Shown: piece after piece, positions 1 through 64,000 of the stretch
Position numbering within the stretch: the stretch's first letter is position 1
How the letters are laid out: each line of letters begins with the position of its first letter
Assembly (NCBI RefSeq): GCF_009728145.1
Contig: NZ_WOCA01000001.1
Coordinates: 372,001-436,000 of the forward strand
From: Ornithinibacillus caprae
Lineage (GTDB): Bacteria; Bacillota; Bacilli; Bacillales; Amphibacillaceae
Direction of reading: 5' to 3'
Length of the DNA stretch: 64,000 nucleotides
The notes under the pieces: generated by a model
What the model saw: the letters and a program-made list of their open reading frames with translations, nothing else
Told to the model about the DNA's origin: nothing
Database searches by the model: none
Made by a program: the position numbers and the translations under genes

Positions 1-272
1 AAGGCATCATACATGACTTGCTGGCTACAACGTAACTGGAAACGGTAGGCGTGAATGCTTAAAAACAGCAAGTGGATAAAGACGATCAGCAGCCAAGCTC
101 CTTTCAAATGGAGAAGGTTCAACGACCATCGAAAGCACGCTAATGAAGCGGAAGTGAGTAGAGTAGGAATCAAGTGATTCCGAAGCGCGAGGACATCCAA
201 ACAGGATGTAAGATATGGTCTGAACTCTAAGGTGACTTAGAGAGCTGAATTAACGATTCAGCGAAACATTTG
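1..272 (+). ncRNA. group I self-splicing intron, 3' portion
   Basis: The first 272 bases are not coding and carry group I intron core signatures: a P4-P6-like stretch (GATCAGCAGCCAAGC at 84-98), the R-type segment GTTCAACGACCA (117-128) and the S-type segment AAGATATGGTC (210-220). GACCA (124-128) pairs with TGGTC (216-220) as P7. Further hairpins follow: CTCTAAG/CTTAGAG with a GTGA tetraloop (225-242, P9-like) and GCTGAAT/ATTCAGC (244-262). The intron should end at the G of 272, because the reading frame resumes at GCA (273) exactly where class II reductases have an Ala-Gln-Met stretch. The 5' part, guide sequence and any homing endonuclease lie upstream of the window. Confidence 0.88.
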
Positions 273-2042
273 GCACAAATGATAATGTTAGTGGACTCTC
301 ATCCTGATATTATAGAATTCATTATTTCTAAAATGCAAAATCCTAGAATATTACGTTATCTAATTGAAAACACAGAGGATGAGCAAATTAAGCGTTTAGC
401 TCAAGAAAAACTAAAATTCACACCCCTTACAGAAACTGAGACAGACCTTTACCAAGGAATTCTTAACTACAAAAATATTCCTGGTCAAGGTGGTTTTACA
501 AGTGCTGCAATTCGAGAAGCAGAGGAAAAATTAAGAACAGGCGGAACGTACTCTGTTCAAAATTCTGAATTCTTAACAGGTGCAAATATTTCTGTTTGTA
601 TCACAAAAGAATTTATGGATGCTGTTGAAAACGATGGGATGTATGAACTACGTTTTCCTGATGTAGAAAATTATACAACGGAAGAGATGAAGGCATATAA
701 CGAAGAATGGCACAATGTTGGTGATGTTCGTAAGTGGGAAGAAATGGGCTATGGTGTACGTGTACATCGGAAAATAAAAGCAAAAGAGCTTTGGAATTTA
801 ATTAATGTTTGTGCAACGTATTCTGCAGAACCAGGAATCTTTTTCATTGATAATGCAAATGACATGACGAATGCAAAAGCATATGGTGATCAAGTTGTTG
901 CTACGAATCCGTGTGGCGAGCAACCTCTCGCACCATACAGTGTCTGCAACTTAGCCGCTGTTAACTTAGCAGAAATGGCTGATAAAGAGTCAAAAACCGT
1001 TAACTATGAAAAATTAAAAGAAACTGTACGAATCGGTGTTAGAATGCAGGACAATGTTATTGATGCTACACCATACTTCTTAGAAGAAAATAAAAAACAA
1101 GCACTAGGTGAAAGAAGAATTGGACTAGGTGTTATGGGTCTTCACGATTTATTGATTTATTGTGAAACAGAATATGGATCTGAAGAAGGTAATCAGTTAG
1201 TTGATAAAATATTTGAGATGATTGCTACAACAGCATATCGTGAATCTATTGAACTAGCGAAAGAAAAAGGAAGCTTTCCATTTTTAGTTGGGGATTCAGA
1301 TGAAGAAACAAACAGCTTGCGTGAAGCATTTATTAATACTGGCTATATGAAGAAAATGCCAGAAGATATTCGAGATGATATTTTAAAATATGGTATCCGT
1401 AATTCCCATTTACTAACTGTTGCACCTACTGGAAGCACTGGTACAATGGTTGGCGTATCCACAGGATTAGAACCATACTTCTCTTTCTCCTATTTCAGAA
1501 GTGGAAGACTAGGTAAATTTATTGAAGTAAAAGCGGATATTGTTCAAGAATATCTCGATAGAAATCCAAATGCTGATCCAGAGAATCTTCCAAATTGGTT
1601 CGTGACTGCGATGGAGCTAGATCCAGAAGCACATGCTGATACACAATGTGTTATCCAACGCTGGGTAGATAGCTCTATATCCAAAACAGTTAACGCACCA
1701 AAAGGTTATACCGTAAATCAAGTTGAGCAAGTATACCAAAGGCTATATAACGGTGGAGCAAAAGGCGGTACGGTTTACGTCGATGGAAGCCGTGACTCTC
1801 AAGTATTAACTCTAAAGGCAGAGGAAAATACATTTGGAGAACAAACAGAATTATTTGATGAAGAAACCGAGAAACCAAAAGTAGTATTAATGGATACAAT
1901 TCAGGAACTAGACAAAACAAACGTTACGATCGGCTCAGAAGTCGGAGATACATGTCCAGTTTGTAGAGAAGGTAGCGTTGAAGATATTGGTGGATGTAAT
2001 ACATGCACAAGCTGTGGCGCACAGCTGAAATGTGGATTGTAA
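273..2042 (+). CDS. nrdJ: class II (adenosylcobalamin-dependent) ribonucleotide reductase, downstream exon
   Basis: About 589 C-terminal residues of a vitamin-B12-dependent ribonucleotide reductase, which makes deoxynucleotides from ribonucleotides. The catalytic Asn-Cys-Glu signature is visible as NPCGEQPLAPYSVCN. The C-terminus ends in a Cys-rich tail (CPVC, then CTSCGAQLKCGL) typical of class II enzymes that re-reduce the active site. The N-terminal part, including the other redox cysteine, is encoded before the intron and outside the window. A TTG at 270 could be mistaken for a start, but the first two bases lie in the intron and there is no ribosome binding site, so I treat 273 as the exon boundary. 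A strong terminator follows the stop. Confidence 0.9.
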   Translation, partial: AQMIMLVDSHPDIIEFIISKMQNPRILRYLIENTEDEQIKRLAQEKLKFTPLTETETDLYQGILNYKNIPGQGGFTSAAIREAEEKLRTGGTYSVQNSEFLTGANISVCITKEFMDAVENDGMYELRFPDVENYTTEEMKAYNEEWHNVGDVRKWEEMGYGVRVHRKIKAKELWNLINVCATYSAEPGIFFIDNANDMTNAKAYGDQVVATNPCGEQPLAPYSVCNLAAVNLAEMADKESKTVNYEKLKETVRIGVRMQDNVIDATPYFLEENKKQALGERRIGLGVMGLHDLLIYCETEYGSEEGNQLVDKIFEMIATTAYRESIELAKEKGSFPFLVGDSDEETNSLREAFINTGYMKKMPEDIRDDILKYGIRNSHLLTVAPTGSTGTMVGVSTGLEPYFSFSYFRSGRLGKFIEVKADIVQEYLDRNPNADPENLPNWFVTAMELDPEAHADTQCVIQRWVDSSISKTVNAPKGYTVNQVEQVYQRLYNGGAKGGTVYVDGSRDSQVLTLKAEENTFGEQTELFDEETEKPKVVLMDTIQELDKTNVTIGSEVGDTCPVCREGSVEDIGGCNTCTSCGAQLKCGL

Positions 2043-2056
2043 TCTAATAATCTTAA

Positions 2057-2093
2057 GAAGAACTGATAAAAATCGATCAGTTCTTCTTTTTTT
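2057..2093 (+). terminator. rho-independent terminator after nrdJ
   Basis: An 11-bp perfect stem (GAAGAACTGAT / ATCAGTTCTTC) with an 8-base loop is followed by a run of T, 14 bases after the reductase stop codon. Confidence 0.9.
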
Positions 2094-2170
2094 GGTAAAA
2101 CGTTAACTGTTTTAACCAAGATAGGTCCAACTTAGGTATTCGTTAAGGATTTTCACACCAAGTTTATCCT

Positions 2171-2261
2171 GTATTTCCGATTCGAGTAGCGACTCTTAGG
2201 TCACACCAACACGGAACCTAACAATAATGAGGGGGAAGGAGCTATTGAAGATTCATTTTAT
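2171..2261 (+). repeat. degenerate copy of the intergenic repeat found upstream of dinB
   Basis: The non-coding stretch before mntR shares blocks, in the same order, with the tandem repeat at 45191-45515: CCGATTCG, then CTAACAAT, then a G-rich run, then ATTGAAGATTCATTTTAT (repeat: ATTGAAGATTCACTTTAT). The spacing between the first two blocks differs. I see no coding potential here. It reads as a decayed member of a dispersed element; a genome-wide search is needed to be certain. Confidence 0.5.
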
Positions 2262-2354
2262 AAGATTTAGCTTGTTTATTATATTTAATTACGGTATCCT
2301 CAAAGAGAAACAGTTTTGCCCTAGATAAATTTTTTTTGCGAAAGAGGAGATTAC

Positions 2355-2771
2355 ATGCCAACACCGAGTATGGAAGATTACATAGAACAAATATATAACT
2401 TAATTGAAACAAAGGGGTATGCTCGAGTTTCGGATATTGCAGAGGCATTAATGGTACATCCCTCATCTGTTACGAAAATGGTTCAGAAATTGGATAAAGA
2501 TGATTACTTGAATTATGAAAAATACAGAGGATTTATACTTACGGATAAAGGGAATAAAATTGGAAAGCGATTAGTGTTTCGTCATGAATTATTAGAAGAT
2601 TTCCTTGAAATAATAGGTGTAGAAAAAGAGAATATCTACAACGATGTAGAAGGAATTGAGCATCATTTAAGCTGGAATTCCATTGACAGAATTGGCGACT
2701 TGGTAAATTATTTTAAAGCGGATGAATCTAGGATTCAAAAGTTAAAACAAATACAGAAGGATTCTGACTAG
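2355..2771 (+). CDS. mntR: manganese transport regulator MntR
   Basis: DtxR-family metalloregulator of 138 residues (B. subtilis MntR has 142) that represses Mn(II) uptake genes when manganese is bound. An N-terminal winged helix (about 1-70) is followed by a dimerisation and metal-binding domain. All six manganese ligands of the B. subtilis protein are at the same numbered positions: D8, E11, H77, E99, E102, H103. There is no SH3-like C-terminal domain, as expected for MntR rather than DtxR/IdeR. The start is supported by GAGGAG about 6 bases upstream. The order mntR-yqhO-yqhP matches B. subtilis. Confidence 0.95.
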
Positions 2772-2844
2772 AATAACCAATAATTGGTTCTATTTTTCCC
2801 AGTGAATGCTTACATTTATAAAAAAGCATATAAGGGGAAAATAA

Positions 2845-3735
2845 ATGAAAATAGATGCTGTTTTCTCTGGTGGTGGTGTGAAAGCATTTGCTTTCATTGG
2901 CGCATTAGAAAGTATGGAAGCAAGAAACTTGAAGTTAGAAAGAGTTGCAGGGACATCAGCGGGAGCTATATTAGCTTCTTTTCTAGCAGCCGGATACAAT
3001 GTTAAGGAGATAAAAAATACATTAGACCAGTTAGATTTAAAAACTTTTTTCGATCCCCCAGCGTTCACCAAATTTATTCCAGGTAGCAAATGGTTGTTAT
3101 TATATTTTCAAAACGGAATATATAGAGGAGACAAATTTGAAAGCTGGTTGTATCATGAATTAGCTAAAAAGAATGTATACACATTTAATGACATTCAACC
3201 TGGTTATTTAAAAGTTGTTGTCAGCGATTTAACATTAGGAAAGCTAGTAGTCATACCAGATGATTTAGAACGGGTATATGGAATTGATCCGAGTCAGTTT
3301 CTTGTTTCTAAAGCAGTACGGATGAGCGCTGGATTTCCTTATTTTTTTATGCCTAAAAAGATTATTGGAAAAACAAAACAGAAGAGTATTATTGTTGACG
3401 GCGGTTTATTAAGTAACTTTCCATTATGGGTATTTGACCAAGAGCGTAATAAAAGAAAAAGACCAATTTTAGGAGTTAAGCTAAGTGATTCAACAGAAAT
3501 GATCCAACCTAGACAAATACATAATGCACTTGATATGCTACATGCGCTTTTTTCAACCATGAAGCAAGCACATGACGCTAGGTATGTATCTAAATCAGAG
3601 GAAGCAAATATTGTATTTATTCCAGTAAAGAAAATTGAAACAACTGATTTCAATATAAGTAGTGAAATGAAAAAGAAACTAATCGATGAAGGTAGGAAAA
3701 GAACTAGTGGATTTTTAAAGAACTGGTCAACCTAA
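2845..3735 (+). CDS. yqhO: patatin-like phospholipase family protein YqhO
   Basis: A 296-residue patatin-domain protein, predicted serine lipid acyl hydrolase. Visible motifs are the Gly-rich oxyanion loop (SGGGVKA, about 8-14), the nucleophile elbow GTSAG with Ser38, and the catalytic Asp185 in VDGG. No signal peptide is seen, so it is probably cytoplasmic or membrane-peripheral. The substrate cannot be inferred. It follows mntR in the same direction, as in B. subtilis, but co-regulation by manganese is not shown by the sequence. A ribosome binding site (AAGGGG) lies 7-8 bases before the ATG. Confidence 0.9.
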   Translation: MKIDAVFSGGGVKAFAFIGALESMEARNLKLERVAGTSAGAILASFLAAGYNVKEIKNTLDQLDLKTFFDPPAFTKFIPGSKWLLLYFQNGIYRGDKFESWLYHELAKKNVYTFNDIQPGYLKVVVSDLTLGKLVVIPDDLERVYGIDPSQFLVSKAVRMSAGFPYFFMPKKIIGKTKQKSIIVDGGLLSNFPLWVFDQERNKRKRPILGVKLSDSTEMIQPRQIHNALDMLHALFSTMKQAHDARYVSKSEEANIVFIPVKKIETTDFNISSEMKKKLIDEGRKRTSGFLKNWST

Positions 3736-3768
3736 AAAAGCGAACTTCAATTAGAAGCTCGCTTTTTT
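3734..3768. terminator. bidirectional terminator between yqhO and yqhP
   Basis: Stem AAAAAAGCGAACTTC / GAAGCTCGCTTTTTT with one mismatch and T runs on both strands. It starts at the yqhO stop codon and covers the last codon or two of the convergent yqhP, so both genes share it. Confidence 0.85.
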
Positions 3769-4118
3769 CGTTTTGATTTATTTCCATCAATAACCCGTAA
3801 ATGATTCGGGCGTTTTTTAATTTTTTTCTTTATTGGAACCTGTTGTGATCTATGTTGTGATGGCTTCATATTCATAGATGTGTTTTGTTTATATTTTGTT
3901 TTTGATTGTCTAACTGCCTGCTTATATTTTTTCATATCTGTAGATGGAGCACGTTTTTTAAGAAAAAGAAAATAAACTACAGCAAAAATCGCAGCACCAA
4001 AACCTACCATAATCAATATATTTAATAGAAAATCAACAGTATTTGTAAAGAGTTGCGAAATTAGGCCGATTGCTGCTAGACCAATAATTATATAAATAAA
4101 CGTAGACAATTTATTCAT
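3747..4118 (-). CDS. yqhP: small membrane protein YqhP (SA1360 family)
   Basis: A 123-residue protein with two hydrophobic membrane segments in the first approximately 55 residues (IYIIIGLAAIGLI and LLNILIMVGFGAAIFAVVYFL) and a long, strongly basic Lys/Arg-rich cytoplasmic tail. It matches the SA1360/YqhP family of unknown function and its usual place after yqhO. A longer reading frame exists (to 4226), but the ATG at 4118 has a good ribosome binding site (AAAGGAG) and gives the family's normal N-terminus. It overlaps the shared terminator at its 3' end. Confidence 0.8.
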   Translation of the reverse strand: MNKLSTFIYIIIGLAAIGLISQLFTNTVDFLLNILIMVGFGAAIFAVVYFLFLKKRAPSTDMKKYKQAVRQSKTKYKQNTSMNMKPSQHRSQQVPIKKKIKKRPNHLRVIDGNKSKRKKRASN

Positions 4119-4408
4119 TTTTACGGGTCTCCTTTCTAAGGTAAACATGTTATGTATAAGAAAAACTAAACGTATTAGACCATTTAAAGAGGTTAACACG
4201 TAATTTTTTTGGTTGATCTCTATCACGTATAGTCTTACCTATTTTATCCATATTATTCAAAGTGATCGAAATTCCCTTGTATTTATCATTTTACTAAAAA
4301 TATTGCTTGATAACTAGTCTATGAAAAGAGTATTTTTCAAACAGTTCGATAAAAATCCATGAGTTGTTTTATATCTATTGGTCATACTATAGTATGGAGG
4401 TTGATATA

Positions 4409-4930
4409 ATGAGTGATAACAGAAGACTGGAACAAAATAAACCAGAACAATCAACTACACTACTTGGGCGAACATTGATTACAGGATTTGTAGGTGGCCT
4501 TCTATGGGGACTATTTGGTGTGATTAATTATTACTTTAGCTTTACTGAGGTATCACCAAGATCATTTTTATTGCGCTCATGGTTAAGAGCAGAATGGACA
4601 GATACCTGGTTAGGTGATGTTGTATCAATCTTATTATTGGGATTAATATCTATAGGTGTAGCATTAGTTTATTATATGTTATTTAGAAAGATCAATTCCA
4701 TTTGGGTTGGAGCAGTTTATGGTTTAGTGCTTTGGGCAATCGTATTTTATGTATTTCAACCGATTTTTCCCAACATACCAAGATTAGTTGATTTAAATGT
4801 AAATACAATCGTCTCATGTATTTGTTTATATATATTGTACGGAACATTCATAGGGTATTCTATTTCTTATGACTATCGTGATACAGTAATGAAGAAACAT
4901 ACAAATACAGATAAAGAGGCCTCTAAGTAA
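4409..4930 (+). CDS. yqhR: conserved membrane protein YqhR
   Basis: A 173-residue integral membrane protein with about four hydrophobic helices (around 25-48, 75-98, 105-130 and 135-160), starting after a polar N-terminus (MSDNRRLEQNK). It resembles YqhR, a Bacillaceae protein of unknown function that lies before aroQ. The ATG at 4409 is preferred over an upstream in-frame ATG at 4364 because TATGGAGG precedes it at the right spacing. It is transcribed away from yqhP. No function can be assigned. Confidence 0.8.
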   Translation: MSDNRRLEQNKPEQSTTLLGRTLITGFVGGLLWGLFGVINYYFSFTEVSPRSFLLRSWLRAEWTDTWLGDVVSILLLGLISIGVALVYYMLFRKINSIWVGAVYGLVLWAIVFYVFQPIFPNIPRLVDLNVNTIVSCICLYILYGTFIGYSISYDYRDTVMKKHTNTDKEASK

Positions 4931-5020
4931 CACATTTTCAGGCGAAAAGGTTATCCAAATGAATCTGTTTATGATAAACTAATTACGTCCAACTATAAAT
5001 CATAAAGGGATGAATGGTAC

Positions 5021-5452
5021 TTGAAGCGGCTCTTATTATTAAATGGACCTAATATAAACATATTAGGAAAACGTGAAAATGAAGTGTATGGGGATTTTAC
5101 ACTATCGGATATTGAAACAGAAATACGTGAGCTAGTTGAAAAATTTGGGTATCAGTTAGACAGTAAACAATCAAATCATGAAGGTGAATTAGTTGATATT
5201 CTTCAAGGTGTAGATGGAACGTACGAAGGGGTTATTTTTAATCCCGCAGCATATACCCATACTAGCATTGCGTTACACGATGTTATTAAAGCAATATCAA
5301 CACCAGTAGTAGAAGTACATATTTCAAATATCCATAGTCGTGAATCTTTTCGCCATCAATCACTTCTGGCTTCGGTCTGTTATGGACAGATTGTTGGATT
5401 TGGAAAACAAAGTTACCGTTTAGCGGCATTAGCACTATTGCCTGAACAGTAA
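5021..5452 (+). CDS. aroQ: type II 3-dehydroquinate dehydratase
   Basis: A 143-residue type II dehydroquinase, converting 3-dehydroquinate to 3-dehydroshikimate in the shikimate pathway. Family hallmarks are the N-terminal LLLNGPNINILGKRE, the mobile-loop region, NPAAYTHTSIALHD (catalytic His and substrate contacts) and EVHISNIHSRESFR. Translation starts at a TTG (5021) preceded by AAAGGGA about 10 bases upstream; no in-frame ATG gives the conserved N-terminus. The stop overlaps the longest reading frame of the downstream peptidase, so the two are probably cotranscribed. Confidence 0.93.
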   Translation: MKRLLLLNGPNINILGKRENEVYGDFTLSDIETEIRELVEKFGYQLDSKQSNHEGELVDILQGVDGTYEGVIFNPAAYTHTSIALHDVIKAISTPVVEVHISNIHSRESFRHQSLLASVCYGQIVGFGKQSYRLAALALLPEQ

Positions 5453-5511
5453 TGGAGTACTTGGTATTCGCAATAGAGAATTGGAATAGAAACAGGGAAA
5501 GGGATGAAAAG

Positions 5512-6573
5512 ATGGAGAAACTAACTAAATTGAGAACTGCTTTACAAGAGAATGATTTAGATGCTCTATTAATCGCAAGTCCTATTAATAGAAGGTATGT
5601 AACAGGTTTTACGGGGACAGCAGGGGTTGCCATTGTAAGCAAAGACGATGCTCGTTTTATAACTGATTTTCGATATACTGGTCAAGCTACTGAACAAGCA
5701 AAAGATTTTACCGTAATCGAACATAAACAATTGATCGAGTTAGAAATTGCGGATCAGTTAAAGCAGTTAAATGTTAAGCGCTTAGGATTCGAAAAAAGCC
5801 ATATGACATATGCGACTTATGAAAATTATAAGAAAGTAATTGATGCAGAATTAGTTCCAACGAGTGAGATAGTTGAAAATATTAGGTTAATCAAAACCGA
5901 AGATGAGTTATCCATCATGAAAAAAGCTGCTCAAATTGCGGATCAGGCATTTGAACATATCCAAGGGTTTATCAAGCCGGGAGTTAAAGAGATTGATGTA
6001 TCGAATGAACTTGAATTTTTCATGAGAAAACAAGGTGCTACATCTTCAAGCTTCGATATTATCGTTGCTTCTGGTTTTCGCTCAGCTATGCCTCATGGTG
6101 TTGCATCCACAAAGGAAATTCAATCTGGTGAGCTAGTTACATTAGATTATGGGGCATTATATCAAGGATATTGTTCAGATATCACCCGTACATTTGCTGT
6201 CGGAGAAATTAGTGATGAATTAAGAAACATTTATAATACAGTGCTTGAAGCACAATTGCGTGGAGTGGACGGTATTAAACCGGGAATGTCTGGTAAAGAA
6301 GCGGATGCTTTAACTAGAGATTATATTACGGAAAAAGGATATGGAGAATACTTTGGACATTCCACTGGACATGGATTAGGAATGGAAGTGCATGAAGGTC
6401 CAGGATTATCATACCGTAACGAAGGAAAACTAGAGCAAGGTATGGTAGTTACGGTAGAACCAGGTATCTATGTACCAAATGTTGGCGGTTGTAGAATTGA
6501 AGATGATATTGTAATTACAGAAAACGGTAATGAACGATTAACTACTTCACCAAAAGAATTAATTCAATTATAG
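5512..6573 (+). CDS. yqhT: Xaa-Pro aminopeptidase family protein (YqhT)
   Basis: A 353-residue M24-family metallopeptidase, the same length as B. subtilis YqhT, expected to remove N-terminal residues before proline. A creatinase-like N-terminal domain (about 1-130) is followed by the pita-bread catalytic domain with the five metal ligands visible: Asp in LDYGA, Asp in CSDITRT, His in HSTGHGLG, Glu in VEPGIY and Glu in RIEDD. I chose the ATG at 5512 (MEKLTKLR), which has AAAGGGATG upstream, over the longer frame from 5452. It lies between aroQ and efp as in other Bacilli. Confidence 0.9.
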   Translation: MEKLTKLRTALQENDLDALLIASPINRRYVTGFTGTAGVAIVSKDDARFITDFRYTGQATEQAKDFTVIEHKQLIELEIADQLKQLNVKRLGFEKSHMTYATYENYKKVIDAELVPTSEIVENIRLIKTEDELSIMKKAAQIADQAFEHIQGFIKPGVKEIDVSNELEFFMRKQGATSSSFDIIVASGFRSAMPHGVASTKEIQSGELVTLDYGALYQGYCSDITRTFAVGEISDELRNIYNTVLEAQLRGVDGIKPGMSGKEADALTRDYITEKGYGEYFGHSTGHGLGMEVHEGPGLSYRNEGKLEQGMVVTVEPGIYVPNVGGCRIEDDIVITENGNERLTTSPKELIQL

Positions 6574-6611
6574 TATTAGTGTGACGGTTTTTGTTAGAAG
6601 GAGGAAAATGA

Positions 6612-7172
6612 ATGATTTCAGTTAACGATTTTAAAACAGGATTAACAATTGAAGTGGATAATGATGTTTGGCAGGTAATGGACTTTCAACACGTAAAGCC
6701 AGGAAAAGGTGCAGCGTTTGTTCGTTCCAAACTGCGTAATTTACGTAATGGAAATATTTCAGAGAAAACGTTTCGTGGTGGTGAAAAAGTAAGTAAAGCT
6801 CATGTTGAACACAAAAAAATGCAATATCTTTATGCTTCAGGGGATTCACATGCATTTATGGACACGAGCTCGTACGAACAAATTGAATTACAATCTAATC
6901 AAATTGAACATGAATTAAAATATATTAAAGAAAATATGGAAGTTTCTATTATGACCTATGAAGGTGAAATTCTTGGCGTAGAGTTACCTAATAATGTTGA
7001 ACTAGAGGTAGTTGAAACTGAACCAGGAATTAAAGGTGATACAGCTAGTGGAGGTACAAAGCCTGCCACTCTTGAAACTGGTCTTACGATCCAGGTACCA
7101 TTCTTTATTAACCAGGGTGATGTATTAGTTGTTAGCACTACAGATGGAAAATACGTATCAAGAGCTAACTAA
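6612..7172 (+). CDS. efp: translation elongation factor P
   Basis: A 186-residue EF-P that rescues ribosomes stalled at polyproline stretches. Three beta-barrel domains are expected; the tip loop carries Lys32 in the context [10 protein letters not shown], the residue modified with 5-aminopentanol in B. subtilis. A strong ribosome binding site (AGGAGG) precedes the ATG. It follows the Xaa-Pro peptidase by 38 bases, and a terminator follows it. In Bacillus efp is needed for swarming motility; that role is not visible in the sequence. Confidence 0.96.
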
Positions 7173-7191
7173 ATAATTATATATATAATTC

Positions 7192-7221
7192 AAAAAGCAG
7201 TCCTAACTAGGGCTGCTTTTT
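7192..7221 (+). terminator. terminator after efp
   Basis: Hairpin AAAAAGCAGTCCT / AGGGCTGCTTTTT with one G-U pair, ending in a T run, 20 bases after the efp stop. Confidence 0.85.
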
Positions 7222-7242
7222 ATATTCTATCTTTTTTCTATG

Positions 7243-7270
7243 TCATAAATTTAACTCCTAAACATACATT
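7243..7270 (+). promoter_or_regulatory. sigma-E-type promoter of the spoIIIA operon
   Basis: CATACATT (7263-7270) is an exact match to the sigma-E -10 consensus. An upstream TCATAAA (7243-7249), 13 bases away, fits the less conserved -35 element. The position, 38 bases before spoIIIAA, fits mother-cell expression as known in B. subtilis. Confidence 0.65.
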
Positions 7271-7308
7271 TTACTATAAAGGAACAACAAAAAAGTGAGG
7301 ACTGTTAT

Positions 7309-8235
7309 ATGCAGGAGATCTTACGCTTATTTCCCAATGAAATACAGTATGGAATACAAACAAAGCTCGAAAACAGGTGGGACAAGCTACAAGAAATTCG
7401 CTTACGTCTAAATCAACCAATTGAATTCATCTTTGATGATGGTGTTGAATGGCTTCATACGTTTAAGCCTAGTAGAAAAGATGGCATGTACATGGTGAAT
7501 CAATTAAGTGAGTTTTCGTTATATCGCTTAGAGGACGAGCTTCGAGAGGGATATATCACTATAGAAGGTGGTCACCGGGTAGGATTATCTGGGAAGGTAA
7601 ATACATTAGGTGGATCCGTTAAAGCAATTCAGCATATTTCGTTTCTAAATATTCGTATTGCAAAACAAAAAATAGGGGTAGCCAAGTCTATTATTCCATA
7701 CCTATATGAGAGAAAATATTTAAGCACGTTGTTTGTTGGGGCACCTCAATCAGGTAAAACTACCTTAATTCGTGACATTACAAGAATAATAGCATCAGGG
7801 TGGAAAAACGTTTCTCCAAGAAAAGTTGGAGTAATTGATGAGAGGTCAGAAATAGCTGCCTCCATTAAGGGAATCCCGCAGCATGATGTAGGTATTCGTA
7901 CAGATGTGATGGACGCATGTCCAAAAGCAGAAGGGATGATGATGATGGTCCGTTCCATGTCCCCAGAAATTCTAGTCGTAGATGAAATTGGTAGTGAAAA
8001 AGATGTAGAAGCATTACTTGAAGCCATTAATGCAGGTGTAGTTGTTATTTGCACAATTCATGGACAATCATTAGATGAACTTAAAAAGCGACCGTCTATA
8101 CAACCTCTACTACAGCACAGAGTATTTAAGCGAATTATCCTACTAGATAACAATAGGAATCCTGGGATGGTTCATAAAGTATATAACGAGAAAGAAGAAA
8201 ATATTTTACTGAAAACTGGGGTGCTAACCAGATGA
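7309..8235 (+). CDS. spoIIIAA: stage III sporulation protein AA, ATPase
   Basis: A 308-residue secretion-type ATPase proposed to energise assembly or transport of the SpoIIIA-SpoIIQ channel between mother cell and forespore. Walker A is at 144-151 (GAPQSGKT) and Walker B at about 222-226 (ILVVDE). The protein has no membrane segment and is cytoplasmic on the mother-cell side. It is the first gene of an eight-gene operon; its stop overlaps spoIIIAB by 4 bases. A GTGAGGA ribosome binding site precedes the ATG. Confidence 0.96.
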   Translation: MQEILRLFPNEIQYGIQTKLENRWDKLQEIRLRLNQPIEFIFDDGVEWLHTFKPSRKDGMYMVNQLSEFSLYRLEDELREGYITIEGGHRVGLSGKVNTLGGSVKAIQHISFLNIRIAKQKIGVAKSIIPYLYERKYLSTLFVGAPQSGKTTLIRDITRIIASGWKNVSPRKVGVIDERSEIAASIKGIPQHDVGIRTDVMDACPKAEGMMMMVRSMSPEILVVDEIGSEKDVEALLEAINAGVVVICTIHGQSLDELKKRPSIQPLLQHRVFKRIILLDNNRNPGMVHKVYNEKEENILLKTGVLTR

Positions 8236-8744
8236 AATGGATTGGTGCTCTTCTATTTATTGGAATTACAACGTGGTTTGGCTTTGAATGGAGTCAAAAT
8301 CTAACCAAACGTCCAAAACAGATAAGGCAAATTAAAAATGCGCTTCAAATATTAGAAGCTGAAATTTTATATAGTCAGCTCCCGTTACAGGATGCATTTG
8401 CAACGATAGCAAAACAAATTCCCGAGCCAAGTAAGTCTTTTTTTTCCTACTTAGCAGCTTCTTTGGAAAAAAGAGAAATTGATTTGTTTGCAACATGGGA
8501 AAATGCTGTCAAAAATCTAATGGAAACATCATCCTTATCTTCAAATGAAAAGGAAATATTAAATCAATTTGGAAGAACACTTGGCCAACATGACTTTTCG
8601 CAACAGCAAAAACATATTCAATTAACAATTAGTCATTTGGAACGAGAGCTAGAGGATGCAATAGATGATCAAAATAGATATGGGAAAATGGCTAAGAGTT
8701 TAGGATTTCTGTGTGGTTTATTTATTGTATTATTGCTTATCTAA
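8232..8744 (+). CDS. spoIIIAB: stage III sporulation protein AB
   Basis: A 170-residue protein with an N-terminal membrane anchor (about 4-20) and a hydrophobic C-terminus (FLCGLFIVLLLI), bracketing a helical cytoplasmic domain related to GspF-type secretion proteins. It is part of the sporulation channel complex and thought to bridge the ATPase SpoIIIAA to the membrane. Its ATG overlaps the spoIIIAA stop, implying translational coupling. Confidence 0.94.
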   Translation: MKWIGALLFIGITTWFGFEWSQNLTKRPKQIRQIKNALQILEAEILYSQLPLQDAFATIAKQIPEPSKSFFSYLAASLEKREIDLFATWENAVKNLMETSSLSSNEKEILNQFGRTLGQHDFSQQQKHIQLTISHLERELEDAIDDQNRYGKMAKSLGFLCGLFIVLLLI

Positions 8745-8762
8745 AAGGGAAGGGGCATTTTT

Positions 8763-8969
8763 ATGCAGATGGATGCATCCATTTTATTTCAAATAGCAGG
8801 AATAGGCATAATTGTTGCACTGATTCACACCATTTTAAAACAAATGGGTAAAGAGGAAATTGCGCAATTTGCAACATTAGTAGGTTTTATTATTGTGCTA
8901 GTAATTGTAATAAATGGACTCTCTGACTTATTTCAGCAGATCAGATCCGTATTTTTATTCCAAGGGTAG
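8763..8969 (+). CDS. spoIIIAC: stage III sporulation protein AC
   Basis: A 68-residue protein with two transmembrane helices (about 5-23 and 37-58), the normal size for this short channel-complex subunit. A GGGAAGGGGC ribosome binding site precedes it. It lies 18 bases after spoIIIAB and 6 bases before spoIIIAD, with which it shares sequence character (both small, SpoIIIAC/AD family). Confidence 0.94.
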   Translation: MQMDASILFQIAGIGIIVALIHTILKQMGKEEIAQFATLVGFIIVLVIVINGLSDLFQQIRSVFLFQG

Positions 8970-8975
8970 TGCTAT

Positions 8976-9368
8976 ATGGATATTATACAAATTGTTACGC
9001 TTGGAATTATCGCTAGCATCCTTTATATCGTATTAAAAGACTTAAAAGGCCCCTTTGCTTTTCTCATTATATTAGTTACAGGAATTGTTATATTCCTGGT
9101 TGTCATCAAACAACTGGGTGCAATTATTCAATTAATTGAAACACTCGGACAAAGAGCGACAATAAATGGTATGTACATCAATACCATTCTGAAAATTATA
9201 GGTATTGCTTATATAACTGAGCTAGGTGCCAACATTACAAAGGATGCTGGGCTTGGAGCAGTAGCAGCTAAGATTGAGTTGGCTGGTAAGGTTTTTATTC
9301 TTTTATTAGCTATTCCGATTATAACTGCAGTAATTGAAGCAATATTAAATTTCATACCATCTACGTAA
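8976..9368 (+). CDS. spoIIIAD: stage III sporulation protein AD
   Basis: A 130-residue integral membrane protein with about four hydrophobic segments (around 3-20, 28-48, 65-85 and 105-125). It belongs to the SpoIIIAC/AD family and is a subunit of the mother-cell channel complex. It follows spoIIIAC after 6 bases, and the operon continues with spoIIIAE. Length is normal. Confidence 0.94.
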   Translation: MDIIQIVTLGIIASILYIVLKDLKGPFAFLIILVTGIVIFLVVIKQLGAIIQLIETLGQRATINGMYINTILKIIGIAYITELGANITKDAGLGAVAAKIELAGKVFILLLAIPIITAVIEAILNFIPST

Positions 9369-9412
9369 CAGCTGATAAAGCTTGTGTTCAAGGAAGGGAG
9401 TAATTGGAGTGA

Positions 9413-10588
9413 ATGAAACGATATAGTCGAATAATTCTTCTTGTTATCCCGCTATTCTTTTTGGTACAAGCAGTTGTTTCAGCAGAAGAGGAACTTGATG
9501 AAGAGTCATTAGAGGAAATGATCATGGAAGAAATTTCTCTAGATGGCATGCAACGGTATTGGAACGACCTTGTCAATGATTATGGTGGTTACTTACCGGA
9601 ATTACAAAAAACAAATGTATATGAATTTATTAAAAGTAAAGATTCATTTTCTATTAAAAATACATTATTAGGAGCATTGGAATTTCTTTTTCATGAAGTA
9701 TTGATAAATGGTAAATTACTCGGAACGTTGTTACTGCTTATACTTTTTTCAGTATTCCTGCAAACCATGCATACGGCATTTGAACAAAGTACCGTAAGTA
9801 AGATTGCCTATTTTGTAGTCTATATCGTACTAATATTTATCGCGTTAAATAGCTTTTATGTTGTCGTGTCCTACACGAAGGAAACGATCGACATGATGAG
9901 TGGATTTATGATTGCGTTGATCCCATTAGTATTAGGGTTGATGGCAACGTTTGGAAATTTTATATCCGTTTCTTTTTTTCACCCTATTATTATATTCCTA
10001 ATTAATTTAAGCGGGGTGCTCGTTTCTAATTTTATTTTGCCTTTACTATTTTTATCTGCGTTACTACTTATCGTAAGTAGTTTAAATGAAAATTACAAAG
10101 TTACTCAATTAGCTGATCTATTTAAATCCGTAAGCTTAGGAGTACTTGGAGCATTTCTAACGATATTTTTAGGAGTAATGTCGGTTCAAGGAGCTGCTAG
10201 CGCTATACAAGACGGTGTAGCTATGAAGACCACCAAGTTTATTACTGGTAACTTTATTCCAGTAGTTGGAAGAACAATAACCGATGCAGCTGATACAGTC
10301 TTAAGTGCTTCCTTATTGTTAAAAAATGCGGTTGGTATAGTTGGGGTAGCTATTATTATTTTTATCGCACTATTTCCTGCCCTGAAGATATTTGCTATTG
10401 CATTAATCTATAAAATAGCAGCAGCAGCAATGCAACCGATTGGTGATGGACCGTTAATAACATGTCTGGATACGATCAGTAAATATATTATATATATGTT
10501 AGCTTGTTTGTTGGCTGTATCATTTATGTTCTTTCTAGCTATTGCCATTATAGTAATTGCAAGTAATATTACGTTGCTACTGCGATAG
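9413..10588 (+). CDS. spoIIIAE: stage III sporulation protein AE
   Basis: A 391-residue multi-pass membrane protein, the largest membrane subunit of the SpoIIIA complex. A cleavable signal peptide is likely (about 1-24, ending VVSA before an acidic stretch), followed by an extracytoplasmic acidic region and at least seven hydrophobic segments from about residue 100 on. It has been compared with permease-like export components. The ATG at 9413 is preceded by GGAAGGGAG and GGAG. Cotranscribed with its neighbours. Confidence 0.95.
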   Translation: MKRYSRIILLVIPLFFLVQAVVSAEEELDEESLEEMIMEEISLDGMQRYWNDLVNDYGGYLPELQKTNVYEFIKSKDSFSIKNTLLGALEFLFHEVLINGKLLGTLLLLILFSVFLQTMHTAFEQSTVSKIAYFVVYIVLIFIALNSFYVVVSYTKETIDMMSGFMIALIPLVLGLMATFGNFISVSFFHPIIIFLINLSGVLVSNFILPLLFLSALLLIVSSLNENYKVTQLADLFKSVSLGVLGAFLTIFLGVMSVQGAASAIQDGVAMKTTKFITGNFIPVVGRTITDAADTVLSASLLLKNAVGIVGVAIIIFIALFPALKIFAIALIYKIAAAAMQPIGDGPLITCLDTISKYIIYMLACLLAVSFMFFLAIAIIVIASNITLLLR

Positions 10589-10599
10589 GATGATTAAAA

Positions 10600-11220
10600 A
10601 TGAGTTTACTTATTGAATGGGTTACGCAAATTATCATTTTTATAATATTAGCAGCTATCATTGACCTCTTAGTACCAGCATCATCTATGAAAAAATATAT
10701 AAAGTTTGTGGTTGGTTTGTTACTAATATTAATTTTTTTAAAACCATTTTTTAGCTTGTTTAATATAGACCTCCAACACGCTTTTAATACGTCTTTACAG
10801 GAGATATTTGAAGATGATTATGGGGAAGAAAATATGGAAAATTTAATTGATATTCAAAAAAGTGAAATAGAATCATCACAGAATGCATATATTTTAGAAC
10901 AGATGGCTGTCCAATTCAAAGATTTAGCGAATACTCCACTAATAGAAAAGCATCAGGTAGAAATTTCAGATATTGATTTTAAGTTTGCTGCTGAATCGAG
11001 TTACTCATTCGAAAATCTGGAAGAGGTCATTGTTTATATTCAAGAATCTGAAGAAGGGGAGGGTGCAATATATGCAGTTGATGATGTAGTAATTAATACA
11101 AAAGATCCAGTAGTAGATGAGAATAACGAAGACCTAATGGAAATTTCAGGATTTTTAGAAGAGATTTGGGAACTAAAAGACAAGAAATTAAGCGTTTTTT
11201 GGGAGGGAGGGTCATCTTGA
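10600..11220 (+). CDS. spoIIIAF: stage III sporulation protein AF
   Basis: A 206-residue protein with two N-terminal transmembrane helices (about 8-26 and 35-54) and a soluble domain extending into the space between mother cell and forespore, related to ring-forming secretion domains. Its stop (TGA 11218-11220) overlaps the proposed TTG start of spoIIIAG, indicating translational coupling. The length is typical. Confidence 0.93.
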   Translation: MSLLIEWVTQIIIFIILAAIIDLLVPASSMKKYIKFVVGLLLILIFLKPFFSLFNIDLQHAFNTSLQEIFEDDYGEENMENLIDIQKSEIESSQNAYILEQMAVQFKDLANTPLIEKHQVEISDIDFKFAAESSYSFENLEEVIVYIQESEEGEGAIYAVDDVVINTKDPVVDENNEDLMEISGFLEEIWELKDKKLSVFWEGGSS

Positions 11221-11840
11221 TTAATAAACTACAAGAGTTCTTTCAATCAAGGATTAGTTCATCGAAGAAAACTTCATATTTAATTTTAATTGGTCTAGTT
11301 AGCTTACTACTACTTCTTGTTGGAAATATATTTAGTACCTCATCCCAGGAAGATTCAACAAATCAGGAAATGCAAATGAAATTAGAGCAAACAGCAAAGG
11401 ATAATGATTCTGATCCAGAAGTAAATACCGCTACAGCTGATGTAGATGAATTAGAAAGAAGTTATAAACAAGATCTAGAAATGATGCTAGAAGCGATTAG
11501 TGGAGTATCCGAAGTAGAAGTAATGGTAAATCTTGATTCTACAAATGTTAAAGTCTATGAGAAAAATCTAATTATTGGACAGCAACATACTGATGAAAAT
11601 GACCAAAATGGTGGAACAAGACAAATTGAGGAGAATACCGAAGAAGCCCAAGTGGTTACAATTAGGCAAGGAGATCAGGAAGCACCACTACTTGTACAAA
11701 CGAAACGACCAGAGGTAAGAGGCGTATTGGTTGTAGCAAAAGGGGTTGACCATGCAACTGTAAAACAATGGGTCGTCGAAGCTGTTTCAAGAGTATTGGA
11801 TGTTCCAACACATAGAGTTTCCGTAATGCCTAAAAATTAA
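11217..11840 (+). CDS. spoIIIAG: stage III sporulation protein AG
   Basis: A 207-residue protein with one transmembrane helix (about 21-40, LILIGLVSLLLLLV) and a ring-forming domain in the intermembrane space; the B. subtilis protein forms a large oligomeric ring. I place the start at the TTG at 11217, directly after GGGAGGGAGG and overlapping the spoIIIAF stop. The ATG at 11166 gives a longer frame but lies inside spoIIIAF without a ribosome binding site. The Thr/Asp/Glu-rich stretch after the helix is a linker. Confidence 0.92.
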   Translation: MINKLQEFFQSRISSSKKTSYLILIGLVSLLLLLVGNIFSTSSQEDSTNQEMQMKLEQTAKDNDSDPEVNTATADVDELERSYKQDLEMMLEAISGVSEVEVMVNLDSTNVKVYEKNLIIGQQHTDENDQNGGTRQIEENTEEAQVVTIRQGDQEAPLLVQTKRPEVRGVLVVAKGVDHATVKQWVVEAVSRVLDVPTHRVSVMPKN

Positions 11841-11852
11841 GGAGGATGAAAG

Positions 11853-12419
11853 ATGTTAAAAAAACAAACAGTATGGCTATTGACAATGCTAAGCTTAATG
11901 ATTGTATTGAGTGTATATTACATGACTTCACCTGATAATGAGGATCTAGCTTATATTGACACTGGACAAGATGCTACAGAGAATGGAACGGAAGAAGCTT
12001 CCACAGATACTGCTGAAACTACGGATGATACTGAAGTAGGGGACATGACTAATCTTGGTCGAGATGAATTATTTACTACTATTAGAATGGATTTGCAAGA
12101 TGAGCGAAGTGAGAAAAAAAGCCGATTAGAAGAAATTGTAGCATCTAGTAATGCTTCTACAGAAGAAAAAAATCAAGCCTTAAAAGACATGGATGTCATT
12201 GATCAAATTACTACGAAGGAAACAATTATTGAAGAATCTATTTTAGCAAATGCTGAATATCAGGATGTTTTAGTTAGAAATGATGGGGATGTAGTTCACG
12301 TTCATGTAAAAGCAGATGAATTATCAAAAGAAGAAACTGTTCAGATCATGCGTATGGTATATGATGAGTTTGGTGAAATTCCTGTAGATGTAAATTTTCA
12401 ACCAACTACTGAAAGCTAA
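11853..12419 (+). CDS. spoIIIAH: stage III sporulation protein AH
   Basis: A 188-residue protein with one N-terminal membrane helix (about 7-24), a long acidic low-complexity linker (about 28-65) and a C-terminal YscJ/FliF-like ring domain. In B. subtilis SpoIIIAH binds forespore SpoIIQ across the septal space and forms the channel. AAGGAGG precedes the ATG by about 7 bases. It is the last gene of the operon; a terminator follows. Confidence 0.95.
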   Translation: MLKKQTVWLLTMLSLMIVLSVYYMTSPDNEDLAYIDTGQDATENGTEEASTDTAETTDDTEVGDMTNLGRDELFTTIRMDLQDERSEKKSRLEEIVASSNASTEEKNQALKDMDVIDQITTKETIIEESILANAEYQDVLVRNDGDVVHVHVKADELSKEETVQIMRMVYDEFGEIPVDVNFQPTTES

Positions 12420-12434
12420 TGAATAAGAAATAAT

Positions 12435-12500
12435 AGGGCTGCCCCAAAGGAGTAAGATCATTTATCTTGATCTCTATCTCAAAACTGGGACAGCCTTTTA
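12435..12500 (+). terminator. terminator after spoIIIAH
   Basis: A long hairpin: AGGGCTGCCCCA (12435-12446) pairs with TGGGACAGCC (12486-12495) with one mismatch, an inner stem AGATCA/TGATCT sits in the loop, and TTTT follows. The GGCTGTCCC-type stem recurs in the terminator after brxB. Confidence 0.75.
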
Positions 12501-12508
12501 TTTATGTG

Positions 12509-12550
12509 CCCGCGGAAAGCGAAGTATTCTGCCGGAGCGGTGTTATAGTA
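12509..12550 (+). repeat. GC-rich intergenic element resembling a dispersed Bacillaceae repeat
   Basis: A 42-base GC-rich stretch (CCCGCGGAAAGCGAAG ... CCGGAGCGGTG) stands out from its AT-rich surroundings. Similar GCGGAAAGCGAAG/GGAGCGG elements are, to my recollection, common between genes of Bacillaceae. Only one copy is in this window, so its repetitive nature cannot be shown here. No gene is seen between it and accB. Confidence 0.4.
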
Positions 12551-12752
12551 CTAGATTCGTAAGGAACGAAAGAAATTAAATTTAAGCGAAAGTTACTGCG
12601 CATTCTATATCAACTACGAAGTTTAACATTGCAAAAAGAGTCCTTATGAATGAATCGTAATGAAACTACTATAAAACTATTCGCACTGCCTATTCAAGAT
12701 TGGTATAATAAGAATGTAAGCGATTGAAATCTTTAGAGTTTTATCTTAACTG

Positions 12753-12813
12753 TTGATGTTTACCTCATACTTATCGTAAAATGTTAAGAGGAGTTATTAA
12801 GACCTAATAATAA
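12753..12813 (+). promoter_or_regulatory. accB promoter with FapR-like palindrome
   Basis: A sigma-A-type promoter has TTGATG (12753-12758), an 18-base spacer and TAAAAT (12777-12782). Just downstream, TTAAGACCTAATAATAA (12797-12813) matches about 13 of 17 positions of the FapR operator as I recall it. The position just after the expected transcription start would allow repression. A second possible extended -10 (TGGTATAAT) lies at 12701-12709. Confidence 0.45.
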
Positions 12814-12841
12814 ATGTATAAAGTAAAGGGGTGCTAACTAT

Positions 12842-13345
12842 ATGTTAAAAGTACAAGAAATCCGTGAACTTATTAAATTAATAGATCAATCTACTATTAA
12901 TGAATTTACTTATGAAACAAATGGAACTACAGTTAGTATGAAAAAATCAACGGAAACAAATACCGTTCAAGTAACACCAGTAAACCCAGTAGAGGAAGTG
13001 AAGCAAGTACAACAGCCTGTACAGACGCAGGAGGCTCCTGCTCCAACTACACCTGAGGTGAAACCAGAATCAAACGAAGAGCCTACTCAGAAATCTGTTG
13101 ACTACGATTATGAAATCACTTCACCAATGGTTGGAACGCTTTACCGTGCACAAAACCCTGAAAGTGATCCATTTGTTAATGTAGGAAGTAATGTAACGAA
13201 AGATTCGGTTGTATGTATTGTTGAAGCAATGAAATTATTTAATGAAATTGAAGCAGAAGTTTCAGGTGAAATTGTAGAAGTTTTAGTTGAGAATGGTGAA
13301 TTAGTGGAATACGGACAACCATTATTTAGAGTAAAGACCAAATAA
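12842..13345 (+). CDS. accB: acetyl-CoA carboxylase biotin carboxyl carrier protein
   Basis: A 167-residue BCCP subunit of acetyl-CoA carboxylase, which makes malonyl-CoA for fatty-acid synthesis. An N-terminal helical region (1-35) and a Pro/Glu/Thr-rich linker (40-85) lead into the biotinyl domain, with biotin attached to Lys131 in EAMKL. The accC gene follows after 13 bases. AAAGGGG precedes the ATG. The long leader with a possible FapR site suggests lipid-responsive control. Confidence 0.96.
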
Positions 13346-13358
13346 GGGGACGAGCGTA

Positions 13359-14720
13359 ATGATTAAAAAACTGTTAATAGCAAATAGAGGAGAAATTGCA
13401 GTTCGAATAATACGAGCTTGTAAAGAAATGAACATTGAGACTGTAGCCGTCTATTCAGAAGCAGATAAAGAATCATTGCATGTTCAGTTAGCTGATGAAG
13501 CATATTGCATTGGTCCAACGTTAAGTAAAGATAGCTACCTTAATTTTACTAACATTATGAGTGTAGCTACACTAACCCAAGTAGATGCAATTCATCCTGG
13601 TTATGGATTTTTAGCGGAAAATGCTGATTTTGCAGAGATATGCAAAGCATGTAATGTCACCTTTGTTGGTCCATCACCACATTCCATCCAAAAAATGGGG
13701 ATAAAAGATGTGGCTCGGGAAACGATGAAGGAAGCGAATGTCCCTATCGTTCCAGGTTCGGAAGGAATCATTAAAAATGAAGAAGAAGCAATTAAAATTG
13801 CTAATGATATTGGATATCCAGTAATTATTAAAGCTACTGCTGGTGGTGGTGGTAAGGGGATTCGTGTTGCTCGATCAGAGGAAGAACTGATCAAAGGAAT
13901 CCGTGTAACCCAACAAGAAGCCGAAACAGCTTTTGGAAATCCAGGTGTATACATTGAAAAATTCATTGAAGATTTCCGACATGTGGAGATTCAAATTCTC
14001 GCTGATAACCACGGAAATGTTGTCCACTTAGGAGAAAGAGATTGTACGATTCAACGAAGGTTGCAAAAATTAGTTGAAGAAACCCCTTCACCTGCATTAA
14101 CCGAAGAAATTCGTGCAAAAATGGGAGAAGCAGCTGTTAAAGCAGCCCAAGCTGTAGATTATAGAGGTGCAGGTACAATTGAATTTATTTTCGATCGAAA
14201 ATCAAAAGAGTTTTACTTTATGGAAATGAATACAAGAATCCAGGTTGAACATCCAGTTACTGAAATGGTTACAGGCATTGATTTAATAAAAGAACAGATT
14301 AAAATTGCTAATAATGAACCGCTTTCTTTTAATCAGGAAGACGTAACATTTGAAGGTTGGGCAATAGAGTGTAGAATAAATGCTGAGGACCCTTTTAAAA
14401 ACTTCATGCCATCTCCAGGAAAAATAGAGATGTACTTACCACCAGGTGGTTTTGGGGTAAGAGTAGATTCTGCTGCATATCCTAGTTATAAAATACCACC
14501 TTTTTATGACTCCATGATTGCCAAATTAATTACGTATGCTCCTACTCGTGAAGAAGCGATTGATCGTATGAAGAGAGCTCTAGGTGAGTTCGTGGTAGAA
14601 GGGGTTCACACAACAATTCCTTTTCATCAACTCATTATGGATCATGATGTATTTGTTGAAGGGGATTTTAATACAAACTTTTTAGAAGAGCATCCAATTG
14701 TCGAATCAGCAAAAGAATAA
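13359..14720 (+). CDS. accC: acetyl-CoA carboxylase biotin carboxylase subunit
   Basis: A 453-residue ATP-grasp enzyme that carboxylates biotin on AccB. The N-terminal domain begins [18 protein letters not shown], the glycine-rich ATP loop is [10 protein letters not shown] (about 160-170), and [14 protein letters not shown] carries metal and bicarbonate-site residues. The length is typical for bacterial AccC. It is cotranscribed with accB and followed by yqhY, the arrangement seen in B. subtilis. Confidence 0.97.
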
Positions 14721-14767
14721 GATGCTAAGAGTTTGTATGTTTGTGAAAATAGATAAGGAGTGAGAGA

Positions 14768-15163
14768 ATGGCTGATCAACCATTAGTAAATGTTAGTGAA
14801 AATACTGGATTAGGCAAAGTAGAAATTGCTCCAGAAGTAATTGAAGTAATAACTGGTATTGCTGCATCAGAAGTAGATGGTTTATATTCGATGCGAGGTA
14901 ATTTTGCAACGGGTGTTGTAGAACGATTTGGAAAGAAAACACATAGTAAAGGTGTTAAGGTTGAGTTAGGTGATAACGGAATAGTTATTGACTTGTTTGT
15001 AGTATTAGATTTTGGGGTTTCAATCCCAGAGGTAGCACAAAAGCTACAGGAAAACATCAGACAAACATTAAAAACGATGACTGCACTAGAGATTGCAGAA
15101 ATTAATATTCACGTAGTCGGAATTCAAATGGAAAAAGAAGAATCAGAAGATACGAACGAATAA
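14768..15163 (+). CDS. yqhY: Asp23/Gls24 family envelope-stress protein YqhY
   Basis: A 131-residue Asp23 (DUF322) protein with the family core (IAPEVIEVITGIAASEVDGL at about 21-40, GVKVELGDNGIVIDLFVVLDF around 60-80). It lacks membrane helices. In B. subtilis, yqhY is cotranscribed with accBC and its loss perturbs acetyl-CoA carboxylase activity, so a role in lipid homeostasis is likely. A GGAG ribosome binding site precedes the ATG and a strong terminator follows. Confidence 0.93.
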   Translation: MADQPLVNVSENTGLGKVEIAPEVIEVITGIAASEVDGLYSMRGNFATGVVERFGKKTHSKGVKVELGDNGIVIDLFVVLDFGVSIPEVAQKLQENIRQTLKTMTALEIAEINIHVVGIQMEKEESEDTNE

Positions 15164-15164
15164 T

Positions 15165-15206
15165 AATCAAGGTCAAAAGACATACTGTCTTTTGACCTTG
15201 ATTTTA
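15165..15206 (+). terminator. terminator after yqhY
   Basis: A 17-bp perfect stem (AATCAAGGTCAAAAGAC and its complement) with a 5-base loop and a T-rich tail, immediately after the yqhY stop. It separates the acc operon from nusB. Confidence 0.9.
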
Positions 15207-15291
15207 TTGTGTATAAAATTGGTTGTTTGTGGCTTTGCAATTATTTTCGTGTTATTATTTGTGGTAGATAAGATAAAAGGAGTTATGGTAG

Positions 15292-15675
15292 ATGAAACGT
15301 CACGCAGCAAGAGAAAAAGCTTTTCAAATTTTATTTCAACTAGATATTAATGATACGAACCCAACTGAATTAATTAACGAACTGTTAGATGCGGAAGAAC
15401 AAGATGAGTTTTTGCAGTCGCTTGTTAGGGGAGTTTTTTCTCATAAAAATGATATAGATCAAACGATATCCAATCATTTAGAAAATTGGACTATCCAAAG
15501 ACTTGCCTCCGTAGAAAGAACGATCGTAAGAATTGCAACATATGAAATTAACTTCCTAGAGGATGTTCCCACAAATGTTTCAATCAATGAAGCGATCGAA
15601 TTAGCTCATAGATACGGTGATGAAAAATCGGGGAAATTTGTCAATGGCGTTCTATCAAAAATTATCAATAAATAA
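15292..15675 (+). CDS. nusB: transcription antitermination factor NusB
   Basis: A 127-residue all-helical NusB, which binds boxA RNA with S10 (NusE) in rRNA antitermination. The Arg-rich start KRHAAREKAFQILFQLD and VPTNVSINEAIELAHRYGDEK are typical. AAAAGGAG precedes the ATG. It opens a run of same-strand genes (nusB, folD, xseA, xseB, ispA) with short gaps or overlaps. Confidence 0.96.
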   Translation: MKRHAAREKAFQILFQLDINDTNPTELINELLDAEEQDEFLQSLVRGVFSHKNDIDQTISNHLENWTIQRLASVERTIVRIATYEINFLEDVPTNVSINEAIELAHRYGDEKSGKFVNGVLSKIINK

Positions 15676-15704
15676 CATATAAAAAATTACAAGGGGAGAT
15701 GGAA

Positions 15705-16553
15705 ATGTCTGCTGAGTTAATCAATGGGAGAGATTTAGCACAAGAACTTAGAAATCAAATGAAAGATGAAGTTATTGCGTTAAAAAAAGATGGAGTTACT
15801 CCACATTTAACAGTTGTCCTAGTTGGAGATAATCCAGCATCCAGATCTTATGTAAAAGGTAAAGAAAAAGCCTCAGCCGAAGTAGGTATCCAATCTAAAG
15901 TGATTGAATTACCTGGTACAGTATCTGAAGAAGAGCTATTACAGCTGATTAATGAGCTGAATGATAACAATTCTGTTCATGGTATTTTAGTTCAACTTCC
16001 GTTACCTAAGCATATTCAAGAACAGAAAGTAATTGAGACCATTTCTCCGTCTAAGGATGTAGACGGTTTCCACCCAGTGAATATTGGTCGAATGATGACT
16101 GGACAAGACACCTTTCTTCCTTGTACCCCTTTTGGGATCATGACGATGCTTCACTCTAAAGATATTTCAATAGAAGGAAAGCATGCAGTTATCATAGGCC
16201 GTAGTAATATCGTTGGGAAACCAATAGGACAACTACTATTAAATGAAAATGCGACGGTAACATACTGTCATTCCAAAACAAAAAATTTAAAAGAATTTAC
16301 TACAAAAGCTGATATATTGATTGTTGCTGTTGGTCGGCCAAATGTTATCAATGAAGAGCATGTAAAAGAGGGTTCTGTTGTAATTGATGTCGGGATTAAT
16401 AGATTGCAGGATGGATCACTTACAGGTGACGTAGATTTTGATAGTGTTGTAGAAAAAGCCTCACATATTACACCTGTGCCACGTGGAGTAGGGCCGATGA
16501 CCATCGCAATGTTATTACATAATACGATAAAAGCGGCAAAAGGACTGACGTAA
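15705..16553 (+). CDS. folD: bifunctional methylenetetrahydrofolate dehydrogenase/cyclohydrolase
   Basis: A 282-residue FolD, interconverting methylene-, methenyl- and formyl-tetrahydrofolate with NADP. Catalytic Lys in YVKGKEKA, the PLPKH segment, DVDGFHP and the Rossmann motif GRSNIVGKP are visible, and the C-terminal PVPRGVGPMT signature is present. AAGGGGAG abuts an upstream ATG (15699), so the ATG at 15705, with normal spacing, is the likelier start. The TTG of xseA follows the stop directly. Confidence 0.95.
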   Translation: MSAELINGRDLAQELRNQMKDEVIALKKDGVTPHLTVVLVGDNPASRSYVKGKEKASAEVGIQSKVIELPGTVSEEELLQLINELNDNNSVHGILVQLPLPKHIQEQKVIETISPSKDVDGFHPVNIGRMMTGQDTFLPCTPFGIMTMLHSKDISIEGKHAVIIGRSNIVGKPIGQLLLNENATVTYCHSKTKNLKEFTTKADILIVAVGRPNVINEEHVKEGSVVIDVGINRLQDGSLTGDVDFDSVVEKASHITPVPRGVGPMTIAMLLHNTIKAAKGLT

Positions 16554-17906
16554 TTGAGCGAAAAATATTTAACGGTTACAGCTCTTACAAAATATATAAA
16601 ACGAAAAATAGATACGGATCCTCATTTAAGAGATGTTTGGCTAAAAGGTGAAATATCAAATTTTAAACATCATAGTAGAGGACATATGTATTTGACGATT
16701 AAAGATGATCAAACTCGAATCCAAGCTGTCATGTTTGCGGGAAATAATCGACGCTTGAAATTCACTCCAGAAAATGGGATGAAGGTCCTTTTGCGAGGAG
16801 AAATCAGTGTTTTTGAATCGAATGGTCAATACCAGCTTTACATACAACAAATGGAGCCGGATGGAATTGGTTCCTTGTATTTAGCTTTTGAACAATTAAA
16901 GGAGAAGTTACGTAAACAAGGTTATTTTGAAGAAGTGCATAAAAAGGCAATTCCATTATTTCCGAAATCAATTGGGATTATTACGTCACCAACAGGTGCT
17001 GCTGTACGAGATATCATTACAACGATAAAGAGACGTTATCCAGTAGTACAGGCGACGGTAATTCCCGTTTTAGTTCAAGGATCTAGTGCCGCTGAATCGA
17101 TCCGGAATGCAATAGAGGTGGCAAATGAAAAGGTGGTGTTTGATGTATTAATTATCGGACGTGGTGGAGGATCGATTGAAGAATTATGGAGTTTTAACGA
17201 AGAGGTGGTTGCAGATGCAATTTTTCGTTCTAAAATCCCAATTATTTCAGCGGTTGGTCATGAAACGGATACTACGATAAGTGATTATGTTGCGGATTTA
17301 AGAGCGCCAACCCCAACAGGAGCAGCAGAGCTTGCAGTTCCTTCTATCGTTGAGTTAAGAGATAAAGTTACAACTCAAAAACGTCAACTTACTAGAGCTT
17401 TAAACGTAAAGCTAGATCATCATAATAAAATGCTACAACGTCTGGTGCAATCCTATGCTTTCCGTTATCCTAAACAAATGATTCAACAAAGAGAGCAGCA
17501 GCTGGATAAACTTCAAGAAAACTTATTTAAGTACAGCAGAAATCATGTAAGCCAACTACATGATGCATATAAACAGCTGAGTATTAGATTACACAATCAA
17601 CACCCTAAGAAGCAACTTGAACAAGCTAAAAAGGATCTTCTTCAATTACGTAAGCAAAGCATAAGTCGAATGTCACAAATCGTTGAGAAGAATTCAATCA
17701 ATCTCAAACAATCGATGGAAAAATTAAGCTTACTTAATCCTTTAGAAATTATGAAACGTGGATTTGCTATCCCTTATAATACAGATGGAAATATTATCAA
17801 AACAACTACCCAGGTCTCTATTGACGATAAAATTTCGATTGAGATGAAAGACGGGAAGTTAGAGTGTCAAGTTTTACAGATAGAGGAGGGGAGTAGAAAT
17901 GACTGA
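16554..17906 (+). CDS. xseA: exodeoxyribonuclease VII large subunit
   Basis: A 450-residue XseA. The N-terminal OB-fold (about 1-100) precedes the catalytic core with [33 protein letters not shown] and [11 protein letters not shown], and then a long coiled-coil region (about 280-410). With XseB it degrades single-stranded DNA. Translation begins at TTG 16554, immediately after the folD TAA, with AAAGGA inside folD as ribosome binding site. It overlaps xseB by 8 bases. Confidence 0.95.
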
Positions 17907-18138
17907 AAAAAATGAGAAAGAGATAACCTTTGAAGAAGCAATGGAACAGTTAGAAGCAATTGTGGAAAAATTAGAAGAAGGTGATGTGCCTCTTGAAAAA
18001 GCAATTTCTTACTATCAAGAGGGTATGAAGTTATCTAAATTATGTAGCGATAAATTAAGTAATGTGCAAGAAAAAATGGTCCAAATAATGAATGAACAGG
18101 GAGAACTAGAACCATTTGAATTACAGGGGGATAATTAA
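17899..18138 (+). CDS. xseB: exodeoxyribonuclease VII small subunit
   Basis: A 79-residue helical-hairpin protein, the small subunit that assembles along the XseA coiled coil. The family motif [23 protein letters not shown] is visible, written here only in part as [11 protein letters not shown] and [18 protein letters not shown] within xseA precedes the ATG. It is translationally coupled on both sides: 8-base overlap with xseA and 2 bases before ispA. Confidence 0.95.
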
Positions 18139-18140
18139 CT

Positions 18141-19025
18141 GTGGAAGTAAAACTAAACGATTATATTTCATCCAAACAAAGTAGGGTAGAAGAGGAGATT
18201 AAGACGTACTTCGATAAGTTGGAAGTTCCACAAAAGCTAAAGGAATCCATGATCTATTCCATGGAGGCTGGTGGCAAAAGACTAAGACCAATCTTATTGA
18301 TGGCTAGTTATGAAGCTTATGGAGATGACGTATCTAAAGCCTTATCTTCTGCAATAGCATTGGAAATGATACATACCTACTCTTTAATTCACGACGATCT
18401 TCCCGCAATGGATGACGACACCTATCGCAGAGGGAAGTTAACTAATCATAAAGCTTTTGATGAGGCTACGGCAATTTTAGCTGGAGATGCGTTACTCACT
18501 TATAGCTTTGAAATTATTTCCAATGACCCCTTGCTAAGTGATTCGGAAAAAGTAGAAGTCATTAAGAAGCTTTCCAAAAGTAGTGGTCCTAAAGGGATGG
18601 TAGCAGGCCAAATATTAGATATGGATGCTGAAGATCGTGCGGTTACTTTAGAGGAATTGGAAACTATACATGATTTAAAAACAGGAGAATTATTAAAGTT
18701 TGCTATCACGACAGGTGCTTTCTTAGGTAATGCAACCAAAAAACAATTAACTGCTTTAGAGGAATTTTCTTATTATCTTGGTCTTATCTTCCAAGTTCAA
18801 GATGATATCTTAGATGTAATTGGTGATGAGAATAAAATAGGGAAAGCGGTAGGAAGTGATGAAAACAACCTAAAAAGCACGTACCCTAAGCTTTTAGGCT
18901 TAGATGGAGCAATAAGTAGAAAAGATGAATATGTTAATCGTGCAAAAGAAGCATTAGCTAAGGCTGATGCAGATATATCAGTTTTAAGTGCATTAACTGA
19001 TTATTTTAGCCAACGAGATCACTAG
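18141..19025 (+). CDS. ispA: geranyl/farnesyl diphosphate synthase
   Basis: A 294-residue short-chain prenyltransferase making farnesyl diphosphate for undecaprenyl, quinone and heme side chains. The first Asp-rich motif is DDLPAMDDD (85-93), with GGKRLRP before it; the second is QDDILD near residue 224. It starts at GTG 18141 after an AGGGGG ribosome binding site and two bases after xseB. In B. subtilis dxs follows; here OLE RNA and oapA follow instead. Confidence 0.95.
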   Translation: MEVKLNDYISSKQSRVEEEIKTYFDKLEVPQKLKESMIYSMEAGGKRLRPILLMASYEAYGDDVSKALSSAIALEMIHTYSLIHDDLPAMDDDTYRRGKLTNHKAFDEATAILAGDALLTYSFEIISNDPLLSDSEKVEVIKKLSKSSGPKGMVAGQILDMDAEDRAVTLEELETIHDLKTGELLKFAITTGAFLGNATKKQLTALEEFSYYLGLIFQVQDDILDVIGDENKIGKAVGSDENNLKSTYPKLLGLDGAISRKDEYVNRAKEALAKADADISVLSALTDYFSQRDH

Positions 19026-19050
19026 TCTACATGCTTTTTTATCTAAAATG

Positions 19051-19059
19051 TGTTATAAT
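19051..19059 (+). promoter_or_regulatory. extended -10 promoter of OLE RNA
   Basis: TGTTATAAT is an extended -10 (TGn then TATAAT at 19054-19059), 9 bases before the closing stem of OLE RNA. No convincing -35 element is seen at 17 bases. It would let the RNA be made independently of the upstream nusB-ispA operon, although read-through is also possible because no terminator separates them. Confidence 0.55.
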
Positions 19060-19067
19060 AAAGTCAA

Positions 19068-19670
19068 AAGGAATGGTGCAGTATTCTAGTCAGTCCTCCG
19101 TTCCTGAAGGCGGGCCTAAAAATCCGCCAAAGGGCACATCGATGAAGTTCCTTGTGTTGGCTTGAGGCGCCCAGCCTTGGGTCGATGCTGGGAGTTAAGG
19201 TTTTTGGGCGATCCACAAAGGCATGTGGGCGTTGACCCGATTACCGCGGAGGCCCATCTCTGTAGTGGTTGCTAAGCCTAGGAACTATTATGGAATGGGG
19301 TATGAACCTGCATGAAGTGGTTAGGGACACCTAACGTGCAGCGTAGCCTGCCTTGAGTGGTATTCGAGGGGATTAGAGGCAATAATAGTCTTTCTAGGTG
19401 GCCACTAGATTTTCTATTACATTTCTATGAAATCGGTACTGCAAAAGAGGCTAGGGAATGGTTAAAGACTGCTGAGGAAATCTCCTAGACTGTTCAATGG
19501 ACAATTAAATGGGATTATAGTGTGGACTAAGTGGTAATCCAGTCTAGTATTCGGCGACGAAGCTAAGGTGGGTTTAAAGGGGAACCGCCCTCGTGGCAAC
19601 ACGGGGTACTCACTTGGGAAAACCTACTGGACCTAAGCCACAGTTTTTACCATTTAATTGACCATTCCTT
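19068..19670 (+). ncRNA. ole: OLE RNA (ornate large extremophilic RNA)
   Basis: A roughly 600-base, GC-richer non-coding region between ispA and a gene for an OapA-like protein. Size, position and partner gene are those known for OLE RNA, a large structured RNA that forms a membrane ribonucleoprotein in extremophilic Firmicutes. A perfect 10-bp closing helix joins AAGGAATGGT (19068-19077) to ACCATTCCTT (19661-19670). Many smaller hairpins lie inside, for example GGCGGGCC...GGTTTTTGGGC regions and CTCGTGGCAACACGGGG. The region has no convincing reading frame. Exact ends were set by the closing helix. Confidence 0.9.
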
Positions 19671-19723
19671 CTTACATAATACTATGTATAATTAGTAATA
19701 ATATAAACTTAATGGAGTTAAGA

Positions 19724-20323
19724 ATGAAATCACAAATAAAAGGTTCGATAAAATTTAGTTTAACGATTGCCGTTATCACTTTTGTGTTAGCGGCTATTTT
19801 TTCAGTTGTATCATCCTCCTTATTAAATCAAGTAATGTGGTTAATAGGGTTGTTTATAGTTTTACTTATTGTTTTTATAGGTGTATTTTTTGATATGCTT
19901 GGAATTGCTGCAACCGCCGCAGATGAGGTGCCATTTCATGCAATGGCTGCTGAAAAAGTTCCAGGTGCCAAAGAAGCTGTCTATATTATTCGTAATGCCG
20001 ACAAATTTGCCAGTTTTTGTAATGATGTAATAGGTGATATATCGGGAATTGTTAGTGGAACAGCTTCTGCAATTGTAGTATTACAAATAGCAAACTTGAT
20101 GGGACAAGGTGATGGATCTTCTATTCATATTACGTTAAGTGTTGTATTGACTAGCTTAGTTGCAGCATTAACCGTAGGTGGAAAAGCTGTCGGTAAATTT
20201 TTGGCAATTCATTCTTCAACAACTATTATCTTCTTCGTAGCTAAAGTAATTGCGTTTATTGAAGAGAATTTAAAAATAAAAATACTTTCATTTGCCAATA
20301 ATGGTGATAATAAAAAAAGATAG
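19724..20323 (+). CDS. oapA: OLE-associated membrane protein OapA
   Basis: A 199-residue integral membrane protein immediately downstream of OLE RNA. Hydrophobic segments lie at about 11-33, 37-58, 103-125, 137-158 and 165-190. A DVIGD motif (Asp101, Asp105) fits the conserved DXXXD of OapA proteins, which is important for OLE function in Halalkalibacterium halodurans. In that species the OLE RNP is linked to tolerance of cold, ethanol and magnesium. I chose the ATG at 19724 with a GGAG site 7 bases upstream over a frame starting inside the OLE closing stem. Confidence 0.88.
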   Translation: MKSQIKGSIKFSLTIAVITFVLAAIFSVVSSSLLNQVMWLIGLFIVLLIVFIGVFFDMLGIAATAADEVPFHAMAAEKVPGAKEAVYIIRNADKFASFCNDVIGDISGIVSGTASAIVVLQIANLMGQGDGSSIHITLSVVLTSLVAALTVGGKAVGKFLAIHSSTTIIFFVAKVIAFIEENLKIKILSFANNGDNKKR

Positions 20324-20355
20324 TTAATTCTAATCTTACAAAGGATATTAATACT

Positions 20356-21183
20356 ATGGGTAAAAAACGGTTGGATGTTTTATTAGTAGAAAGAGAATTA
20401 ATTGAAACAAGAGAAAAAGCTAAAAGAGTTGTTATGGCTGGACTTGTTTATTCAGAACAGACTAGGTTAGATAAGCCTGGAATGAAGATAGATGAAGATA
20501 TTCCACTCACTGTAAAAGGGAATTTAATTCCTTATGTAGGTAGAGGTGGACTTAAGCTTGAAAAGGCTTTACAACACTTCCCTATTGAAGTGGAGAATAA
20601 GATAATGGTAGATGTTGGATCATCGACAGGTGGTTTTACTGACTGCGCATTACAGAATGGTGCGAAACAATGCTATGCTATCGATGTTGGTTATAATCAA
20701 TTGGATTGGAAATTACGAAATGATCCGCGTGTAATTGTGATGGAACGTACAAACTTTCGTTATGTAACCAAGGATATGCTAACAAAGGGACTTCCAAATT
20801 TTGCAACGATTGATGTCTCGTTTATCTCTTTAAAATTAATCTTACCAGTGCTAAAACAATTACTTGTAGTTGATAGTGATGTCATAGCATTAATTAAACC
20901 ACAATTTGAGGCTGGAAGAGACCAAGTAGGTAAAAAAGGAATTGTAAGGGATAAAAAAGTACATCGAGAAGTACTAGAAACCATTATTAGCTTTGCTTTT
21001 CAGGAAGGTTTTGAATTGTATGGATTGACATTTTCACCGATTACAGGTGGCGAAGGTAATGTTGAATTTTTAGCTTATTTTGGTTGGAGAAAAGAAAAAG
21101 AAGGAATTTCGATGTCCGATGTCGAAATAGACCTAGTAGTCGAAGAAGCTCATCGTACATTAAAATCACCTGAGAAAAAATGA
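20356..21183 (+). CDS. yqxC: TlyA family rRNA methyltransferase (YqxC)
   Basis: A 275-residue protein with an N-terminal S4 RNA-binding domain (about 3-62) and an FtsJ-type Rossmann methyltransferase domain with the SAM motif [15 protein letters not shown] (about 96-110) and later [10 protein letters not shown] and ALIKPQFE. TlyA-family members methylate rRNA 2'-hydroxyls; the exact target here is inferred. It sits before argR and recN as in B. subtilis. An AAAGGA site precedes the ATG. Confidence 0.92.
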
Positions 21184-21257
21184 GTATGGACTGCAACTTT
21201 TGTAGTCCTTCTTTTATTGGGAGATTACACAGTATAAAGGCTATGGAGGTGTTTATT

Positions 21258-21707
21258 ATGAGTAAAATACAACGACATATTAAAATACGGGAATTAATTA
21301 CAGAAAATGAAATTGAAACGCAGGATGACCTTGTTGATCGTTTAAAGAACCTCGGATATAACGTGACACAAGCGACGGTCTCACGTGATATTAAAGAACT
21401 ACATTTAGTGAAAGTCCCTACACCTAGTGGTAATTACAAATATAGTTTGCCAGCAGACCAACGTTTTAATCCATTAGATAAATTAAAGCGTTTAATAATG
21501 GACGCTTTTGTTAAAATTGAGCACACTAGTCATTTTATTGTTCTTAAAACTCTACCAGGTAATGCTCATGCTATTGGTGTTCTAATTGATAATCTTGATT
21601 GGAATGAAATAATGGGGACAATCTGTGGCGATGATACGTGCTTAATTATTTGCCGAACAGAAGAAGACACAATAAATATTAAAGATCGTTTTTTACATAT
21701 GCTATGA
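21258..21707 (+). CDS. argR: arginine repressor ArgR/AhrC
   Basis: A 149-residue ArgR, the same length as B. subtilis AhrC: N-terminal winged helix (about 1-70, with [16 protein letters not shown]) and C-terminal hexamerisation and arginine-binding domain with GNAHAIG and [11 protein letters not shown]. It represses arginine biosynthesis and activates catabolism. The ATG at 21258 has TATGGAGG upstream; a longer frame overlapping yqxC is not supported. The position between yqxC and recN is conserved. Confidence 0.96.
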
Positions 21708-21735
21708 TCCTTAATATGATGGGGTGTGAAATTAC

Positions 21736-23469
21736 ATGTTAACAGAACTTTCGATACGTAATTTTGCAATTATCGATCAAATAACAATTACGTTCAATGA
21801 AGGTCTTACCGTTTTAACAGGTGAAACAGGTGCTGGAAAATCAATTATTATAGATGCTGTACAATTATTAGCTGGCGGACGTGCATCCGTAGAATATGTA
21901 AGGCATGGACAGGAAAAAGCTGAGATGGAAGGATTATTTTCTATCGATCCCCACGACCATCCGATTTATGCTGTAGGAAAGCAATTTGGAATTGAAGTCC
22001 AAGATGGTCAAGTGGTCTTACAGCGGATCATAACTTCTAGTGGTAAAAGCATTTGCCGAGTAAATGGGAGATTAGTTACCTTAGCTATTTTAAAGGAATT
22101 TGGAAAAACTTTAATTGATATCCATAGTCAGCATGAAACCCAATCTCTTATGATCCCTGATGCTCATGTTGATTTACTGGACCTTTATGATCCTGTTCAT
22201 ATTGAGAAGGTTAAAGAGGAGTATACATATTTATTTGATAAATTACAGGCGTTAAAAAAACGGTATAAAGACTTAAATGAAAATGAGCAGGAAATGGCAC
22301 ATAGATTGGATTTATTAGAATTTCAATATAATGAAATTGAACAGGCAAATTTATCACCGGATGAAGATCTTAAATTAGAAAAAGAACGAGATCAATTAGC
22401 TAACTTTGAACGAATTTACAAAGGTGTTCATGATGCATATTATGCATTATATGGTGAACAAAGGGGAATAGATTGGTTAAATTTAGCGCAACAGTCGTTA
22501 CAAGATGTTTGTTCCTATGATGAATCTATCGATAAAAAAGCTGAAGAATTATCTAATTATTATTATTTAATTGAAGAAATAAGCATGGATTTACGTAATT
22601 TTTTTGAGACATTAGAATTCGATCCAAACCGACTAAATGAAATAGAGTCTAGATTAAATGAAATTAATCGATTGAAAAAAAAATATGGAAGTTCAGTGAA
22701 TGAAATACTATCCTATATGGGTAGGATAGAAGAAGAGATCGAGCAATTAAAAAATAAGGATTCTCACCTTTCTATTTTAGCTGAACAAATTAAAGAATTG
22801 GAATACGATGCCTATTTAGAAGCAATCCAATTACACGACTTACGGAAGAAAGCAGCCAAGTCATTAGTAGAGGATGTCCATGTAGAGTTAAAAGACTTGT
22901 ACTTAGAAAAGGCTTCATTTTCCATATCCTTTGATCCCGATCTAGAGAGTCAACATTTGCGAAAAGATGAAATGGATCCGTCTGTTCAATTACATAAGAA
23001 TGGATTTGACCACGTAAAGTTTATGATTTCAACGAATACAGGAGAACCGTTAAAAGAATTAAATAAAGTAGCCTCTGGTGGAGAACTTTCTCGTATTATG
23101 CTTGTTCTTAAAAAGATTTTTGCAAAGCACCACGGTGTTACAAGTGTTATTTTTGACGAAGTAGATACAGGAGTAAGTGGTCGAGTTGCTCAGGCTATTG
23201 CAGAAAAGATCTTTCAAATTTCAAAGCAATCTCAAGTCCTTTGTATTACACATTTGCCTCAAGTTGCAGCAATGGCAGACACACATAAGTTGATTGTAAA
23301 AGATGATGATCATAAGCGAACTTCTACAACGGTAACAGAACTAACTGTAAACGAGCAAATAAGTGAGCTAAGTAGGATGATAACTGGTACAAAGCTAACA
23401 GATACAGCTAAAGAACATGCAAAAGAATTACTTGATTTAGCCTCTGCTTTTAAAAATCAACATGTATAA
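21736..23469 (+). CDS. recN: DNA repair protein RecN
   Basis: A 577-residue SMC-like ATPase acting early in double-strand break repair. The Walker A is GETGAGKS (about 29-36), with Q-loop and coiled-coil regions (about 160-360), the ABC signature ASGGELSR (about 448-455) and Walker B SVIFDEVDTGVSG. The order argR-recN is usual in Bacilli. A GGGGTG ribosome binding site precedes the ATG. No LexA box was seen near it. Confidence 0.97.
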   Translation: MLTELSIRNFAIIDQITITFNEGLTVLTGETGAGKSIIIDAVQLLAGGRASVEYVRHGQEKAEMEGLFSIDPHDHPIYAVGKQFGIEVQDGQVVLQRIITSSGKSICRVNGRLVTLAILKEFGKTLIDIHSQHETQSLMIPDAHVDLLDLYDPVHIEKVKEEYTYLFDKLQALKKRYKDLNENEQEMAHRLDLLEFQYNEIEQANLSPDEDLKLEKERDQLANFERIYKGVHDAYYALYGEQRGIDWLNLAQQSLQDVCSYDESIDKKAEELSNYYYLIEEISMDLRNFFETLEFDPNRLNEIESRLNEINRLKKKYGSSVNEILSYMGRIEEEIEQLKNKDSHLSILAEQIKELEYDAYLEAIQLHDLRKKAAKSLVEDVHVELKDLYLEKASFSISFDPDLESQHLRKDEMDPSVQLHKNGFDHVKFMISTNTGEPLKELNKVASGGELSRIMLVLKKIFAKHHGVTSVIFDEVDTGVSGRVAQAIAEKIFQISKQSQVLCITHLPQVAAMADTHKLIVKDDDHKRTSTTVTELTVNEQISELSRMITGTKLTDTAKEHAKELLDLASAFKNQHV

Positions 23470-23481
23470 GTATTCTTTAAG

Positions 23482-23504
23482 AGCCAGATTTATCTGGCTT
23501 TTTT
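23482..23504 (+). terminator. terminator after recN
   Basis: Stem AGCCAGA/TCTGGCT with a TTTA loop followed by a T run, 12 bases after the recN stop. Confidence 0.88.
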
Positions 23505-23690
23505 AGAAGAGAAGTATATATGTAGCTGTTTTTGATGATGCGATTCATTATTCATAGATAAGATTTAATATTAATCAGGAAATGTTACCATCTTTTCTAA
23601 TCTCTCACCAGTTTAAAAAATGCCCAAAAGGTAAAATTAGAAGTACAGAAATAAAAATGGTATGGGTTAGGAACGAGGAGAGTGAATTGC

Positions 23691-24971
23691 GTGAAAAAGA
23701 CAAATAATATTCGAATGATATTGGGCGTTGTGCTCCTTATTGCTTTGTTTGCAGTTCCTTTTATGCCCCCAGTTCAAAAATATATCTCGATCCCCAATGA
23801 AATTGTAACCGTAAATAACCAATCTCCTATTGATGTACCTACATTAGGCGATTCAGTTGAGGTCAGTGCATCTAATAATGTTAAAGCAGTTAATGCAACA
23901 AAATTTTACGCAGAAAATACTGGTGAAAGTGAATTAACGTATTCAGTTGCTGGAGTTCCAATTAAGAAAGTAGATGTATCTGTACTTGAAGATATTAAGG
24001 TTATCCCTGGTGGTCAATCTATTGGTGTTCAACTTCATACACTAGGCGTACTTGTTGTTGGTCATCACATTGTAAACGGAGAAAATGGTTCACTTTCTCC
24101 TGGAGAAGATGCAAAAATTGAAGTTGGTGATGTTATTTTAGAAATCAATGGCAATGAAATTAAGGAAATGAAAGATGTAAAACCATTAGTAGAAGAAGCA
24201 GGCAATAATGGTGAAGATTTAACATTGAAAGTCAAAAGAGGCGAAGAAACATTTGAAACCAAATTAAAGCCTGTCTATGATCCAAAAGAAAAAGAATATC
24301 GAATTGGTTTATATATTCGTGATTCCGCAGCAGGTATTGGAACAATGACCTTTTATGAACCGGAATCAAAAAAATATGGTGCACTTGGACATGTGATTTC
24401 AGATATGGATACGAAAAAGCCGATCGAAATTCATAATGGAACAATCGTTCGTTCTTCCGTTACTTCTATTGAAAAGGGAAATAATGGAACACCTGGTGAA
24501 AAACAAGCTAAATTTTCGATGAAAGATAATAAGATAGGGTCAATCACTAAAAATAGCCCATTCGGTATTTTCGGTAAATTAGATAATGGAATTACAAACG
24601 GAAATTATGATAAACCGATGTCGATAGCATTATCACATGAAGTTAAAGAAGGTCCGGCCAAAATATTAACGGTAATTGATGGAGAAAAAGTGGAGGAATT
24701 TGACGTAGAAGTAGTAAGTAGTATTCCACAAAAATCTCCAGCTACAAAAGGGATGGTCATTCAAATTACAGATCCGAAGCTATTAGAAGCAACAGGTGGA
24801 ATCGTTCAAGGGATGAGTGGTAGCCCGATTATACAGGACGATAAAATAATTGGTGCAGTAACTCATGTATTTGTTAATGATCCAACATCAGGATATGGGG
24901 TTCATATTGAATGGATGTTACAGGATGCAGGAGTAGATATTTATCAAGAAAAAGATGATATAGCTAGTTAA
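23691..24971 (+). CDS. spoIVB: stage IV sporulation serine peptidase SpoIVB
   Basis: A 426-residue forespore-secreted S55 serine peptidase (B. subtilis 425) that crosses to the intermembrane space and triggers SpoIVFB processing of pro-sigma-K. An N-terminal membrane or signal segment (about 8-25) precedes a PDZ domain (about 105-190) and the SpoIVB peptidase domain. The catalytic serine is in GMSGSPI (Ser378) and the histidine in GALGHVI (His234). I prefer the GTG at 23691, spaced properly from GAGGAG, over the GTG at 23682 that abuts it. Confidence 0.95.
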
Positions 24972-24972
24972 A

Positions 24973-25008
24973 AATAACTTGTAGTGGAAACACTACAAGT
25001 TATTTTTT
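24973..25008 (+). terminator. terminator after spoIVB
   Basis: A 14-bp perfect stem (AATAACTTGTAGTG and its complement) with a GAAA loop and a T run, right after the spoIVB stop. Confidence 0.92.
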
Positions 25009-25094
25009 GAATATAAAAAAGTAGAAGTTTTCTAATAGTTAATCAAATCTAAAGAATTATTGTAAATTACATGATATAATAAACAAAAATATTT

Positions 25095-25101
25095 TTCGAC
25101 A
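25095..25101 (-). promoter_or_regulatory. distal 0A box upstream of spo0A
   Basis: TTCGACA on the plus strand is an inverted Spo0A-binding box (TGTCGAA), exact match to TGNCGAA. Several further TCGAA cores (25130, 25140, 25157) lie between it and the promoter. Confidence 0.55.
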
Positions 25102-25207
25102 AAGCAACTTGATTATTTGTCATAAAAAATCGAATCACATCGAAATATATAGTAAATCGAAGGAAATCAAAGAAAAAATAAAAAAATCCAAAGTTTTTTA
25201 AATAAAA

Positions 25208-25234
25208 GAAGGATATTTCGAACTTATGTCGAAT
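25208..25234 (+). promoter_or_regulatory. sigma-H promoter of spo0A overlapping a 0A box
   Basis: GAAGGATAT (25208-25216) and GTCGAAT (25228-25234), separated by 11 bases, fit the sigma-H consensus exactly. The -10 element overlaps a 0A box, TGTCGAA (25227-25233). This resembles the sporulation promoter Ps of B. subtilis spo0A, which Spo0A~P controls itself. Apart from a distal box the 306-base gap from spoIVB holds no gene. Confidence 0.75.
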
Positions 25235-25277
25235 ACATAGTAGTGGAAAAGCTCGAATTATAAAAGGAGGAACTTTC

Positions 25278-26060
25278 GTGGAAAAGATATCGGTTTGTTT
25301 AGTGGACGATAATAAAGAACTTGTCCAACTAATGGAAGAATATTTTGATGAAAAAGATGACATTGAAGTAATTGGTACGGCCTATAATGGTAAAGATTGT
25401 TTAGCTATGCTAAACGAATTAAACCCGGATGTATTAATATTGGATATTATTATGCCTCATGTGGACGGTTTAGCAGTACTTAATAAGCTTCGTGATATGG
25501 GTCGCGATACGAATAATCCAAGCGTTATTATGTTAACCGCTTTTGGACAGGAAGAAGTGATGAAAAAAGCAGTTGATTTAGGTGCATCTTATTTTGTTCT
25601 TAAACCATTTGATTTGGATAATTTGGCTGATCAAATTCGTCAGGTTAAAGGAAGTCCAATTGTATCGAGCAGAGGAAATACTGGTAATAAAAAGGAAAGA
25701 AGGAAAAAAGATTTAGAAGCAAGCATTACTAATATTATTCATGAAATAGGTGTACCAGCTCATATAAAAGGGTATATGTATTTAAGAGAAGCTATTACAA
25801 TGGTGTACAATGATATTGAATTATTAGGTTCGATTACTAAGGTTTTATATCCAGACATTGCCAAAAAATACAATACAACATCTTCTAGAGTTGAACGAGC
25901 AATTCGTCATGCAATTGAGGTTGCATGGAGTAGAGGAAATATTGATTCTATTTCGGCTTTATTTGGTTATACAGTTAGTATTTCGAAGGCAAAACCGACC
26001 AATAGTGAATTTATCGCAATGGTAGCCGATAGGTTAAGGCTAGATCATAAAGCAAGTTAA
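25278..26060 (+). CDS. spo0A: sporulation master regulator Spo0A
   Basis: A 260-residue response regulator controlling entry into sporulation. The receiver domain (about 1-125) has Asp10/Asp11, phospho-acceptor Asp56 in LILDIIMP, Thr in MLTAFG and Lys in FVLKPF. After a linker (about 128-145) comes the Spo0A-C DNA-binding domain, including the recognition-helix region [19 protein letters not shown]. It starts at GTG 25278 with AAAAGGAGG upstream. Self-regulation is suggested by the 0A boxes in its promoter. Confidence 0.98.
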
Positions 26061-26062
26061 AT

Positions 26063-26100
26063 AAAAAAAGATTACTGTAATTTTACAGTAATCTTTTTTT
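26063..26100. terminator. bidirectional terminator between spo0A and aspartokinase
   Basis: Stem AAAAAAAGATTACTGTA and its exact complement around an ATTT loop, with A and T runs that serve both convergent genes. Confidence 0.93.
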
Positions 26101-26130
26101 ATACGCTTTTAAAAATTTGGATATTGTATC

Positions 26131-27489
26131 TCATCTTTTATTATCTTCAAAAAACACGTGGTATAGTGATTGAATTGCTTTGTTAATATCATCAGCTTGA
26201 ATTCCAAACATCATGGAAACATCGGAAGAACCTTGGTTAATCATTTTAATGTTTACATTTGCTTTTGTTAATGCCGTTGTTGCTTTTTGTGCAATTCCTA
26301 CCGTATTCATCATGCCTTCACCAACAATCATAATCATTGCTAGATTATAATGAACTTTTACTGTATCAGGTTTTAATTCCTCTTTAATTCGAGAAATAAT
26401 TTTAGACTCTTTTTCAGGGGTTAGTTGATTATCACGGATAATAACAGATAAATCATCAATTCCTGATGGTGTATGTTCAAATGAAACATCTTCTCTCTCT
26501 AAAATTTCAAATAATTTACGACCAAAACCAAGTTCACGGTTCATTAAATATTTGCTTACAAATAATGTAGAAAATCCTGTATCACTAGCAATTCCAACAA
26601 CACATTTTTCTTTCGATTCTTTTTCTGCAACAATAAACGTTCCTGGGGCATCGGGATTGTTGGTGTTTTTGATGCAAACTGGGATACGTTCTTTAAACGC
26701 TGGTATTAGTGCTTCATCATGGAAGACCGAGAATCCAGCATAGGAAAGCTCACGCATTTCTTTGTACGTAAGTGAGGTTATTTCTTTCGGTTGATGAACA
26801 ATGTTTGGATTAACCGTATAAACAGAATCAACATCCGTAAAGTTTTCATATAAACTTGCTTGAACACCAGCAGCGACGATTGAACCGGTTATATCTGAAC
26901 CACCTCGAGAGAATGTCATTAATTTTCCGTCAATTGTATATCCGAAAAACCCAGGAATCACTAAAATTTCAGGTCGATTTCGAAGTGTATATAATTTCGA
27001 ATAGCTTTGAGGTAATATTTGTGCATTACCGGGTTCATCACTAACGATTATTCCAGCATCTTTCGGATTTAAATAGCTTGCTTCTAAACCAATTGTTCTA
27101 AGATATTCACTTAGAATTTTAGCGCTACTATCTTCACCAATCGCTTTGATCGCATCCAACTTTTGATCACTTGGTTCATTTCTTTCTAATACGGAATAGA
27201 TGGTTTGTTCAATATCTTTTAGAATATATTCTGAAACTCCAAGTTCAGTTGTAATTTCACGGAAACGACCGATAATAATAGATAAAAACTCATCATAGGA
27301 TTCATGGTTGACATACGCATTACCTAAATTAATTAACATATCGGTAACCTTAAAATCTTGTTTATTTCTTTTACCTGGTGCTGATACAACAATAAATTTT
27401 CGTCCAGAATCTTTTTTTATAATTTCGCCTACTTTTTTTAGTTGAGTTGCATTTGCTACTGAACTTCCTCCAAATTTTGCTACTTTCAT
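26131..27489 (-). CDS. thrD: aspartokinase (ThrD/YclM type)
   Basis: A 452-residue aspartate kinase, the first step to lysine, threonine, methionine and diaminopimelate. The kinase domain begins VAKFGGSSVANA and includes FSRGGSDITGS; two ACT domains form the C-terminal third (from about 300). Length and the SAPGKR motif near residue 38 place it with B. subtilis aspartokinase III (YclM) rather than DapG or LysC. No lysine riboswitch lies before it, since only 20 bases separate it from the upstream gene. An aspartokinase next to spo0A is not the B. subtilis order. Confidence 0.9.
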   Translation of the reverse strand: MKVAKFGGSSVANATQLKKVGEIIKKDSGRKFIVVSAPGKRNKQDFKVTDMLINLGNAYVNHESYDEFLSIIIGRFREITTELGVSEYILKDIEQTIYSVLERNEPSDQKLDAIKAIGEDSSAKILSEYLRTIGLEASYLNPKDAGIIVSDEPGNAQILPQSYSKLYTLRNRPEILVIPGFFGYTIDGKLMTFSRGGSDITGSIVAAGVQASLYENFTDVDSVYTVNPNIVHQPKEITSLTYKEMRELSYAGFSVFHDEALIPAFKERIPVCIKNTNNPDAPGTFIVAEKESKEKCVVGIASDTGFSTLFVSKYLMNRELGFGRKLFEILEREDVSFEHTPSGIDDLSVIIRDNQLTPEKESKIISRIKEELKPDTVKVHYNLAMIMIVGEGMMNTVGIAQKATTALTKANVNIKMINQGSSDVSMMFGIQADDINKAIQSLYHVFFEDNKR

Positions 27490-27509
27490 AACGATCTCCC
27501 CAATGTTGT

Positions 27510-27758
27510 TTAATCTTGTGATATTTGTTTTGTTTTATCTTCTTTAATTTGTTGACGCTTCCGGTCTCTATAAACGATGAATCCCGCAATAAATGATAAA
27601 CCAGCTAAAAATAGAACTAGTCCCACTGTAAATTGAATGCCAGTATGGAAAAATATTGGGTAAAAATCATTAAATAATGTGTCTCTCATCAGTTTAATAC
27701 CGAATGCAGCAATGATCCCAGGTATTAATAAAAATAATACTGCTATTAACCTAAACAT
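27510..27758 (-). CDS. yqzF: DUF2627 membrane protein (YqzF)
   Basis: An 82-residue protein with two transmembrane helices (about 3-20 and 38-62) and a charged C-terminal tail (YRDRKRQQIKEDK). It matches the DUF2627/YqzF family found near bkdR in Bacilli; function unknown. It is divergent from bkdR and probably cotranscribed with the aspartokinase 20 bases downstream. A ribosome binding site (GAGGAG) precedes its ATG. Confidence 0.82.
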   Translation of the reverse strand: MFRLIAVLFLLIPGIIAAFGIKLMRDTLFNDFYPIFFHTGIQFTVGLVLFLAGLSFIAGFIVYRDRKRQQIKEDKTKQISQD

Positions 27759-27894
27759 GGTGTAATTCTCCTCATATTTATAACTTTAATAAGTATATCA
27801 AAATATAAAGAAAATAGGTACTTTAAAATTATTTGCTAAATCGTGCAGATTAACGTATGATGTGATTATGCAGAATGTTGCAAGGTGGGATGAG

Positions 27895-29955
27895 ATGAAG
27901 CGTGTTTTAATTGTCGGGGCAGGCAAAGGTGGAAGCGCATTATTTAAACTGTTATATCCAATGGACAGGATGAAGGTCATTGCAGTTGTCGATCATAATC
28001 CAAATGCAAAAGGACTAACGTTAGCAGCTAATCATAATGTTGCTACTGGAAGTAACTGGAAGGAATGGGTTTATGAGAAGGTTGACATCATTATAGAAGC
28101 AACTGGTAATGAGAAAGTATTACAAGAAATCCTACATAGACGTAAGAAAGAAACGGTTGTAATTCCCGGGACGGTTGCCTATGTAGTCGCAGAGTTATTG
28201 GATGAAAAGGAAACATTACTTAATAAGTTAACCGAACAAACAAATAATCAAGAACTAATTTTAAGTAATATTAGAGATGGAATGATTGTAATAAACAACA
28301 TGGGAGTACTCCAATTTGTAAATAAGAGTGCTGAACATATCCTTGGCTATAAAAAGGACGAATTAGTTGGTAAAAACATAGAAAAAGTTATTCCTAATAC
28401 AAGGTTACCACAGGTTCTCCGGAGTAGAAGGAAAGAGGTTAATCAAAAATTATTACTTGAAAACGGGAAGATGGTTATTACTACTAGGCTTCCAATAATT
28501 AACGCTAATGATGAACTGATTGGTGCGTTTGCAGTTTTTAAGGATATTACAGAGGTACTAAACTTAGCTGAGGAGAATACAGACCTCAAGGAAATTAAAA
28601 TAATGCTAGAAGCGATTATTCAGTCTTCAGATGAAGCGATTAGTGTAGTTGATGAAAATGGAATCGGATTAATGATCAACCCAGCCTACACTAGAATAAC
28701 AGGGTTAAAGGAATCCGATGTTATTGGGGAGCCTGCAACAGTTGATATTTCTGAAGGAGAAAGTATGCATATGAAGGTGTTGCAGACCCGTCGCCCAGTT
28801 CGAGGTGTTCGAATGAGGGTGGGACCTGCGAAGCGTGAAGTGTTAGTTAATGTTGCTCCTGTAATTGTTGATGGGAAAATTAAAGGTAGTGTCGGAGTGC
28901 TGCATGACGTTTCGGAGATTCAGTCTTTAACGAGCGAATTAAAACGGGCACGACAGATCATTCGTAATTTGGAAGCGAAATACACATTTGATGACATCAT
29001 TGGGAAATCGACAGAAATGCAATTAGCTTTAGAACAAGCTAAGGTAGGAGCTAAGACGCCAGCAACCGTATTACTCAGAGGAGAATCAGGGACTGGGAAA
29101 GAGCTGTTTGCTCATGCGATACATAATGAGAGCAACCGTAAACATAATAAGTTTATTCGTGTTAACTGTGCAGCAATCGCTGAGTCCATTTTAGAAAGTG
29201 AATTATTTGGATATGAGGAAGGTGCATTTTCTGGCGCAAAAAGAGGCGGAAAAAAAGGGTTATTTGAAGAAGCAAACATGGGTAGTATCTTTTTAGATGA
29301 GATTGGTGAATTATCATTACATATGCAGGCAAAGCTATTGCGAGTATTACAGGAAAACGAAATAGTTCGTGTCGGTGGTACGGACCCCTTTATGATTGAT
29401 GTTCGAATTATTGCAGCAACCAATGTGAATCTAGAAAAAGCTATTATGAATAAGACGTTTCGGGAAGATTTGTATTATAGATTGAATAAATTACCAATTT
29501 TTATTCCATCTCTTCGTGAGCGAATTAATGATTTACCTGATTTAGTGCATCACATTATACAAAAGATGAATCAGGATTATGGGCGTAATGTACGTGCTAT
29601 TTCTGATGAAGCTTTATCACTATTAAGTGGTTATCATTGGCCTGGTAATGTTCGTGAACTAGAAAATGTTATTGGACGAGCAATGATTTATATGGAAATG
29701 AATGAAGAGATTATTCAACAGGAGCATATTCCTAATCTCCAGCCAATTCCTAAATCATTACAACAAGACAAAGAACTTGAAGTGAACCTACCACTTCAAG
29801 ATGCGGTAGAGCAATATGAAAAAGAATTAATAACCAATGTATATAAACAAAGTGGGTTTAACAAAACTAAAACAGCAAAAAAATTGGATATTTCAATTAG
29901 AAATTTATATTACAAACTAGAAAAATATAATATTGAAAAAAGAAACCTGCAATAA
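27895..29955 (+). CDS. bkdR: sigma-54-dependent activator BkdR
   Basis: A 686-residue enhancer-binding protein expected to activate the downstream keto-acid operon with sigma-L. It has an N-terminal Rossmann-like domain ([11 protein letters not shown]), two PAS domains (about 110-225 and 230-345), an AAA+ domain with GESGTGKE (Walker A) and GAFSGA (sigma-54 contact), and a Fis-type helix-turn-helix at the C-terminus ([20 protein letters not shown] region). The ATG at 27895 follows AAGGTGGG; a longer frame from 27862 is less likely. Its stop lies within the likely activator sites. Confidence 0.95.
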
Positions 29956-29980
29956 CTTGCAAATATGCAAATAATTGCAT
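29948..29980 (+). promoter_or_regulatory. probable BkdR upstream activator sites
   Basis: Four alternating half-sites form three overlapping palindromes: TGCAA-N4-TTGCA-N4-TGCAA-N4-TTGCA, each half-site 9 bases from the next. The array overlaps the bkdR stop codon and is centred about 60 bases upstream of the sigma-54 -24 element, a normal distance for an enhancer. Binding by BkdR is inferred. Confidence 0.65.
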
Positions 29981-29997
29981 AGTTAAAACACAGTAAA

Positions 29998-30011
29998 ATA
30001 AAGCGCTTTCA
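29998..30011 (+). promoter_or_regulatory. possible cre (CcpA) site in the bkd control region
   Basis: ATAAAGCGCTTTCA matches 8 of 10 fixed positions of the cre consensus TGWNANCGNTNWCA. It lies between the activator sites and the sigma-54 promoter, where CcpA could block looping. It is only a sequence match. Confidence 0.4.
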
Positions 30012-30022
30012 AAATAATTGAG

Positions 30023-30040
30023 TTGGCATGATTTTTGCAA
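30023..30040 (+). promoter_or_regulatory. sigma-54 (-24/-12) promoter of the bkd operon
   Basis: TTGGCATGATTTTTGCAA has the invariant GG (30025-30026) and GC (30037-30038) ten bases apart and good flanking matches to TTGGCAC-N5-TTGCA. It lies 30 bases upstream of ptb, directly after the gene of a sigma-54 activator. Confidence 0.9.
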
Positions 30041-30069
30041 GGAATAAATGAGGCGGTGTATAAAACAAG

Positions 30070-30972
30070 ATGAAAACATTAGCAGCTTTAAAGAACCAAG
30101 TACATCAAGAACAGAAACAAGTTGTTTCTGTTGCAAACGCTGCAGATACTGAAGTGCTTATAGCGGTTAAAACTGCTGTTTCGGAAGAACTATGTAGTTT
30201 TTTATTAGTTGGTAATGAAGCAGATATTAAAACTGCTGCTAAACAGGTTGAATTAGACTTAACTTCATCAGCTATAAGAATACAGCATGAAACGTCAGAT
30301 GTAAGTCTTGCTGCAGTCAAAGCAATTCATGATAAACAAGCACAGATTTTGATGAAAGGGAATGTATCAACTAAATCCCTTCTTAAAGCTGTGTTACACA
30401 AGGAATACGGCTTGCGTACAGGGCGTGTGTTGTCGCATGTGGCTTTATTTGAAGTACCATCACAAGATAGATTGATCTTTTTGACAGATGCTGCAATGAA
30501 TATTGATCCTTCTCTTCAAGAAAAGGTCGAGATCATACAAAATACGGTTCAAGTTGCTAGCGCAATTGGATTGGATTTGCCTAAAGTTGCTTCAATAGCT
30601 CCTGTAGAGGTTGTAAATGAAGCCATGCAATCTACAATTGATGCTGCCATCTTAACGCAAATGCAAAAGCGTGGACAAATTCAAGGGTGTCTTGTTGATG
30701 GACCATTAGCATTTGATAATGCAGTATCAATTGAGGCAGCTAAACAAAAGGGGATCACTTCTGATGTTGCTGGTAAGGCAGATGTCTTATTAGTACCAAC
30801 GATTGATGTTGGAAATGCATTATATAAATCATTTATGTATTTTTCGCAAGCAAAAGTAGCCGCTATTGTTAGTGGTGCAAAAGCACCTATTGTTTTAACT
30901 TCTCGTGCTGATTCAGCAGAGAGTAAATTATATTCTTTATCTTTAGCTTTAGTATCATCAAAAACATTTTAG
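30070..30972 (+). CDS. ptb: phosphate butyryltransferase
   Basis: A 300-residue phosphotransacylase (PTA/PTB family) converting branched acyl-CoA and phosphate to acyl phosphate. Family stretches include ILMKGNVSTKSLLKAV, FLTDAAMNIDP and GCLVDGPLAFDNAVS. With Buk it recovers ATP from acyl-CoA made by the keto-acid dehydrogenase. It is the first gene after the sigma-54 promoter; the ribosome binding site (GAGGCGGTG) is rather far from the ATG. Same order as B. subtilis. Confidence 0.94.
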   Translation: MKTLAALKNQVHQEQKQVVSVANAADTEVLIAVKTAVSEELCSFLLVGNEADIKTAAKQVELDLTSSAIRIQHETSDVSLAAVKAIHDKQAQILMKGNVSTKSLLKAVLHKEYGLRTGRVLSHVALFEVPSQDRLIFLTDAAMNIDPSLQEKVEIIQNTVQVASAIGLDLPKVASIAPVEVVNEAMQSTIDAAILTQMQKRGQIQGCLVDGPLAFDNAVSIEAAKQKGITSDVAGKADVLLVPTIDVGNALYKSFMYFSQAKVAAIVSGAKAPIVLTSRADSAESKLYSLSLALVSSKTF

Positions 30973-30984
30973 GAGGAATACAAT

Positions 30985-32079
30985 ATGGAAATTTTCACTT
31001 ATATGGAGAAATATGATTATGAGCAATTAGTATTTTGTCAAGATAAAAATTCTGGACTGAAAGCAATTATTGCTATTCATGATACTACGTTAGGGCCTGC
31101 GCTTGGTGGGACTAGAATGTGGACCTATAATTCAGAAGAAGAAGCAATTGAAGATGCATTGCGTTTAGCAAGAGGGATGACGTATAAAAATGCTGCAGCT
31201 GGATTGAATTTAGGTGGAGGAAAAACAGTTATTATTGGTGACCCGAGAAAAGATAAGAATCCTGAAATGTTCCGTGCATTTGGACGCTACATTCAAGGGT
31301 TAAATGGTCGCTATATTACTGCTGAAGATGTTGGGACTACAGTAGAGGATATGGATACCATTCACATGGAAACTGATTTTGTTACTGGAATTTCACCAGA
31401 ATTTGGCTCTTCAGGAAATCCATCTCCTGTAACTGCGTATGGAGTTTATAAAGGCATGAAAGCTGCTGCTCTCGAAGCGTTTGGTGATGATTCCTTAGAA
31501 GGTAAAACAGTCACTGTTCAAGGTGTAGGAAATGTGGCATATACACTTTGTGAATATCTGCATAAAGAAGGGGCAAAGTTAGTTGTTACAGATATCAATA
31601 AAGCTGCTGTTGATCGTGCTGTTGATGCATTTGGAGCAAAAGCTGTCGATCCAGACGATATTTATGATGTTGATTGTGATATATATGCTCCATGTGCGCT
31701 TGGTGCAACTATAAATGATGAAACAATTCCACGATTGAAAGCAAAGGTAATTGCAGGTTCTGCAAATAATCAATTAAAAACAACGAAGCATGGGGATATT
31801 ATCCATGAAAAGGGAATTGTTTATGCACCTGATTATTTAATTAATGCAGGTGGCGTTATAAATGTAGCTGATGAATTAAATGGCTATAATCCAACTAGAG
31901 CCATGAAAAAAGTAGATACTATTTATGATAGCATTCTTAAAGTATTTGAGATTTCTAAACGTGATAATATTCCAACATATGCTGCTGCTGACAGAATGGC
32001 GGAGGAAAGAATCGAATCCGTAAGAAATTCAAGAAGTCAGTTCTTGCTAAACGGACATCACACCCTAAGCAGAAGATAG
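30985..32079 (+). CDS. bcd: leucine (branched-chain amino acid) dehydrogenase
   Basis: A 364-residue NAD-dependent Glu/Leu/Phe/Val dehydrogenase deaminating leucine, valine and isoleucine to keto acids. The catalytic Lys lies in [10 protein letters not shown] and a second in MTYKNA; the Rossmann motif is [11 protein letters not shown] (about 176). It supplies substrates for the BkdA/BkdB complex encoded downstream. AGGAGG precedes the ATG; 12 bases after ptb. Confidence 0.96.
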
Positions 32080-32103
32080 TTTTTACTAACGGAGGTCACT
32101 ATT

Positions 32104-33207
32104 GTGCAACAACAGTATCGCATTTTAGTAATAAACCCAGGATCAACATCAACGAAAATTGGTGTGTTTGATAACGAGGTATGTATTTTTGAAAAAACAA
32201 TTCGCCATGAAACGAAGGAAATTGCAGAATTCAATCAAATAATTGATCAATATGAATTCCGTAAAAAAGTTATTCTTGAACAGCTGGATTATGAAGGGAT
32301 CAATGTCTCTAAATTAAGTGCTGTTTGTGGAAGAGGTGGATTGCTAAGGCCCATTGAAGGTGGAACATACGAAGTAAATGATGCAATGCTTCACGATCTG
32401 CAAATCGGCTATAACGGGGAACATGCATCTAACTTGGGGGGGATTATTGCCCACGAAATAGCTAGTGGATTGAATATTCCTTCCTATATCGTTGATCCTG
32501 TTGTAGTAGACGAATTAGAAGATATTGCAAGATTTTCTGGAGTTCCAGAAATTCCTAGAAAAAGTATTTTTCATGCCTTGAATCAAAAGGCAGTGGCTAG
32601 AAGAGCAGCCAAAGATCTAAATAAACCATATGATGACATCAAACTAATCGTTACTCATATGGGTGGTGGGATAACTGTTGGTGCCCATCAGTATGGACGA
32701 GTTATTGATGTGAATAATGGTTTACACGGTGATGGTCCGTTTTCCCCTGAACGTGCAGGGACAGTACCTGCTGGTGATTTAGTTTCATTATGCTTCTCAG
32801 GGGAATACTATCGAGATGAAGTAATGAAAAAGCTAGTTGGCGGTGGCGGCTTGGTTGCCTATTTACAAACCAATGATGCTAGAGACGTGGAAGAACGTAT
32901 TGAAAATGGAGATTTGGAAGCAAAACGTGTATATGAAGCGATGGCTTATCAAATTGCTAAAGAAATAGGTTCTATGAGTACCGTGTTAAAAGGCAAGGTT
33001 GATGGGATTGTACTAACAGGTGGGTTAGCATACGGAAAAACATTTATTGATATGATTTCTAATTACGTAAGTTGGATTGCGGATATCTTGGTATATCCTG
33101 GTGAGAATGAATTACAAGCTCTAGCTGAAGGAGCTCTTCGTGTATTGCGTCACGAAGAAGTTCCAAAGATATATCCGCAAGCGGAAGGGAAGGAGATGAC
33201 AATATGA
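32104..33207 (+). CDS. buk: butyrate kinase
   Basis: A 367-residue ASKHA-fold acid kinase that makes ATP from acyl phosphate. The N-terminal phosphate loop ([14 protein letters not shown]), [12 protein letters not shown] and VLTGGLAYG are typical. It starts at GTG 32104 with ACGGAGGTC upstream. Its stop overlaps the lpdV start (ATGA), implying coupled translation. Confidence 0.95.
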
Positions 33208-34625
33208 CAAAAGAATATGATCTAGTCGTGCTCGGAGGAGGAACCGGTGGATATGTTGCTGCGATCAGAGCATCACAATTGGGGATGAATGTTGCGGTAG
33301 TAGAAAAGGGTAAACTAGGTGGTACTTGCTTACACAAGGGATGTATTCCATCTAAGGCATTGCTCCGAAGTGCTGAAGTGTTTAAACAGACGAAAGAAGC
33401 GGAACGATTTGGGATCGAAACAAGTAATATCAAATTAAATTTTGATAAGGTTCAAGACCGTAAACAGGATGTAGTCAATACACTTCATCAAGGTGTCCAA
33501 GGTTTAATGAAAAAAGGAAAAATTGATGTTTTTGAGGGATTCGGTAGAATATTAGGGCCGAGTATTTTTTCACCAATGCCAGGAACGATTTCAATCGAAT
33601 ATGAAAATGGTGAAGAAAACACAATGATTGTTCCGAAGAATGTGCTAGTAGCAACTGGTTCCAAACCTAAATCCCTACCTGGGTTAGAAATTGATGGGGT
33701 TTACGTAATGAGTTCGGATGAAGCATTAGAAATGGAACAATTACCATCTTCCATCGTAATCGTTGGCGGTGGAGTAATTGGTATTGAGTGGGCTTCTATG
33801 CTAGCTGATTTTGGTGTGGAAGTAACAGTAATTGAGTATTTAGATCAAATTCTACCAACTGAAGATGATATGATCGCTAAAGAAGTAGAGAAATTATTGA
33901 AAAAGAAAGGCGTCACCTTTGTAAAGGGTGCCAAAGTATTACCTGAAACATTACAAATTAACAATGGAATCTCTGTTCAGGCTGAATTAAATGGTCAGAA
34001 AGAATCATTCCAGGCTGAGAAAATGCTAGTATCTGTTGGTCGTGAAGCTAATACAAGTAATATAGGGCTTGAAAATACGGATATCGTAGTTGAAAAAGGA
34101 TACATTCAGACAAACAAATTTTATCAAACTAAAGAATCACATATATACGCTATTGGAGATGTAATTGGAGGGATGCAATTAGCACATGTTGCTTCTCATG
34201 AGGGAATTGTTGCAGTAGAACATATGGCTAACCATAATCCTCATCCAATAAACTATGATCAGATCCCAACTTGTATCTATTCTAACCCTGAAGTTGCTAG
34301 TGTTGGCTTAACAGAAAAACAAGCCAAAGAACAAGGGTTTGATATAAAAGTAGGGAAATTCCCGTTCAAAGCAATCGGAAAAGCTTTAGTTTACGGAGAA
34401 TCAGACGGCTTTGTTAAAATTATAGCTGATAAACAAACAGAGGATTTATTGGGTGTACACATGATTGGACCACATGTAACAGATATGATATCTGAAGCTG
34501 GACTTGCGAAAGTGCTAGATGCTACACCATGGGAGATTTCGCAAAGTATTCACCCACATCCAACATTATCTGAAATTATGGGTGAAGCTGCTTTAGCTGT
34601 TGATGGCTTACAAATCCATGGATAA
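33204..34625 (+). CDS. lpdV: dihydrolipoamide dehydrogenase of the branched-chain complex
   Basis: A 473-residue E3 flavoprotein that reoxidises lipoyl groups on BkdB. It has the FAD motif [12 protein letters not shown], redox disulfide in [16 protein letters not shown], the NAD-binding [13 protein letters not shown] and the C-terminal dimer-interface histidine in HPHPTLSE. Encoded with its complex, it is distinct from the pyruvate dehydrogenase E3, which would lie elsewhere. Ribosome binding site AAGGAG sits inside buk. Confidence 0.96.
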
Positions 34626-34672
34626 ACTTGTAATTAAAAATAGTATTATAATTATTAAGGGAGGGACATTTC

Positions 34673-35665
34673 ATGTCTACAAATCGTCATGAAGCGTTAG
34701 GTTTAACGGACGAACAAGTAATTGATATGTACAAAACGATGCTTTTAGCTAGAAAGATTGATGAACGGATGTGGCTATTAAACCGTGCTGGAAAAATACC
34801 ATTTGTTATTTCCTGTCAAGGACAAGAGGCAGCCCAAGTAGGTGCAGCATTTGCACTAGACCGAACTGGAGATTATGTTGCCCCATATTATCGTGATATG
34901 GGTGTCGTACTTGCATTTGGAATGACAGCTAAGGAATTAATGCTTTCTGCCTTTGCTAAAGCAGAAGATCCAAATTCAGGTGGTCGTCAAATGCCAAGTC
35001 ACTTTGGTCAAAAGAAAAATCGGATATTATCTGGTTCATCACCGGTTACAACACAGCTTCCTCATGCTGTTGGAGTAGCGTTAGCAGCGAAGATGGAGAA
35101 AAAGGATTTTGTATCCTTTGTAACACTAGGAGAAGGTTCCTCCAACCAGGGAGATTTTCATGAAGGACTTAACTTTGCAGGTGTACATAAATTGCCTGTT
35201 ATTACAATGGTTGAAAATAATAAGTATGCCATTTCAGTACCGATTGAAAAGCAAATTGCAGCAGAGAAAGTATCGGATCGTGCAATTGGATATGGAATGC
35301 CTGGATTTACAATAGATGGAAATGATCCACTGGCGGTCTATGAAGTGGTTAAGGAAGCTAGGGAACGTGCTATTAAAGGTGAGGGTCCAACATTAATTGA
35401 GGCAGTATCTTATCGTTTAACAGCTCATTCAAGTGATGACGATGATCGTACGTACCGTAATAAAGAAGAAGTAGACGAAGCAAAGAAAAAAGATTCTGTT
35501 TTTACATTTGCTACGTATCTTAAAGATCAAGGAATTTTAACAGAAGAAATAGAGAAGGAAATAACTAGTGAAATAGATCGTATTGTTAACGAGGCGACAG
35601 ATTACGCTGAAAATGCACCATATGCCGAACCAGAGTCTGCGCTAAAATACGTATACGAAGAGTAG
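34673..35665 (+). CDS. bkdAA: branched-chain alpha-keto acid dehydrogenase E1 alpha
   Basis: A 330-residue thiamine diphosphate-dependent E1 alpha subunit. The ThDP motif is visible as GEGSSNQGDFHEGLNFAG through MVENNKYAIS. It decarboxylates keto acids from leucine, isoleucine and valine; products prime iso- and anteiso-fatty acids. AGGGAGGG precedes the ATG. It pairs with bkdAB 13 bases downstream. Confidence 0.96.
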   Translation: MSTNRHEALGLTDEQVIDMYKTMLLARKIDERMWLLNRAGKIPFVISCQGQEAAQVGAAFALDRTGDYVAPYYRDMGVVLAFGMTAKELMLSAFAKAEDPNSGGRQMPSHFGQKKNRILSGSSPVTTQLPHAVGVALAAKMEKKDFVSFVTLGEGSSNQGDFHEGLNFAGVHKLPVITMVENNKYAISVPIEKQIAAEKVSDRAIGYGMPGFTIDGNDPLAVYEVVKEARERAIKGEGPTLIEAVSYRLTAHSSDDDDRTYRNKEEVDEAKKKDSVFTFATYLKDQGILTEEIEKEITSEIDRIVNEATDYAENAPYAEPESALKYVYEE

Positions 35666-35678
35666 GGAGGGAAATGTT

Positions 35679-36662
35679 ATGCCAGTAATGTCATATATTC
35701 AAGCTGTAACAAGTGCATTAAAAGAAGAAATGCAACGAGATGAAAAAGTATTTGTTTTAGGTGAAGATGTAGGGAAAAAAGGTGGTGTTTTCCGAGCTAC
35801 CGACGGTCTATATGATGAGTTCGGAGAGTACCGCGTATTAGATACACCACTTGCTGAATCTGCGATCGCCGGTGTTGGAATTGGTGCTGCAATGTATGGT
35901 ATGCGCCCTGTTGCTGAAATGCAATTTGCGGATTTTATTATGCCAGCAGTAAACCAAATTATATCAGAAGCTGCTAAAATGAGATATCGTTCTAATAATG
36001 ACTGGAATTGCCCAATTACGATTCGTGCTCCATATGGTGGTGGAGTTCACGGTGCTTTATATCATTCCCAATCGGTTGAGGCGGTTTTTGCTAACCAACC
36101 TGGTTTAAAAATCGTTATGCCTTCAACTCCTTATGATGTAAAAGGATTGCTTAAGGCAGCAATTCGTGACAATGATCCGGTATTATTCTTTGAACATAAA
36201 CGCGCTTACCGCTTGTTAAAAGGAGAAGTTCCAGAAGATGATTATGTACTTCCTATTGGTAAAGCAGATGTAAAGCGTGAAGGTTCTGATGTAACGATTA
36301 TTACATACGGATTATGTGTACATTTTGCGTTACAAGCCGCTGAAAAACTAGCTGAAGAAGGCATTGATGCACATATTTTAGATTTAAGAACAGTTTATCC
36401 GCTTGATAAGGAAGCAATTATCGAAGCGGCTAAGAAAACTGGAAAAGTCTTATTAATCACAGAGGATAATAAGGAAGGAAGCATTATAGGTGAAGTAGCA
36501 GCAATTATCTCAGAAAATTGTTTGTTCGATCTTGATGCTCCAATTCAACGTTTGGCAGGACCTGATGTTCCAGCGATGCCATATGCTCCAACAATGGAGA
36601 AATTCTTTATGATTAATCCTGATAAAGTGGAAAAAGCAATACGAGATTTAGCGGAATTTTAA
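35679..36662 (+). CDS. bkdAB: branched-chain alpha-keto acid dehydrogenase E1 beta
   Basis: A 327-residue E1 beta subunit (transketolase pyrimidine and C-terminal domains) with GEDVGKKGGVFRAT, the ThDP-activating glutamate region DTPLAESAIAGVGIGAA and EMQFADFI. It forms the alpha2beta2 E1 enzyme with BkdAA. GGGAGGG precedes the ATG; bkdB follows after 16 bases. Confidence 0.96.
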   Translation: MPVMSYIQAVTSALKEEMQRDEKVFVLGEDVGKKGGVFRATDGLYDEFGEYRVLDTPLAESAIAGVGIGAAMYGMRPVAEMQFADFIMPAVNQIISEAAKMRYRSNNDWNCPITIRAPYGGGVHGALYHSQSVEAVFANQPGLKIVMPSTPYDVKGLLKAAIRDNDPVLFFEHKRAYRLLKGEVPEDDYVLPIGKADVKREGSDVTIITYGLCVHFALQAAEKLAEEGIDAHILDLRTVYPLDKEAIIEAAKKTGKVLLITEDNKEGSIIGEVAAIISENCLFDLDAPIQRLAGPDVPAMPYAPTMEKFFMINPDKVEKAIRDLAEF

Positions 36663-36678
36663 TCAAGGAGGGACAATG

Positions 36679-37959
36679 ATGGCAACAGAAAAAATAAATA
36701 TGCCACAACTTGGTGAGAGCGTTACTGAAGGTACCATTAGTTCATGGCTAGTTAGTGTTGGAGACCATGTAAACAAATATGATCCAATTGCTGAAGTTAT
36801 GACAGATAAGGTAAATGCTGAAGTACCTTCATCCTTTACAGGTACAATTAAAGAATTAGTTGCCCAAGAAGGCGATACGATAGCGGTCGGAGAATTAATG
36901 TGTTATATCGATACGGAAGGTGGAGCAACGGAAGCAGAGGTATCACCTACTCCGAATGAAAAAGAAGAAGATTCAGCTGTGGAAGAAGGTCCAAAAGACC
37001 AATCAATGAAGAAGCGATACTCTCCAGCTGTCTTACGTATGGCTCAAGAAAATAACATTGACTTAGAACTAGTTAACGGAACTGGTCGTGGTGGAAGAAT
37101 TACTCGTAAAGATATGGAAAAGATCATTGCTAGTGGTAATATTCCAACTCCACAGAAGTCCGAAGCCCCTGTTGAGACTAAGTCAGTTGCTGATGAACCA
37201 AATACAGAGCCTACTACACCTAGAAAAGAAGTACAGTCACAACCAGCTGTAGCGCAGGCGGGAGATATCGAAATACCTGTTACAGGTGTTCGTAAAGCAA
37301 TTGCTCAAAATATGGTTCGTTCGAAAACTGAAATCCCTCACGCATGGATGACGGTAGAAGTGGATGTAACGGATTTAGTAACGTACCGTAACCAAATGAA
37401 AGATGAGTTTAAGAAAACGGAAGGGTACAGTCTAACTTTCTTTGCATTCTTTGTTAAAGCAGTTGCTCAGGCTCTAAAAGAATATCCACAATTAAATAGC
37501 ATGTGGGCTGGAGATAAGATTATACAAAAGAAAGATATCAATCTTTCCATAGCAGTAGCAAAAGATCAGGAATTATTTGTACCGGTGATTAAACATGCTG
37601 ATGAGAAAACGATTAAAGGTATAGCACGTGATATTTCTGATTTAGCCAACAAAGCTCGCTCTGGTAAGTTGACATCTGAAGATATGCAAGGTGGTACATT
37701 TACAGTTAATAATACTGGTTCATTTGGTTCGATTCATTCGATGGGAGTAATTAATTATCCGCAGGCAGCTATTTTACAGGTAGAGTCGATTGTAAAACGC
37801 CCGGTAATTATTAACGATATGTTCGCTGCTAGAGATATGGTTAATCTATCGTTATCCCTTGATCACCGTATTTTAGATGGTCTTGTTTGTGGACAATTCC
37901 TAGCACGTGTAAAAGAAATATTAGAAAATATGAACAAGGATACCACATCTATTTACTAG
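36679..37959 (+). CDS. bkdB: branched-chain acyl lipoamide transferase E2
   Basis: A 426-residue E2 core: lipoyl domain with Lys44 in MTDKVNAE, a Pro/Glu/Thr-rich linker, the E1/E3-binding domain (about 113-148, SPAVLRMAQENNIDLELV), a second linker and the acyltransferase domain with catalytic LDHRILDG near the C-terminus. The second of two adjacent ATGs (36679) has better spacing from AAGGAGGG. It is the last gene of the operon; no clear terminator is seen before brxB. Confidence 0.95.
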   Translation: MATEKINMPQLGESVTEGTISSWLVSVGDHVNKYDPIAEVMTDKVNAEVPSSFTGTIKELVAQEGDTIAVGELMCYIDTEGGATEAEVSPTPNEKEEDSAVEEGPKDQSMKKRYSPAVLRMAQENNIDLELVNGTGRGGRITRKDMEKIIASGNIPTPQKSEAPVETKSVADEPNTEPTTPRKEVQSQPAVAQAGDIEIPVTGVRKAIAQNMVRSKTEIPHAWMTVEVDVTDLVTYRNQMKDEFKKTEGYSLTFFAFFVKAVAQALKEYPQLNSMWAGDKIIQKKDINLSIAVAKDQELFVPVIKHADEKTIKGIARDISDLANKARSGKLTSEDMQGGTFTVNNTGSFGSIHSMGVINYPQAAILQVESIVKRPVIINDMFAARDMVNLSLSLDHRILDGLVCGQFLARVKEILENMNKDTTSIY

Positions 37960-38044
37960 AAGTAATATAAATTGAAATTTATAGTTGAAATTGATAAGCT
38001 TGGAAGTAGTTTATTAATTAGAATAGTAAGGAGATGAGTATCTC

Positions 38045-38476
38045 ATGGATTTTAATATGTTCATGAATGATGTTGTAGATGCTGCTCGTAAGGATATAAC
38101 AGAGGCAGGTTATCAAGAGCTTAAAAGTCCGGAAGATGTGGATGATGCTCTAAATCGTAAAGGAACAACTTTAGTAATGGTTAACTCTACTTGTGGTTGT
38201 GCTGGTGGTGTAGCTCGTCCAGCTGCTGCTAACGCAATCCATTATGATAAGCGACCAGATCATTTAGTAACTGTTTTTGCTGGTCAAGACCCAGAAGCAA
38301 CGGAAAAAGCAAGAGAATACTTTGAAGGATATCCACCTTCATCACCATCATTTGCTTTCTTAAAAGATGGTAAAATCGTAACAATGCTAGAACGCCATGA
38401 CATTGAAGGACATAGTGCTATGGATGTTATGACTAAACTTCAACAAATCTTTGATGAGCATTGTCAAGAGGTTTAA
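38045..38476 (+). CDS. brxB: bacilliredoxin BrxB (YqiW)
   Basis: A 143-residue bacilliredoxin of the YphP/YqiW family, which removes bacillithiol from mixed disulfides on proteins. The active site is the unusual CGC motif ([12 protein letters not shown], about residues 52-54). It is cytoplasmic. AAGGAGATG precedes the ATG. The position after bkdB matches B. subtilis. Confidence 0.95.
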
Positions 38477-38486
38477 TAGGATTTTA

Positions 38487-38524
38487 AATAAGGCTGTCTC
38501 ATCACTTGGGTCAGCCTTATTTTT
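38487..38524 (+). terminator. terminator after brxB
   Basis: Stem AATAAGGCTG / CAGCCTTATT with a 15-base loop and trailing T run, 10 bases after the stop. Confidence 0.85.
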
Positions 38525-38546
38525 CATAAGAAGGAGTAAGTAATTA

Positions 38547-39530
38547 GTGAAAATCGGCTATCGTACAATAAAGACAGCAATTGGAACTCCGATTGCAGTA
38601 TTAATTGCGCAACTACTTGGGGTAACGAATTTTATATCTGCAGGTATTTTAACCATATTAAGTATACAGCCTTCAAGGAAGAGATCCGTATTAAGTGCCT
38701 GGCATCGGTTTTTTGCTTGTATAATAGCCAGTGTGCTTTCTTATTTATTCTTTGAGTTTATTGGTTATAATACACTAGTTTTGGGGTTAATGTTAGTATT
38801 GTTTATTCCTATTACCGTATTTTTTAAAATTACTCCCGGAATTGCAACAAGTTCTGTCATAACATTAAATCTGTATAGCACTGGAAATATTACATTTTCC
38901 TTTTTAATGGAACAATACTTACTGATCATAGTTGGTCTTGGGGTTGGATTATTAGTTAATTTATATATGCCTAGCTATGATAACAAACTGAAGGAAAAGC
39001 AAAAAAAATTGGAGCATTGCTTTCGTGTCATTTTACTTGAAATTGCATTATACATAAGGGAAAACGATTCAAAATGGGATGGAAAAGAAATTGCACAATC
39101 AGAGGAGATATTAGATGAAGCAAGTGACTTAGTAAAGTTAGACAGAGAAAATCACATGCTTCGGTCTAAACATCCATACTACGACTATTTTATTATGCGT
39201 TCCAAACAATTGGAATTGCTTCGCAAAATGTTACCTCTTGTAACAAGGTTACCTAAAACGGATCAGATCTCATTGAGAATAGCTAATTTTTTTGAAAAAT
39301 TAGCAGATGTCGTACATCCAGGCAATACCGCAATTATATACCTAGAGGAATTACACCAATTAAAACATGATTTTAATCAATTCGAATTACCTAAAACACG
39401 TGAAGAATTTGAAACAAGAGCTAATATGTTTCGGTTATTATTGGAAATAGAAAGTTATCTTTTAATTAAAAGTAAATATAAACAGAGTGACGTTTTAAAA
39501 AAGCAAATAAAAAAGACTGGCACTACGTAA
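38547..39530 (+). CDS. yqjA: aromatic acid exporter family protein YqjA
   Basis: A 327-residue membrane protein (DUF939/ArAE_1 type): about five N-terminal hydrophobic helices (roughly 5-145) and a helical cytoplasmic C-terminal half (about 150-320). The family is annotated as possible aromatic acid exporters, but substrate and direction are unproven. It starts at GTG 38547 with AAGGAG upstream. The terminator stem starts within its last codons. Confidence 0.85.
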   Translation: MKIGYRTIKTAIGTPIAVLIAQLLGVTNFISAGILTILSIQPSRKRSVLSAWHRFFACIIASVLSYLFFEFIGYNTLVLGLMLVLFIPITVFFKITPGIATSSVITLNLYSTGNITFSFLMEQYLLIIVGLGVGLLVNLYMPSYDNKLKEKQKKLEHCFRVILLEIALYIRENDSKWDGKEIAQSEEILDEASDLVKLDRENHMLRSKHPYYDYFIMRSKQLELLRKMLPLVTRLPKTDQISLRIANFFEKLADVVHPGNTAIIYLEELHQLKHDFNQFELPKTREEFETRANMFRLLLEIESYLLIKSKYKQSDVLKKQIKKTGTT

Positions 39531-39549
39531 AATAGTTAACCAGTCTTTT
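39511..39549 (+). terminator. terminator overlapping the yqjA stop
   Basis: AAAAGACTGG (39511-39520) pairs with CCAGTCTTTT (39540-39549) around a 19-base loop that contains the yqjA stop codon. A and T runs on both sides would let it serve the minus-strand small gene too. Confidence 0.7.
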
Positions 39550-39607
39550 GTTTGCAGATAGAGATAATAAAAGTGCTACTGTACATAAGAGATTTACTTT
39601 AATTGAA

Positions 39608-39745
39608 TTATATGAACAACACTAATCCTGCAGTTAGTGATGAAAGAAGCATTGCTATAATCATAATCCAGACAATAATTTTTACGTTACGTTCGCGTTT
39701 TGATTTTTTTCTTGGCATTGGTTTGTTCGTTTGTTTTGTAGCCAT
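39608..39745 (-). CDS. 45-residue Prli42-like single-pass membrane peptide (DUF4044 type)
   Basis: A short reading frame encodes a basic N-terminus (MATKQTNKPMPRKKSKRERN) followed by one transmembrane helix (about 23-44, IVWIMIIAMLLSSLTAGLVLF) at the very C-terminus. A textbook AAGGAGG lies 9 bases before the ATG. Size, KR-rich head and the MLLSSL-type helix resemble Prli42, the tiny membrane anchor of the stressosome in Listeria, and the DUF4044 family. Assignment rests on pattern only. It is encoded alone, opposite its neighbours. Confidence 0.75.
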   Translation of the reverse strand: MATKQTNKPMPRKKSKRERNVKIIVWIMIIAMLLSSLTAGLVLFI

Positions 39746-39891
39746 TTAAATGTCCTCCTTAATAATCCCTTTGCTAATTGTATTTTAACGTTAAAATTAA
39801 TATTGGACAAGTAGAAAAAAATAATTAAAAATAGAGATAAAGTAAATTCTAAATTTTACACACATTTTGTCTTAGAAATGGAGATGAGAAA

Positions 39892-41538
39892 ATGGATGAA
39901 ATAAAAGGTAGCTCTAAGCAAAGGTGGATGAATTCTGTCGACTCAACATTAAAGCGCTTTCCTGAACGAAAAGATACATTTACAACCTCCTCAAATGTAG
40001 AAATTGATCGAATCTATGATTCTAGTAATGATCAATATTATGAAGAGAAGCTTGGATATCCAGGGGAATACCCGTACACGAGAGGAATTCAACCCACGAT
40101 GTATCGTAGTCGCTTTTGGACGATGCGTCAATATGCTGGTTTTGGCTCAGCTGAAGAAACGAATAAGCGTTTTCGATATTTATTAGAACAAGGACAAACT
40201 GGTCTATCGGTTGCCTTTGATTTACCTACTCAAATTGGTTATGACTCGGACGATCCTATGTCAGAAGGTGAAGTTGGAAAAGTAGGCGTTGCAATAGATT
40301 CATTGAAAGATATGGAAAAGCTTTTTGATCAAATACCACTAGATCAAGTAAGTACATCTATGACAATTAATGCACCAGCTTCAGTTCTGTTATGTATGTA
40401 TATGGCGGTTGGTGAAAAACAGGGTGTACCGTTGGAAAAACTAACGGGTACGATTCAAAATGATATTTTAAAAGAATACATTGCTAGAGGAACATATATT
40501 TACCCACCAAAGCCGTCCATGAGATTAATCACAAATATCTTTGAATACTGTCAGCAAAATGTTCCTAAGTTTAATACGATTAGTATATCGGGTTATCATA
40601 TACGAGAGGCTGGTTCAACTGCTGTACAAGAGGCTGCTTTTACCATTGCAAATGGTATGGCATATGTTGATGCAGCACTCGAATCAGGACTTGCAATTGA
40701 TGATTTTGCACCACGACTTGCTTTTTTCTTTAATGCACATAATAACTTCTTTGAAGAAGTTGCAAAATTCCGTGCTGCACGTCGAGTATGGGCAAAGATC
40801 ATGAAGGAACATTATCAAGCTAAAAATCCAAAAAGTTGGAAGCTTCGTTTCCATACTCAAACTGGTGGATCCACTTTAACCGCACAACAACCAGATAATA
40901 ATATTGTGCGTGTTACAATGCAAGCGCTTGCTGCTGTATTAGGTGGAACCCAAAGCTTGCACACTAATTCTCGTGATGAAGCATTGTCATTACCAACGGA
41001 AGATTCGGCACGAATTGCGCTAAGGACACAACAAATCATTGCTAATGAAAGTGGAGTGGCAGATACAATAGATCCATTAGGTGGTTCTTATTATGTTGAA
41101 GCTCTGACAGATCAAATTGAAGAAGAGATTAATAAATATCTAGAGCGGATTAAAGAAATCGGTGGAGCTGTTAAAGCAGTTGAAGAAGGTTATATGCAAC
41201 GCGAAATACATCACAATGCATACGAAACACAAAAAAGAATCGAGACTCAAGAAGAAATTATTGTTGGGTTAAATAAATACACATTAGATGAGGAAGTTAA
41301 TCCAGATCTACTAAAAGTAGATGAAGAATTAGAAAAGGAGCAAGTAAAGCAAGTTCAACAAGTTCGTAATGAACGTGACGACCAAGAGGTGAAGGTAGCT
41401 CTAGAACAAATTCGAACTGCTGCAAAATCTGATGACGAAAACTTGATTCCACATATTTTAAAAGCTGTAAAAGATTATGCAACAATAGGAGAAATTTGCA
41501 ACGTATTACGCGATGAATTTGGAGAATACACCGGCTAA
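39892..41538 (+). CDS. mcmA: methylmalonyl-CoA mutase large (catalytic) subunit
   Basis: A 548-residue acyl-CoA mutase barrel domain without a B12-binding domain. It contains [44 protein letters not shown] and [13 protein letters not shown]. The Tyr in RQYAGF and Arg in PSMR favour methylmalonyl-CoA over isobutyryl-CoA as substrate. The cobalamin domain is supplied by the next gene. The reaction interconverts methylmalonyl-CoA and succinyl-CoA. GGAG precedes the ATG. B. subtilis has no such gene at this place. Confidence 0.88.
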
Positions 41539-41594
41539 CTAAGGCTATTTTCGGATTAAAGACAAGGGGAACAAGATGAAAAGGGGAGAGACAG

Positions 41595-42419
41595 ATGAGG
41601 AAAATTCGTGTATTAATTGCTAAACCCGGATTAGATGGTCATGACCGAGGGGCATTGGTTATAGCACAAGCATTACGAGACCATGGAATGGAAGTTATAT
41701 ATACAGGACTACGACAATCACCTGTACAAATTGCACAAGCTGCAATCCAAGAAGATGTTGATGTAATAGGTCTTTCTTCTTTATCAGGTGCACATAAAGC
41801 ATTATTTCCAAAAGTGATCGAAGCTCTAGAACAACGACATGCCGGAGATATACCAGTTGTTGCAGGGGGAGTTATCCCAAGTGAGGATATACCCTTTCTG
41901 TTAGAAAAAGGAGTTAAAAAGATTTTTACAAGTGGTTCATCAACAGAGAGCTTAGCAGAGTATATTAAACAACTTGTACAACCAAACGTTGATCCAATTC
42001 CAGCACCAAAAAAAATTGCCCATATTGGTATAGCGGTTAAATCAATAGATAGCGTTCTTTCTTTGTATACAGATTCACTCGATTTAGAGATTGAGAATAT
42101 AGAAGATGTTGAGTCAGAAGGTGTTAAAGTAGCTTTCCTTAAAATCGGTGAAAGTCGTATTGAATTACTAGAACCAGTTGACCAATCTTCTCCAATCCAG
42201 CAATTTATTGCGAAAAAAGGCGAAGGTATCCATCATATTGCGCTTGAGGTAGAGGATATTCATGCTCGTATGGAAAAATTAAAGAAAAATGGTTTTTCCT
42301 TTATTAATGATCAGCCAAAGGAAGGAGCTCATAAAAGTCAAATCGCCTTTCTTCATCCAAAATCTTCTCATGGTGTCCTTTACGAACTTTGTCAGCCAGA
42401 GAAAGGAAGGGAAAATTAG
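41595..42419 (+). CDS. fused cobalamin-binding mutase subunit and methylmalonyl-CoA epimerase
   Basis: A 274-residue two-domain protein. Residues 1-133 are a B12-binding domain with the lower-ligand motif [10 protein letters not shown] (His16) plus GLSSLSGAH and GGVIPSED. Residues about 142-272 are a VOC-fold epimerase starting [12 protein letters not shown], with ELLEP, HHIALEV and LYELCQ supplying metal ligands (His, Glu). The first domain completes the mutase encoded upstream; the second converts (S)- to (R)-methylmalonyl-CoA. In B. subtilis the epimerase-like YqjC stands alone at this position. One uninterrupted frame, so the fusion is real. Confidence 0.9.
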
Positions 42420-43967
42420 ATGGATATTTTTGATAAAATAAATGAATTATATGATAAGCGAAGACTAACCGAGCTTGGTGGTGGAGATGAGCGCATTGAA
42501 AAACAGCATGCAAAAGGGAAGCTCACTGCGAGAGAAAGAATTGACTATCTATTAGATGATGGTACATTTGTTGAGTTAAATACTTTTATTGAACATCGTG
42601 GAACGGACTTTGGCATGAATAATACAGATGCAAAAGGTGAAGGTGTTGTTACTGGATATGGTAAAATAAATGGGAAGCCCGTATATTTATTTGCACAGGA
42701 TTTTACAGTGTACGGTGGAGCATTAGGGGAAATGCATGGCAAAAAAATTGCTGCAGTAATGGATTTAGCAGCTAAAAATGGAGTGCCTTTTATTGGATTA
42801 AATGATTCTGGTGGTGCTAGGATTCAAGAAGGGGTATCTTCTTTAGATGGATATGGACATGTGTTTTATCGGAATTCGATCTATTCTGGTGTTATCCCGC
42901 AAATTTCTGTAATTATGGGACCTAGTGCTGGTGGGGCTGTTTATTCTCCAGCAATTACCGATTTTGTTATTATGGTAGAAAAGACATCACAAATGTTTAT
43001 TACTGGCCCTAAGGTTATTGAAACGGTTACTGGTGAAAAAATATCCTCCGAGGATCTAGGGGGAGCATATATTCATAACTCCAAAAGTGGAAATGCACAT
43101 TTAAAAACAAAGACGGAATATGAAGCACTAGATGCGGTTAAAAAGCTATTAAGCTACCTTCCGAGTAATTATAATGAAAAGCCAGAAGTAGAAGCCTTTC
43201 AAGAAGAGGAACAGCTTCGTCCTGCGTTAACGGATATTGTTCCTTTTGATTCCACTAGACCATATGATGTAAAAAATGTTATTTCGCAAGTTGTTGATCC
43301 AGACAGTTTTTATGAAATACATCCAGACTTTGCAAAAAATATTGTTGTTGGATTTGCAAAAGTAAATGGACAAGCAGTTGGATTAGTCTGTAACCAACCT
43401 AAGTATTTGGCAGGTGGACTTGATATTGATTCAAGTGACAAAGCAGCTAGATTTATCCGTTTTTGTGATTCGTTTAATATCCCGTTAATAACGTTTGAAG
43501 ATGTTACAGGTTTTTTTCCTGGTATTAAGCAAGAGCATGGTGGTATTATACGTCATGGAGCTAAAATCCTATATGCATATTCGGAGGCTACCGTACCTAA
43601 AATAACAATTATTACTAGAAAAGCCTATGGTGGAGCATATGTTGCCCTTAACAGTAAATCTATTGGGGCAGACTTGGTTTATGCTTGGCCAAATGCAGAA
43701 ATTGCGGTAATGGGTCCAGAAGGTGCTGCAAACATTATTTTCGCTAAGGAAATTGCAGAAAGCGATGATCCTGATAAAACAAGACAAGAAAAGATTGATA
43801 CGTACCGAGAAAAATTTGCTAATCCATACATTGCGGCAGGATTAGGAATGGTTGATGATGTTATTGATCCACGAGAGACAAGGGGCAAGTTGATACAAGC
43901 AATCGAAATGCTCCAACATAAACAAGAACACCGGCCACAAAAAAAACATGGGAATATCCCATTGTAA
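42420..43967 (+). CDS. yqjD: propionyl-CoA carboxylase beta subunit (YqjD)
   Basis: A 515-residue carboxyltransferase with two crotonase-like halves: LNDSGGARIQEGVSSLDGYG and GPSAGGAVYSP in the first, ITFEDVTGFFPG and RKAYGGAYVA in the second. It should carboxylate propionyl-CoA to methylmalonyl-CoA with a biotin carboxylase and carrier not encoded nearby. It begins right after the fusion gene stop, with AAAGGAAGGG upstream, so the three genes form one operon. Confidence 0.9.
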   Translation: MDIFDKINELYDKRRLTELGGGDERIEKQHAKGKLTARERIDYLLDDGTFVELNTFIEHRGTDFGMNNTDAKGEGVVTGYGKINGKPVYLFAQDFTVYGGALGEMHGKKIAAVMDLAAKNGVPFIGLNDSGGARIQEGVSSLDGYGHVFYRNSIYSGVIPQISVIMGPSAGGAVYSPAITDFVIMVEKTSQMFITGPKVIETVTGEKISSEDLGGAYIHNSKSGNAHLKTKTEYEALDAVKKLLSYLPSNYNEKPEVEAFQEEEQLRPALTDIVPFDSTRPYDVKNVISQVVDPDSFYEIHPDFAKNIVVGFAKVNGQAVGLVCNQPKYLAGGLDIDSSDKAARFIRFCDSFNIPLITFEDVTGFFPGIKQEHGGIIRHGAKILYAYSEATVPKITIITRKAYGGAYVALNSKSIGADLVYAWPNAEIAVMGPEGAANIIFAKEIAESDDPDKTRQEKIDTYREKFANPYIAAGLGMVDDVIDPRETRGKLIQAIEMLQHKQEHRPQKKHGNIPL

Positions 43968-43994
43968 AGTTATTTACATAGGAGGATTACATCA

Positions 43995-45122
43995 ATGACA
44001 ACGATTAATAAGGAACGACTAATTAATGAATTTATGGAACTTGTCCAAATTGATTCTGAAACAAAATTTGAGACAGAAATTGCAGCAGTTTTAAAAGATA
44101 AATTCTCATCACTTGGATTAGAAGTGGTTGAAGATGACAGTAAAGAAAAAACTGGCCATGGAGCGGGGAATTTAATTTGTACTCTAAAGGGAAATAAACA
44201 AGGGGTTGACCCAATTTATTTTACATCCCATATGGATACGGTAGTACCTGGTAAAGGTGTAAAACCTTCAATTAAGGATGATGATTATATCGTTTCTGAT
44301 GGAACGACAATTTTAGGGGCAGATGATAAGGCAGGACTTGCTGCTATTTTAGAATCTATACGTTCATTAAAAGAAAATAATGAGGAACATGGTGATGTTC
44401 AGTTCGTCATTACCGTAGGAGAAGAATCTGGATTAGTTGGCGCTAAAGCATTAGATAGCTCATTAATTAATGCAAAATTTGGGTATGCGATTGATAGTAA
44501 TGGGGATGTAGGGGACATCATTGTTGCTGCACCCACTCAAGCTAAAGTATTTGCTATTATTAAAGGTAAAACAGCTCATGCTGGTGTAGCTCCTGAAAAA
44601 GGTGTCTCTGCTATTACGCTAGCTGCAAAAGCTATTTCTAAAATGCCACTTGGCCGTATTGATGAAGAGACGACTGCAAATATTGGTCGTTTTGAAGGTG
44701 GAAAACAAACGAATATAGTTGTCGATCATGTTGAAATCCTCGCAGAAGCACGTTCCTTAGTGCCAGAGAAAATGGAAGCTCAAGTTGCTAAAATGAAAGA
44801 AGCTTTCGAAACTACCGCACAGGAATTTGGTGGAGAAGCTGTAGTCGATATTAAAATCATGTATCCAGGGTATAAGCAAGAAGCAGGAGACCAAGTAGTA
44901 GAAGTCGCAAGAAATGCTGCCAAATCCATTGGACGTGAAAGTAAACTATTAAAGAGTGGCGGTGGTAGTGATGCGAACGTTATTGCCGGATTTGGAATTC
45001 CAACGGTTAATCTAGCTGTTGGTTATGAAGAAATTCATACGACAAATGAAAGAATTCCTGTGAGCGAGTTAGTTAAAATAACAGAATTAGTAGAGGCGAT
45101 TATTAAAGAAGTTGCTAAATAA
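43995..45122 (+). CDS. yqjE: M20 tripeptidase T-like peptidase (YqjE)
   Basis: A 375-residue zinc aminopeptidase of the M20 (PepT-like) family. Metal-binding residues are in TSHMDTV and GADDKAG, the catalytic Glu in GEESGLVGAK and a C-terminal His in YEEIHTTNE. The dimerisation lid domain is at about 180-290. Probably cytoplasmic and acting on short peptides. AGGAGG precedes the ATG; a terminator follows. Confidence 0.9.
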   Translation: MTTINKERLINEFMELVQIDSETKFETEIAAVLKDKFSSLGLEVVEDDSKEKTGHGAGNLICTLKGNKQGVDPIYFTSHMDTVVPGKGVKPSIKDDDYIVSDGTTILGADDKAGLAAILESIRSLKENNEEHGDVQFVITVGEESGLVGAKALDSSLINAKFGYAIDSNGDVGDIIVAAPTQAKVFAIIKGKTAHAGVAPEKGVSAITLAAKAISKMPLGRIDEETTANIGRFEGGKQTNIVVDHVEILAEARSLVPEKMEAQVAKMKEAFETTAQEFGGEAVVDIKIMYPGYKQEAGDQVVEVARNAAKSIGRESKLLKSGGGSDANVIAGFGIPTVNLAVGYEEIHTTNERIPVSELVKITELVEAIIKEVAK

Positions 45123-45127
45123 GTTGG

Positions 45128-45162
45128 AAGAACCTTTGGAAACTATTCTAAAGGTTCTTTTC
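45128..45162 (+). terminator. terminator after yqjE
   Basis: Stem AGAACCTTT / AAAGGTTCT with an A/T-rich loop and TTTTCTT tail, directly after the stop codon. Confidence 0.85.
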
Positions 45163-45190
45163 TTATGTTCCTTTTATAACTGGTGCAAAG

Positions 45191-45515
45191 GCGCACTCTG
45201 ATTGAAGATTCACTTTATCCCGCATATAACGGGCAGTAAGCCGCCCAAAACATGGCGGTTAAGTCAAGGAGCTTAAGTGGGGGGCAACTGCCCGTAAATG
45301 TCCGATTCGTTCATCTAACAATCAAAGGGGAGATAAAGCGCCCCCCTCTGATTGAAGATTCACTTTATCCCGCATATAACGGGCAGTAATCCCCCAAAAC
45401 ATGGCGGTTAGTCAAGGAGCTTAACTGGGGCAACTGCCCGTAAATGCCCGATTCGTTCATCTAACAATCAAAGGGGAGATAAAGCGCCCCCTCTGATTGA
45501 AGATTCACTTTATGA
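45191..45515 (+). repeat. tandem intergenic repeat, about 2.2 copies of 145-150 bp
   Basis: The unit starts GCGC, CTCTGATTGAAGATTCACTT and repeats at 45191 (150 bases), 45341 (145 bases) and 45486 (first 30 bases only). Units are nearly identical. Each holds hairpins: CCCG-CATATAA-CGGG, a CCGCC/GGCGG arm pair in unit 1, GGGGCAACTGCCC, and partly complementary ends (TGATTG near the start, CAATCA near the end). There is no reading frame. The third copy runs into the dinB promoter. It looks like a structured dispersed element that duplicated locally. Confidence 0.88.
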
Positions 45516-45541
45516 TATAATGGATATACAAACAATTGTTC
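45513..45541 (+). promoter_or_regulatory. dinB promoter with weak LexA-like site
   Basis: TGATATAAT (45513-45521) is an extended -10 directly at the end of the third repeat copy. AAAC-AATT-GTTC (45530-45541) lies just downstream and differs by one base from the GAAC-N4-GTTC core of the Bacillus LexA box. Confidence 0.45.
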
Positions 45542-45557
45542 TTAAGGATGTAAAATC

Positions 45558-46802
45558 ATGGTACAAGAGTCTAATAAAAGAAGAATAATATTTCACATTG
45601 ATATGAACTGCTTCTATGCTTCTGTTGAAGCGGCATATAATCCAGCGTTAAAGGGAAAACCTTTAGCTATTGCAGGAAACCCTGAGGAACGTAGGGGGAT
45701 TATTGTAACTAGTAGTTATGAAGCAAGAGCAAAAGGTGTAAAAACAACGATGCCTCTTTGGCAAGCACGAAAGCTATGTCCAAATCTGATTGTAATGCGT
45801 CCTAACTTCGAACGGTATCGAAGTGCCTCACGTGAAATTTTTAAAATGATGGCAGAAATTACTCCCTATGTTCAACCAGTGTCAATCGATGAAGGGTATA
45901 TGGACGTTACGGATGTCAAACATTTAGGGACACCAATAGAAATAGCTGAAAATCTACAAAAACAAATTTTAGACAATCTTGATTTGCCATGTAGTATCGG
46001 TATTGCACCAAATAAGTTTTTGGCAAAAATGGCTTCAGATATGAAAAAACCGTTAGGAATTACCATTTTACGCAAACGAGAGATTGCAACAAAGCTATGG
46101 CCATTGCCTGTTGAAGAAATGTATGGAGTAGGAGAGAAAACAGCAGAAAAATTACATGCAATTGATATTAATACGATTAAGGATCTTGCCAGTAAAGATG
46201 AATATCAATTGAAGCAGATATTAGGCGTTAATGGTGAAAGACTAAAAAATAGAGCAAATGGAATTGATTTAAGTCCTGTAGACCCTGATGCAGTCAATGA
46301 ATTTAAAAGTATCGGTAGTTCACAAACGTTACCGCAAGATACTACTAATGAGGCTGAAATTCGTGGGTTAATGCTGTCATTAGCTGATAATATTGAACGA
46401 AGAATGAAACGAAAACAAGTAGCGGGTAAGACTGTTCAGTTAATGATTTGTTATCATGATCGTAAGACAATTACAAGAAGTAAAAAACTACAATCATTTA
46501 TTGAGGATAAAAAAGATATTGTTTATATAGCCCAAGATTTATGGCAGGAACATTGGAATCAAGAACCAATTCGCTTATTAGGGATTACGATACAGGATAT
46601 TCATGATAAACAAGATATAGCGGAGCAGTTAGATTTATTTACGTATGAGAAAGAAGCTAGTAAGGAGAAACTCTATTCAGCAATTGATCAGTTAACAACT
46701 AAATATGGTAAAAACCCATTTAAACAAATAAGAAATACAGTAGTACAAGATCAACCTCGAACAAGTTTTCAGAAGGATTTTTTAGATGATTATAGAAAAT
46801 AG
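45558..46802 (+). CDS. dinB: DNA polymerase IV
   Basis: A 414-residue Y-family translesion polymerase (B. subtilis YqjH/PolY1). The catalytic Asp is in HIDMNCFYASVE (start) and the Asp-Glu pair in VSIDEGYMDVT; the helix-hairpin-helix region MYGVGEKTAEKLHAIDI follows. A clamp-binding motif, QLDLF, lies near residue 355. The ribosome binding site is AAGGATG, 8-9 bases from the ATG. Its promoter sits at the edge of a tandem repeat. Confidence 0.96.
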   Translation: MVQESNKRRIIFHIDMNCFYASVEAAYNPALKGKPLAIAGNPEERRGIIVTSSYEARAKGVKTTMPLWQARKLCPNLIVMRPNFERYRSASREIFKMMAEITPYVQPVSIDEGYMDVTDVKHLGTPIEIAENLQKQILDNLDLPCSIGIAPNKFLAKMASDMKKPLGITILRKREIATKLWPLPVEEMYGVGEKTAEKLHAIDINTIKDLASKDEYQLKQILGVNGERLKNRANGIDLSPVDPDAVNEFKSIGSSQTLPQDTTNEAEIRGLMLSLADNIERRMKRKQVAGKTVQLMICYHDRKTITRSKKLQSFIEDKKDIVYIAQDLWQEHWNQEPIRLLGITIQDIHDKQDIAEQLDLFTYEKEASKEKLYSAIDQLTTKYGKNPFKQIRNTVVQDQPRTSFQKDFLDDYRK

Positions 46803-46837
46803 AAGCCCTTCTATCAATGGAATGAGCTTCTATTTTT
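46799..46837. terminator. terminator between dinB and aldehyde dehydrogenase
   Basis: ATAGAAGC / GCTTCTAT stem with a 19-base loop and T run on the plus strand, starting at the dinB stop codon; the weaker A run may help the convergent gene. Confidence 0.7.
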
Positions 46838-46845
46838 AATTGTCC

Positions 46846-48216
46846 TTATTTCATAACTCTCTTTAGAATTGATTCGGCTATTTTCCCTCCTGGATAGCGG
46901 ATGGGAATATCAAATTTGGTAGTTTGTTTTAAGATGCTTTTTCGATGGGAAAAGGTTTCAAAGCTATATTTGCCATGATAGGCTCCCATACCACTTGTTC
47001 CAACACCTCCAAATGGTAGATGAGGATTTGCTAAATGATATAACGTGTCATTAATACAGCCTCCACCAAAGGAAATATGTTTAAATACATAGTGTTGATT
47101 TTTTTCTTTTTCCCCAAAATAGTATAGAGCTAAAGATTTATCCATACGTTTTAGTCTATCAACAATCTCTTCTAACGTTGAAAAGGTGAGTACGGGCAGA
47201 AGTGGTCCGAATATTTCTTCCTGCATAATTGGATCTTCCCAAGTAATATTATCTAAAATGGTTGGTTCCATTATTAATGTTTCTTTATCTGTATCTCCAC
47301 CAACTACAATTGTTCCATTTGTTAGGAATGCTTCTAATCGCTTGAAATGGTTACTACTTACAATACGAACGTAGTCATTGTTCTGAATTGGCTGTTTTCC
47401 GTAAAAAGCCTTAATATGCTTTTTCATGGCCTTTAAAAGTCTTCCTTTAACTTTTTCATGGACATAAATATAATCAGGAGCGACACATGTTTGTCCAGCG
47501 TTTGTATATTTCCCCCACACAATCCGTTTAGCTGCTAAATCAATATTGGCATCTTTATCTACAATTACCGGGCTTTTCCCACCTAATTCAAGTGTAACTG
47601 GAGTCAGATGCTTACTAGCCTGCTCCATTATTATTTTTCCAACAGCTGTACTACCAGTAAAGAAGATATAATCAAATTTTTGCTCTAATAATTTTTTACT
47701 GACTTCTGCATCGCCTTCTACAACAGCAATAAAATTAGTGTCAAACGTGTCATAAATCATTTTTGATAGAAGGGAAGACGTCGATGTGGTATACTCTGAT
47801 GGCTTCATTACCACAGTATTCCCTGCAGCAATGGCTCCAATCGTAGGAGCTATCGCTAAATGTAAGGGATAATTCCAAGGTGCGATTACTAGGGTCACGC
47901 CATAAGGTTCTTTTTGGATATAATTTTTTGTACCTTTATGCGTAATTGGTGTATCAGCTTGCTCTAGTTCCATCCATTCTTTTAGATGTTTTATGGTATA
48001 ATCGATTTCCATGTGCAGAAAGCCAATTTCCGTTGTTAATGCTTCATAGCTCGATTTATTTAAATCTTCCTTTAGTGCTATATAAATTTCTTGCTCATAA
48101 CGCTGAAGCATCTGTTTTAACGCTTTAAGTTGTTTCGTTCGAAAACGATAGTCTAATGTGCTTCCACTATAAAAAAAAGATCGTTGCTGTTCGACAAGCA
48201 TCGTTATATCTTGCAT
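46846..48216 (-). CDS. aldehyde dehydrogenase family protein
   Basis: A 456-residue class 3-type aldehyde dehydrogenase (similar in form to B. subtilis YwdH/AldX), oxidising aldehydes with NAD(P). Visible are APWNYPLHLA, FTGSTAVGK, catalytic Glu in LELGGKSP, catalytic Cys in NAGQTCVAPDY and EEIFGPLLPV. A short hydrophobic C-terminus is not obvious. Of two nearby ATGs (48222 and 48216) the second is better spaced from GAGGTG. It follows rnz without a gap, so both are cotranscribed; the natural substrate is unknown. Confidence 0.88.
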   Translation of the reverse strand: MQDITMLVEQQRSFFYSGSTLDYRFRTKQLKALKQMLQRYEQEIYIALKEDLNKSSYEALTTEIGFLHMEIDYTIKHLKEWMELEQADTPITHKGTKNYIQKEPYGVTLVIAPWNYPLHLAIAPTIGAIAAGNTVVMKPSEYTTSTSSLLSKMIYDTFDTNFIAVVEGDAEVSKKLLEQKFDYIFFTGSTAVGKIIMEQASKHLTPVTLELGGKSPVIVDKDANIDLAAKRIVWGKYTNAGQTCVAPDYIYVHEKVKGRLLKAMKKHIKAFYGKQPIQNNDYVRIVSSNHFKRLEAFLTNGTIVVGGDTDKETLIMEPTILDNITWEDPIMQEEIFGPLLPVLTFSTLEEIVDRLKRMDKSLALYYFGEKEKNQHYVFKHISFGGGCINDTLYHLANPHLPFGGVGTSGMGAYHGKYSFETFSHRKSILKQTTKFDIPIRYPGGKIAESILKRVMK

Positions 48217-48222
48217 ATACAT

Positions 48223-49149
48223 TCACACCTCAAGTTTAATTTCTTTTTGATAAAAATCACTAGCAATTTCCGTGTTGGGAAAGATTTCTTGTGCCTCCTG
48301 TAATAAATCATGCCAATCATCTTGTTGAAAACGAGATGATATATGTGTTAAAACTAGGTTTTTCACTGAACTATTTTTTGCTAGTAAAGCAGCCTGAATG
48401 GTTGTCGAGTGATAATACTTTCTTGCTAGATTCTCTTTTTCTTGGTTAAATGTAGCCTCATGCACAAGAATATCAGATCCTTCTACAAAGGATGAATTTT
48501 TTTCAGTTGATCGTGTATCACCTAGAATCGAAACAATTCTACCTTTTTTACTAGGACCAATATAGTCGGCTCGATTAATCTGCATACCATCATTTGTAAT
48601 TACGACATCATTTTCTTTAATTTCTTGATATATTGGTCCTGGTTGAATACCTTTTTCTTTTAGTTTTTCTACCAATAACTCACCAGGTTTATCCTTTTCT
48701 TCGATACGAAATCCATAGCTAGGAATCCCGTGTTCTAGTTTTTTGCAGTATACGGTAAAATGTTCATCACTAAATAATTTACCTTCACTTATTTCTATAA
48801 TGGAGAGAGGGTAGGTTAATTGTGTTCCACTTAAATCTAAACTAGTATGAACATATTCTTTAATACCTACTGGTCCATAAACGGTTAATAAATCATCACC
48901 ACCTTGGAAAGAACGACTACTTAAAAGACCCGGAAGTCCAAAAATGTGGTCACCATGCAAATGAGTAATAAAAATTTTATTTATTTTCCTAGGTTTTATT
49001 GTTGTATGTAAGATTTGATGTTGAGTAGCTTCTCCACAATCAAACAACCATATGCTATTAATTTCATGTAGCATTTTTAATGCAATAGCTGATACATTTC
49101 TTTCTTTTGATGGTACACCTGATCCAGTTCCTAGGAACATTAATTCCAT
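48223..49149 (-). CDS. rnz: ribonuclease Z
   Basis: A 308-residue metallo-beta-lactamase nuclease that matures tRNA 3' ends. Zinc ligands are in [19 protein letters not shown]-type and ILGDTRS motifs, LVHEATF and LTHISSRF; the exosite region is around 155-175. The length matches the long bacterial RNase Z form. It is followed directly by the aldehyde dehydrogenase gene. A GGGAG ribosome binding site precedes the ATG. Confidence 0.95.
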
Positions 49150-49199
49150 ATAGACAACTCCCTACATTCCCTCAATTTACTGCAAATATAATTTAAATG

Positions 49200-49221
49200 A
49201 GTGGGGGTAGTAACCCCCACT
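49200..49221 (-). terminator. strong hairpin after namA, possible terminator
   Basis: AGTGGGGGT / ACCCCCACT forms a 9-bp GC-rich stem with a 4-base loop, just after the namA stop and before rnz. There is no good T run on the minus strand, so it may attenuate or stabilise RNA ends rather than terminate. Confidence 0.5.
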
Positions 49222-49237
49222 TCATGTAAGATTTACT

Positions 49238-50254
49238 TTATTTCCAACCTCTGATATATTGCTTTGGAGCTTTAAGTTCATACTTTAGCTCATCTGCTGC
49301 TTGTTTGGCCCAGTATGGATTTTTTAGTAGAGCTCTAGCAAGAAAAATGAGATCTGCACGATCATTTTGTAATATCTCTTCAGCCTGAATTCCTGTTGTG
49401 ATTAAACCTACAGCTCCTGTTCTTATGTCAATTTCGTGTTTTATTGCCTCGGCACGTTTTACTTGGTAACCAGGATACGTATGGATCGATGCAGGAACAA
49501 CCCCTCCTGAACTACAATCAATTAATTGAATTCCTTGTTGTTTCATCTCTTTTGTAAAATAGAAATAATCATCTAATGTATTTCCATTTTCGTGATATTC
49601 ATCAGTTGAGATCCGAACAAATATTGGACCATTCCATTCTGTTTGAACAGCATGAATAATTTCACGTAAGAATCTGTAGCGATTTTCTCGATTCCCTCCA
49701 TATTGATCAGTACGTTTATTTGTAAGTGGAGATAGAAATTGGTTGATCAAATAACCATGTGCTCCGTGAAGCTCTATAATATCAAAGTCTGCCTCTTTCG
49801 CACGTCTTGCTCCATTTTTAAAGGCATCAACGGTTTTTTCAATATCCGCTGCTGTCATTTCGACAGGTTCTTTATACGACTCATTAAAAGAAAGGGCAGA
49901 AGGTGCGAAAATAGATGATTCTAATTCTGCTTTTCTACCTGCATGAGCTAGCTGGATGGCAGATTTTGCACCATAACTATGTAACTGATCGTTCAATTCT
50001 TTAAACCCTACTATATGTTTGTCATTCCATATACCCAAATCCTGAGGGGATATTCGTCCTTCTGGTTGAACAGCGGTTGCCTCTACCATAATTAAGCCAA
50101 CTTGGCCTACAGCACGAGATATATAATGGGTCATATGAAATGGTGTTAACATCCCGTCTTCTTTTACAGATGAATACATGCACATTGGCGACATTACAAT
50201 TCTGTTTTTTAGTGTTACCCCTTGAAATTCTATAGATGAAAAAAGTTTTGCCAT
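49238..50254 (-). CDS. namA: NADPH dehydrogenase NamA (old yellow enzyme)
   Basis: A 338-residue FMN-dependent ene reductase, B. subtilis YqjM type. It contains the typical start [25 protein letters not shown] (here in part: [11 protein letters not shown] with the redox-tuning Cys), [30 protein letters not shown] and [16 protein letters not shown]. It reduces activated C=C bonds and nitro compounds and may help in oxidative or electrophile stress. A strong AGGAGG precedes the ATG. Confidence 0.95.
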
Positions 50255-50266
50255 GAATAATTCCTC

Positions 50267-51001
50267 CTAGTTAAAAACTAGTTTACGAACATGCTTTGCC
50301 TTGTCTGGTATATCAGTAAAAATTCCATCGCATTCATGTTGATAACAATTTAACATTCGACTTGTCTTATTGATCGTATAGACACGAACAGCCATATTTT
50401 CTTGGTGTATATGCTCAACAAGTGGTCGATTTAATAATCGATATTTAATATGAAGGGCATTACCACCAAGTTCTTTAGTTAATTGAACGAGATTTCGGTA
50501 TCTCTTTGATGTTAAAAAAGCTACCTCCAAATTTTTTCTATAGCTTTTCATTCGTTTAATACTATTTGGATTAAATGTCGAAATTGTGCTACGATTTAGT
50601 AGTTTATGGTGTCCAAGCATTTCGTAAACAATAGCTTCGATATTCTTATATTCTATTTTATTATTTTTTAGTTCAATATTTAAATATAACGACTTATTTG
50701 CGAACCATTGTAAAAATTCATCTAAGGAAAGAATCGTAGCACCAGAAAAGGAAGGGTGGAACCAAGCGCCTGCATCTAATTGTTTTACTTGCTTAAATGT
50801 TAGTTGGCTGATTAAACCTGTTCCATTTGTCGTACGCTTAACATTTTCATCATGGATTAAAACAGGAATATGATCCTTGGTTAGTTGTACGTCTGTTTCG
50901 ATTCCATCAGCCCCCATTTCTACTGCAAGTTCGAATGCTGACATGGTATTTTCTGGTGCATATTTACTTGCCCCTCGATGGGCGATCACTTTTGTTACCA
51001 A
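50267..51001 (-). CDS. glycerophosphodiester phosphodiesterase
   Basis: A 244-residue cytoplasmic GDPD-family enzyme splitting glycerophosphodiesters to glycerol 3-phosphate and an alcohol. The core motifs are IAHRGASKYAPENTMSAF, GADGIETDVQLTKD and PVLIHDENVKRTT; a C-terminal CDGIFTDIPDKA is typical. It lacks a signal peptide. I prefer the TTG at 51001, well spaced from AGAGG, over the GTG at 51010 that touches the same site. It lies 12 bases before namA. Confidence 0.9.
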   Translation of the reverse strand: MVTKVIAHRGASKYAPENTMSAFELAVEMGADGIETDVQLTKDHIPVLIHDENVKRTTNGTGLISQLTFKQVKQLDAGAWFHPSFSGATILSLDEFLQWFANKSLYLNIELKNNKIEYKNIEAIVYEMLGHHKLLNRSTISTFNPNSIKRMKSYRKNLEVAFLTSKRYRNLVQLTKELGGNALHIKYRLLNRPLVEHIHQENMAVRVYTINKTSRMLNCYQHECDGIFTDIPDKAKHVRKLVFN

Positions 51002-51099
51002 TTTATTCACCTCTTCTCTAGATTTTGTTGTAGTTTTTTTGAAAAGTCAATTAATCTTATGTGACTTTTTCTAGAATAAGGTGTAAAATAAAGAAAAAT

Positions 51100-51117
51100 A
51101 ATGAATGACCATTCATT
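51100..51117. promoter_or_regulatory. 18-bp operator palindrome upstream of yqjP
   Basis: AATGAATG-AC-CATTCATT is a perfect inverted repeat between a possible -10 (TAAAAT, 51084-51089) and the yqjP ribosome binding site. The TGAATGA/TCATTCA character recalls TetR/FadR-type operators. The regulator is not encoded in this window. Confidence 0.55.
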
Positions 51118-51131
51118 TTGGGGGATAATTC

Positions 51132-52091
51132 ATGAATGTATTAGATAAAACAATCAGTCAGATTACTGTTCCAACTCCGTTTGCTGTAGGAGATACCCAT
51201 GTCTATATTTTAAAAGGTGATACCTTATCGTTAATTGATGCAGGTGTTAAAACTACGGAGGCTTGGGAAGCATTTACCATCCAATTAAAGGAATTAGGAT
51301 ATTATCCGAATGATATAGAACAAATAATTTTAACTCATCATCATCCGGATCACATTGGATTAGTAGAAAATTTTCCACGTGCCAAACGTATGATAGCACA
51401 TAAAAATGTTGATCTTTGGTTAACACGGGATGAATCCTTTTTTAATCATTATGAGCAATTTTTTCGTGAGCTTTTTCAGATGTCCGGTGTTCCTAAAGAG
51501 TATCACGGATTTTTAGATAAGCTACGCCGTCCACTACTTTTTGCAGGAACAGGGAAACTTACAGATATAATCACAGAAGGGGATGCATTACCTGGACATG
51601 ATGAATGGAAAGTAATTGAAACAAAAGGACATGCGCAAAGTCATCTATCGTTTATACGTGAAGAGGATGGTTCCTTTATTGGAGGAGACCACTTACTATC
51701 ACATATTTCCTCAAATCCATTGCTTGAACCACCGCTTCATTTTGGCCAAGCACGGCCGAAACCAATGCTACAATATCGTAATAATTTGCAAAAATGTTTA
51801 TCACTTGGTATTACCAAGGTTTACCCGGGCCATGGAGAAATGTTTAGTAATATAAATGATTTGGTTCCAGCTAGATTAGTAAAGCAGGAACAACGGGCTA
51901 GAAAAGTTCTCACGCTATTAAGGGAATATTCTCAAACCGCATTTCAGATTTGCCAACAAATTTTTCCTAAACAATATGAAAAACAGCTCGATTTAACTAT
52001 GTCAGAAACGATTGGACAACTCGATTACCTTGAAAATGAAAATCTAATTAGTAAAACAAATGAAGATGGAGTTATATATTATCATGCGTGA
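51132..52091 (+). CDS. yqjP: MBL-fold metallohydrolase YqjP
   Basis: A 319-residue metallo-beta-lactamase-fold protein with zinc ligands in LTHHHPDHIG, a His in TKGHAQSHLSF, Asp in GGDHLL and a late His in YPGHGEMF, plus a C-terminal winged-helix-like domain (about 240-319). It is glyoxalase II/LACTB2-like; the substrate is unknown. GGGGGA precedes the ATG. Its end overlaps yqjQ by 8 bases. Confidence 0.88.
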   Translation: MNVLDKTISQITVPTPFAVGDTHVYILKGDTLSLIDAGVKTTEAWEAFTIQLKELGYYPNDIEQIILTHHHPDHIGLVENFPRAKRMIAHKNVDLWLTRDESFFNHYEQFFRELFQMSGVPKEYHGFLDKLRRPLLFAGTGKLTDIITEGDALPGHDEWKVIETKGHAQSHLSFIREEDGSFIGGDHLLSHISSNPLLEPPLHFGQARPKPMLQYRNNLQKCLSLGITKVYPGHGEMFSNINDLVPARLVKQEQRARKVLTLLREYSQTAFQICQQIFPKQYEKQLDLTMSETIGQLDYLENENLISKTNEDGVIYYHA

Positions 52092-52884
52092 TAAAGTAAA
52101 ACAGAAAAAAATTATTATCACTGGAGCATCAAGTGGTATAGGAGAAAAAATTGCTTGGCATATTGCAAAGAGTGGTGGAATTCCAATTATGGTAGCTCGG
52201 TCAATCGACAAGCTTAAACAACTCCAAACAGCCATGAAAAATGAACTTGACACAACTAGTTTTGTGTACCAAATAGATTTGTTAGATCCTAATCAGTTGA
52301 CAGCTACTTTTCATTCCATAATCGATGAACATGTTGAGGTTCACGGACTTATTAATAATGCAGGAGTAGGTATTTTTGAGTCTGCTAATGATTTATCCTG
52401 GCAGGATATTGAACGTATGTTTCAACTAAATGTCTATGCGCTGATCAAAGGAACAAAAACGGTATTGCCCCATTTTCTAAGAAATAAGAAGGGATCATGT
52501 CATATTATTAACATTGCTTCTCAGGCAGGAAAAATGGCTACACCTAAGTCTTCCGTATATGCAGCAACAAAGCATGCGGTATTAGGCTTTACGAATGCAA
52601 TAAGATTAGAACTCTCAGAGGAAAACATTTTTGTTACTGCAGTTAATCTAGGTCCAGTTCGTACAGCCTTTTTTAAAACGGCTGATCCACATGGAACCTA
52701 CCAACAAAATGTAGCAAGATATATGCTTGATCCTGATAAGGTTGCTAAAAAGGTAGTCTCCGTACTTTTTACTAGTAGGCGGGAAATAAATATGCCACGC
52801 TGGATGGAAGTTGGGAGTAAGCTTTATAATCTATTTCCTGGTATGATGGAAATGGTATTGAAAAGACAGTTTAATAAAAAATAG
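52084..52884 (+). CDS. yqjQ: short-chain dehydrogenase YqjQ
   Basis: A 266-residue SDR with the Rossmann motif TGASSGIGEKIA, NNAGVG, catalytic Ser in NIASQAGK and YxxxK in VYAATKHAV. The substrate is unknown. It overlaps the 3' end of yqjP and is probably coupled to it, as in B. subtilis. The ATG at 52084 gives the family N-terminus; GGAG is 12 bases upstream, a little far. Hydrophobic C-terminal residues are not a clear membrane segment. Confidence 0.88.
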   Translation: MRDKVKQKKIIITGASSGIGEKIAWHIAKSGGIPIMVARSIDKLKQLQTAMKNELDTTSFVYQIDLLDPNQLTATFHSIIDEHVEVHGLINNAGVGIFESANDLSWQDIERMFQLNVYALIKGTKTVLPHFLRNKKGSCHIINIASQAGKMATPKSSVYAATKHAVLGFTNAIRLELSEENIFVTAVNLGPVRTAFFKTADPHGTYQQNVARYMLDPDKVAKKVVSVLFTSRREINMPRWMEVGSKLYNLFPGMMEMVLKRQFNKK

Positions 52885-52908
52885 ACACTACAACAGGAGG
52901 GTTTCCTA

Positions 52909-53226
52909 ATGGAACTCATGATTACACCGCGAGCGATAGAAAAAATTAATGATTTAAGCAGTGAGCAACCGAGTATTCTATTATGGTATGATACAGAAGG
53001 CTGTGGGTGTGGTGTCAATGGGGTACCAACTTTCCGTATCATAAACGACTCATTGAGCACGTATAAAAGGATCTCTAGTAATTTACTACCTGTTTTTGTC
53101 CCTGAGCAGCATGCAGTGTTCTTCGGTAAATATATGAAGTTAGATTTTTCTGCTGAAACCTTTAGATTAGTGAGTAACGAGGGGATTCTTAATCCGTTTA
53201 TTTCACCAGCAAATGTTGTTAGTTAA
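52909..53226 (+). CDS. yqkB: HesB/IscA-like protein YqkB
   Basis: A 105-residue protein of the HesB-like YqkB family (iron-sulfur biogenesis fold). A Cys cluster, EGCGCGVNG, is present near residue 31-37, but the canonical C-terminal CxC of IscA is missing, as is usual for YqkB-type proteins. Function unproven. AGGAGG precedes the ATG. Confidence 0.85.
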   Translation: MELMITPRAIEKINDLSSEQPSILLWYDTEGCGCGVNGVPTFRIINDSLSTYKRISSNLLPVFVPEQHAVFFGKYMKLDFSAETFRLVSNEGILNPFISPANVVS

Positions 53227-53232
53227 TTTATA

Positions 53233-53264
53233 TATGGCGGTGTATGATTCTATACACCGCCATA
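53233..53264. terminator. hairpin between yqkB and yqkF
   Basis: A 13-bp perfect stem (TATGGCGGTGTAT and its complement) with a 6-base loop lies after yqkB and before the convergent yqkF. The T run is poor, so termination strength is uncertain. Confidence 0.6.
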
Positions 53265-53389
53265 ATTTGTATTTAGGTTCATTTTTGTGTGAAGGTATTG
53301 ATATAGAATGAGTAATCTCAGGACCAAGAATTGCTTCGACAACATTGCATCGTACTCAGAAAAAGTGGGTTTTCGTTTATTTTCTCTGC

Positions 53390-54310
53390 TTATAGATGCT
53401 GCTTATAGTTCATTGCTTTTGTAATCTGTTTCAATTCCTGATAAAAAGAATCACTGATATCCGAAGATGGATCTTTATCAATATTTTCACGGAGTTGTTC
53501 TACGTTACTTGCTCCAAATACAGCACTCGTAACTGCAGGATGTTTTAAAACATATTTTAATGCAATTGCATTTAATGATTGCTCATGGTCGGTAAAAGTT
53601 GACAGCTTATTATAAATCTCTTTCAGTTCACTATAAGTGTATTCTAGATAACCTTCCTGTCCCTTTGTATCAATTTGTTCTTTTGCTCGATTGCTCAACA
53701 TCCCTTTAGCTAAAGGTCCACGCGCCAATACACTGATATTATGTTTATGGAGAAGGTCTAATACCTCTGACTCTGGACGACGGTCAAGTAGGCTGTACTG
53801 CATCATTACAGCATCAATAGTAGAATTGCTGACGTATTCTCGAATGACATTTGGGCGAATGGAAGAAATCCCGTAAGCACGAATGTATCCCTCTTTTTTT
53901 AACTGTTCAAACGCTTCGATTGATTCATCAATTGGATCCTCGATTGTGCCCCCATGAAGCATGTAAAAATCGATATAATCAGTTTGTAATCGCCGCAAGC
54001 TATCTTTTAGGCCGTTAAGGATATGTTCTTTGGACGGATCCCAAAACCAATCTTTTGTATCCTTTGAAAAATGATTTCCAACTTTTGATGTTAAAATTAC
54101 TTCCTGTCTCTTATGTTTAATAGCTTCACCGACAATTTCTTCATTTTTTCCAAAGTCATATAAATCTGCAGTGTCTAGGTGATTTACACCAGAATCAAGT
54201 GCATAATCAATCATATAGGTTGCTTGTTTCTGATTTGTACCAAGTGACATACAACCAAAGGTTAATTCTGAGATTTCGATATCTGAATTTCCTAGTTGAT
54301 TTTTATTCAT
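53390..54310 (-). CDS. yqkF: aldo/keto reductase YqkF
   Basis: A 306-residue NADPH-dependent aldo/keto reductase. The catalytic Asp-Tyr-Lys-His set is visible in LDTADLYDFGKNE, LTSKVG and FYMLHGG, and the cofactor-binding end includes SAVFGASNVEQL. The substrate is unknown. It is transcribed alone on the minus strand; AGGAGG precedes its ATG. Confidence 0.92.
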   Translation of the reverse strand: MNKNQLGNSDIEISELTFGCMSLGTNQKQATYMIDYALDSGVNHLDTADLYDFGKNEEIVGEAIKHKRQEVILTSKVGNHFSKDTKDWFWDPSKEHILNGLKDSLRRLQTDYIDFYMLHGGTIEDPIDESIEAFEQLKKEGYIRAYGISSIRPNVIREYVSNSTIDAVMMQYSLLDRRPESEVLDLLHKHNISVLARGPLAKGMLSNRAKEQIDTKGQEGYLEYTYSELKEIYNKLSTFTDHEQSLNAIALKYVLKHPAVTSAVFGASNVEQLRENIDKDPSSDISDSFYQELKQITKAMNYKQHL

Positions 54311-54436
54311 CTAATATTACCTCCTATTGGTTCTAGTTTCATTGTAGAAACACATGGAGTGAAACACAACTATTTGAGCTAAAAGAAAATATGCTAAAAT
54401 GGAACTGTCTATTACAAATAAGGGAATGATCGGTTG

Positions 54437-54982
54437 ATGAAAAAATTTGAAGAGAAAACAATTCATACGGAGCAAATATTTAATGGAAAAGTGGTTAATC
54501 TCCAAGTAGATGAGGTACGTTTGCCGAATGGGAAAACATCTAAGCGTGAATTAATTAAACATCCTGGAGCGGTAGCAGTTATTCCTATTACCAAAGATAA
54601 TAAAATTGTGTTTGTAGAGCAATATCGTAAACCATTGGAAAAATCGTTAATTGAAATACCAGCAGGTAAGTTAGAACCAGGAGAAAAACCAGAAAAAACA
54701 GCACTTCGAGAATTAGAGGAGGAGACAGGTTACCGTAGCAATCAGCTTGATTTCGTATCATCTTTTTATACATCGCCTGGATTTGCAGATGAACTTATGT
54801 ACATATTCATAACAAAGGAAATCGAAAAGGTAAAAGACCCATTATCACCAGATGAAGATGAGTTTGTTGAGATCATCGAATTAACGTTGGATGAGGCAAT
54901 AGAGTATGTTCAACAACAGCGAATTCATGATGCAAAGACGAATTATGCTATTTTATATTTAGAAATGCTAGAAAGGATGTAA
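54437..54982 (+). CDS. nudF: ADP-ribose pyrophosphatase NudF
   Basis: A 181-residue Nudix hydrolase splitting ADP-ribose to AMP and ribose 5-phosphate. The Nudix box is complete: GKLEPGEKPEKTA followed by LRELEEETGY. Downstream FYTSPGFADE and DEDEFVEI are typical of the ADP-ribose subfamily. I use the ATG at 54437; the TTG three bases earlier is possible. The next gene starts four bases after its stop. Confidence 0.93.
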   Translation: MKKFEEKTIHTEQIFNGKVVNLQVDEVRLPNGKTSKRELIKHPGAVAVIPITKDNKIVFVEQYRKPLEKSLIEIPAGKLEPGEKPEKTALRELEEETGYRSNQLDFVSSFYTSPGFADELMYIFITKEIEKVKDPLSPDEDEFVEIIELTLDEAIEYVQQQRIHDAKTNYAILYLEMLERM

Positions 54983-54986
54983 CGAA

Positions 54987-56159
54987 TTGCTTCACTCTTA
55001 CTTTGCAGATATGCATATTCATATTGGAAGAGATATGTATGGAAAGCCGGTAAAAATCACCGGTTCAAAAAGTTTAACATTAACAAATATACTAAAAGAA
55101 TCCAGTAGAAATAAAGGAATACATATGGTCGGTGTCATCGATAGCCATGCTCCTGCAGTTCAGCAAGAGCTCAAATCATTAATTAATCAAGGACAAGCAC
55201 ATGAATTACAGGATGGTGGAGTTCGTTTTGAGGAAGTCACATTAATTCTTGGGTCTGAAATAGAAGTATATGATGAACATTGTCACGGTCCTATTCATGT
55301 ATTATGTTATTTTCCGACATTAGAAAAGATAGAACATTTTTCAAAATGGCTTGTTACGAAAATGAAAAATATCACATTAAGTTCACAACGATATTATGGA
55401 ACAGCAAAGGAACTGCAATATAAAGTTAAAGAATTAGGTGGAATCTTTATTCCAGCACATGTTTTTACACCTTTTAAAAGTCTTTATGGAAAAGGGGTTA
55501 AACGTTCATTAGAAGAAGTATTTGATCCTGATTTAATAGATGGTATTGAGCTAGGTCTTAGCTCAGATACAGAAATGGCTGATCAGATAAAAGAGCTACA
55601 CCGATATACGTTTGTAACGAACTCGGATGCACATTCCTTGGCTAAAATAGCCCGTGAATATCAAGAGGTTGTAATGGCTGAACCTTCTTTTAAAGAATTT
55701 GAATGGTCCTTGCATGACGTAGGCGACCGAAAAATAGCTCGAAACTTTGGTATGAATCCAAAATTAGGTAAATATCACACTACTGTTTGCGACCATTGTT
55801 TGGAGCAAGTAAGCCCGGGAACTAGTGAATGCCCGAGTTGTGGTTCGAAGAAAATAATTAAGGGAGTTTTTGATAGAATTAATGAACTAGCAGATGCGAA
55901 AGAAAAACATAAGGGAAGACCACCTTATTTATACCAAGTACCTTTAGAATATTTACCGAAATTAGGTCCGAAAACATTTGATAAGTTATTATCACATTTT
56001 CATACAGAAATGAATGTAATTCACCATGCTTCCTTAGAAGAGTTACGAGAGATTGTACCTGAGAAATTAGCTTTGTCTATTATTCATATGAGAGAAGGAA
56101 AATTACAGATCAAAGCCGGTGGGGGAGGAAAGTATGGAAGCATCCGTTCTAGTAATTAA
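54987..56159 (+). CDS. yqxK: PHP-domain protein YqxK, EndoQ-like
   Basis: A 390-residue PHP-superfamily protein of the YqxK/endonuclease Q family. N-terminal ADMHIHIGRD, VIDSHAP, PAHVFTPF and TNSDAHSLA provide metal ligands. A four-Cys zinc motif (CDHC ... CPSC) lies at about 270-287, and a helix-hairpin-helix-like end (LPKLGPKTFDKLL) follows. EndoQ enzymes nick DNA 5' to deaminated bases, so a repair role is likely but not proven. It starts at TTG 54987 after AAAGGA within nudF. Confidence 0.82.
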   Translation: MLHSYFADMHIHIGRDMYGKPVKITGSKSLTLTNILKESSRNKGIHMVGVIDSHAPAVQQELKSLINQGQAHELQDGGVRFEEVTLILGSEIEVYDEHCHGPIHVLCYFPTLEKIEHFSKWLVTKMKNITLSSQRYYGTAKELQYKVKELGGIFIPAHVFTPFKSLYGKGVKRSLEEVFDPDLIDGIELGLSSDTEMADQIKELHRYTFVTNSDAHSLAKIAREYQEVVMAEPSFKEFEWSLHDVGDRKIARNFGMNPKLGKYHTTVCDHCLEQVSPGTSECPSCGSKKIIKGVFDRINELADAKEKHKGRPPYLYQVPLEYLPKLGPKTFDKLLSHFHTEMNVIHHASLEELREIVPEKLALSIIHMREGKLQIKAGGGGKYGSIRSSN

Positions 56160-56246
56160 TTTGATAAAAAGATAGAATAATTGGTATTTTTATTAGGAAT
56201 TCTTCATAGTTTTTAACTATAAGAGCATCTCGAATGGAGGATTCCT

Positions 56247-56891
56247 ATGTACAAAAAAAGTGTGCAAGCAGTAGATCATATGAGGGAATACGCAACGATA
56301 TATTTATTTATGGTAATCTTGTTTCTAACAGGAATAATATTCGGTGCTATCATTGTTAATAGTATGAATATACCCCAAAAGCAAGATTTATTCTTTTATT
56401 TAGAACGTTTTTTTGGTCAAATTTCAAGTGGACAAACGATTGAAAATAAAGATATTTTAAAAGAAAGCTTCTTTTATCATGTGAAATATCTAGGTTTATT
56501 ATTTATATTAGGTTTATCTGTTATCGGTTTGCCGATTGTATGGATATTACTTTTTATAAAAGGTTTGGTAGTTGGATTTTCAGTTGGTTTTCTAGTTAAC
56601 CAGCTTGGTATGCAAGGTTTTTTATTAGCTTCATTTTCAATCGCACCACAAAATATAGTAATTATACCAATCTATATTATTGCTGGTAGTTTATCGATGA
56701 TTTTTTCGTTAACTTTATTAAATAAATTATTTTCACGAAAGTTCTCTCATTCATTAACACAGCCTTTTGTCCGATATGTTAGTGTGTTTTGCATATTGCT
56801 CCTATTGTCATTTGCAGCTGCATCACTAGAAGCATTTGTTGCAAATGGTGCACTAGAATCGCTAATAAAAAGTTATTATTCAACTAGTTAA
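56247..56891 (+). CDS. spoIIM: stage II sporulation protein M
   Basis: A 214-residue membrane protein with about five hydrophobic helices, part of the SpoIID-SpoIIP-SpoIIM engulfment machinery that localises peptidoglycan hydrolases to the septum. Family features include the N-terminal polar segment and GLSVIGLPIVWILLFIKGL region. ATGGAGG precedes the ATG. The position before fur matches B. subtilis. Confidence 0.94.
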   Translation: MYKKSVQAVDHMREYATIYLFMVILFLTGIIFGAIIVNSMNIPQKQDLFFYLERFFGQISSGQTIENKDILKESFFYHVKYLGLLFILGLSVIGLPIVWILLFIKGLVVGFSVGFLVNQLGMQGFLLASFSIAPQNIVIIPIYIIAGSLSMIFSLTLLNKLFSRKFSHSLTQPFVRYVSVFCILLLLSFAAASLEAFVANGALESLIKSYYSTS

Positions 56892-56913
56892 AACGAAGAA
56901 TTTCTGTTATTAT

Positions 56914-56928
56914 TAATAATAATTATAA
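56914..56928. promoter_or_regulatory. PerR/Fur-like box upstream of fur
   Basis: TAATAATAATTATAA matches 13 of 14 fixed positions of the PerR box TTATAATNATTATAA. In B. subtilis fur is in the PerR regulon. Here the box is about 75-90 bases upstream of the start expected from the best promoter, further than usual. Confidence 0.45.
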
Positions 56929-56967
56929 AATAATAATGAAAATGTACTTAAATAATACTCATTATAC

Positions 56968-56996
56968 TTTACACTACTTTTAACTGTGCATATAAT
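56968..56996 (+). promoter_or_regulatory. sigma-A promoter of fur
   Basis: TTTACA (56968-56973), 17-base spacer and TATAAT (56991-56996), 30 bases before the fur ATG. Confidence 0.7.
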
Positions 56997-57026
56997 TAAA
57001 GGTGGGATATGAGGGAGGGATCTGCT

Positions 57027-57485
57027 ATGGAACATCGCATTGATCGTATAAAAAAACAACTCCATGCACAAAGCTACAAGCTAACTCCACAAAGAGAAGC
57101 GACAGTTCGTGTTTTATTAGAACGTGAAGAAGACCATTTAAGTGCTGAAGACATTTATCTTCTTGTTAAAGAGAAAGCACCTGAAATTGGTCTGGCTACT
57201 GTATATAGAACATTAGAATTACTTTCTGAATTAAAAATAGTTGATAAAATAAATTTTGGTGATGGGGTTTCAAGATATGATTTGCGTAAGGAAGGTGCAG
57301 AGCATTTCCATCATCACTTAGTATGTATTGAATGTGGATCTGTAGAAGAAATTATGGATGATTTACTAGGAGATGTAGAGAAAATCGTTGAGAAAGAATG
57401 GGGCTTTAAAGTAAAAGACCATCGTTTAACATTTCATGGTCTTTGCAAGAAGTGCCAAAAAACTGCTCCTGTGGAAGTATCATAA
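57027..57485 (+). CDS. fur: ferric uptake regulator Fur
   Basis: A 152-residue iron-dependent repressor (149 in B. subtilis), very similar across the DNA-binding domain (KLTPQREATVRVLLE, IGLATVYRTLELL). The metal site HFHHHLVCIECG and the second zinc pair CKKCQ are present. The ATG at 57027 has GAGGGAGG upstream and gives the family N-terminus MEHRIDRIKKQL. A hairpin near 57508-57540 may end the transcript. Confidence 0.97.
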   Translation: MEHRIDRIKKQLHAQSYKLTPQREATVRVLLEREEDHLSAEDIYLLVKEKAPEIGLATVYRTLELLSELKIVDKINFGDGVSRYDLRKEGAEHFHHHLVCIECGSVEEIMDDLLGDVEKIVEKEWGFKVKDHRLTFHGLCKKCQKTAPVEVS

Positions 57486-57507
57486 AATTGTACGAATTAG
57501 AGTAGAA

Positions 57508-57540
57508 TGTCTTTTTTCTTATAGAGAAAAGGCATTTTTA
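57508..57540 (+). terminator. terminator after fur
   Basis: Imperfect stem AATGTCTTTTTTCT / AGAAAAGGCATT with a short loop and TTT tail, 23 bases after the stop. Confidence 0.6.
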
Positions 57541-57728
57541 AATTTTTTAGAGATGTTTTATCAAAATAATATTTTACAAAGAAAGGTAAATGCGTTATTT
57601 TTGAACTAGAGGAATTGTATATGTTATTCGTCAATTTAAATGTACTAGAATTATAGTTATATGTATAATCCTAATCTTTTTTGGCATATCTTTTAATATG
57701 ACTATTATTAAAAGAGGAGAAATGCCAG

Positions 57729-57935
57729 ATGAAACGAGTGGTATGGGATACAATTAAAGTTTTCGTCATATTTGTTGCATGTACTTTTTTATTCTACTTT
57801 GGTTTACAAGTCATGCACGCTGAATACGAACAATATCATCGCTATGATCCACCGGAAGGACCGTCAATTAAAGTATTTAATGAAGAGCAAAGTTTGTTAG
57901 ATCGTTTGAATTTATTTTTTCGATTAGGAGAGTAA
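57729..57935 (+). CDS. yqzK: DUF4227 membrane protein YqzK
   Basis: A 68-residue protein with one transmembrane helix (about 9-28, [20 protein letters not shown]) and a polar C-terminal tail with [13 protein letters not shown]. It matches the YqzK/DUF4227 family of unknown function found before xerD. AAGAGGAG precedes the ATG; xerD starts 4 bases after its stop. Confidence 0.88.
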
Positions 57936-57939
57936 CCTT

Positions 57940-58833
57940 ATGTTAAAGTATGCATTCGAAGATTTTTTTCACTACTTACAAATAGAGCGAGGATTATCTG
58001 ATAATACGATCAGCTCCTATAAACGAGATTTGAAAAAGTACGTACAATATATTAACAAAATAGTCCAAAAAGATGATTGGGATCATGTTAGTAGAGCGGA
58101 TATTATTGGATTTTTGCATACATTAAAGGATAGCGGAAAATCTGCAGCAACAATGGCGAGAACAATATCATCCATTCGACTTTTTCATCAGTTTTTAATT
58201 CGCGAAGAATTAGTTCATCAAGATGCTAGTTTACATATTGAAACACCTAAAATTGAACGAAAACTTCCTCATGTTTTATCTATGCAAGAGGTTGATAGCC
58301 TTCTAAATATGAAAGCTACTACCCCTTTAGAGCTGCGAAATAAGGCAATGCTAGAATTACTTTATGCGACAGGATTGCGTGTGAGTGAATTAATCTCGTT
58401 AACAATGAATGATTTACATTTAACGATGGGATTTGTACGTTGTTTTGGTAAGGGATCAAAAGAGAGAATTGTTCCATTAGGTGATGTTGCACATAATGCC
58501 GTTGACCAGTATATTAACCATGCACGAAATAATCTGTTAAAGAAAAATAAAGATGAAACTATATTATTTGTTAACCAACATGGAAAACCTTTAACAAGAC
58601 AAGGTTTTTGGAAAATATTAAAAGCGATTGCAAAAGAAGCAGATATTCAAAAAGAAATAACACCTCATACACTAAGACATTCTTTTGCTACTCATTTATT
58701 AGAAAATGGGGCTGATTTACGTGCTGTTCAAGAAATGCTGGGGCACACCGATATATCAACGACGCAAATTTACACACATGTAACGAAAACTAGATTAAAA
58801 GATATGTATAAAACATATCATCCAAGAGCTTAG
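57940..58833 (+). CDS. xerD: site-specific tyrosine recombinase XerD
   Basis: A 297-residue recombinase (RipX, 296 in B. subtilis) resolving chromosome dimers at dif with XerC/CodV. The SAM-like N-terminal domain (about 1-85) precedes the catalytic domain with Arg in ATGLRVSEL, Lys in [31 protein letters not shown] (nucleophile Tyr in the last). Length normal and no sign of an integrase context. Coupled with yqzK. Confidence 0.96.
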
Positions 58834-58852
58834 TATTTATTTTTTAATTATA

Positions 58853-58872
58853 GTTGTCTGACATCATACAAC
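58853..58872. promoter_or_regulatory. GntR-type operator palindrome upstream of drm
   Basis: GTTGTcTGAcaTCAtACAAC: arms GTTGT/ACAAC and inner TGA/TCA are symmetric, 16 of 20 positions. The GT-n-AC architecture fits GntR-family regulators. It lies about 65 bases before drm. No such regulator is encoded in the window. Confidence 0.5.
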
Positions 58873-58936
58873 ATGATGAGAAAGTAATCATATATTTGTA
58901 CATATTAGACAATATAATCAACAGGAGGTATTAAAA

Positions 58937-60115
58937 ATGAAAAACTTTGATCGAATTTTTCTAATTGTAATGGATTCTGTAGGGATTGGAGAAGCACCTG
59001 ATGCCGAAAAATTCAACGATAAAGGTGCTGATACGTTAGGGCATATTGCTGATCATATGAATGGCTTAGAAATGCCAAACATGGGAAAATTAGGGCTTAG
59101 TAATATAAGAGAAATTAAAGGGATTCAGAAAGCCGAAAAGCCAATGGCACACTTTACGAAAATGCAGGAAGCTTCAAATGGGAAGGATACAATGACAGGA
59201 CATTGGGAAATTATGGGTCTTCATATAGAACAGCCATTCCGAACGTTTCCAGATGGATTTCCTAAAGAGCTTATTCAGGAACTAGAGGAAAAAACCGGTA
59301 GAAAAATAATAGGAAATAAGCCTGCTTCCGGTACTGCTATTCTAGATGAATTAGGAAAAGAGCATATGGATACTGGTGCACTTATTGTATATACATCTGC
59401 AGATTCCGTATTACAAATTGCTGCACATGAGGAAATTATACCGATCGAGGAGCAATACCGTATTTGTGAAATTGCTAGGGAAATAACATTAGATGAAAAA
59501 TATATGGTTGGACGTGTAATCGCTAGACCGTTTATTGGTAAGCCTGGTGAGTTTGAACGAACATCTAATCGACATGATTATGCGTTAAAGCCTTTTGGTC
59601 GAACAGTGATGAATACCTTAAAAGATCAAAATTATGATGTTGTTGCCATAGGTAAAATATCAGATATTTATGACGGTGAGGGTGTGACAAAGGCTATTCG
59701 TACAGTAGATAACGATGATGGCATGACCAAGCTAGTGGAATCAATGGATAAAAATTTTAATGGAATTAGTTTTTTAAACCTAGTTGATTTTGATGCAAAA
59801 TATGGTCATCGCCGGGACCCACAAGGCTATGGCAAGGCGTTAGAGAACTTTGATAAAAGATTACCAGAGGTTTTAGATAAACTTCAGGAGAATGACCTCT
59901 TAATTATTACTGCAGATCATGGTAATGATCCAGTTCATCATGGTACAGATCACACTCGTGAATACGTTCCTTTAGTTGTTTATCACACAGGAATAACGGA
60001 AGGTAAGAAACTACCATTAAGAGAAACATTTGCTGACATTGGAGCGACAGTAGCTGAGAACTTTAATGTTGATCTACCGGAGTTCGGAAGAAGCTTTTTA
60101 AATGAAATTAAATAA
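58937..60115 (+). CDS. drm: phosphopentomutase
   Basis: A 392-residue DeoB-type enzyme of the alkaline phosphatase superfamily, interconverting (deoxy)ribose 1- and 5-phosphates. Metal ligands are in [22 protein letters not shown] (phosphorylated Thr), [14 protein letters not shown] and ITADHGNDP followed by THTREYVP-type His. It starts a nucleoside salvage operon with pupG and pdp. CAGGAGG precedes the ATG. Confidence 0.96.
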
Positions 60116-60133
60116 TAGGAAGGTGACCAAAAC

Positions 60134-60955
60134 ATGGATCAAACTTTAATTAAGGAAGCAAGTAATTATATTCAAGAAAAATTAGCACATAAACCAACAA
60201 TAGGATTAATCCTTGGGTCTGGGTTGGGCGTTTTAGGGGATGAAATAGAGAATCAAACAACAATTCCGTATTCAGATATCCCGCATTTTCCTGAATCAAC
60301 TGTTTCAGGTCATAAAGGACAGCTTGTTATTGGAACGTTAGAAGGGAAGCAAGTCATAGCAATGCAAGGTAGATTTCATTTTTATGAAGGCTACACAATG
60401 CAACAAGTGACCTTTCCAGTAAGAGTAATGAAGGACTTAGGAATTGAGTCGATTATCGTAACGAATGCTGCAGGAGGAATAAATGAAGGGTTTGAACCTG
60501 GAGATTTAATGGTAATCACCGATCATATTAATAATATGGGAACCAATCCATTGATTGGACCAAATAATGAAGAGCTTGGTGCACGATTCCCAGACATGTC
60601 TAAAGTATATGATCCAGAATATGTACAACATGCTTCCCAGTGTGCTAAAGAACTAGGGCTGACGATTCGACAAGGGGTATATGTTGGGAACACAGGTCCT
60701 GTATATGAAACACCAGCTGAAGTAAGAATGTTACGAACGCTAGGTGGTGATGCGGTTGGTATGTCTACGGTTCCTGAAGTAGTTGTAGCTGGACATGCGG
60801 GGATACGCGTTTTAGGTATTTCATGTATTTCTAATATGGCAGCAGGAATATTGGACCAGCCTTTAACGCATCATGAAGTAATTGAAACAACTGAAAAAGT
60901 AAGAGAAGACTTTTTACGCTTTGTTAAGAAAATAATAAGTACCTTACCAAACTAA
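60134..60955 (+). CDS. pupG: purine nucleoside phosphorylase
   Basis: A 273-residue trimeric-type PNP (PunA/DeoD2 class) with GLILGSGLGVLGD, phosphate-site GRFHFYEGY, NAAGGIN and the purine-site glutamate in YETPAEVR and MSTVPEV. It splits guanosine and inosine to base and ribose 1-phosphate, the substrate of Drm. GGAAGGTGA precedes the ATG. Confidence 0.96.
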   Translation: MDQTLIKEASNYIQEKLAHKPTIGLILGSGLGVLGDEIENQTTIPYSDIPHFPESTVSGHKGQLVIGTLEGKQVIAMQGRFHFYEGYTMQQVTFPVRVMKDLGIESIIVTNAAGGINEGFEPGDLMVITDHINNMGTNPLIGPNNEELGARFPDMSKVYDPEYVQHASQCAKELGLTIRQGVYVGNTGPVYETPAEVRMLRTLGGDAVGMSTVPEVVVAGHAGIRVLGISCISNMAAGILDQPLTHHEVIETTEKVREDFLRFVKKIISTLPN

Positions 60956-60973
60956 AAAAAGAGAGTGATACCC

Positions 60974-62278
60974 ATGAGAATGTACGACATCATTGAAAAA
61001 AAACGTGATGGAAAAGAATTAACCGAGGAAGAGATTACATTTTTTATAGATGGTTATACAAAAGGAGAAATTCCTGATTATCAAGTAAGTGCACTAATGA
61101 TGGCAATCTACTTTCAAGACATGACCGAAAAAGAAAGAGCTACATTAACAACAGCGATGGTGGAGTCAGGGGATCAAATTGATTTATCTGCTATTGCTGG
61201 AATTAAGGTTGATAAACACTCTACAGGTGGTGTGGGTGACACAACAACATTGATACTAGCTCCTTTAGTTGCATCTTTAGGAGTCCCTGTAGCAAAAATG
61301 AGTGGTAGAGGACTTGGTCATACTGGTGGAACGATTGATAAATTAGAATCTGTTCCTGGATTTCATGTTGAAATAACAAATGATGAATTTATTGATCTTG
61401 TTAACAAAAATAAAGTGGCCGTTATTGGACAGTCAGGTAATTTAACTCCTGCTGATAAAAAGTTATATAGTCTTAGGGATGTAACCGCAACGGTGAATTC
61501 GATCCCACTTATAGCTAGCTCTATCATGAGTAAAAAAATAGCTGCTGGTGCTGATGCGATCGTATTAGACGTTAAAACAGGTGCTGGCGCATTTATGAAA
61601 AAGTTTGACGATGCAAAAGAGCTTGCTAAAGCTATGGTTTCTATTGGAAATCATGTTGGTCGAAAAACAATGGCAGTTATATCAGATATGAGCCAGCCAT
61701 TAGGAAATGCAATTGGAAACTCACTAGAAGTTAAAGAAGCGATTGATACATTGCAAGGAAAAGGTCCAAGAGATTTAACCGAATTATGCCTAACGCTAGG
61801 AAGTCAGATGGCTGTTGTAGGAAATAAAGCGAATAGCCTAGAGGAAGCAAAAGCTAGATTGGAAGAAAATTTACACAATGGAAAAGCATTTGAGCAATTT
61901 AAACTATTTCTTGCTTCTCAAGGTGGAGACACTAGTGTTGCAGATGACCCTTCCTTGCTACCGAAAGCATCGGTTCAAGTAAGCTTACCAGCTAAGCAAT
62001 CTGGAACAGTAGCTTCTATTATAGCCGATCAAATTGGTACAGCTGCTATGATGTTAGGAGCAGGTAGGGCAACGAAGGAATCGAAAATAGACCTATCCGT
62101 TGGAATAGTTTTACATAAGAAAATTGGCGATAAAGTTGAAAAAGATGAGCCGTTGTTAACTATTCATGCAAATAACGATGACTTGGATACGGTCATGAAT
62201 AAGTTATATGAAAGTATACAAATAACAGAAGAAGTGGTAAAAGCTCCATCGCTAATTTATGATGTAATCACAGGGTAA
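60974..62278 (+). CDS. pdp: pyrimidine-nucleoside phosphorylase
   Basis: A 434-residue enzyme for uridine, thymidine and deoxyuridine (B. subtilis 433). The signature [18 protein letters not shown] and phosphate-binding [12 protein letters not shown] are visible, followed by [14 protein letters not shown] and [14 protein letters not shown] chose the ATG at 60974 ([10 protein letters not shown]), as in B. subtilis, over an upstream GTG; the ribosome binding site (AGAGAG) is weak. Last gene of the operon. Confidence 0.96.
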
Positions 62279-62285
62279 TGGTAAT

Positions 62286-62315
62286 AAAGCACATGAATCT
62301 TCATGTGCTTTTTTT
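62286..62315 (+). terminator. terminator after pdp
   Basis: A perfect stem AAAGCACATGA / TCATGTGCTTT with a small loop and T run, just after the pdp stop. Confidence 0.92.
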
Positions 62316-62469
62316 GATTGTATCTAAGAAATATTTCTACCCAGTACTAAGTGGAACTAATGGCTTTGCTTTAAAGGTATGCTGAAGCCAAGTTTTCTCC
62401 ATATATTTTGTTATAAAATACACGTATCATGGCAATCCTAAAATTATATTGATTGCTGGAGGTATAAGT

Positions 62470-63654
62470 ATGAAAAAATATGCTCTAATGATAAGTGTTT
62501 TATTTTTGGCGATGTCTTTCATCAATCTTTCCGTTTATGCTGAGGAAAATAAGGAAGCGGAGAGTAAGGACTCTTTAAATCTTGCACCAGATGCTAAGTC
62601 AGCTATATTAATGGAGCGGGATACCGGCAAGATACTTTATGACAAAAATGCAAACGAAAAATTGCCACCCGCTAGTATGACGAAGGTAATGACTCTTTTA
62701 TTAATTATGGAAGAGTTTGAAAAAGGAAATTTGAAAAAAGATGAAGTTATAAGAATTAGTGAAAACGCAGCTTCTATGGGTGGTTCGCAGATATTTTTAG
62801 AGGCTGGAGAAGAAATGTCAGTTAATGACTTGCTAAAAGGCATTGCCATCGCTTCTGGAAATGATGCTAGTGTTGCATTAGCAGAAAGAATTGCAGGAAG
62901 TGAAGAAGCATTTGTCGAAAGAATGAACCAAAAAGTAAAAGAACTAAAATTAAAGAATACGAAATTTCAAAATGTAACGGGATTACCAGCAGATGATCAC
63001 TATAGTACTTCCCATGATATGGCAGTTATTGCAAAAGAACTTTTGAAATACGAATCGATTACAGAGTATACATCGATCTATGAAGATTATTTACGAAAAG
63101 GTCAAAAGGATGAATTTTGGCTTGTTAACACAAATAAATTAGTTCGTTTCTATCCTGGGGTAGATGGATTAAAAACAGGATTTACAAATGATGCAAAATA
63201 TTGTTTAACTGCAACAGCAAAGAAAAATGATATGCGTGTTATCGCTGTGGTTATGGGTGTAGATTCACCAAAAGAGCGTAATGCAACTGTATCCAAGATG
63301 TTAGATTATGCCTTTAATACGTACGATACCAAGAAATTATTTGATAAAGGTGAATTAATCACAAGCTTACAACTGTTAAAGGCTGAACAAAAAAATATTG
63401 AAATTGTAGCTTCACAATCGATAAGTACGATCTTCAAAAAAGGTGAGTCAGTAGAAAACATAACTACGACTGTGGACTTAGAAAGTGATTTAGAAGCACC
63501 GTTAAAAAAAGGTGATCAGGTTGGCACCTTAACTGTCAAAAATGAGGATAAAATATTATCTGAGACACCGTTAATTGTTGAAAAAGATATTGATCGAGCA
63601 TCATTTATGACATTATTTAAGAGATCTTTAGAAAGCTTGTCGAAACATCGGTGA
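62470..63654 (+). CDS. dacF: D-alanyl-D-alanine carboxypeptidase DacF
   Basis: A 394-residue penicillin-binding protein, forespore-expressed in B. subtilis and acting on spore cortex peptidoglycan. A signal peptide (about 1-24, ending in VYA) precedes the catalytic domain with SMTK (69-72), SGN (129-131) and KTG (235-237), and a C-terminal beta domain plus an amphipathic anchor. The ATG at 62470 has GGAGG at 8 bases. It precedes spoIIAA as in B. subtilis. Confidence 0.95.
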   Translation: MKKYALMISVLFLAMSFINLSVYAEENKEAESKDSLNLAPDAKSAILMERDTGKILYDKNANEKLPPASMTKVMTLLLIMEEFEKGNLKKDEVIRISENAASMGGSQIFLEAGEEMSVNDLLKGIAIASGNDASVALAERIAGSEEAFVERMNQKVKELKLKNTKFQNVTGLPADDHYSTSHDMAVIAKELLKYESITEYTSIYEDYLRKGQKDEFWLVNTNKLVRFYPGVDGLKTGFTNDAKYCLTATAKKNDMRVIAVVMGVDSPKERNATVSKMLDYAFNTYDTKKLFDKGELITSLQLLKAEQKNIEIVASQSISTIFKKGESVENITTTVDLESDLEAPLKKGDQVGTLTVKNEDKILSETPLIVEKDIDRASFMTLFKRSLESLSKHR

Positions 63655-63696
63655 TTTGAAATGAATACCACGAAATTCTTCTAGTTTTGTCAAGAG

Positions 63697-63724
63697 GCAG
63701 GAATTTGCCCATATTATCAAGAAT
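63697..63724 (+). promoter_or_regulatory. sigma-H promoter of spoIIA
   Basis: GCAGGAATT (63697-63705) fits the sigma-H -35 exactly; CAAGAAT (63718-63724), 12 bases on, fits the -10 with one mismatch. A near-match to a 0A box (TGTCAAG) lies just upstream at about 63689. B. subtilis spoIIA is controlled by sigma-H and Spo0A~P. Confidence 0.65.
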
Positions 63725-63758
63725 CAGTACTTACAAGGAATTGTAAGGAGGAAAATAA

Positions 63759-64000
63759 ATGGGCTTAAGTTACACTTTTGACGTAAGAGAAGATGTGCTG
63801 ATTGTTCGATTAGCTGGTGAAATAGATCACCATGAATCTGAAAGCTTACGAGAAAAATGGAAAGAAACAATGTATACCAATTCAGTTAAGCATGTAATTT
63901 TAAATCTAGAAGCTGTCTCCTTCATGGACAGTTCAGGTTTAGGTGTCGTTTTAGGAAGGTATAAGGAAGTTCTACAACTGGGAGGCGAAATGGTTGTATG
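63759..64000 (+). CDS. spoIIAA: anti-sigma-F factor antagonist SpoIIAA (5' part)
   Basis: The first 80 codons of a STAS-domain anti-anti-sigma factor (full length about 117). The phosphorylated serine is in FMDSSGLGVVLGRYK (the Ser phosphorylated by SpoIIAB, near residue 57). Dephosphorylated SpoIIAA frees sigma-F in the forespore. AAGGAGG precedes the ATG. The gene is cut by the window end; spoIIAB and sigF should follow. Confidence 0.95.
   Translation, partial: MGLSYTFDVREDVLIVRLAGEIDHHESESLREKWKETMYTNSVKHVILNLEAVSFMDSSGLGVVLGRYKEVLQLGGEMVV

Follow-up and report, generated by a model that had tools for sequence, protein, structure and literature searches.

The window (the whole 64-kb stretch of DNA analysed here) carries an ordinary full-length member of the known OLE RNA class, which forms a regular pair with oapA. 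We consider it very likely that this locus is a working OLE RNA gene with oapA, whose products would act with OapB and OapC as a Dxs-independent membrane stress ribonucleoprotein (RNP) with a role overlapping that of MpfA. The OLE class itself is already well known, and the locus adds context rather than a new class. Gene neighbourhood has served as a guide to the function of OLE. The value of the locus lies in two natural experiments, namely OLE kept without Dxs, and OLE-free congeners with extra MpfA-type genes.

OLE RNA gene and its protein partners

The features of the locus are as follows (positions in the window).
18141–19025, + strand: ispA (polyprenyl synthetase), upstream neighbour; PF00348, 6.7e-58
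19031–19059, + strand: probable OLE promoter; −35 ATGCTT at 19031–19036, TG at 19051–19052, −10 TATAAT at 19054–19059
19057–19681, + strand: OLE RNA gene, full-length type; RF01071
19068–19077, + strand: closing helix, 5' strand; perfect complement of 19661–19670
19661–19670, + strand: closing helix, 3' strand; perfect complement of 19068–19077
19724–20323, + strand: oapA, encoding a putative membrane protein of 199 amino acids; ATG start at 19724 (probable), ribosome-binding site GGAG at 19714–19717
20024–20038, + strand: DXXXD motif of OapA (DVIGD, residues 101–105), read in the sequence
20324–20355, + strand: oapA–tlyA junction, dxs absent; elsewhere in the family, 42 OLE loci have dxs at this site
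20356–21183, + strand: tlyA, downstream neighbour; TIGR00478, 6.6e-95

The search with Rfam 15 matched 19057–19681 on the + strand to RF01071 (OLE) over model positions 1–616 of 616, with a score of 515.8 bits (cut-off 50) and an E-value of 2.2e-148. This was the sole match at the gathering threshold in the whole 64 kb, and the same search over the genome found a single OLE copy. The first-pass annotation had proposed an OLE RNA of about 600 bases at this place and comparison with the Rfam model; the score, more than 460 bits above the cut-off across the whole model, bears out the identity, and the size was correct. Standard pairs occupy 146 of the 156 model pairs and the remaining 10 are non-standard. 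Judged by RF01071 alone, the RNA belongs to the full-length class and not to variants 1 and 2, in which P7–P9 and P13 are shortened or absent, as the entire model aligns and large gaps are absent. Other full-length copies of the family score 479–548 bits.

The ORF listing begins oapA at TTG 19658 (19658–20323), within the RNA. ATG 19724 is the likelier start because relatives align from 19724 and GGAG at 19714–19717 precedes it. The gene is intact and encodes the expected DXXXD motif, as had been claimed for a partner gene beside the RNA; the motif is present in all 109 oapA rows examined (of 111). Strongly hydrophobic stretches lie at about residues 5–67 and 102–179. Comparison with relatives, also proposed by the annotation, covered the 110 remaining OLE genomes of the family: in 109 of them the best OapA piece is 63–83% identical to that of the window, the exception being a broken copy (genome G079). 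In the Pfam search, OapA matched CNNM weakly (25.1 bits, below the cut-off of 28.4) and neither CBS nor CorC domains were found in it, in agreement with the remote relationship between OapA and CNNM proteins described in the accessible part of PMC11332333.

Candidates for the other two protein partners are located elsewhere in the genome. The OapB candidate is encoded immediately upstream of infA, and its match to the solved OapB 7k9b has an E-value of 8.8e-32. The OapC candidate is of the YbxF type (about 1e-18 to YbxF structures) and sits between an RNA-polymerase-like ORF and a downstream S12-like ORF. Library searches covered ispA, oapA and tlyA as well as the candidates for OapB and OapC, and infA was assigned by a family model. 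We take the flanking ORFs to be map, rpoC, rpsL, xseA, xseB, argR, recN, spoIVB and spo0A.

Closing helix and covariation

The 10-bp closing helix that had been claimed to define the RNA ends is real and exact: 19068–19077 is the exact reverse complement of 19661–19670. The Rfam structure line shows these ends as unpaired. The structure tested was accordingly the Rfam model with the closing helix of the window added, giving 156 + 10 = 166 pairs, in an alignment of 110 of the 111 OLE sequences of the family (the truncated OLE of G079 was omitted). The closing helix was standard in 93.7% of the cells. Its inner eight pairs (19070–19077) are kept across the 110 sequences, each being unpaired in at most one, while the two outer pairs hold in just 65 and 88. 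Six of the ten pairs, including four of the inner eight, show changes on both sides of the pair.

Over the whole structure, 90.8% of the cells were paired compared with 82.5% after shuffling, and both-side changes occurred in 103 of the 166 pairs. The covariation score was 0.284, against 0.127 for shuffled and 0.067–0.086 for slid versions. None of the 500 shuffles, which keep relatedness in, reached the observed pairing or covariation values. The poorly paired stems, helices 8, 9 and 13–15 (21–62%) and helices 4 and 16 (78% and 84%), are variable, and the sequences are only loosely aligned there. Because the Rfam structure was derived from homologous sequences, the covariation test confirms the structure and does not discover it. 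The closing helix makes the OLE RNA a self-contained unit.

Promoter and transcript

The probable promoter has a perfect extended −10 element and a degenerate −35 element, ATGCTT, with the first T missing. Transcription is predicted from these elements to start at approximately 19066, just ahead of the closing helix. The promoter is absent from the list produced by a general promoter scan of this region of the window.

Conservation of the promoter was counted in 109 of the 111 OLE genomes; G029 (clipped contig end) and G079 (mutated anchor) were omitted. A −10-like hexamer was present 8–20 nt before the TGGT of the conserved OLE start in 105 of the 109, compared with 25.4 in letter shuffles. 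When the best hexamer was chosen with a bonus for TGn, TGn together with A2 and T6 was found in all 109, located 14–20 nt before TGGT (at 16 nt in 53 genomes). For this TGn −10, 6.5 were expected in block shuffles; of nine shifted windows, one gave 53 and the other eight gave 0–8. The −35 element, which was not used in picking, had T in 105 and G in 102 of the 109. The extended −10 combined with both −35 letters occurred in 99 genomes compared with 0.4 after shuffling and 0–4 across the nine shifted windows. Among the named loci, many of them from the same or close species, a recognisable start was found in 52 of 59, and 50 of these 52 have TGn with at least four of the six −10 letters.

According to the accessible part of PMC9723947, ole of H. 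halodurans has its own promoter though it lies inside an operon, and its RNA is abundant and about 630 nt long. The promoter before OLE thus represents conservation of a known feature. By analogy with this RNA, and given the conserved promoter, a discrete OLE RNA is likely made here. Terminator-like sites were not found at 18900–20500. A separate oapA promoter in the 3' end of OLE (TTGACC/TACTAT, 19658–19685) is not claimed, because −10-like hexamers after the helix have no fixed position in 102 genomes.

Distribution of OLE and independence from Dxs

OLE was detected in 111 of the 159 genomes of the family, in a search with stricter Infernal filters, which lose some weak matches. OapA was found in the same 111 (in G079 as a relic only), which agrees with the published near-perfect pairing of OLE and OapA. 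Of the 46 genera of the family, 41 have OLE at this same position. In G079 (L203:1501–1894 and downstream), OLE is cut to 394 nt and 133.8 bits, having lost most of its 3' domain, and stops interrupt oapA, leaving a relic of the pair; this genome has three CorC-type matches. In another genome (G109, locus L182), OLE is intact (508.6 bits) while oapA and dxs seem shortened or frame-shifted; this is a single-contig genome and the shortening could be a sequencing error.

The typical cluster has dxs directly after oapA. This feature is absent at the window locus, where tlyA follows, which leaves the OLE membership untouched because dxs is often, not always, adjacent to ole-oapA (PMC10898510, accessible part). 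The best TIGR00204 match in the window's genome reached 85.6 bits compared with a cut-off of 465.95, so that the search found no full Dxs; no Dxr match was reported in this genome, and HMG-CoA reductase is present. In the family, dxs is present in 54 of the 159 genomes, 53 of which pass the cut-off; G022 was counted with two pieces that are each below it. Both OLE and dxs are found in 42 genomes, OLE only in 69, dxs only in 12 and neither in 36.

The accessible text of PMC10898510 offers Dxs beside ole-oapA as a hint of OLE function, and that of PMC12265935 lists isoprenoid biosynthesis among the processes linked to OLE. The proposal that OLE serves isoprenoid synthesis via Dxs (MEP pathway) gains from the arrangement of the genes, as dxs lies downstream of OLE and oapA on the same strand in all 42 genomes with both and ispA lies upstream of oapA in all 111 OLE regions. 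Against it, 69 of the 111 OLE genomes have no dxs, and the ispA–OLE–oapA–tlyA order is in place in all 69 (with OLE and oapA broken in G079). HMG-CoA reductase is present in each of the 105 dxs-less genomes (110 of 159 overall; the other five carry dxs), and none of the 105 has a strong Dxr match; the strong matches, in 52 genomes, are all in genomes with dxs, and weak matches of 21–25 bits occur in six dxs-less genomes. The presence of OLE and that of dxs are not associated (42/12 versus 69/36; Fisher p 0.145, relatedness not corrected). We therefore regard this proposal as very unlikely. OLE persists where Dxs is gone and is thus seemingly independent of the Dxs pathway, and we infer that OLE does not act by way of Dxs. 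A link between OLE and isoprenoids via IspA is possible. Dxs and the MEP pathway are weakened as a guide to OLE function. Joint mention of OLE RNA and mevalonate was not found in the literature searched, which was mostly without subscription papers.

On a quick tree of OLE loci (IspA, OapA and TlyA; 109 of 111 loci, G079 and G123 omitted; unrooted, with some weak forks), the state of dxs changed at least four times. Two small groups and one large clade are without dxs, and one genome with dxs (G017) is placed inside the large clade. Divergent dxs genes are kept without a Dxr match in G017 (L177) and at G001:C1:1454450–1456183; that of G017 is still between oapA and tlyA, and in these two genomes dxs perhaps serves thiamine or pyridoxal synthesis. 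The distance from OLE to the best dxs match is 636–842 nt, except in G123, where it is 2111 nt and a second dxs-like match is nearer; the two matches are side by side after oapA (L102, G123:C7:424048–427219).

OLE-free congeners and MpfA-type transporters

The genus of the window contains ole-oapA in three of 11 genomes. In the eight others, the tlyA match starts 26–32 nt past the end of the ispA match, and no OLE remnants were found in these ispA–tlyA loci at E <= 1. The OLE-free genomes form one clade with support of 100/99 on an IspA + TlyA tree of 30 rows, so that one change suffices; the genus itself has the lower support of 90/96. The 19 outgroups of this tree were chosen by hand and are all OLE genomes, so that outside the genus the tree weighs OLE genomes only. 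Loss of ole-oapA in the OLE-free clade is a simpler reading than gain, mainly because 41 of the 46 genera have OLE at this position. The cassette is dispensable in this lineage, as eight of the 11 genomes live without it.

This absence, together with the poor −35 box in the window and the decayed locus known from another genus (G079), would fit a relic on its way out that has lost its function in this lineage. The sequence of the locus makes this very improbable, since its OLE is full length with a score among those of the other full-length copies and OapA is intact with DXXXD, whereas real decay, as in G079, leaves 394 nt, 133.8 bits and an oapA broken by stops.

Anticorrelation between OLE and MpfA (CNNM-CBS-CorC) has been published. 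MpfA is described as probably able to substitute for OLE RNPs in function (PMC11332333 and PMC12265935, accessible parts). In the family, the mean number of PF03471 matches is 1.48 in the 111 OLE genomes compared with 2.71 in the 48 others (Mann–Whitney p 1.8e-11, without correction for relatedness); 39 of the 111 OLE genomes have at least two CorC-type matches. The 28 PF03471 proteins of the genus include one group common to all 11 genomes. A second group is present in eight of the eight OLE-free genomes and a third in seven of the eight, and both are absent from the three OLE genomes. Two singletons, 44% alike, come from one OLE genome and one OLE-free genome. The three-domain CNNM-CBS-CorC make-up was found in one member per group and in both singletons. 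The window's genome keeps one such gene (G000:C37). The contrast inside the genus is one evolutionary event on the tree. The MpfA difference was not significant in a mixed genus (g25; seven with OLE versus 21 without, p 0.088), and p was 1.0 in two small mixed genera (1 versus 1 and 5 versus 2). A genus whose OLE-bearing and OLE-free species differ in MpfA-type transporters is natural material in which Mg2+ tolerance could be directly compared.

Second OapA genes without adjacent OLE

Seven OLE genomes contain a second OapA gene (six of the eight in genus g38 and one of the 17 in g15). Five are intact, have DXXXD and are 44–47% identical to the OapA of the window, and two are broken.
L247:2924–3520: intact OapA paralogue
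L248:2661–3227: intact OapA paralogue
L249:3031–3573: intact OapA paralogue
L250:3014–3607: intact OapA paralogue
L251:2988–3530: intact OapA paralogue
L252 and L253: broken OapA paralogues

No OLE was found beside the seven at E <= 1 within about 2.6–3 kb. They form one clade apart from the 125 other OapA rows (SH-aLRT 100, with a long-branch warning) on a tree that included 16 of the 59 named OapA rows and omitted G079 and G109. The accessible text of PMC11332333 applies the word paralogue only to MpfA and YlxQ. T-box leaders occur near an OapA paralogue at L249:1282–1956, L247:2022–2275 and L252:4539–4796, and group II intron pieces are near a paralogue in one genome.

None of these additional OapA genes is preceded by OLE, and therefore oapA does not require an OLE leader. 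That the structured region is a mere cis-acting leader of oapA mRNA and not a free RNA would suit its position immediately ahead of oapA at all OLE loci examined and the lack of a terminator-like site found between the two, but we judge it most improbable in view of the five intact and two broken second genes, the self-contained unit given by the closing helix, and the report of the class in H. halodurans as an abundant RNA of about 630 nt with its own promoter (PMC9723947, accessible part).

Proposed mechanism

The best supported view of OLE is that of a membrane RNP as studied in H. halodurans, and by analogy OLE may function here as it does in other species. An OLE RNA of about 610 nt with a terminal helix would be transcribed, probably from a sigma-A promoter of its own that has an extended −10 element, and its 3' end would probably be produced by processing ahead of oapA. 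Two OLE RNAs would fold jointly and keep OapA in the membrane, and OapB and OapC would probably bind the RNA as further partners. A dimer of OLE RNA has been seen by cryo-EM (PMC12286853, accessible part), and a membrane-spanning stem has been proposed in the accessible part of PMC12265935, which also deals with membrane location and OapA binding. The particle would contribute to tolerance of Mg2+, cold, alcohol and poor-carbon stress. This role may overlap with that of the CNNM-CBS-CorC (MpfA) metal transporters, and the particle would be independent of the neighbouring isoprenoid enzyme Dxs. In this explanation, the present analysis supplies the identity of the locus, its partner genes, the helix, the synteny, the survival of OLE where Dxs is missing and the differing MpfA-type gene sets with and without OLE in one genus; for the discrete RNA, 3' processing, dimer, membrane location and stress role we draw on publications on other species.

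A broader reading, which in our estimate has an even chance of being right, is that the OLE RNP is a self-contained, isoprenoid-independent module that is swapped in evolution with CNNM-CBS-CorC transporters. The genus would hold one such swap, seen as the seamless absence of ole-oapA and the two extra transporter groups, and, as a separate point, OapA encoded away from OLE may either use the single OLE RNA in trans or work with no RNA.

Comparison with known systems

The locus is similar to the OLE RNP of Halalkalibacterium halodurans in its full-length OLE recognised by the covariance model, the adjacent oapA with DXXXD, the OapB and OapC genes, the promoter before OLE and the argR-like gene in the cluster. 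The downstream order is presumably shared too, as we take tlyA, argR, recN, spoIVB and spo0A to lie downstream in H. halodurans as well. In contrast to H. halodurans, the window locus has no dxs between oapA and tlyA, and neither Dxs nor Dxr was found in the genome. Another difference is the CNNM-CBS-CorC gene of the window's genome (G000:C37), as mpfA is absent from H. halodurans according to the accessible part of PMC11332333. OapA resembles the MpfA/CorB family (CNNM-CBS-CorC_HlyC) in that it matches the CNNM domain weakly (25.1 bits); unlike MpfA and CorB, it is without CBS or CorC, carries DXXXD and, as published, needs an RNA partner.
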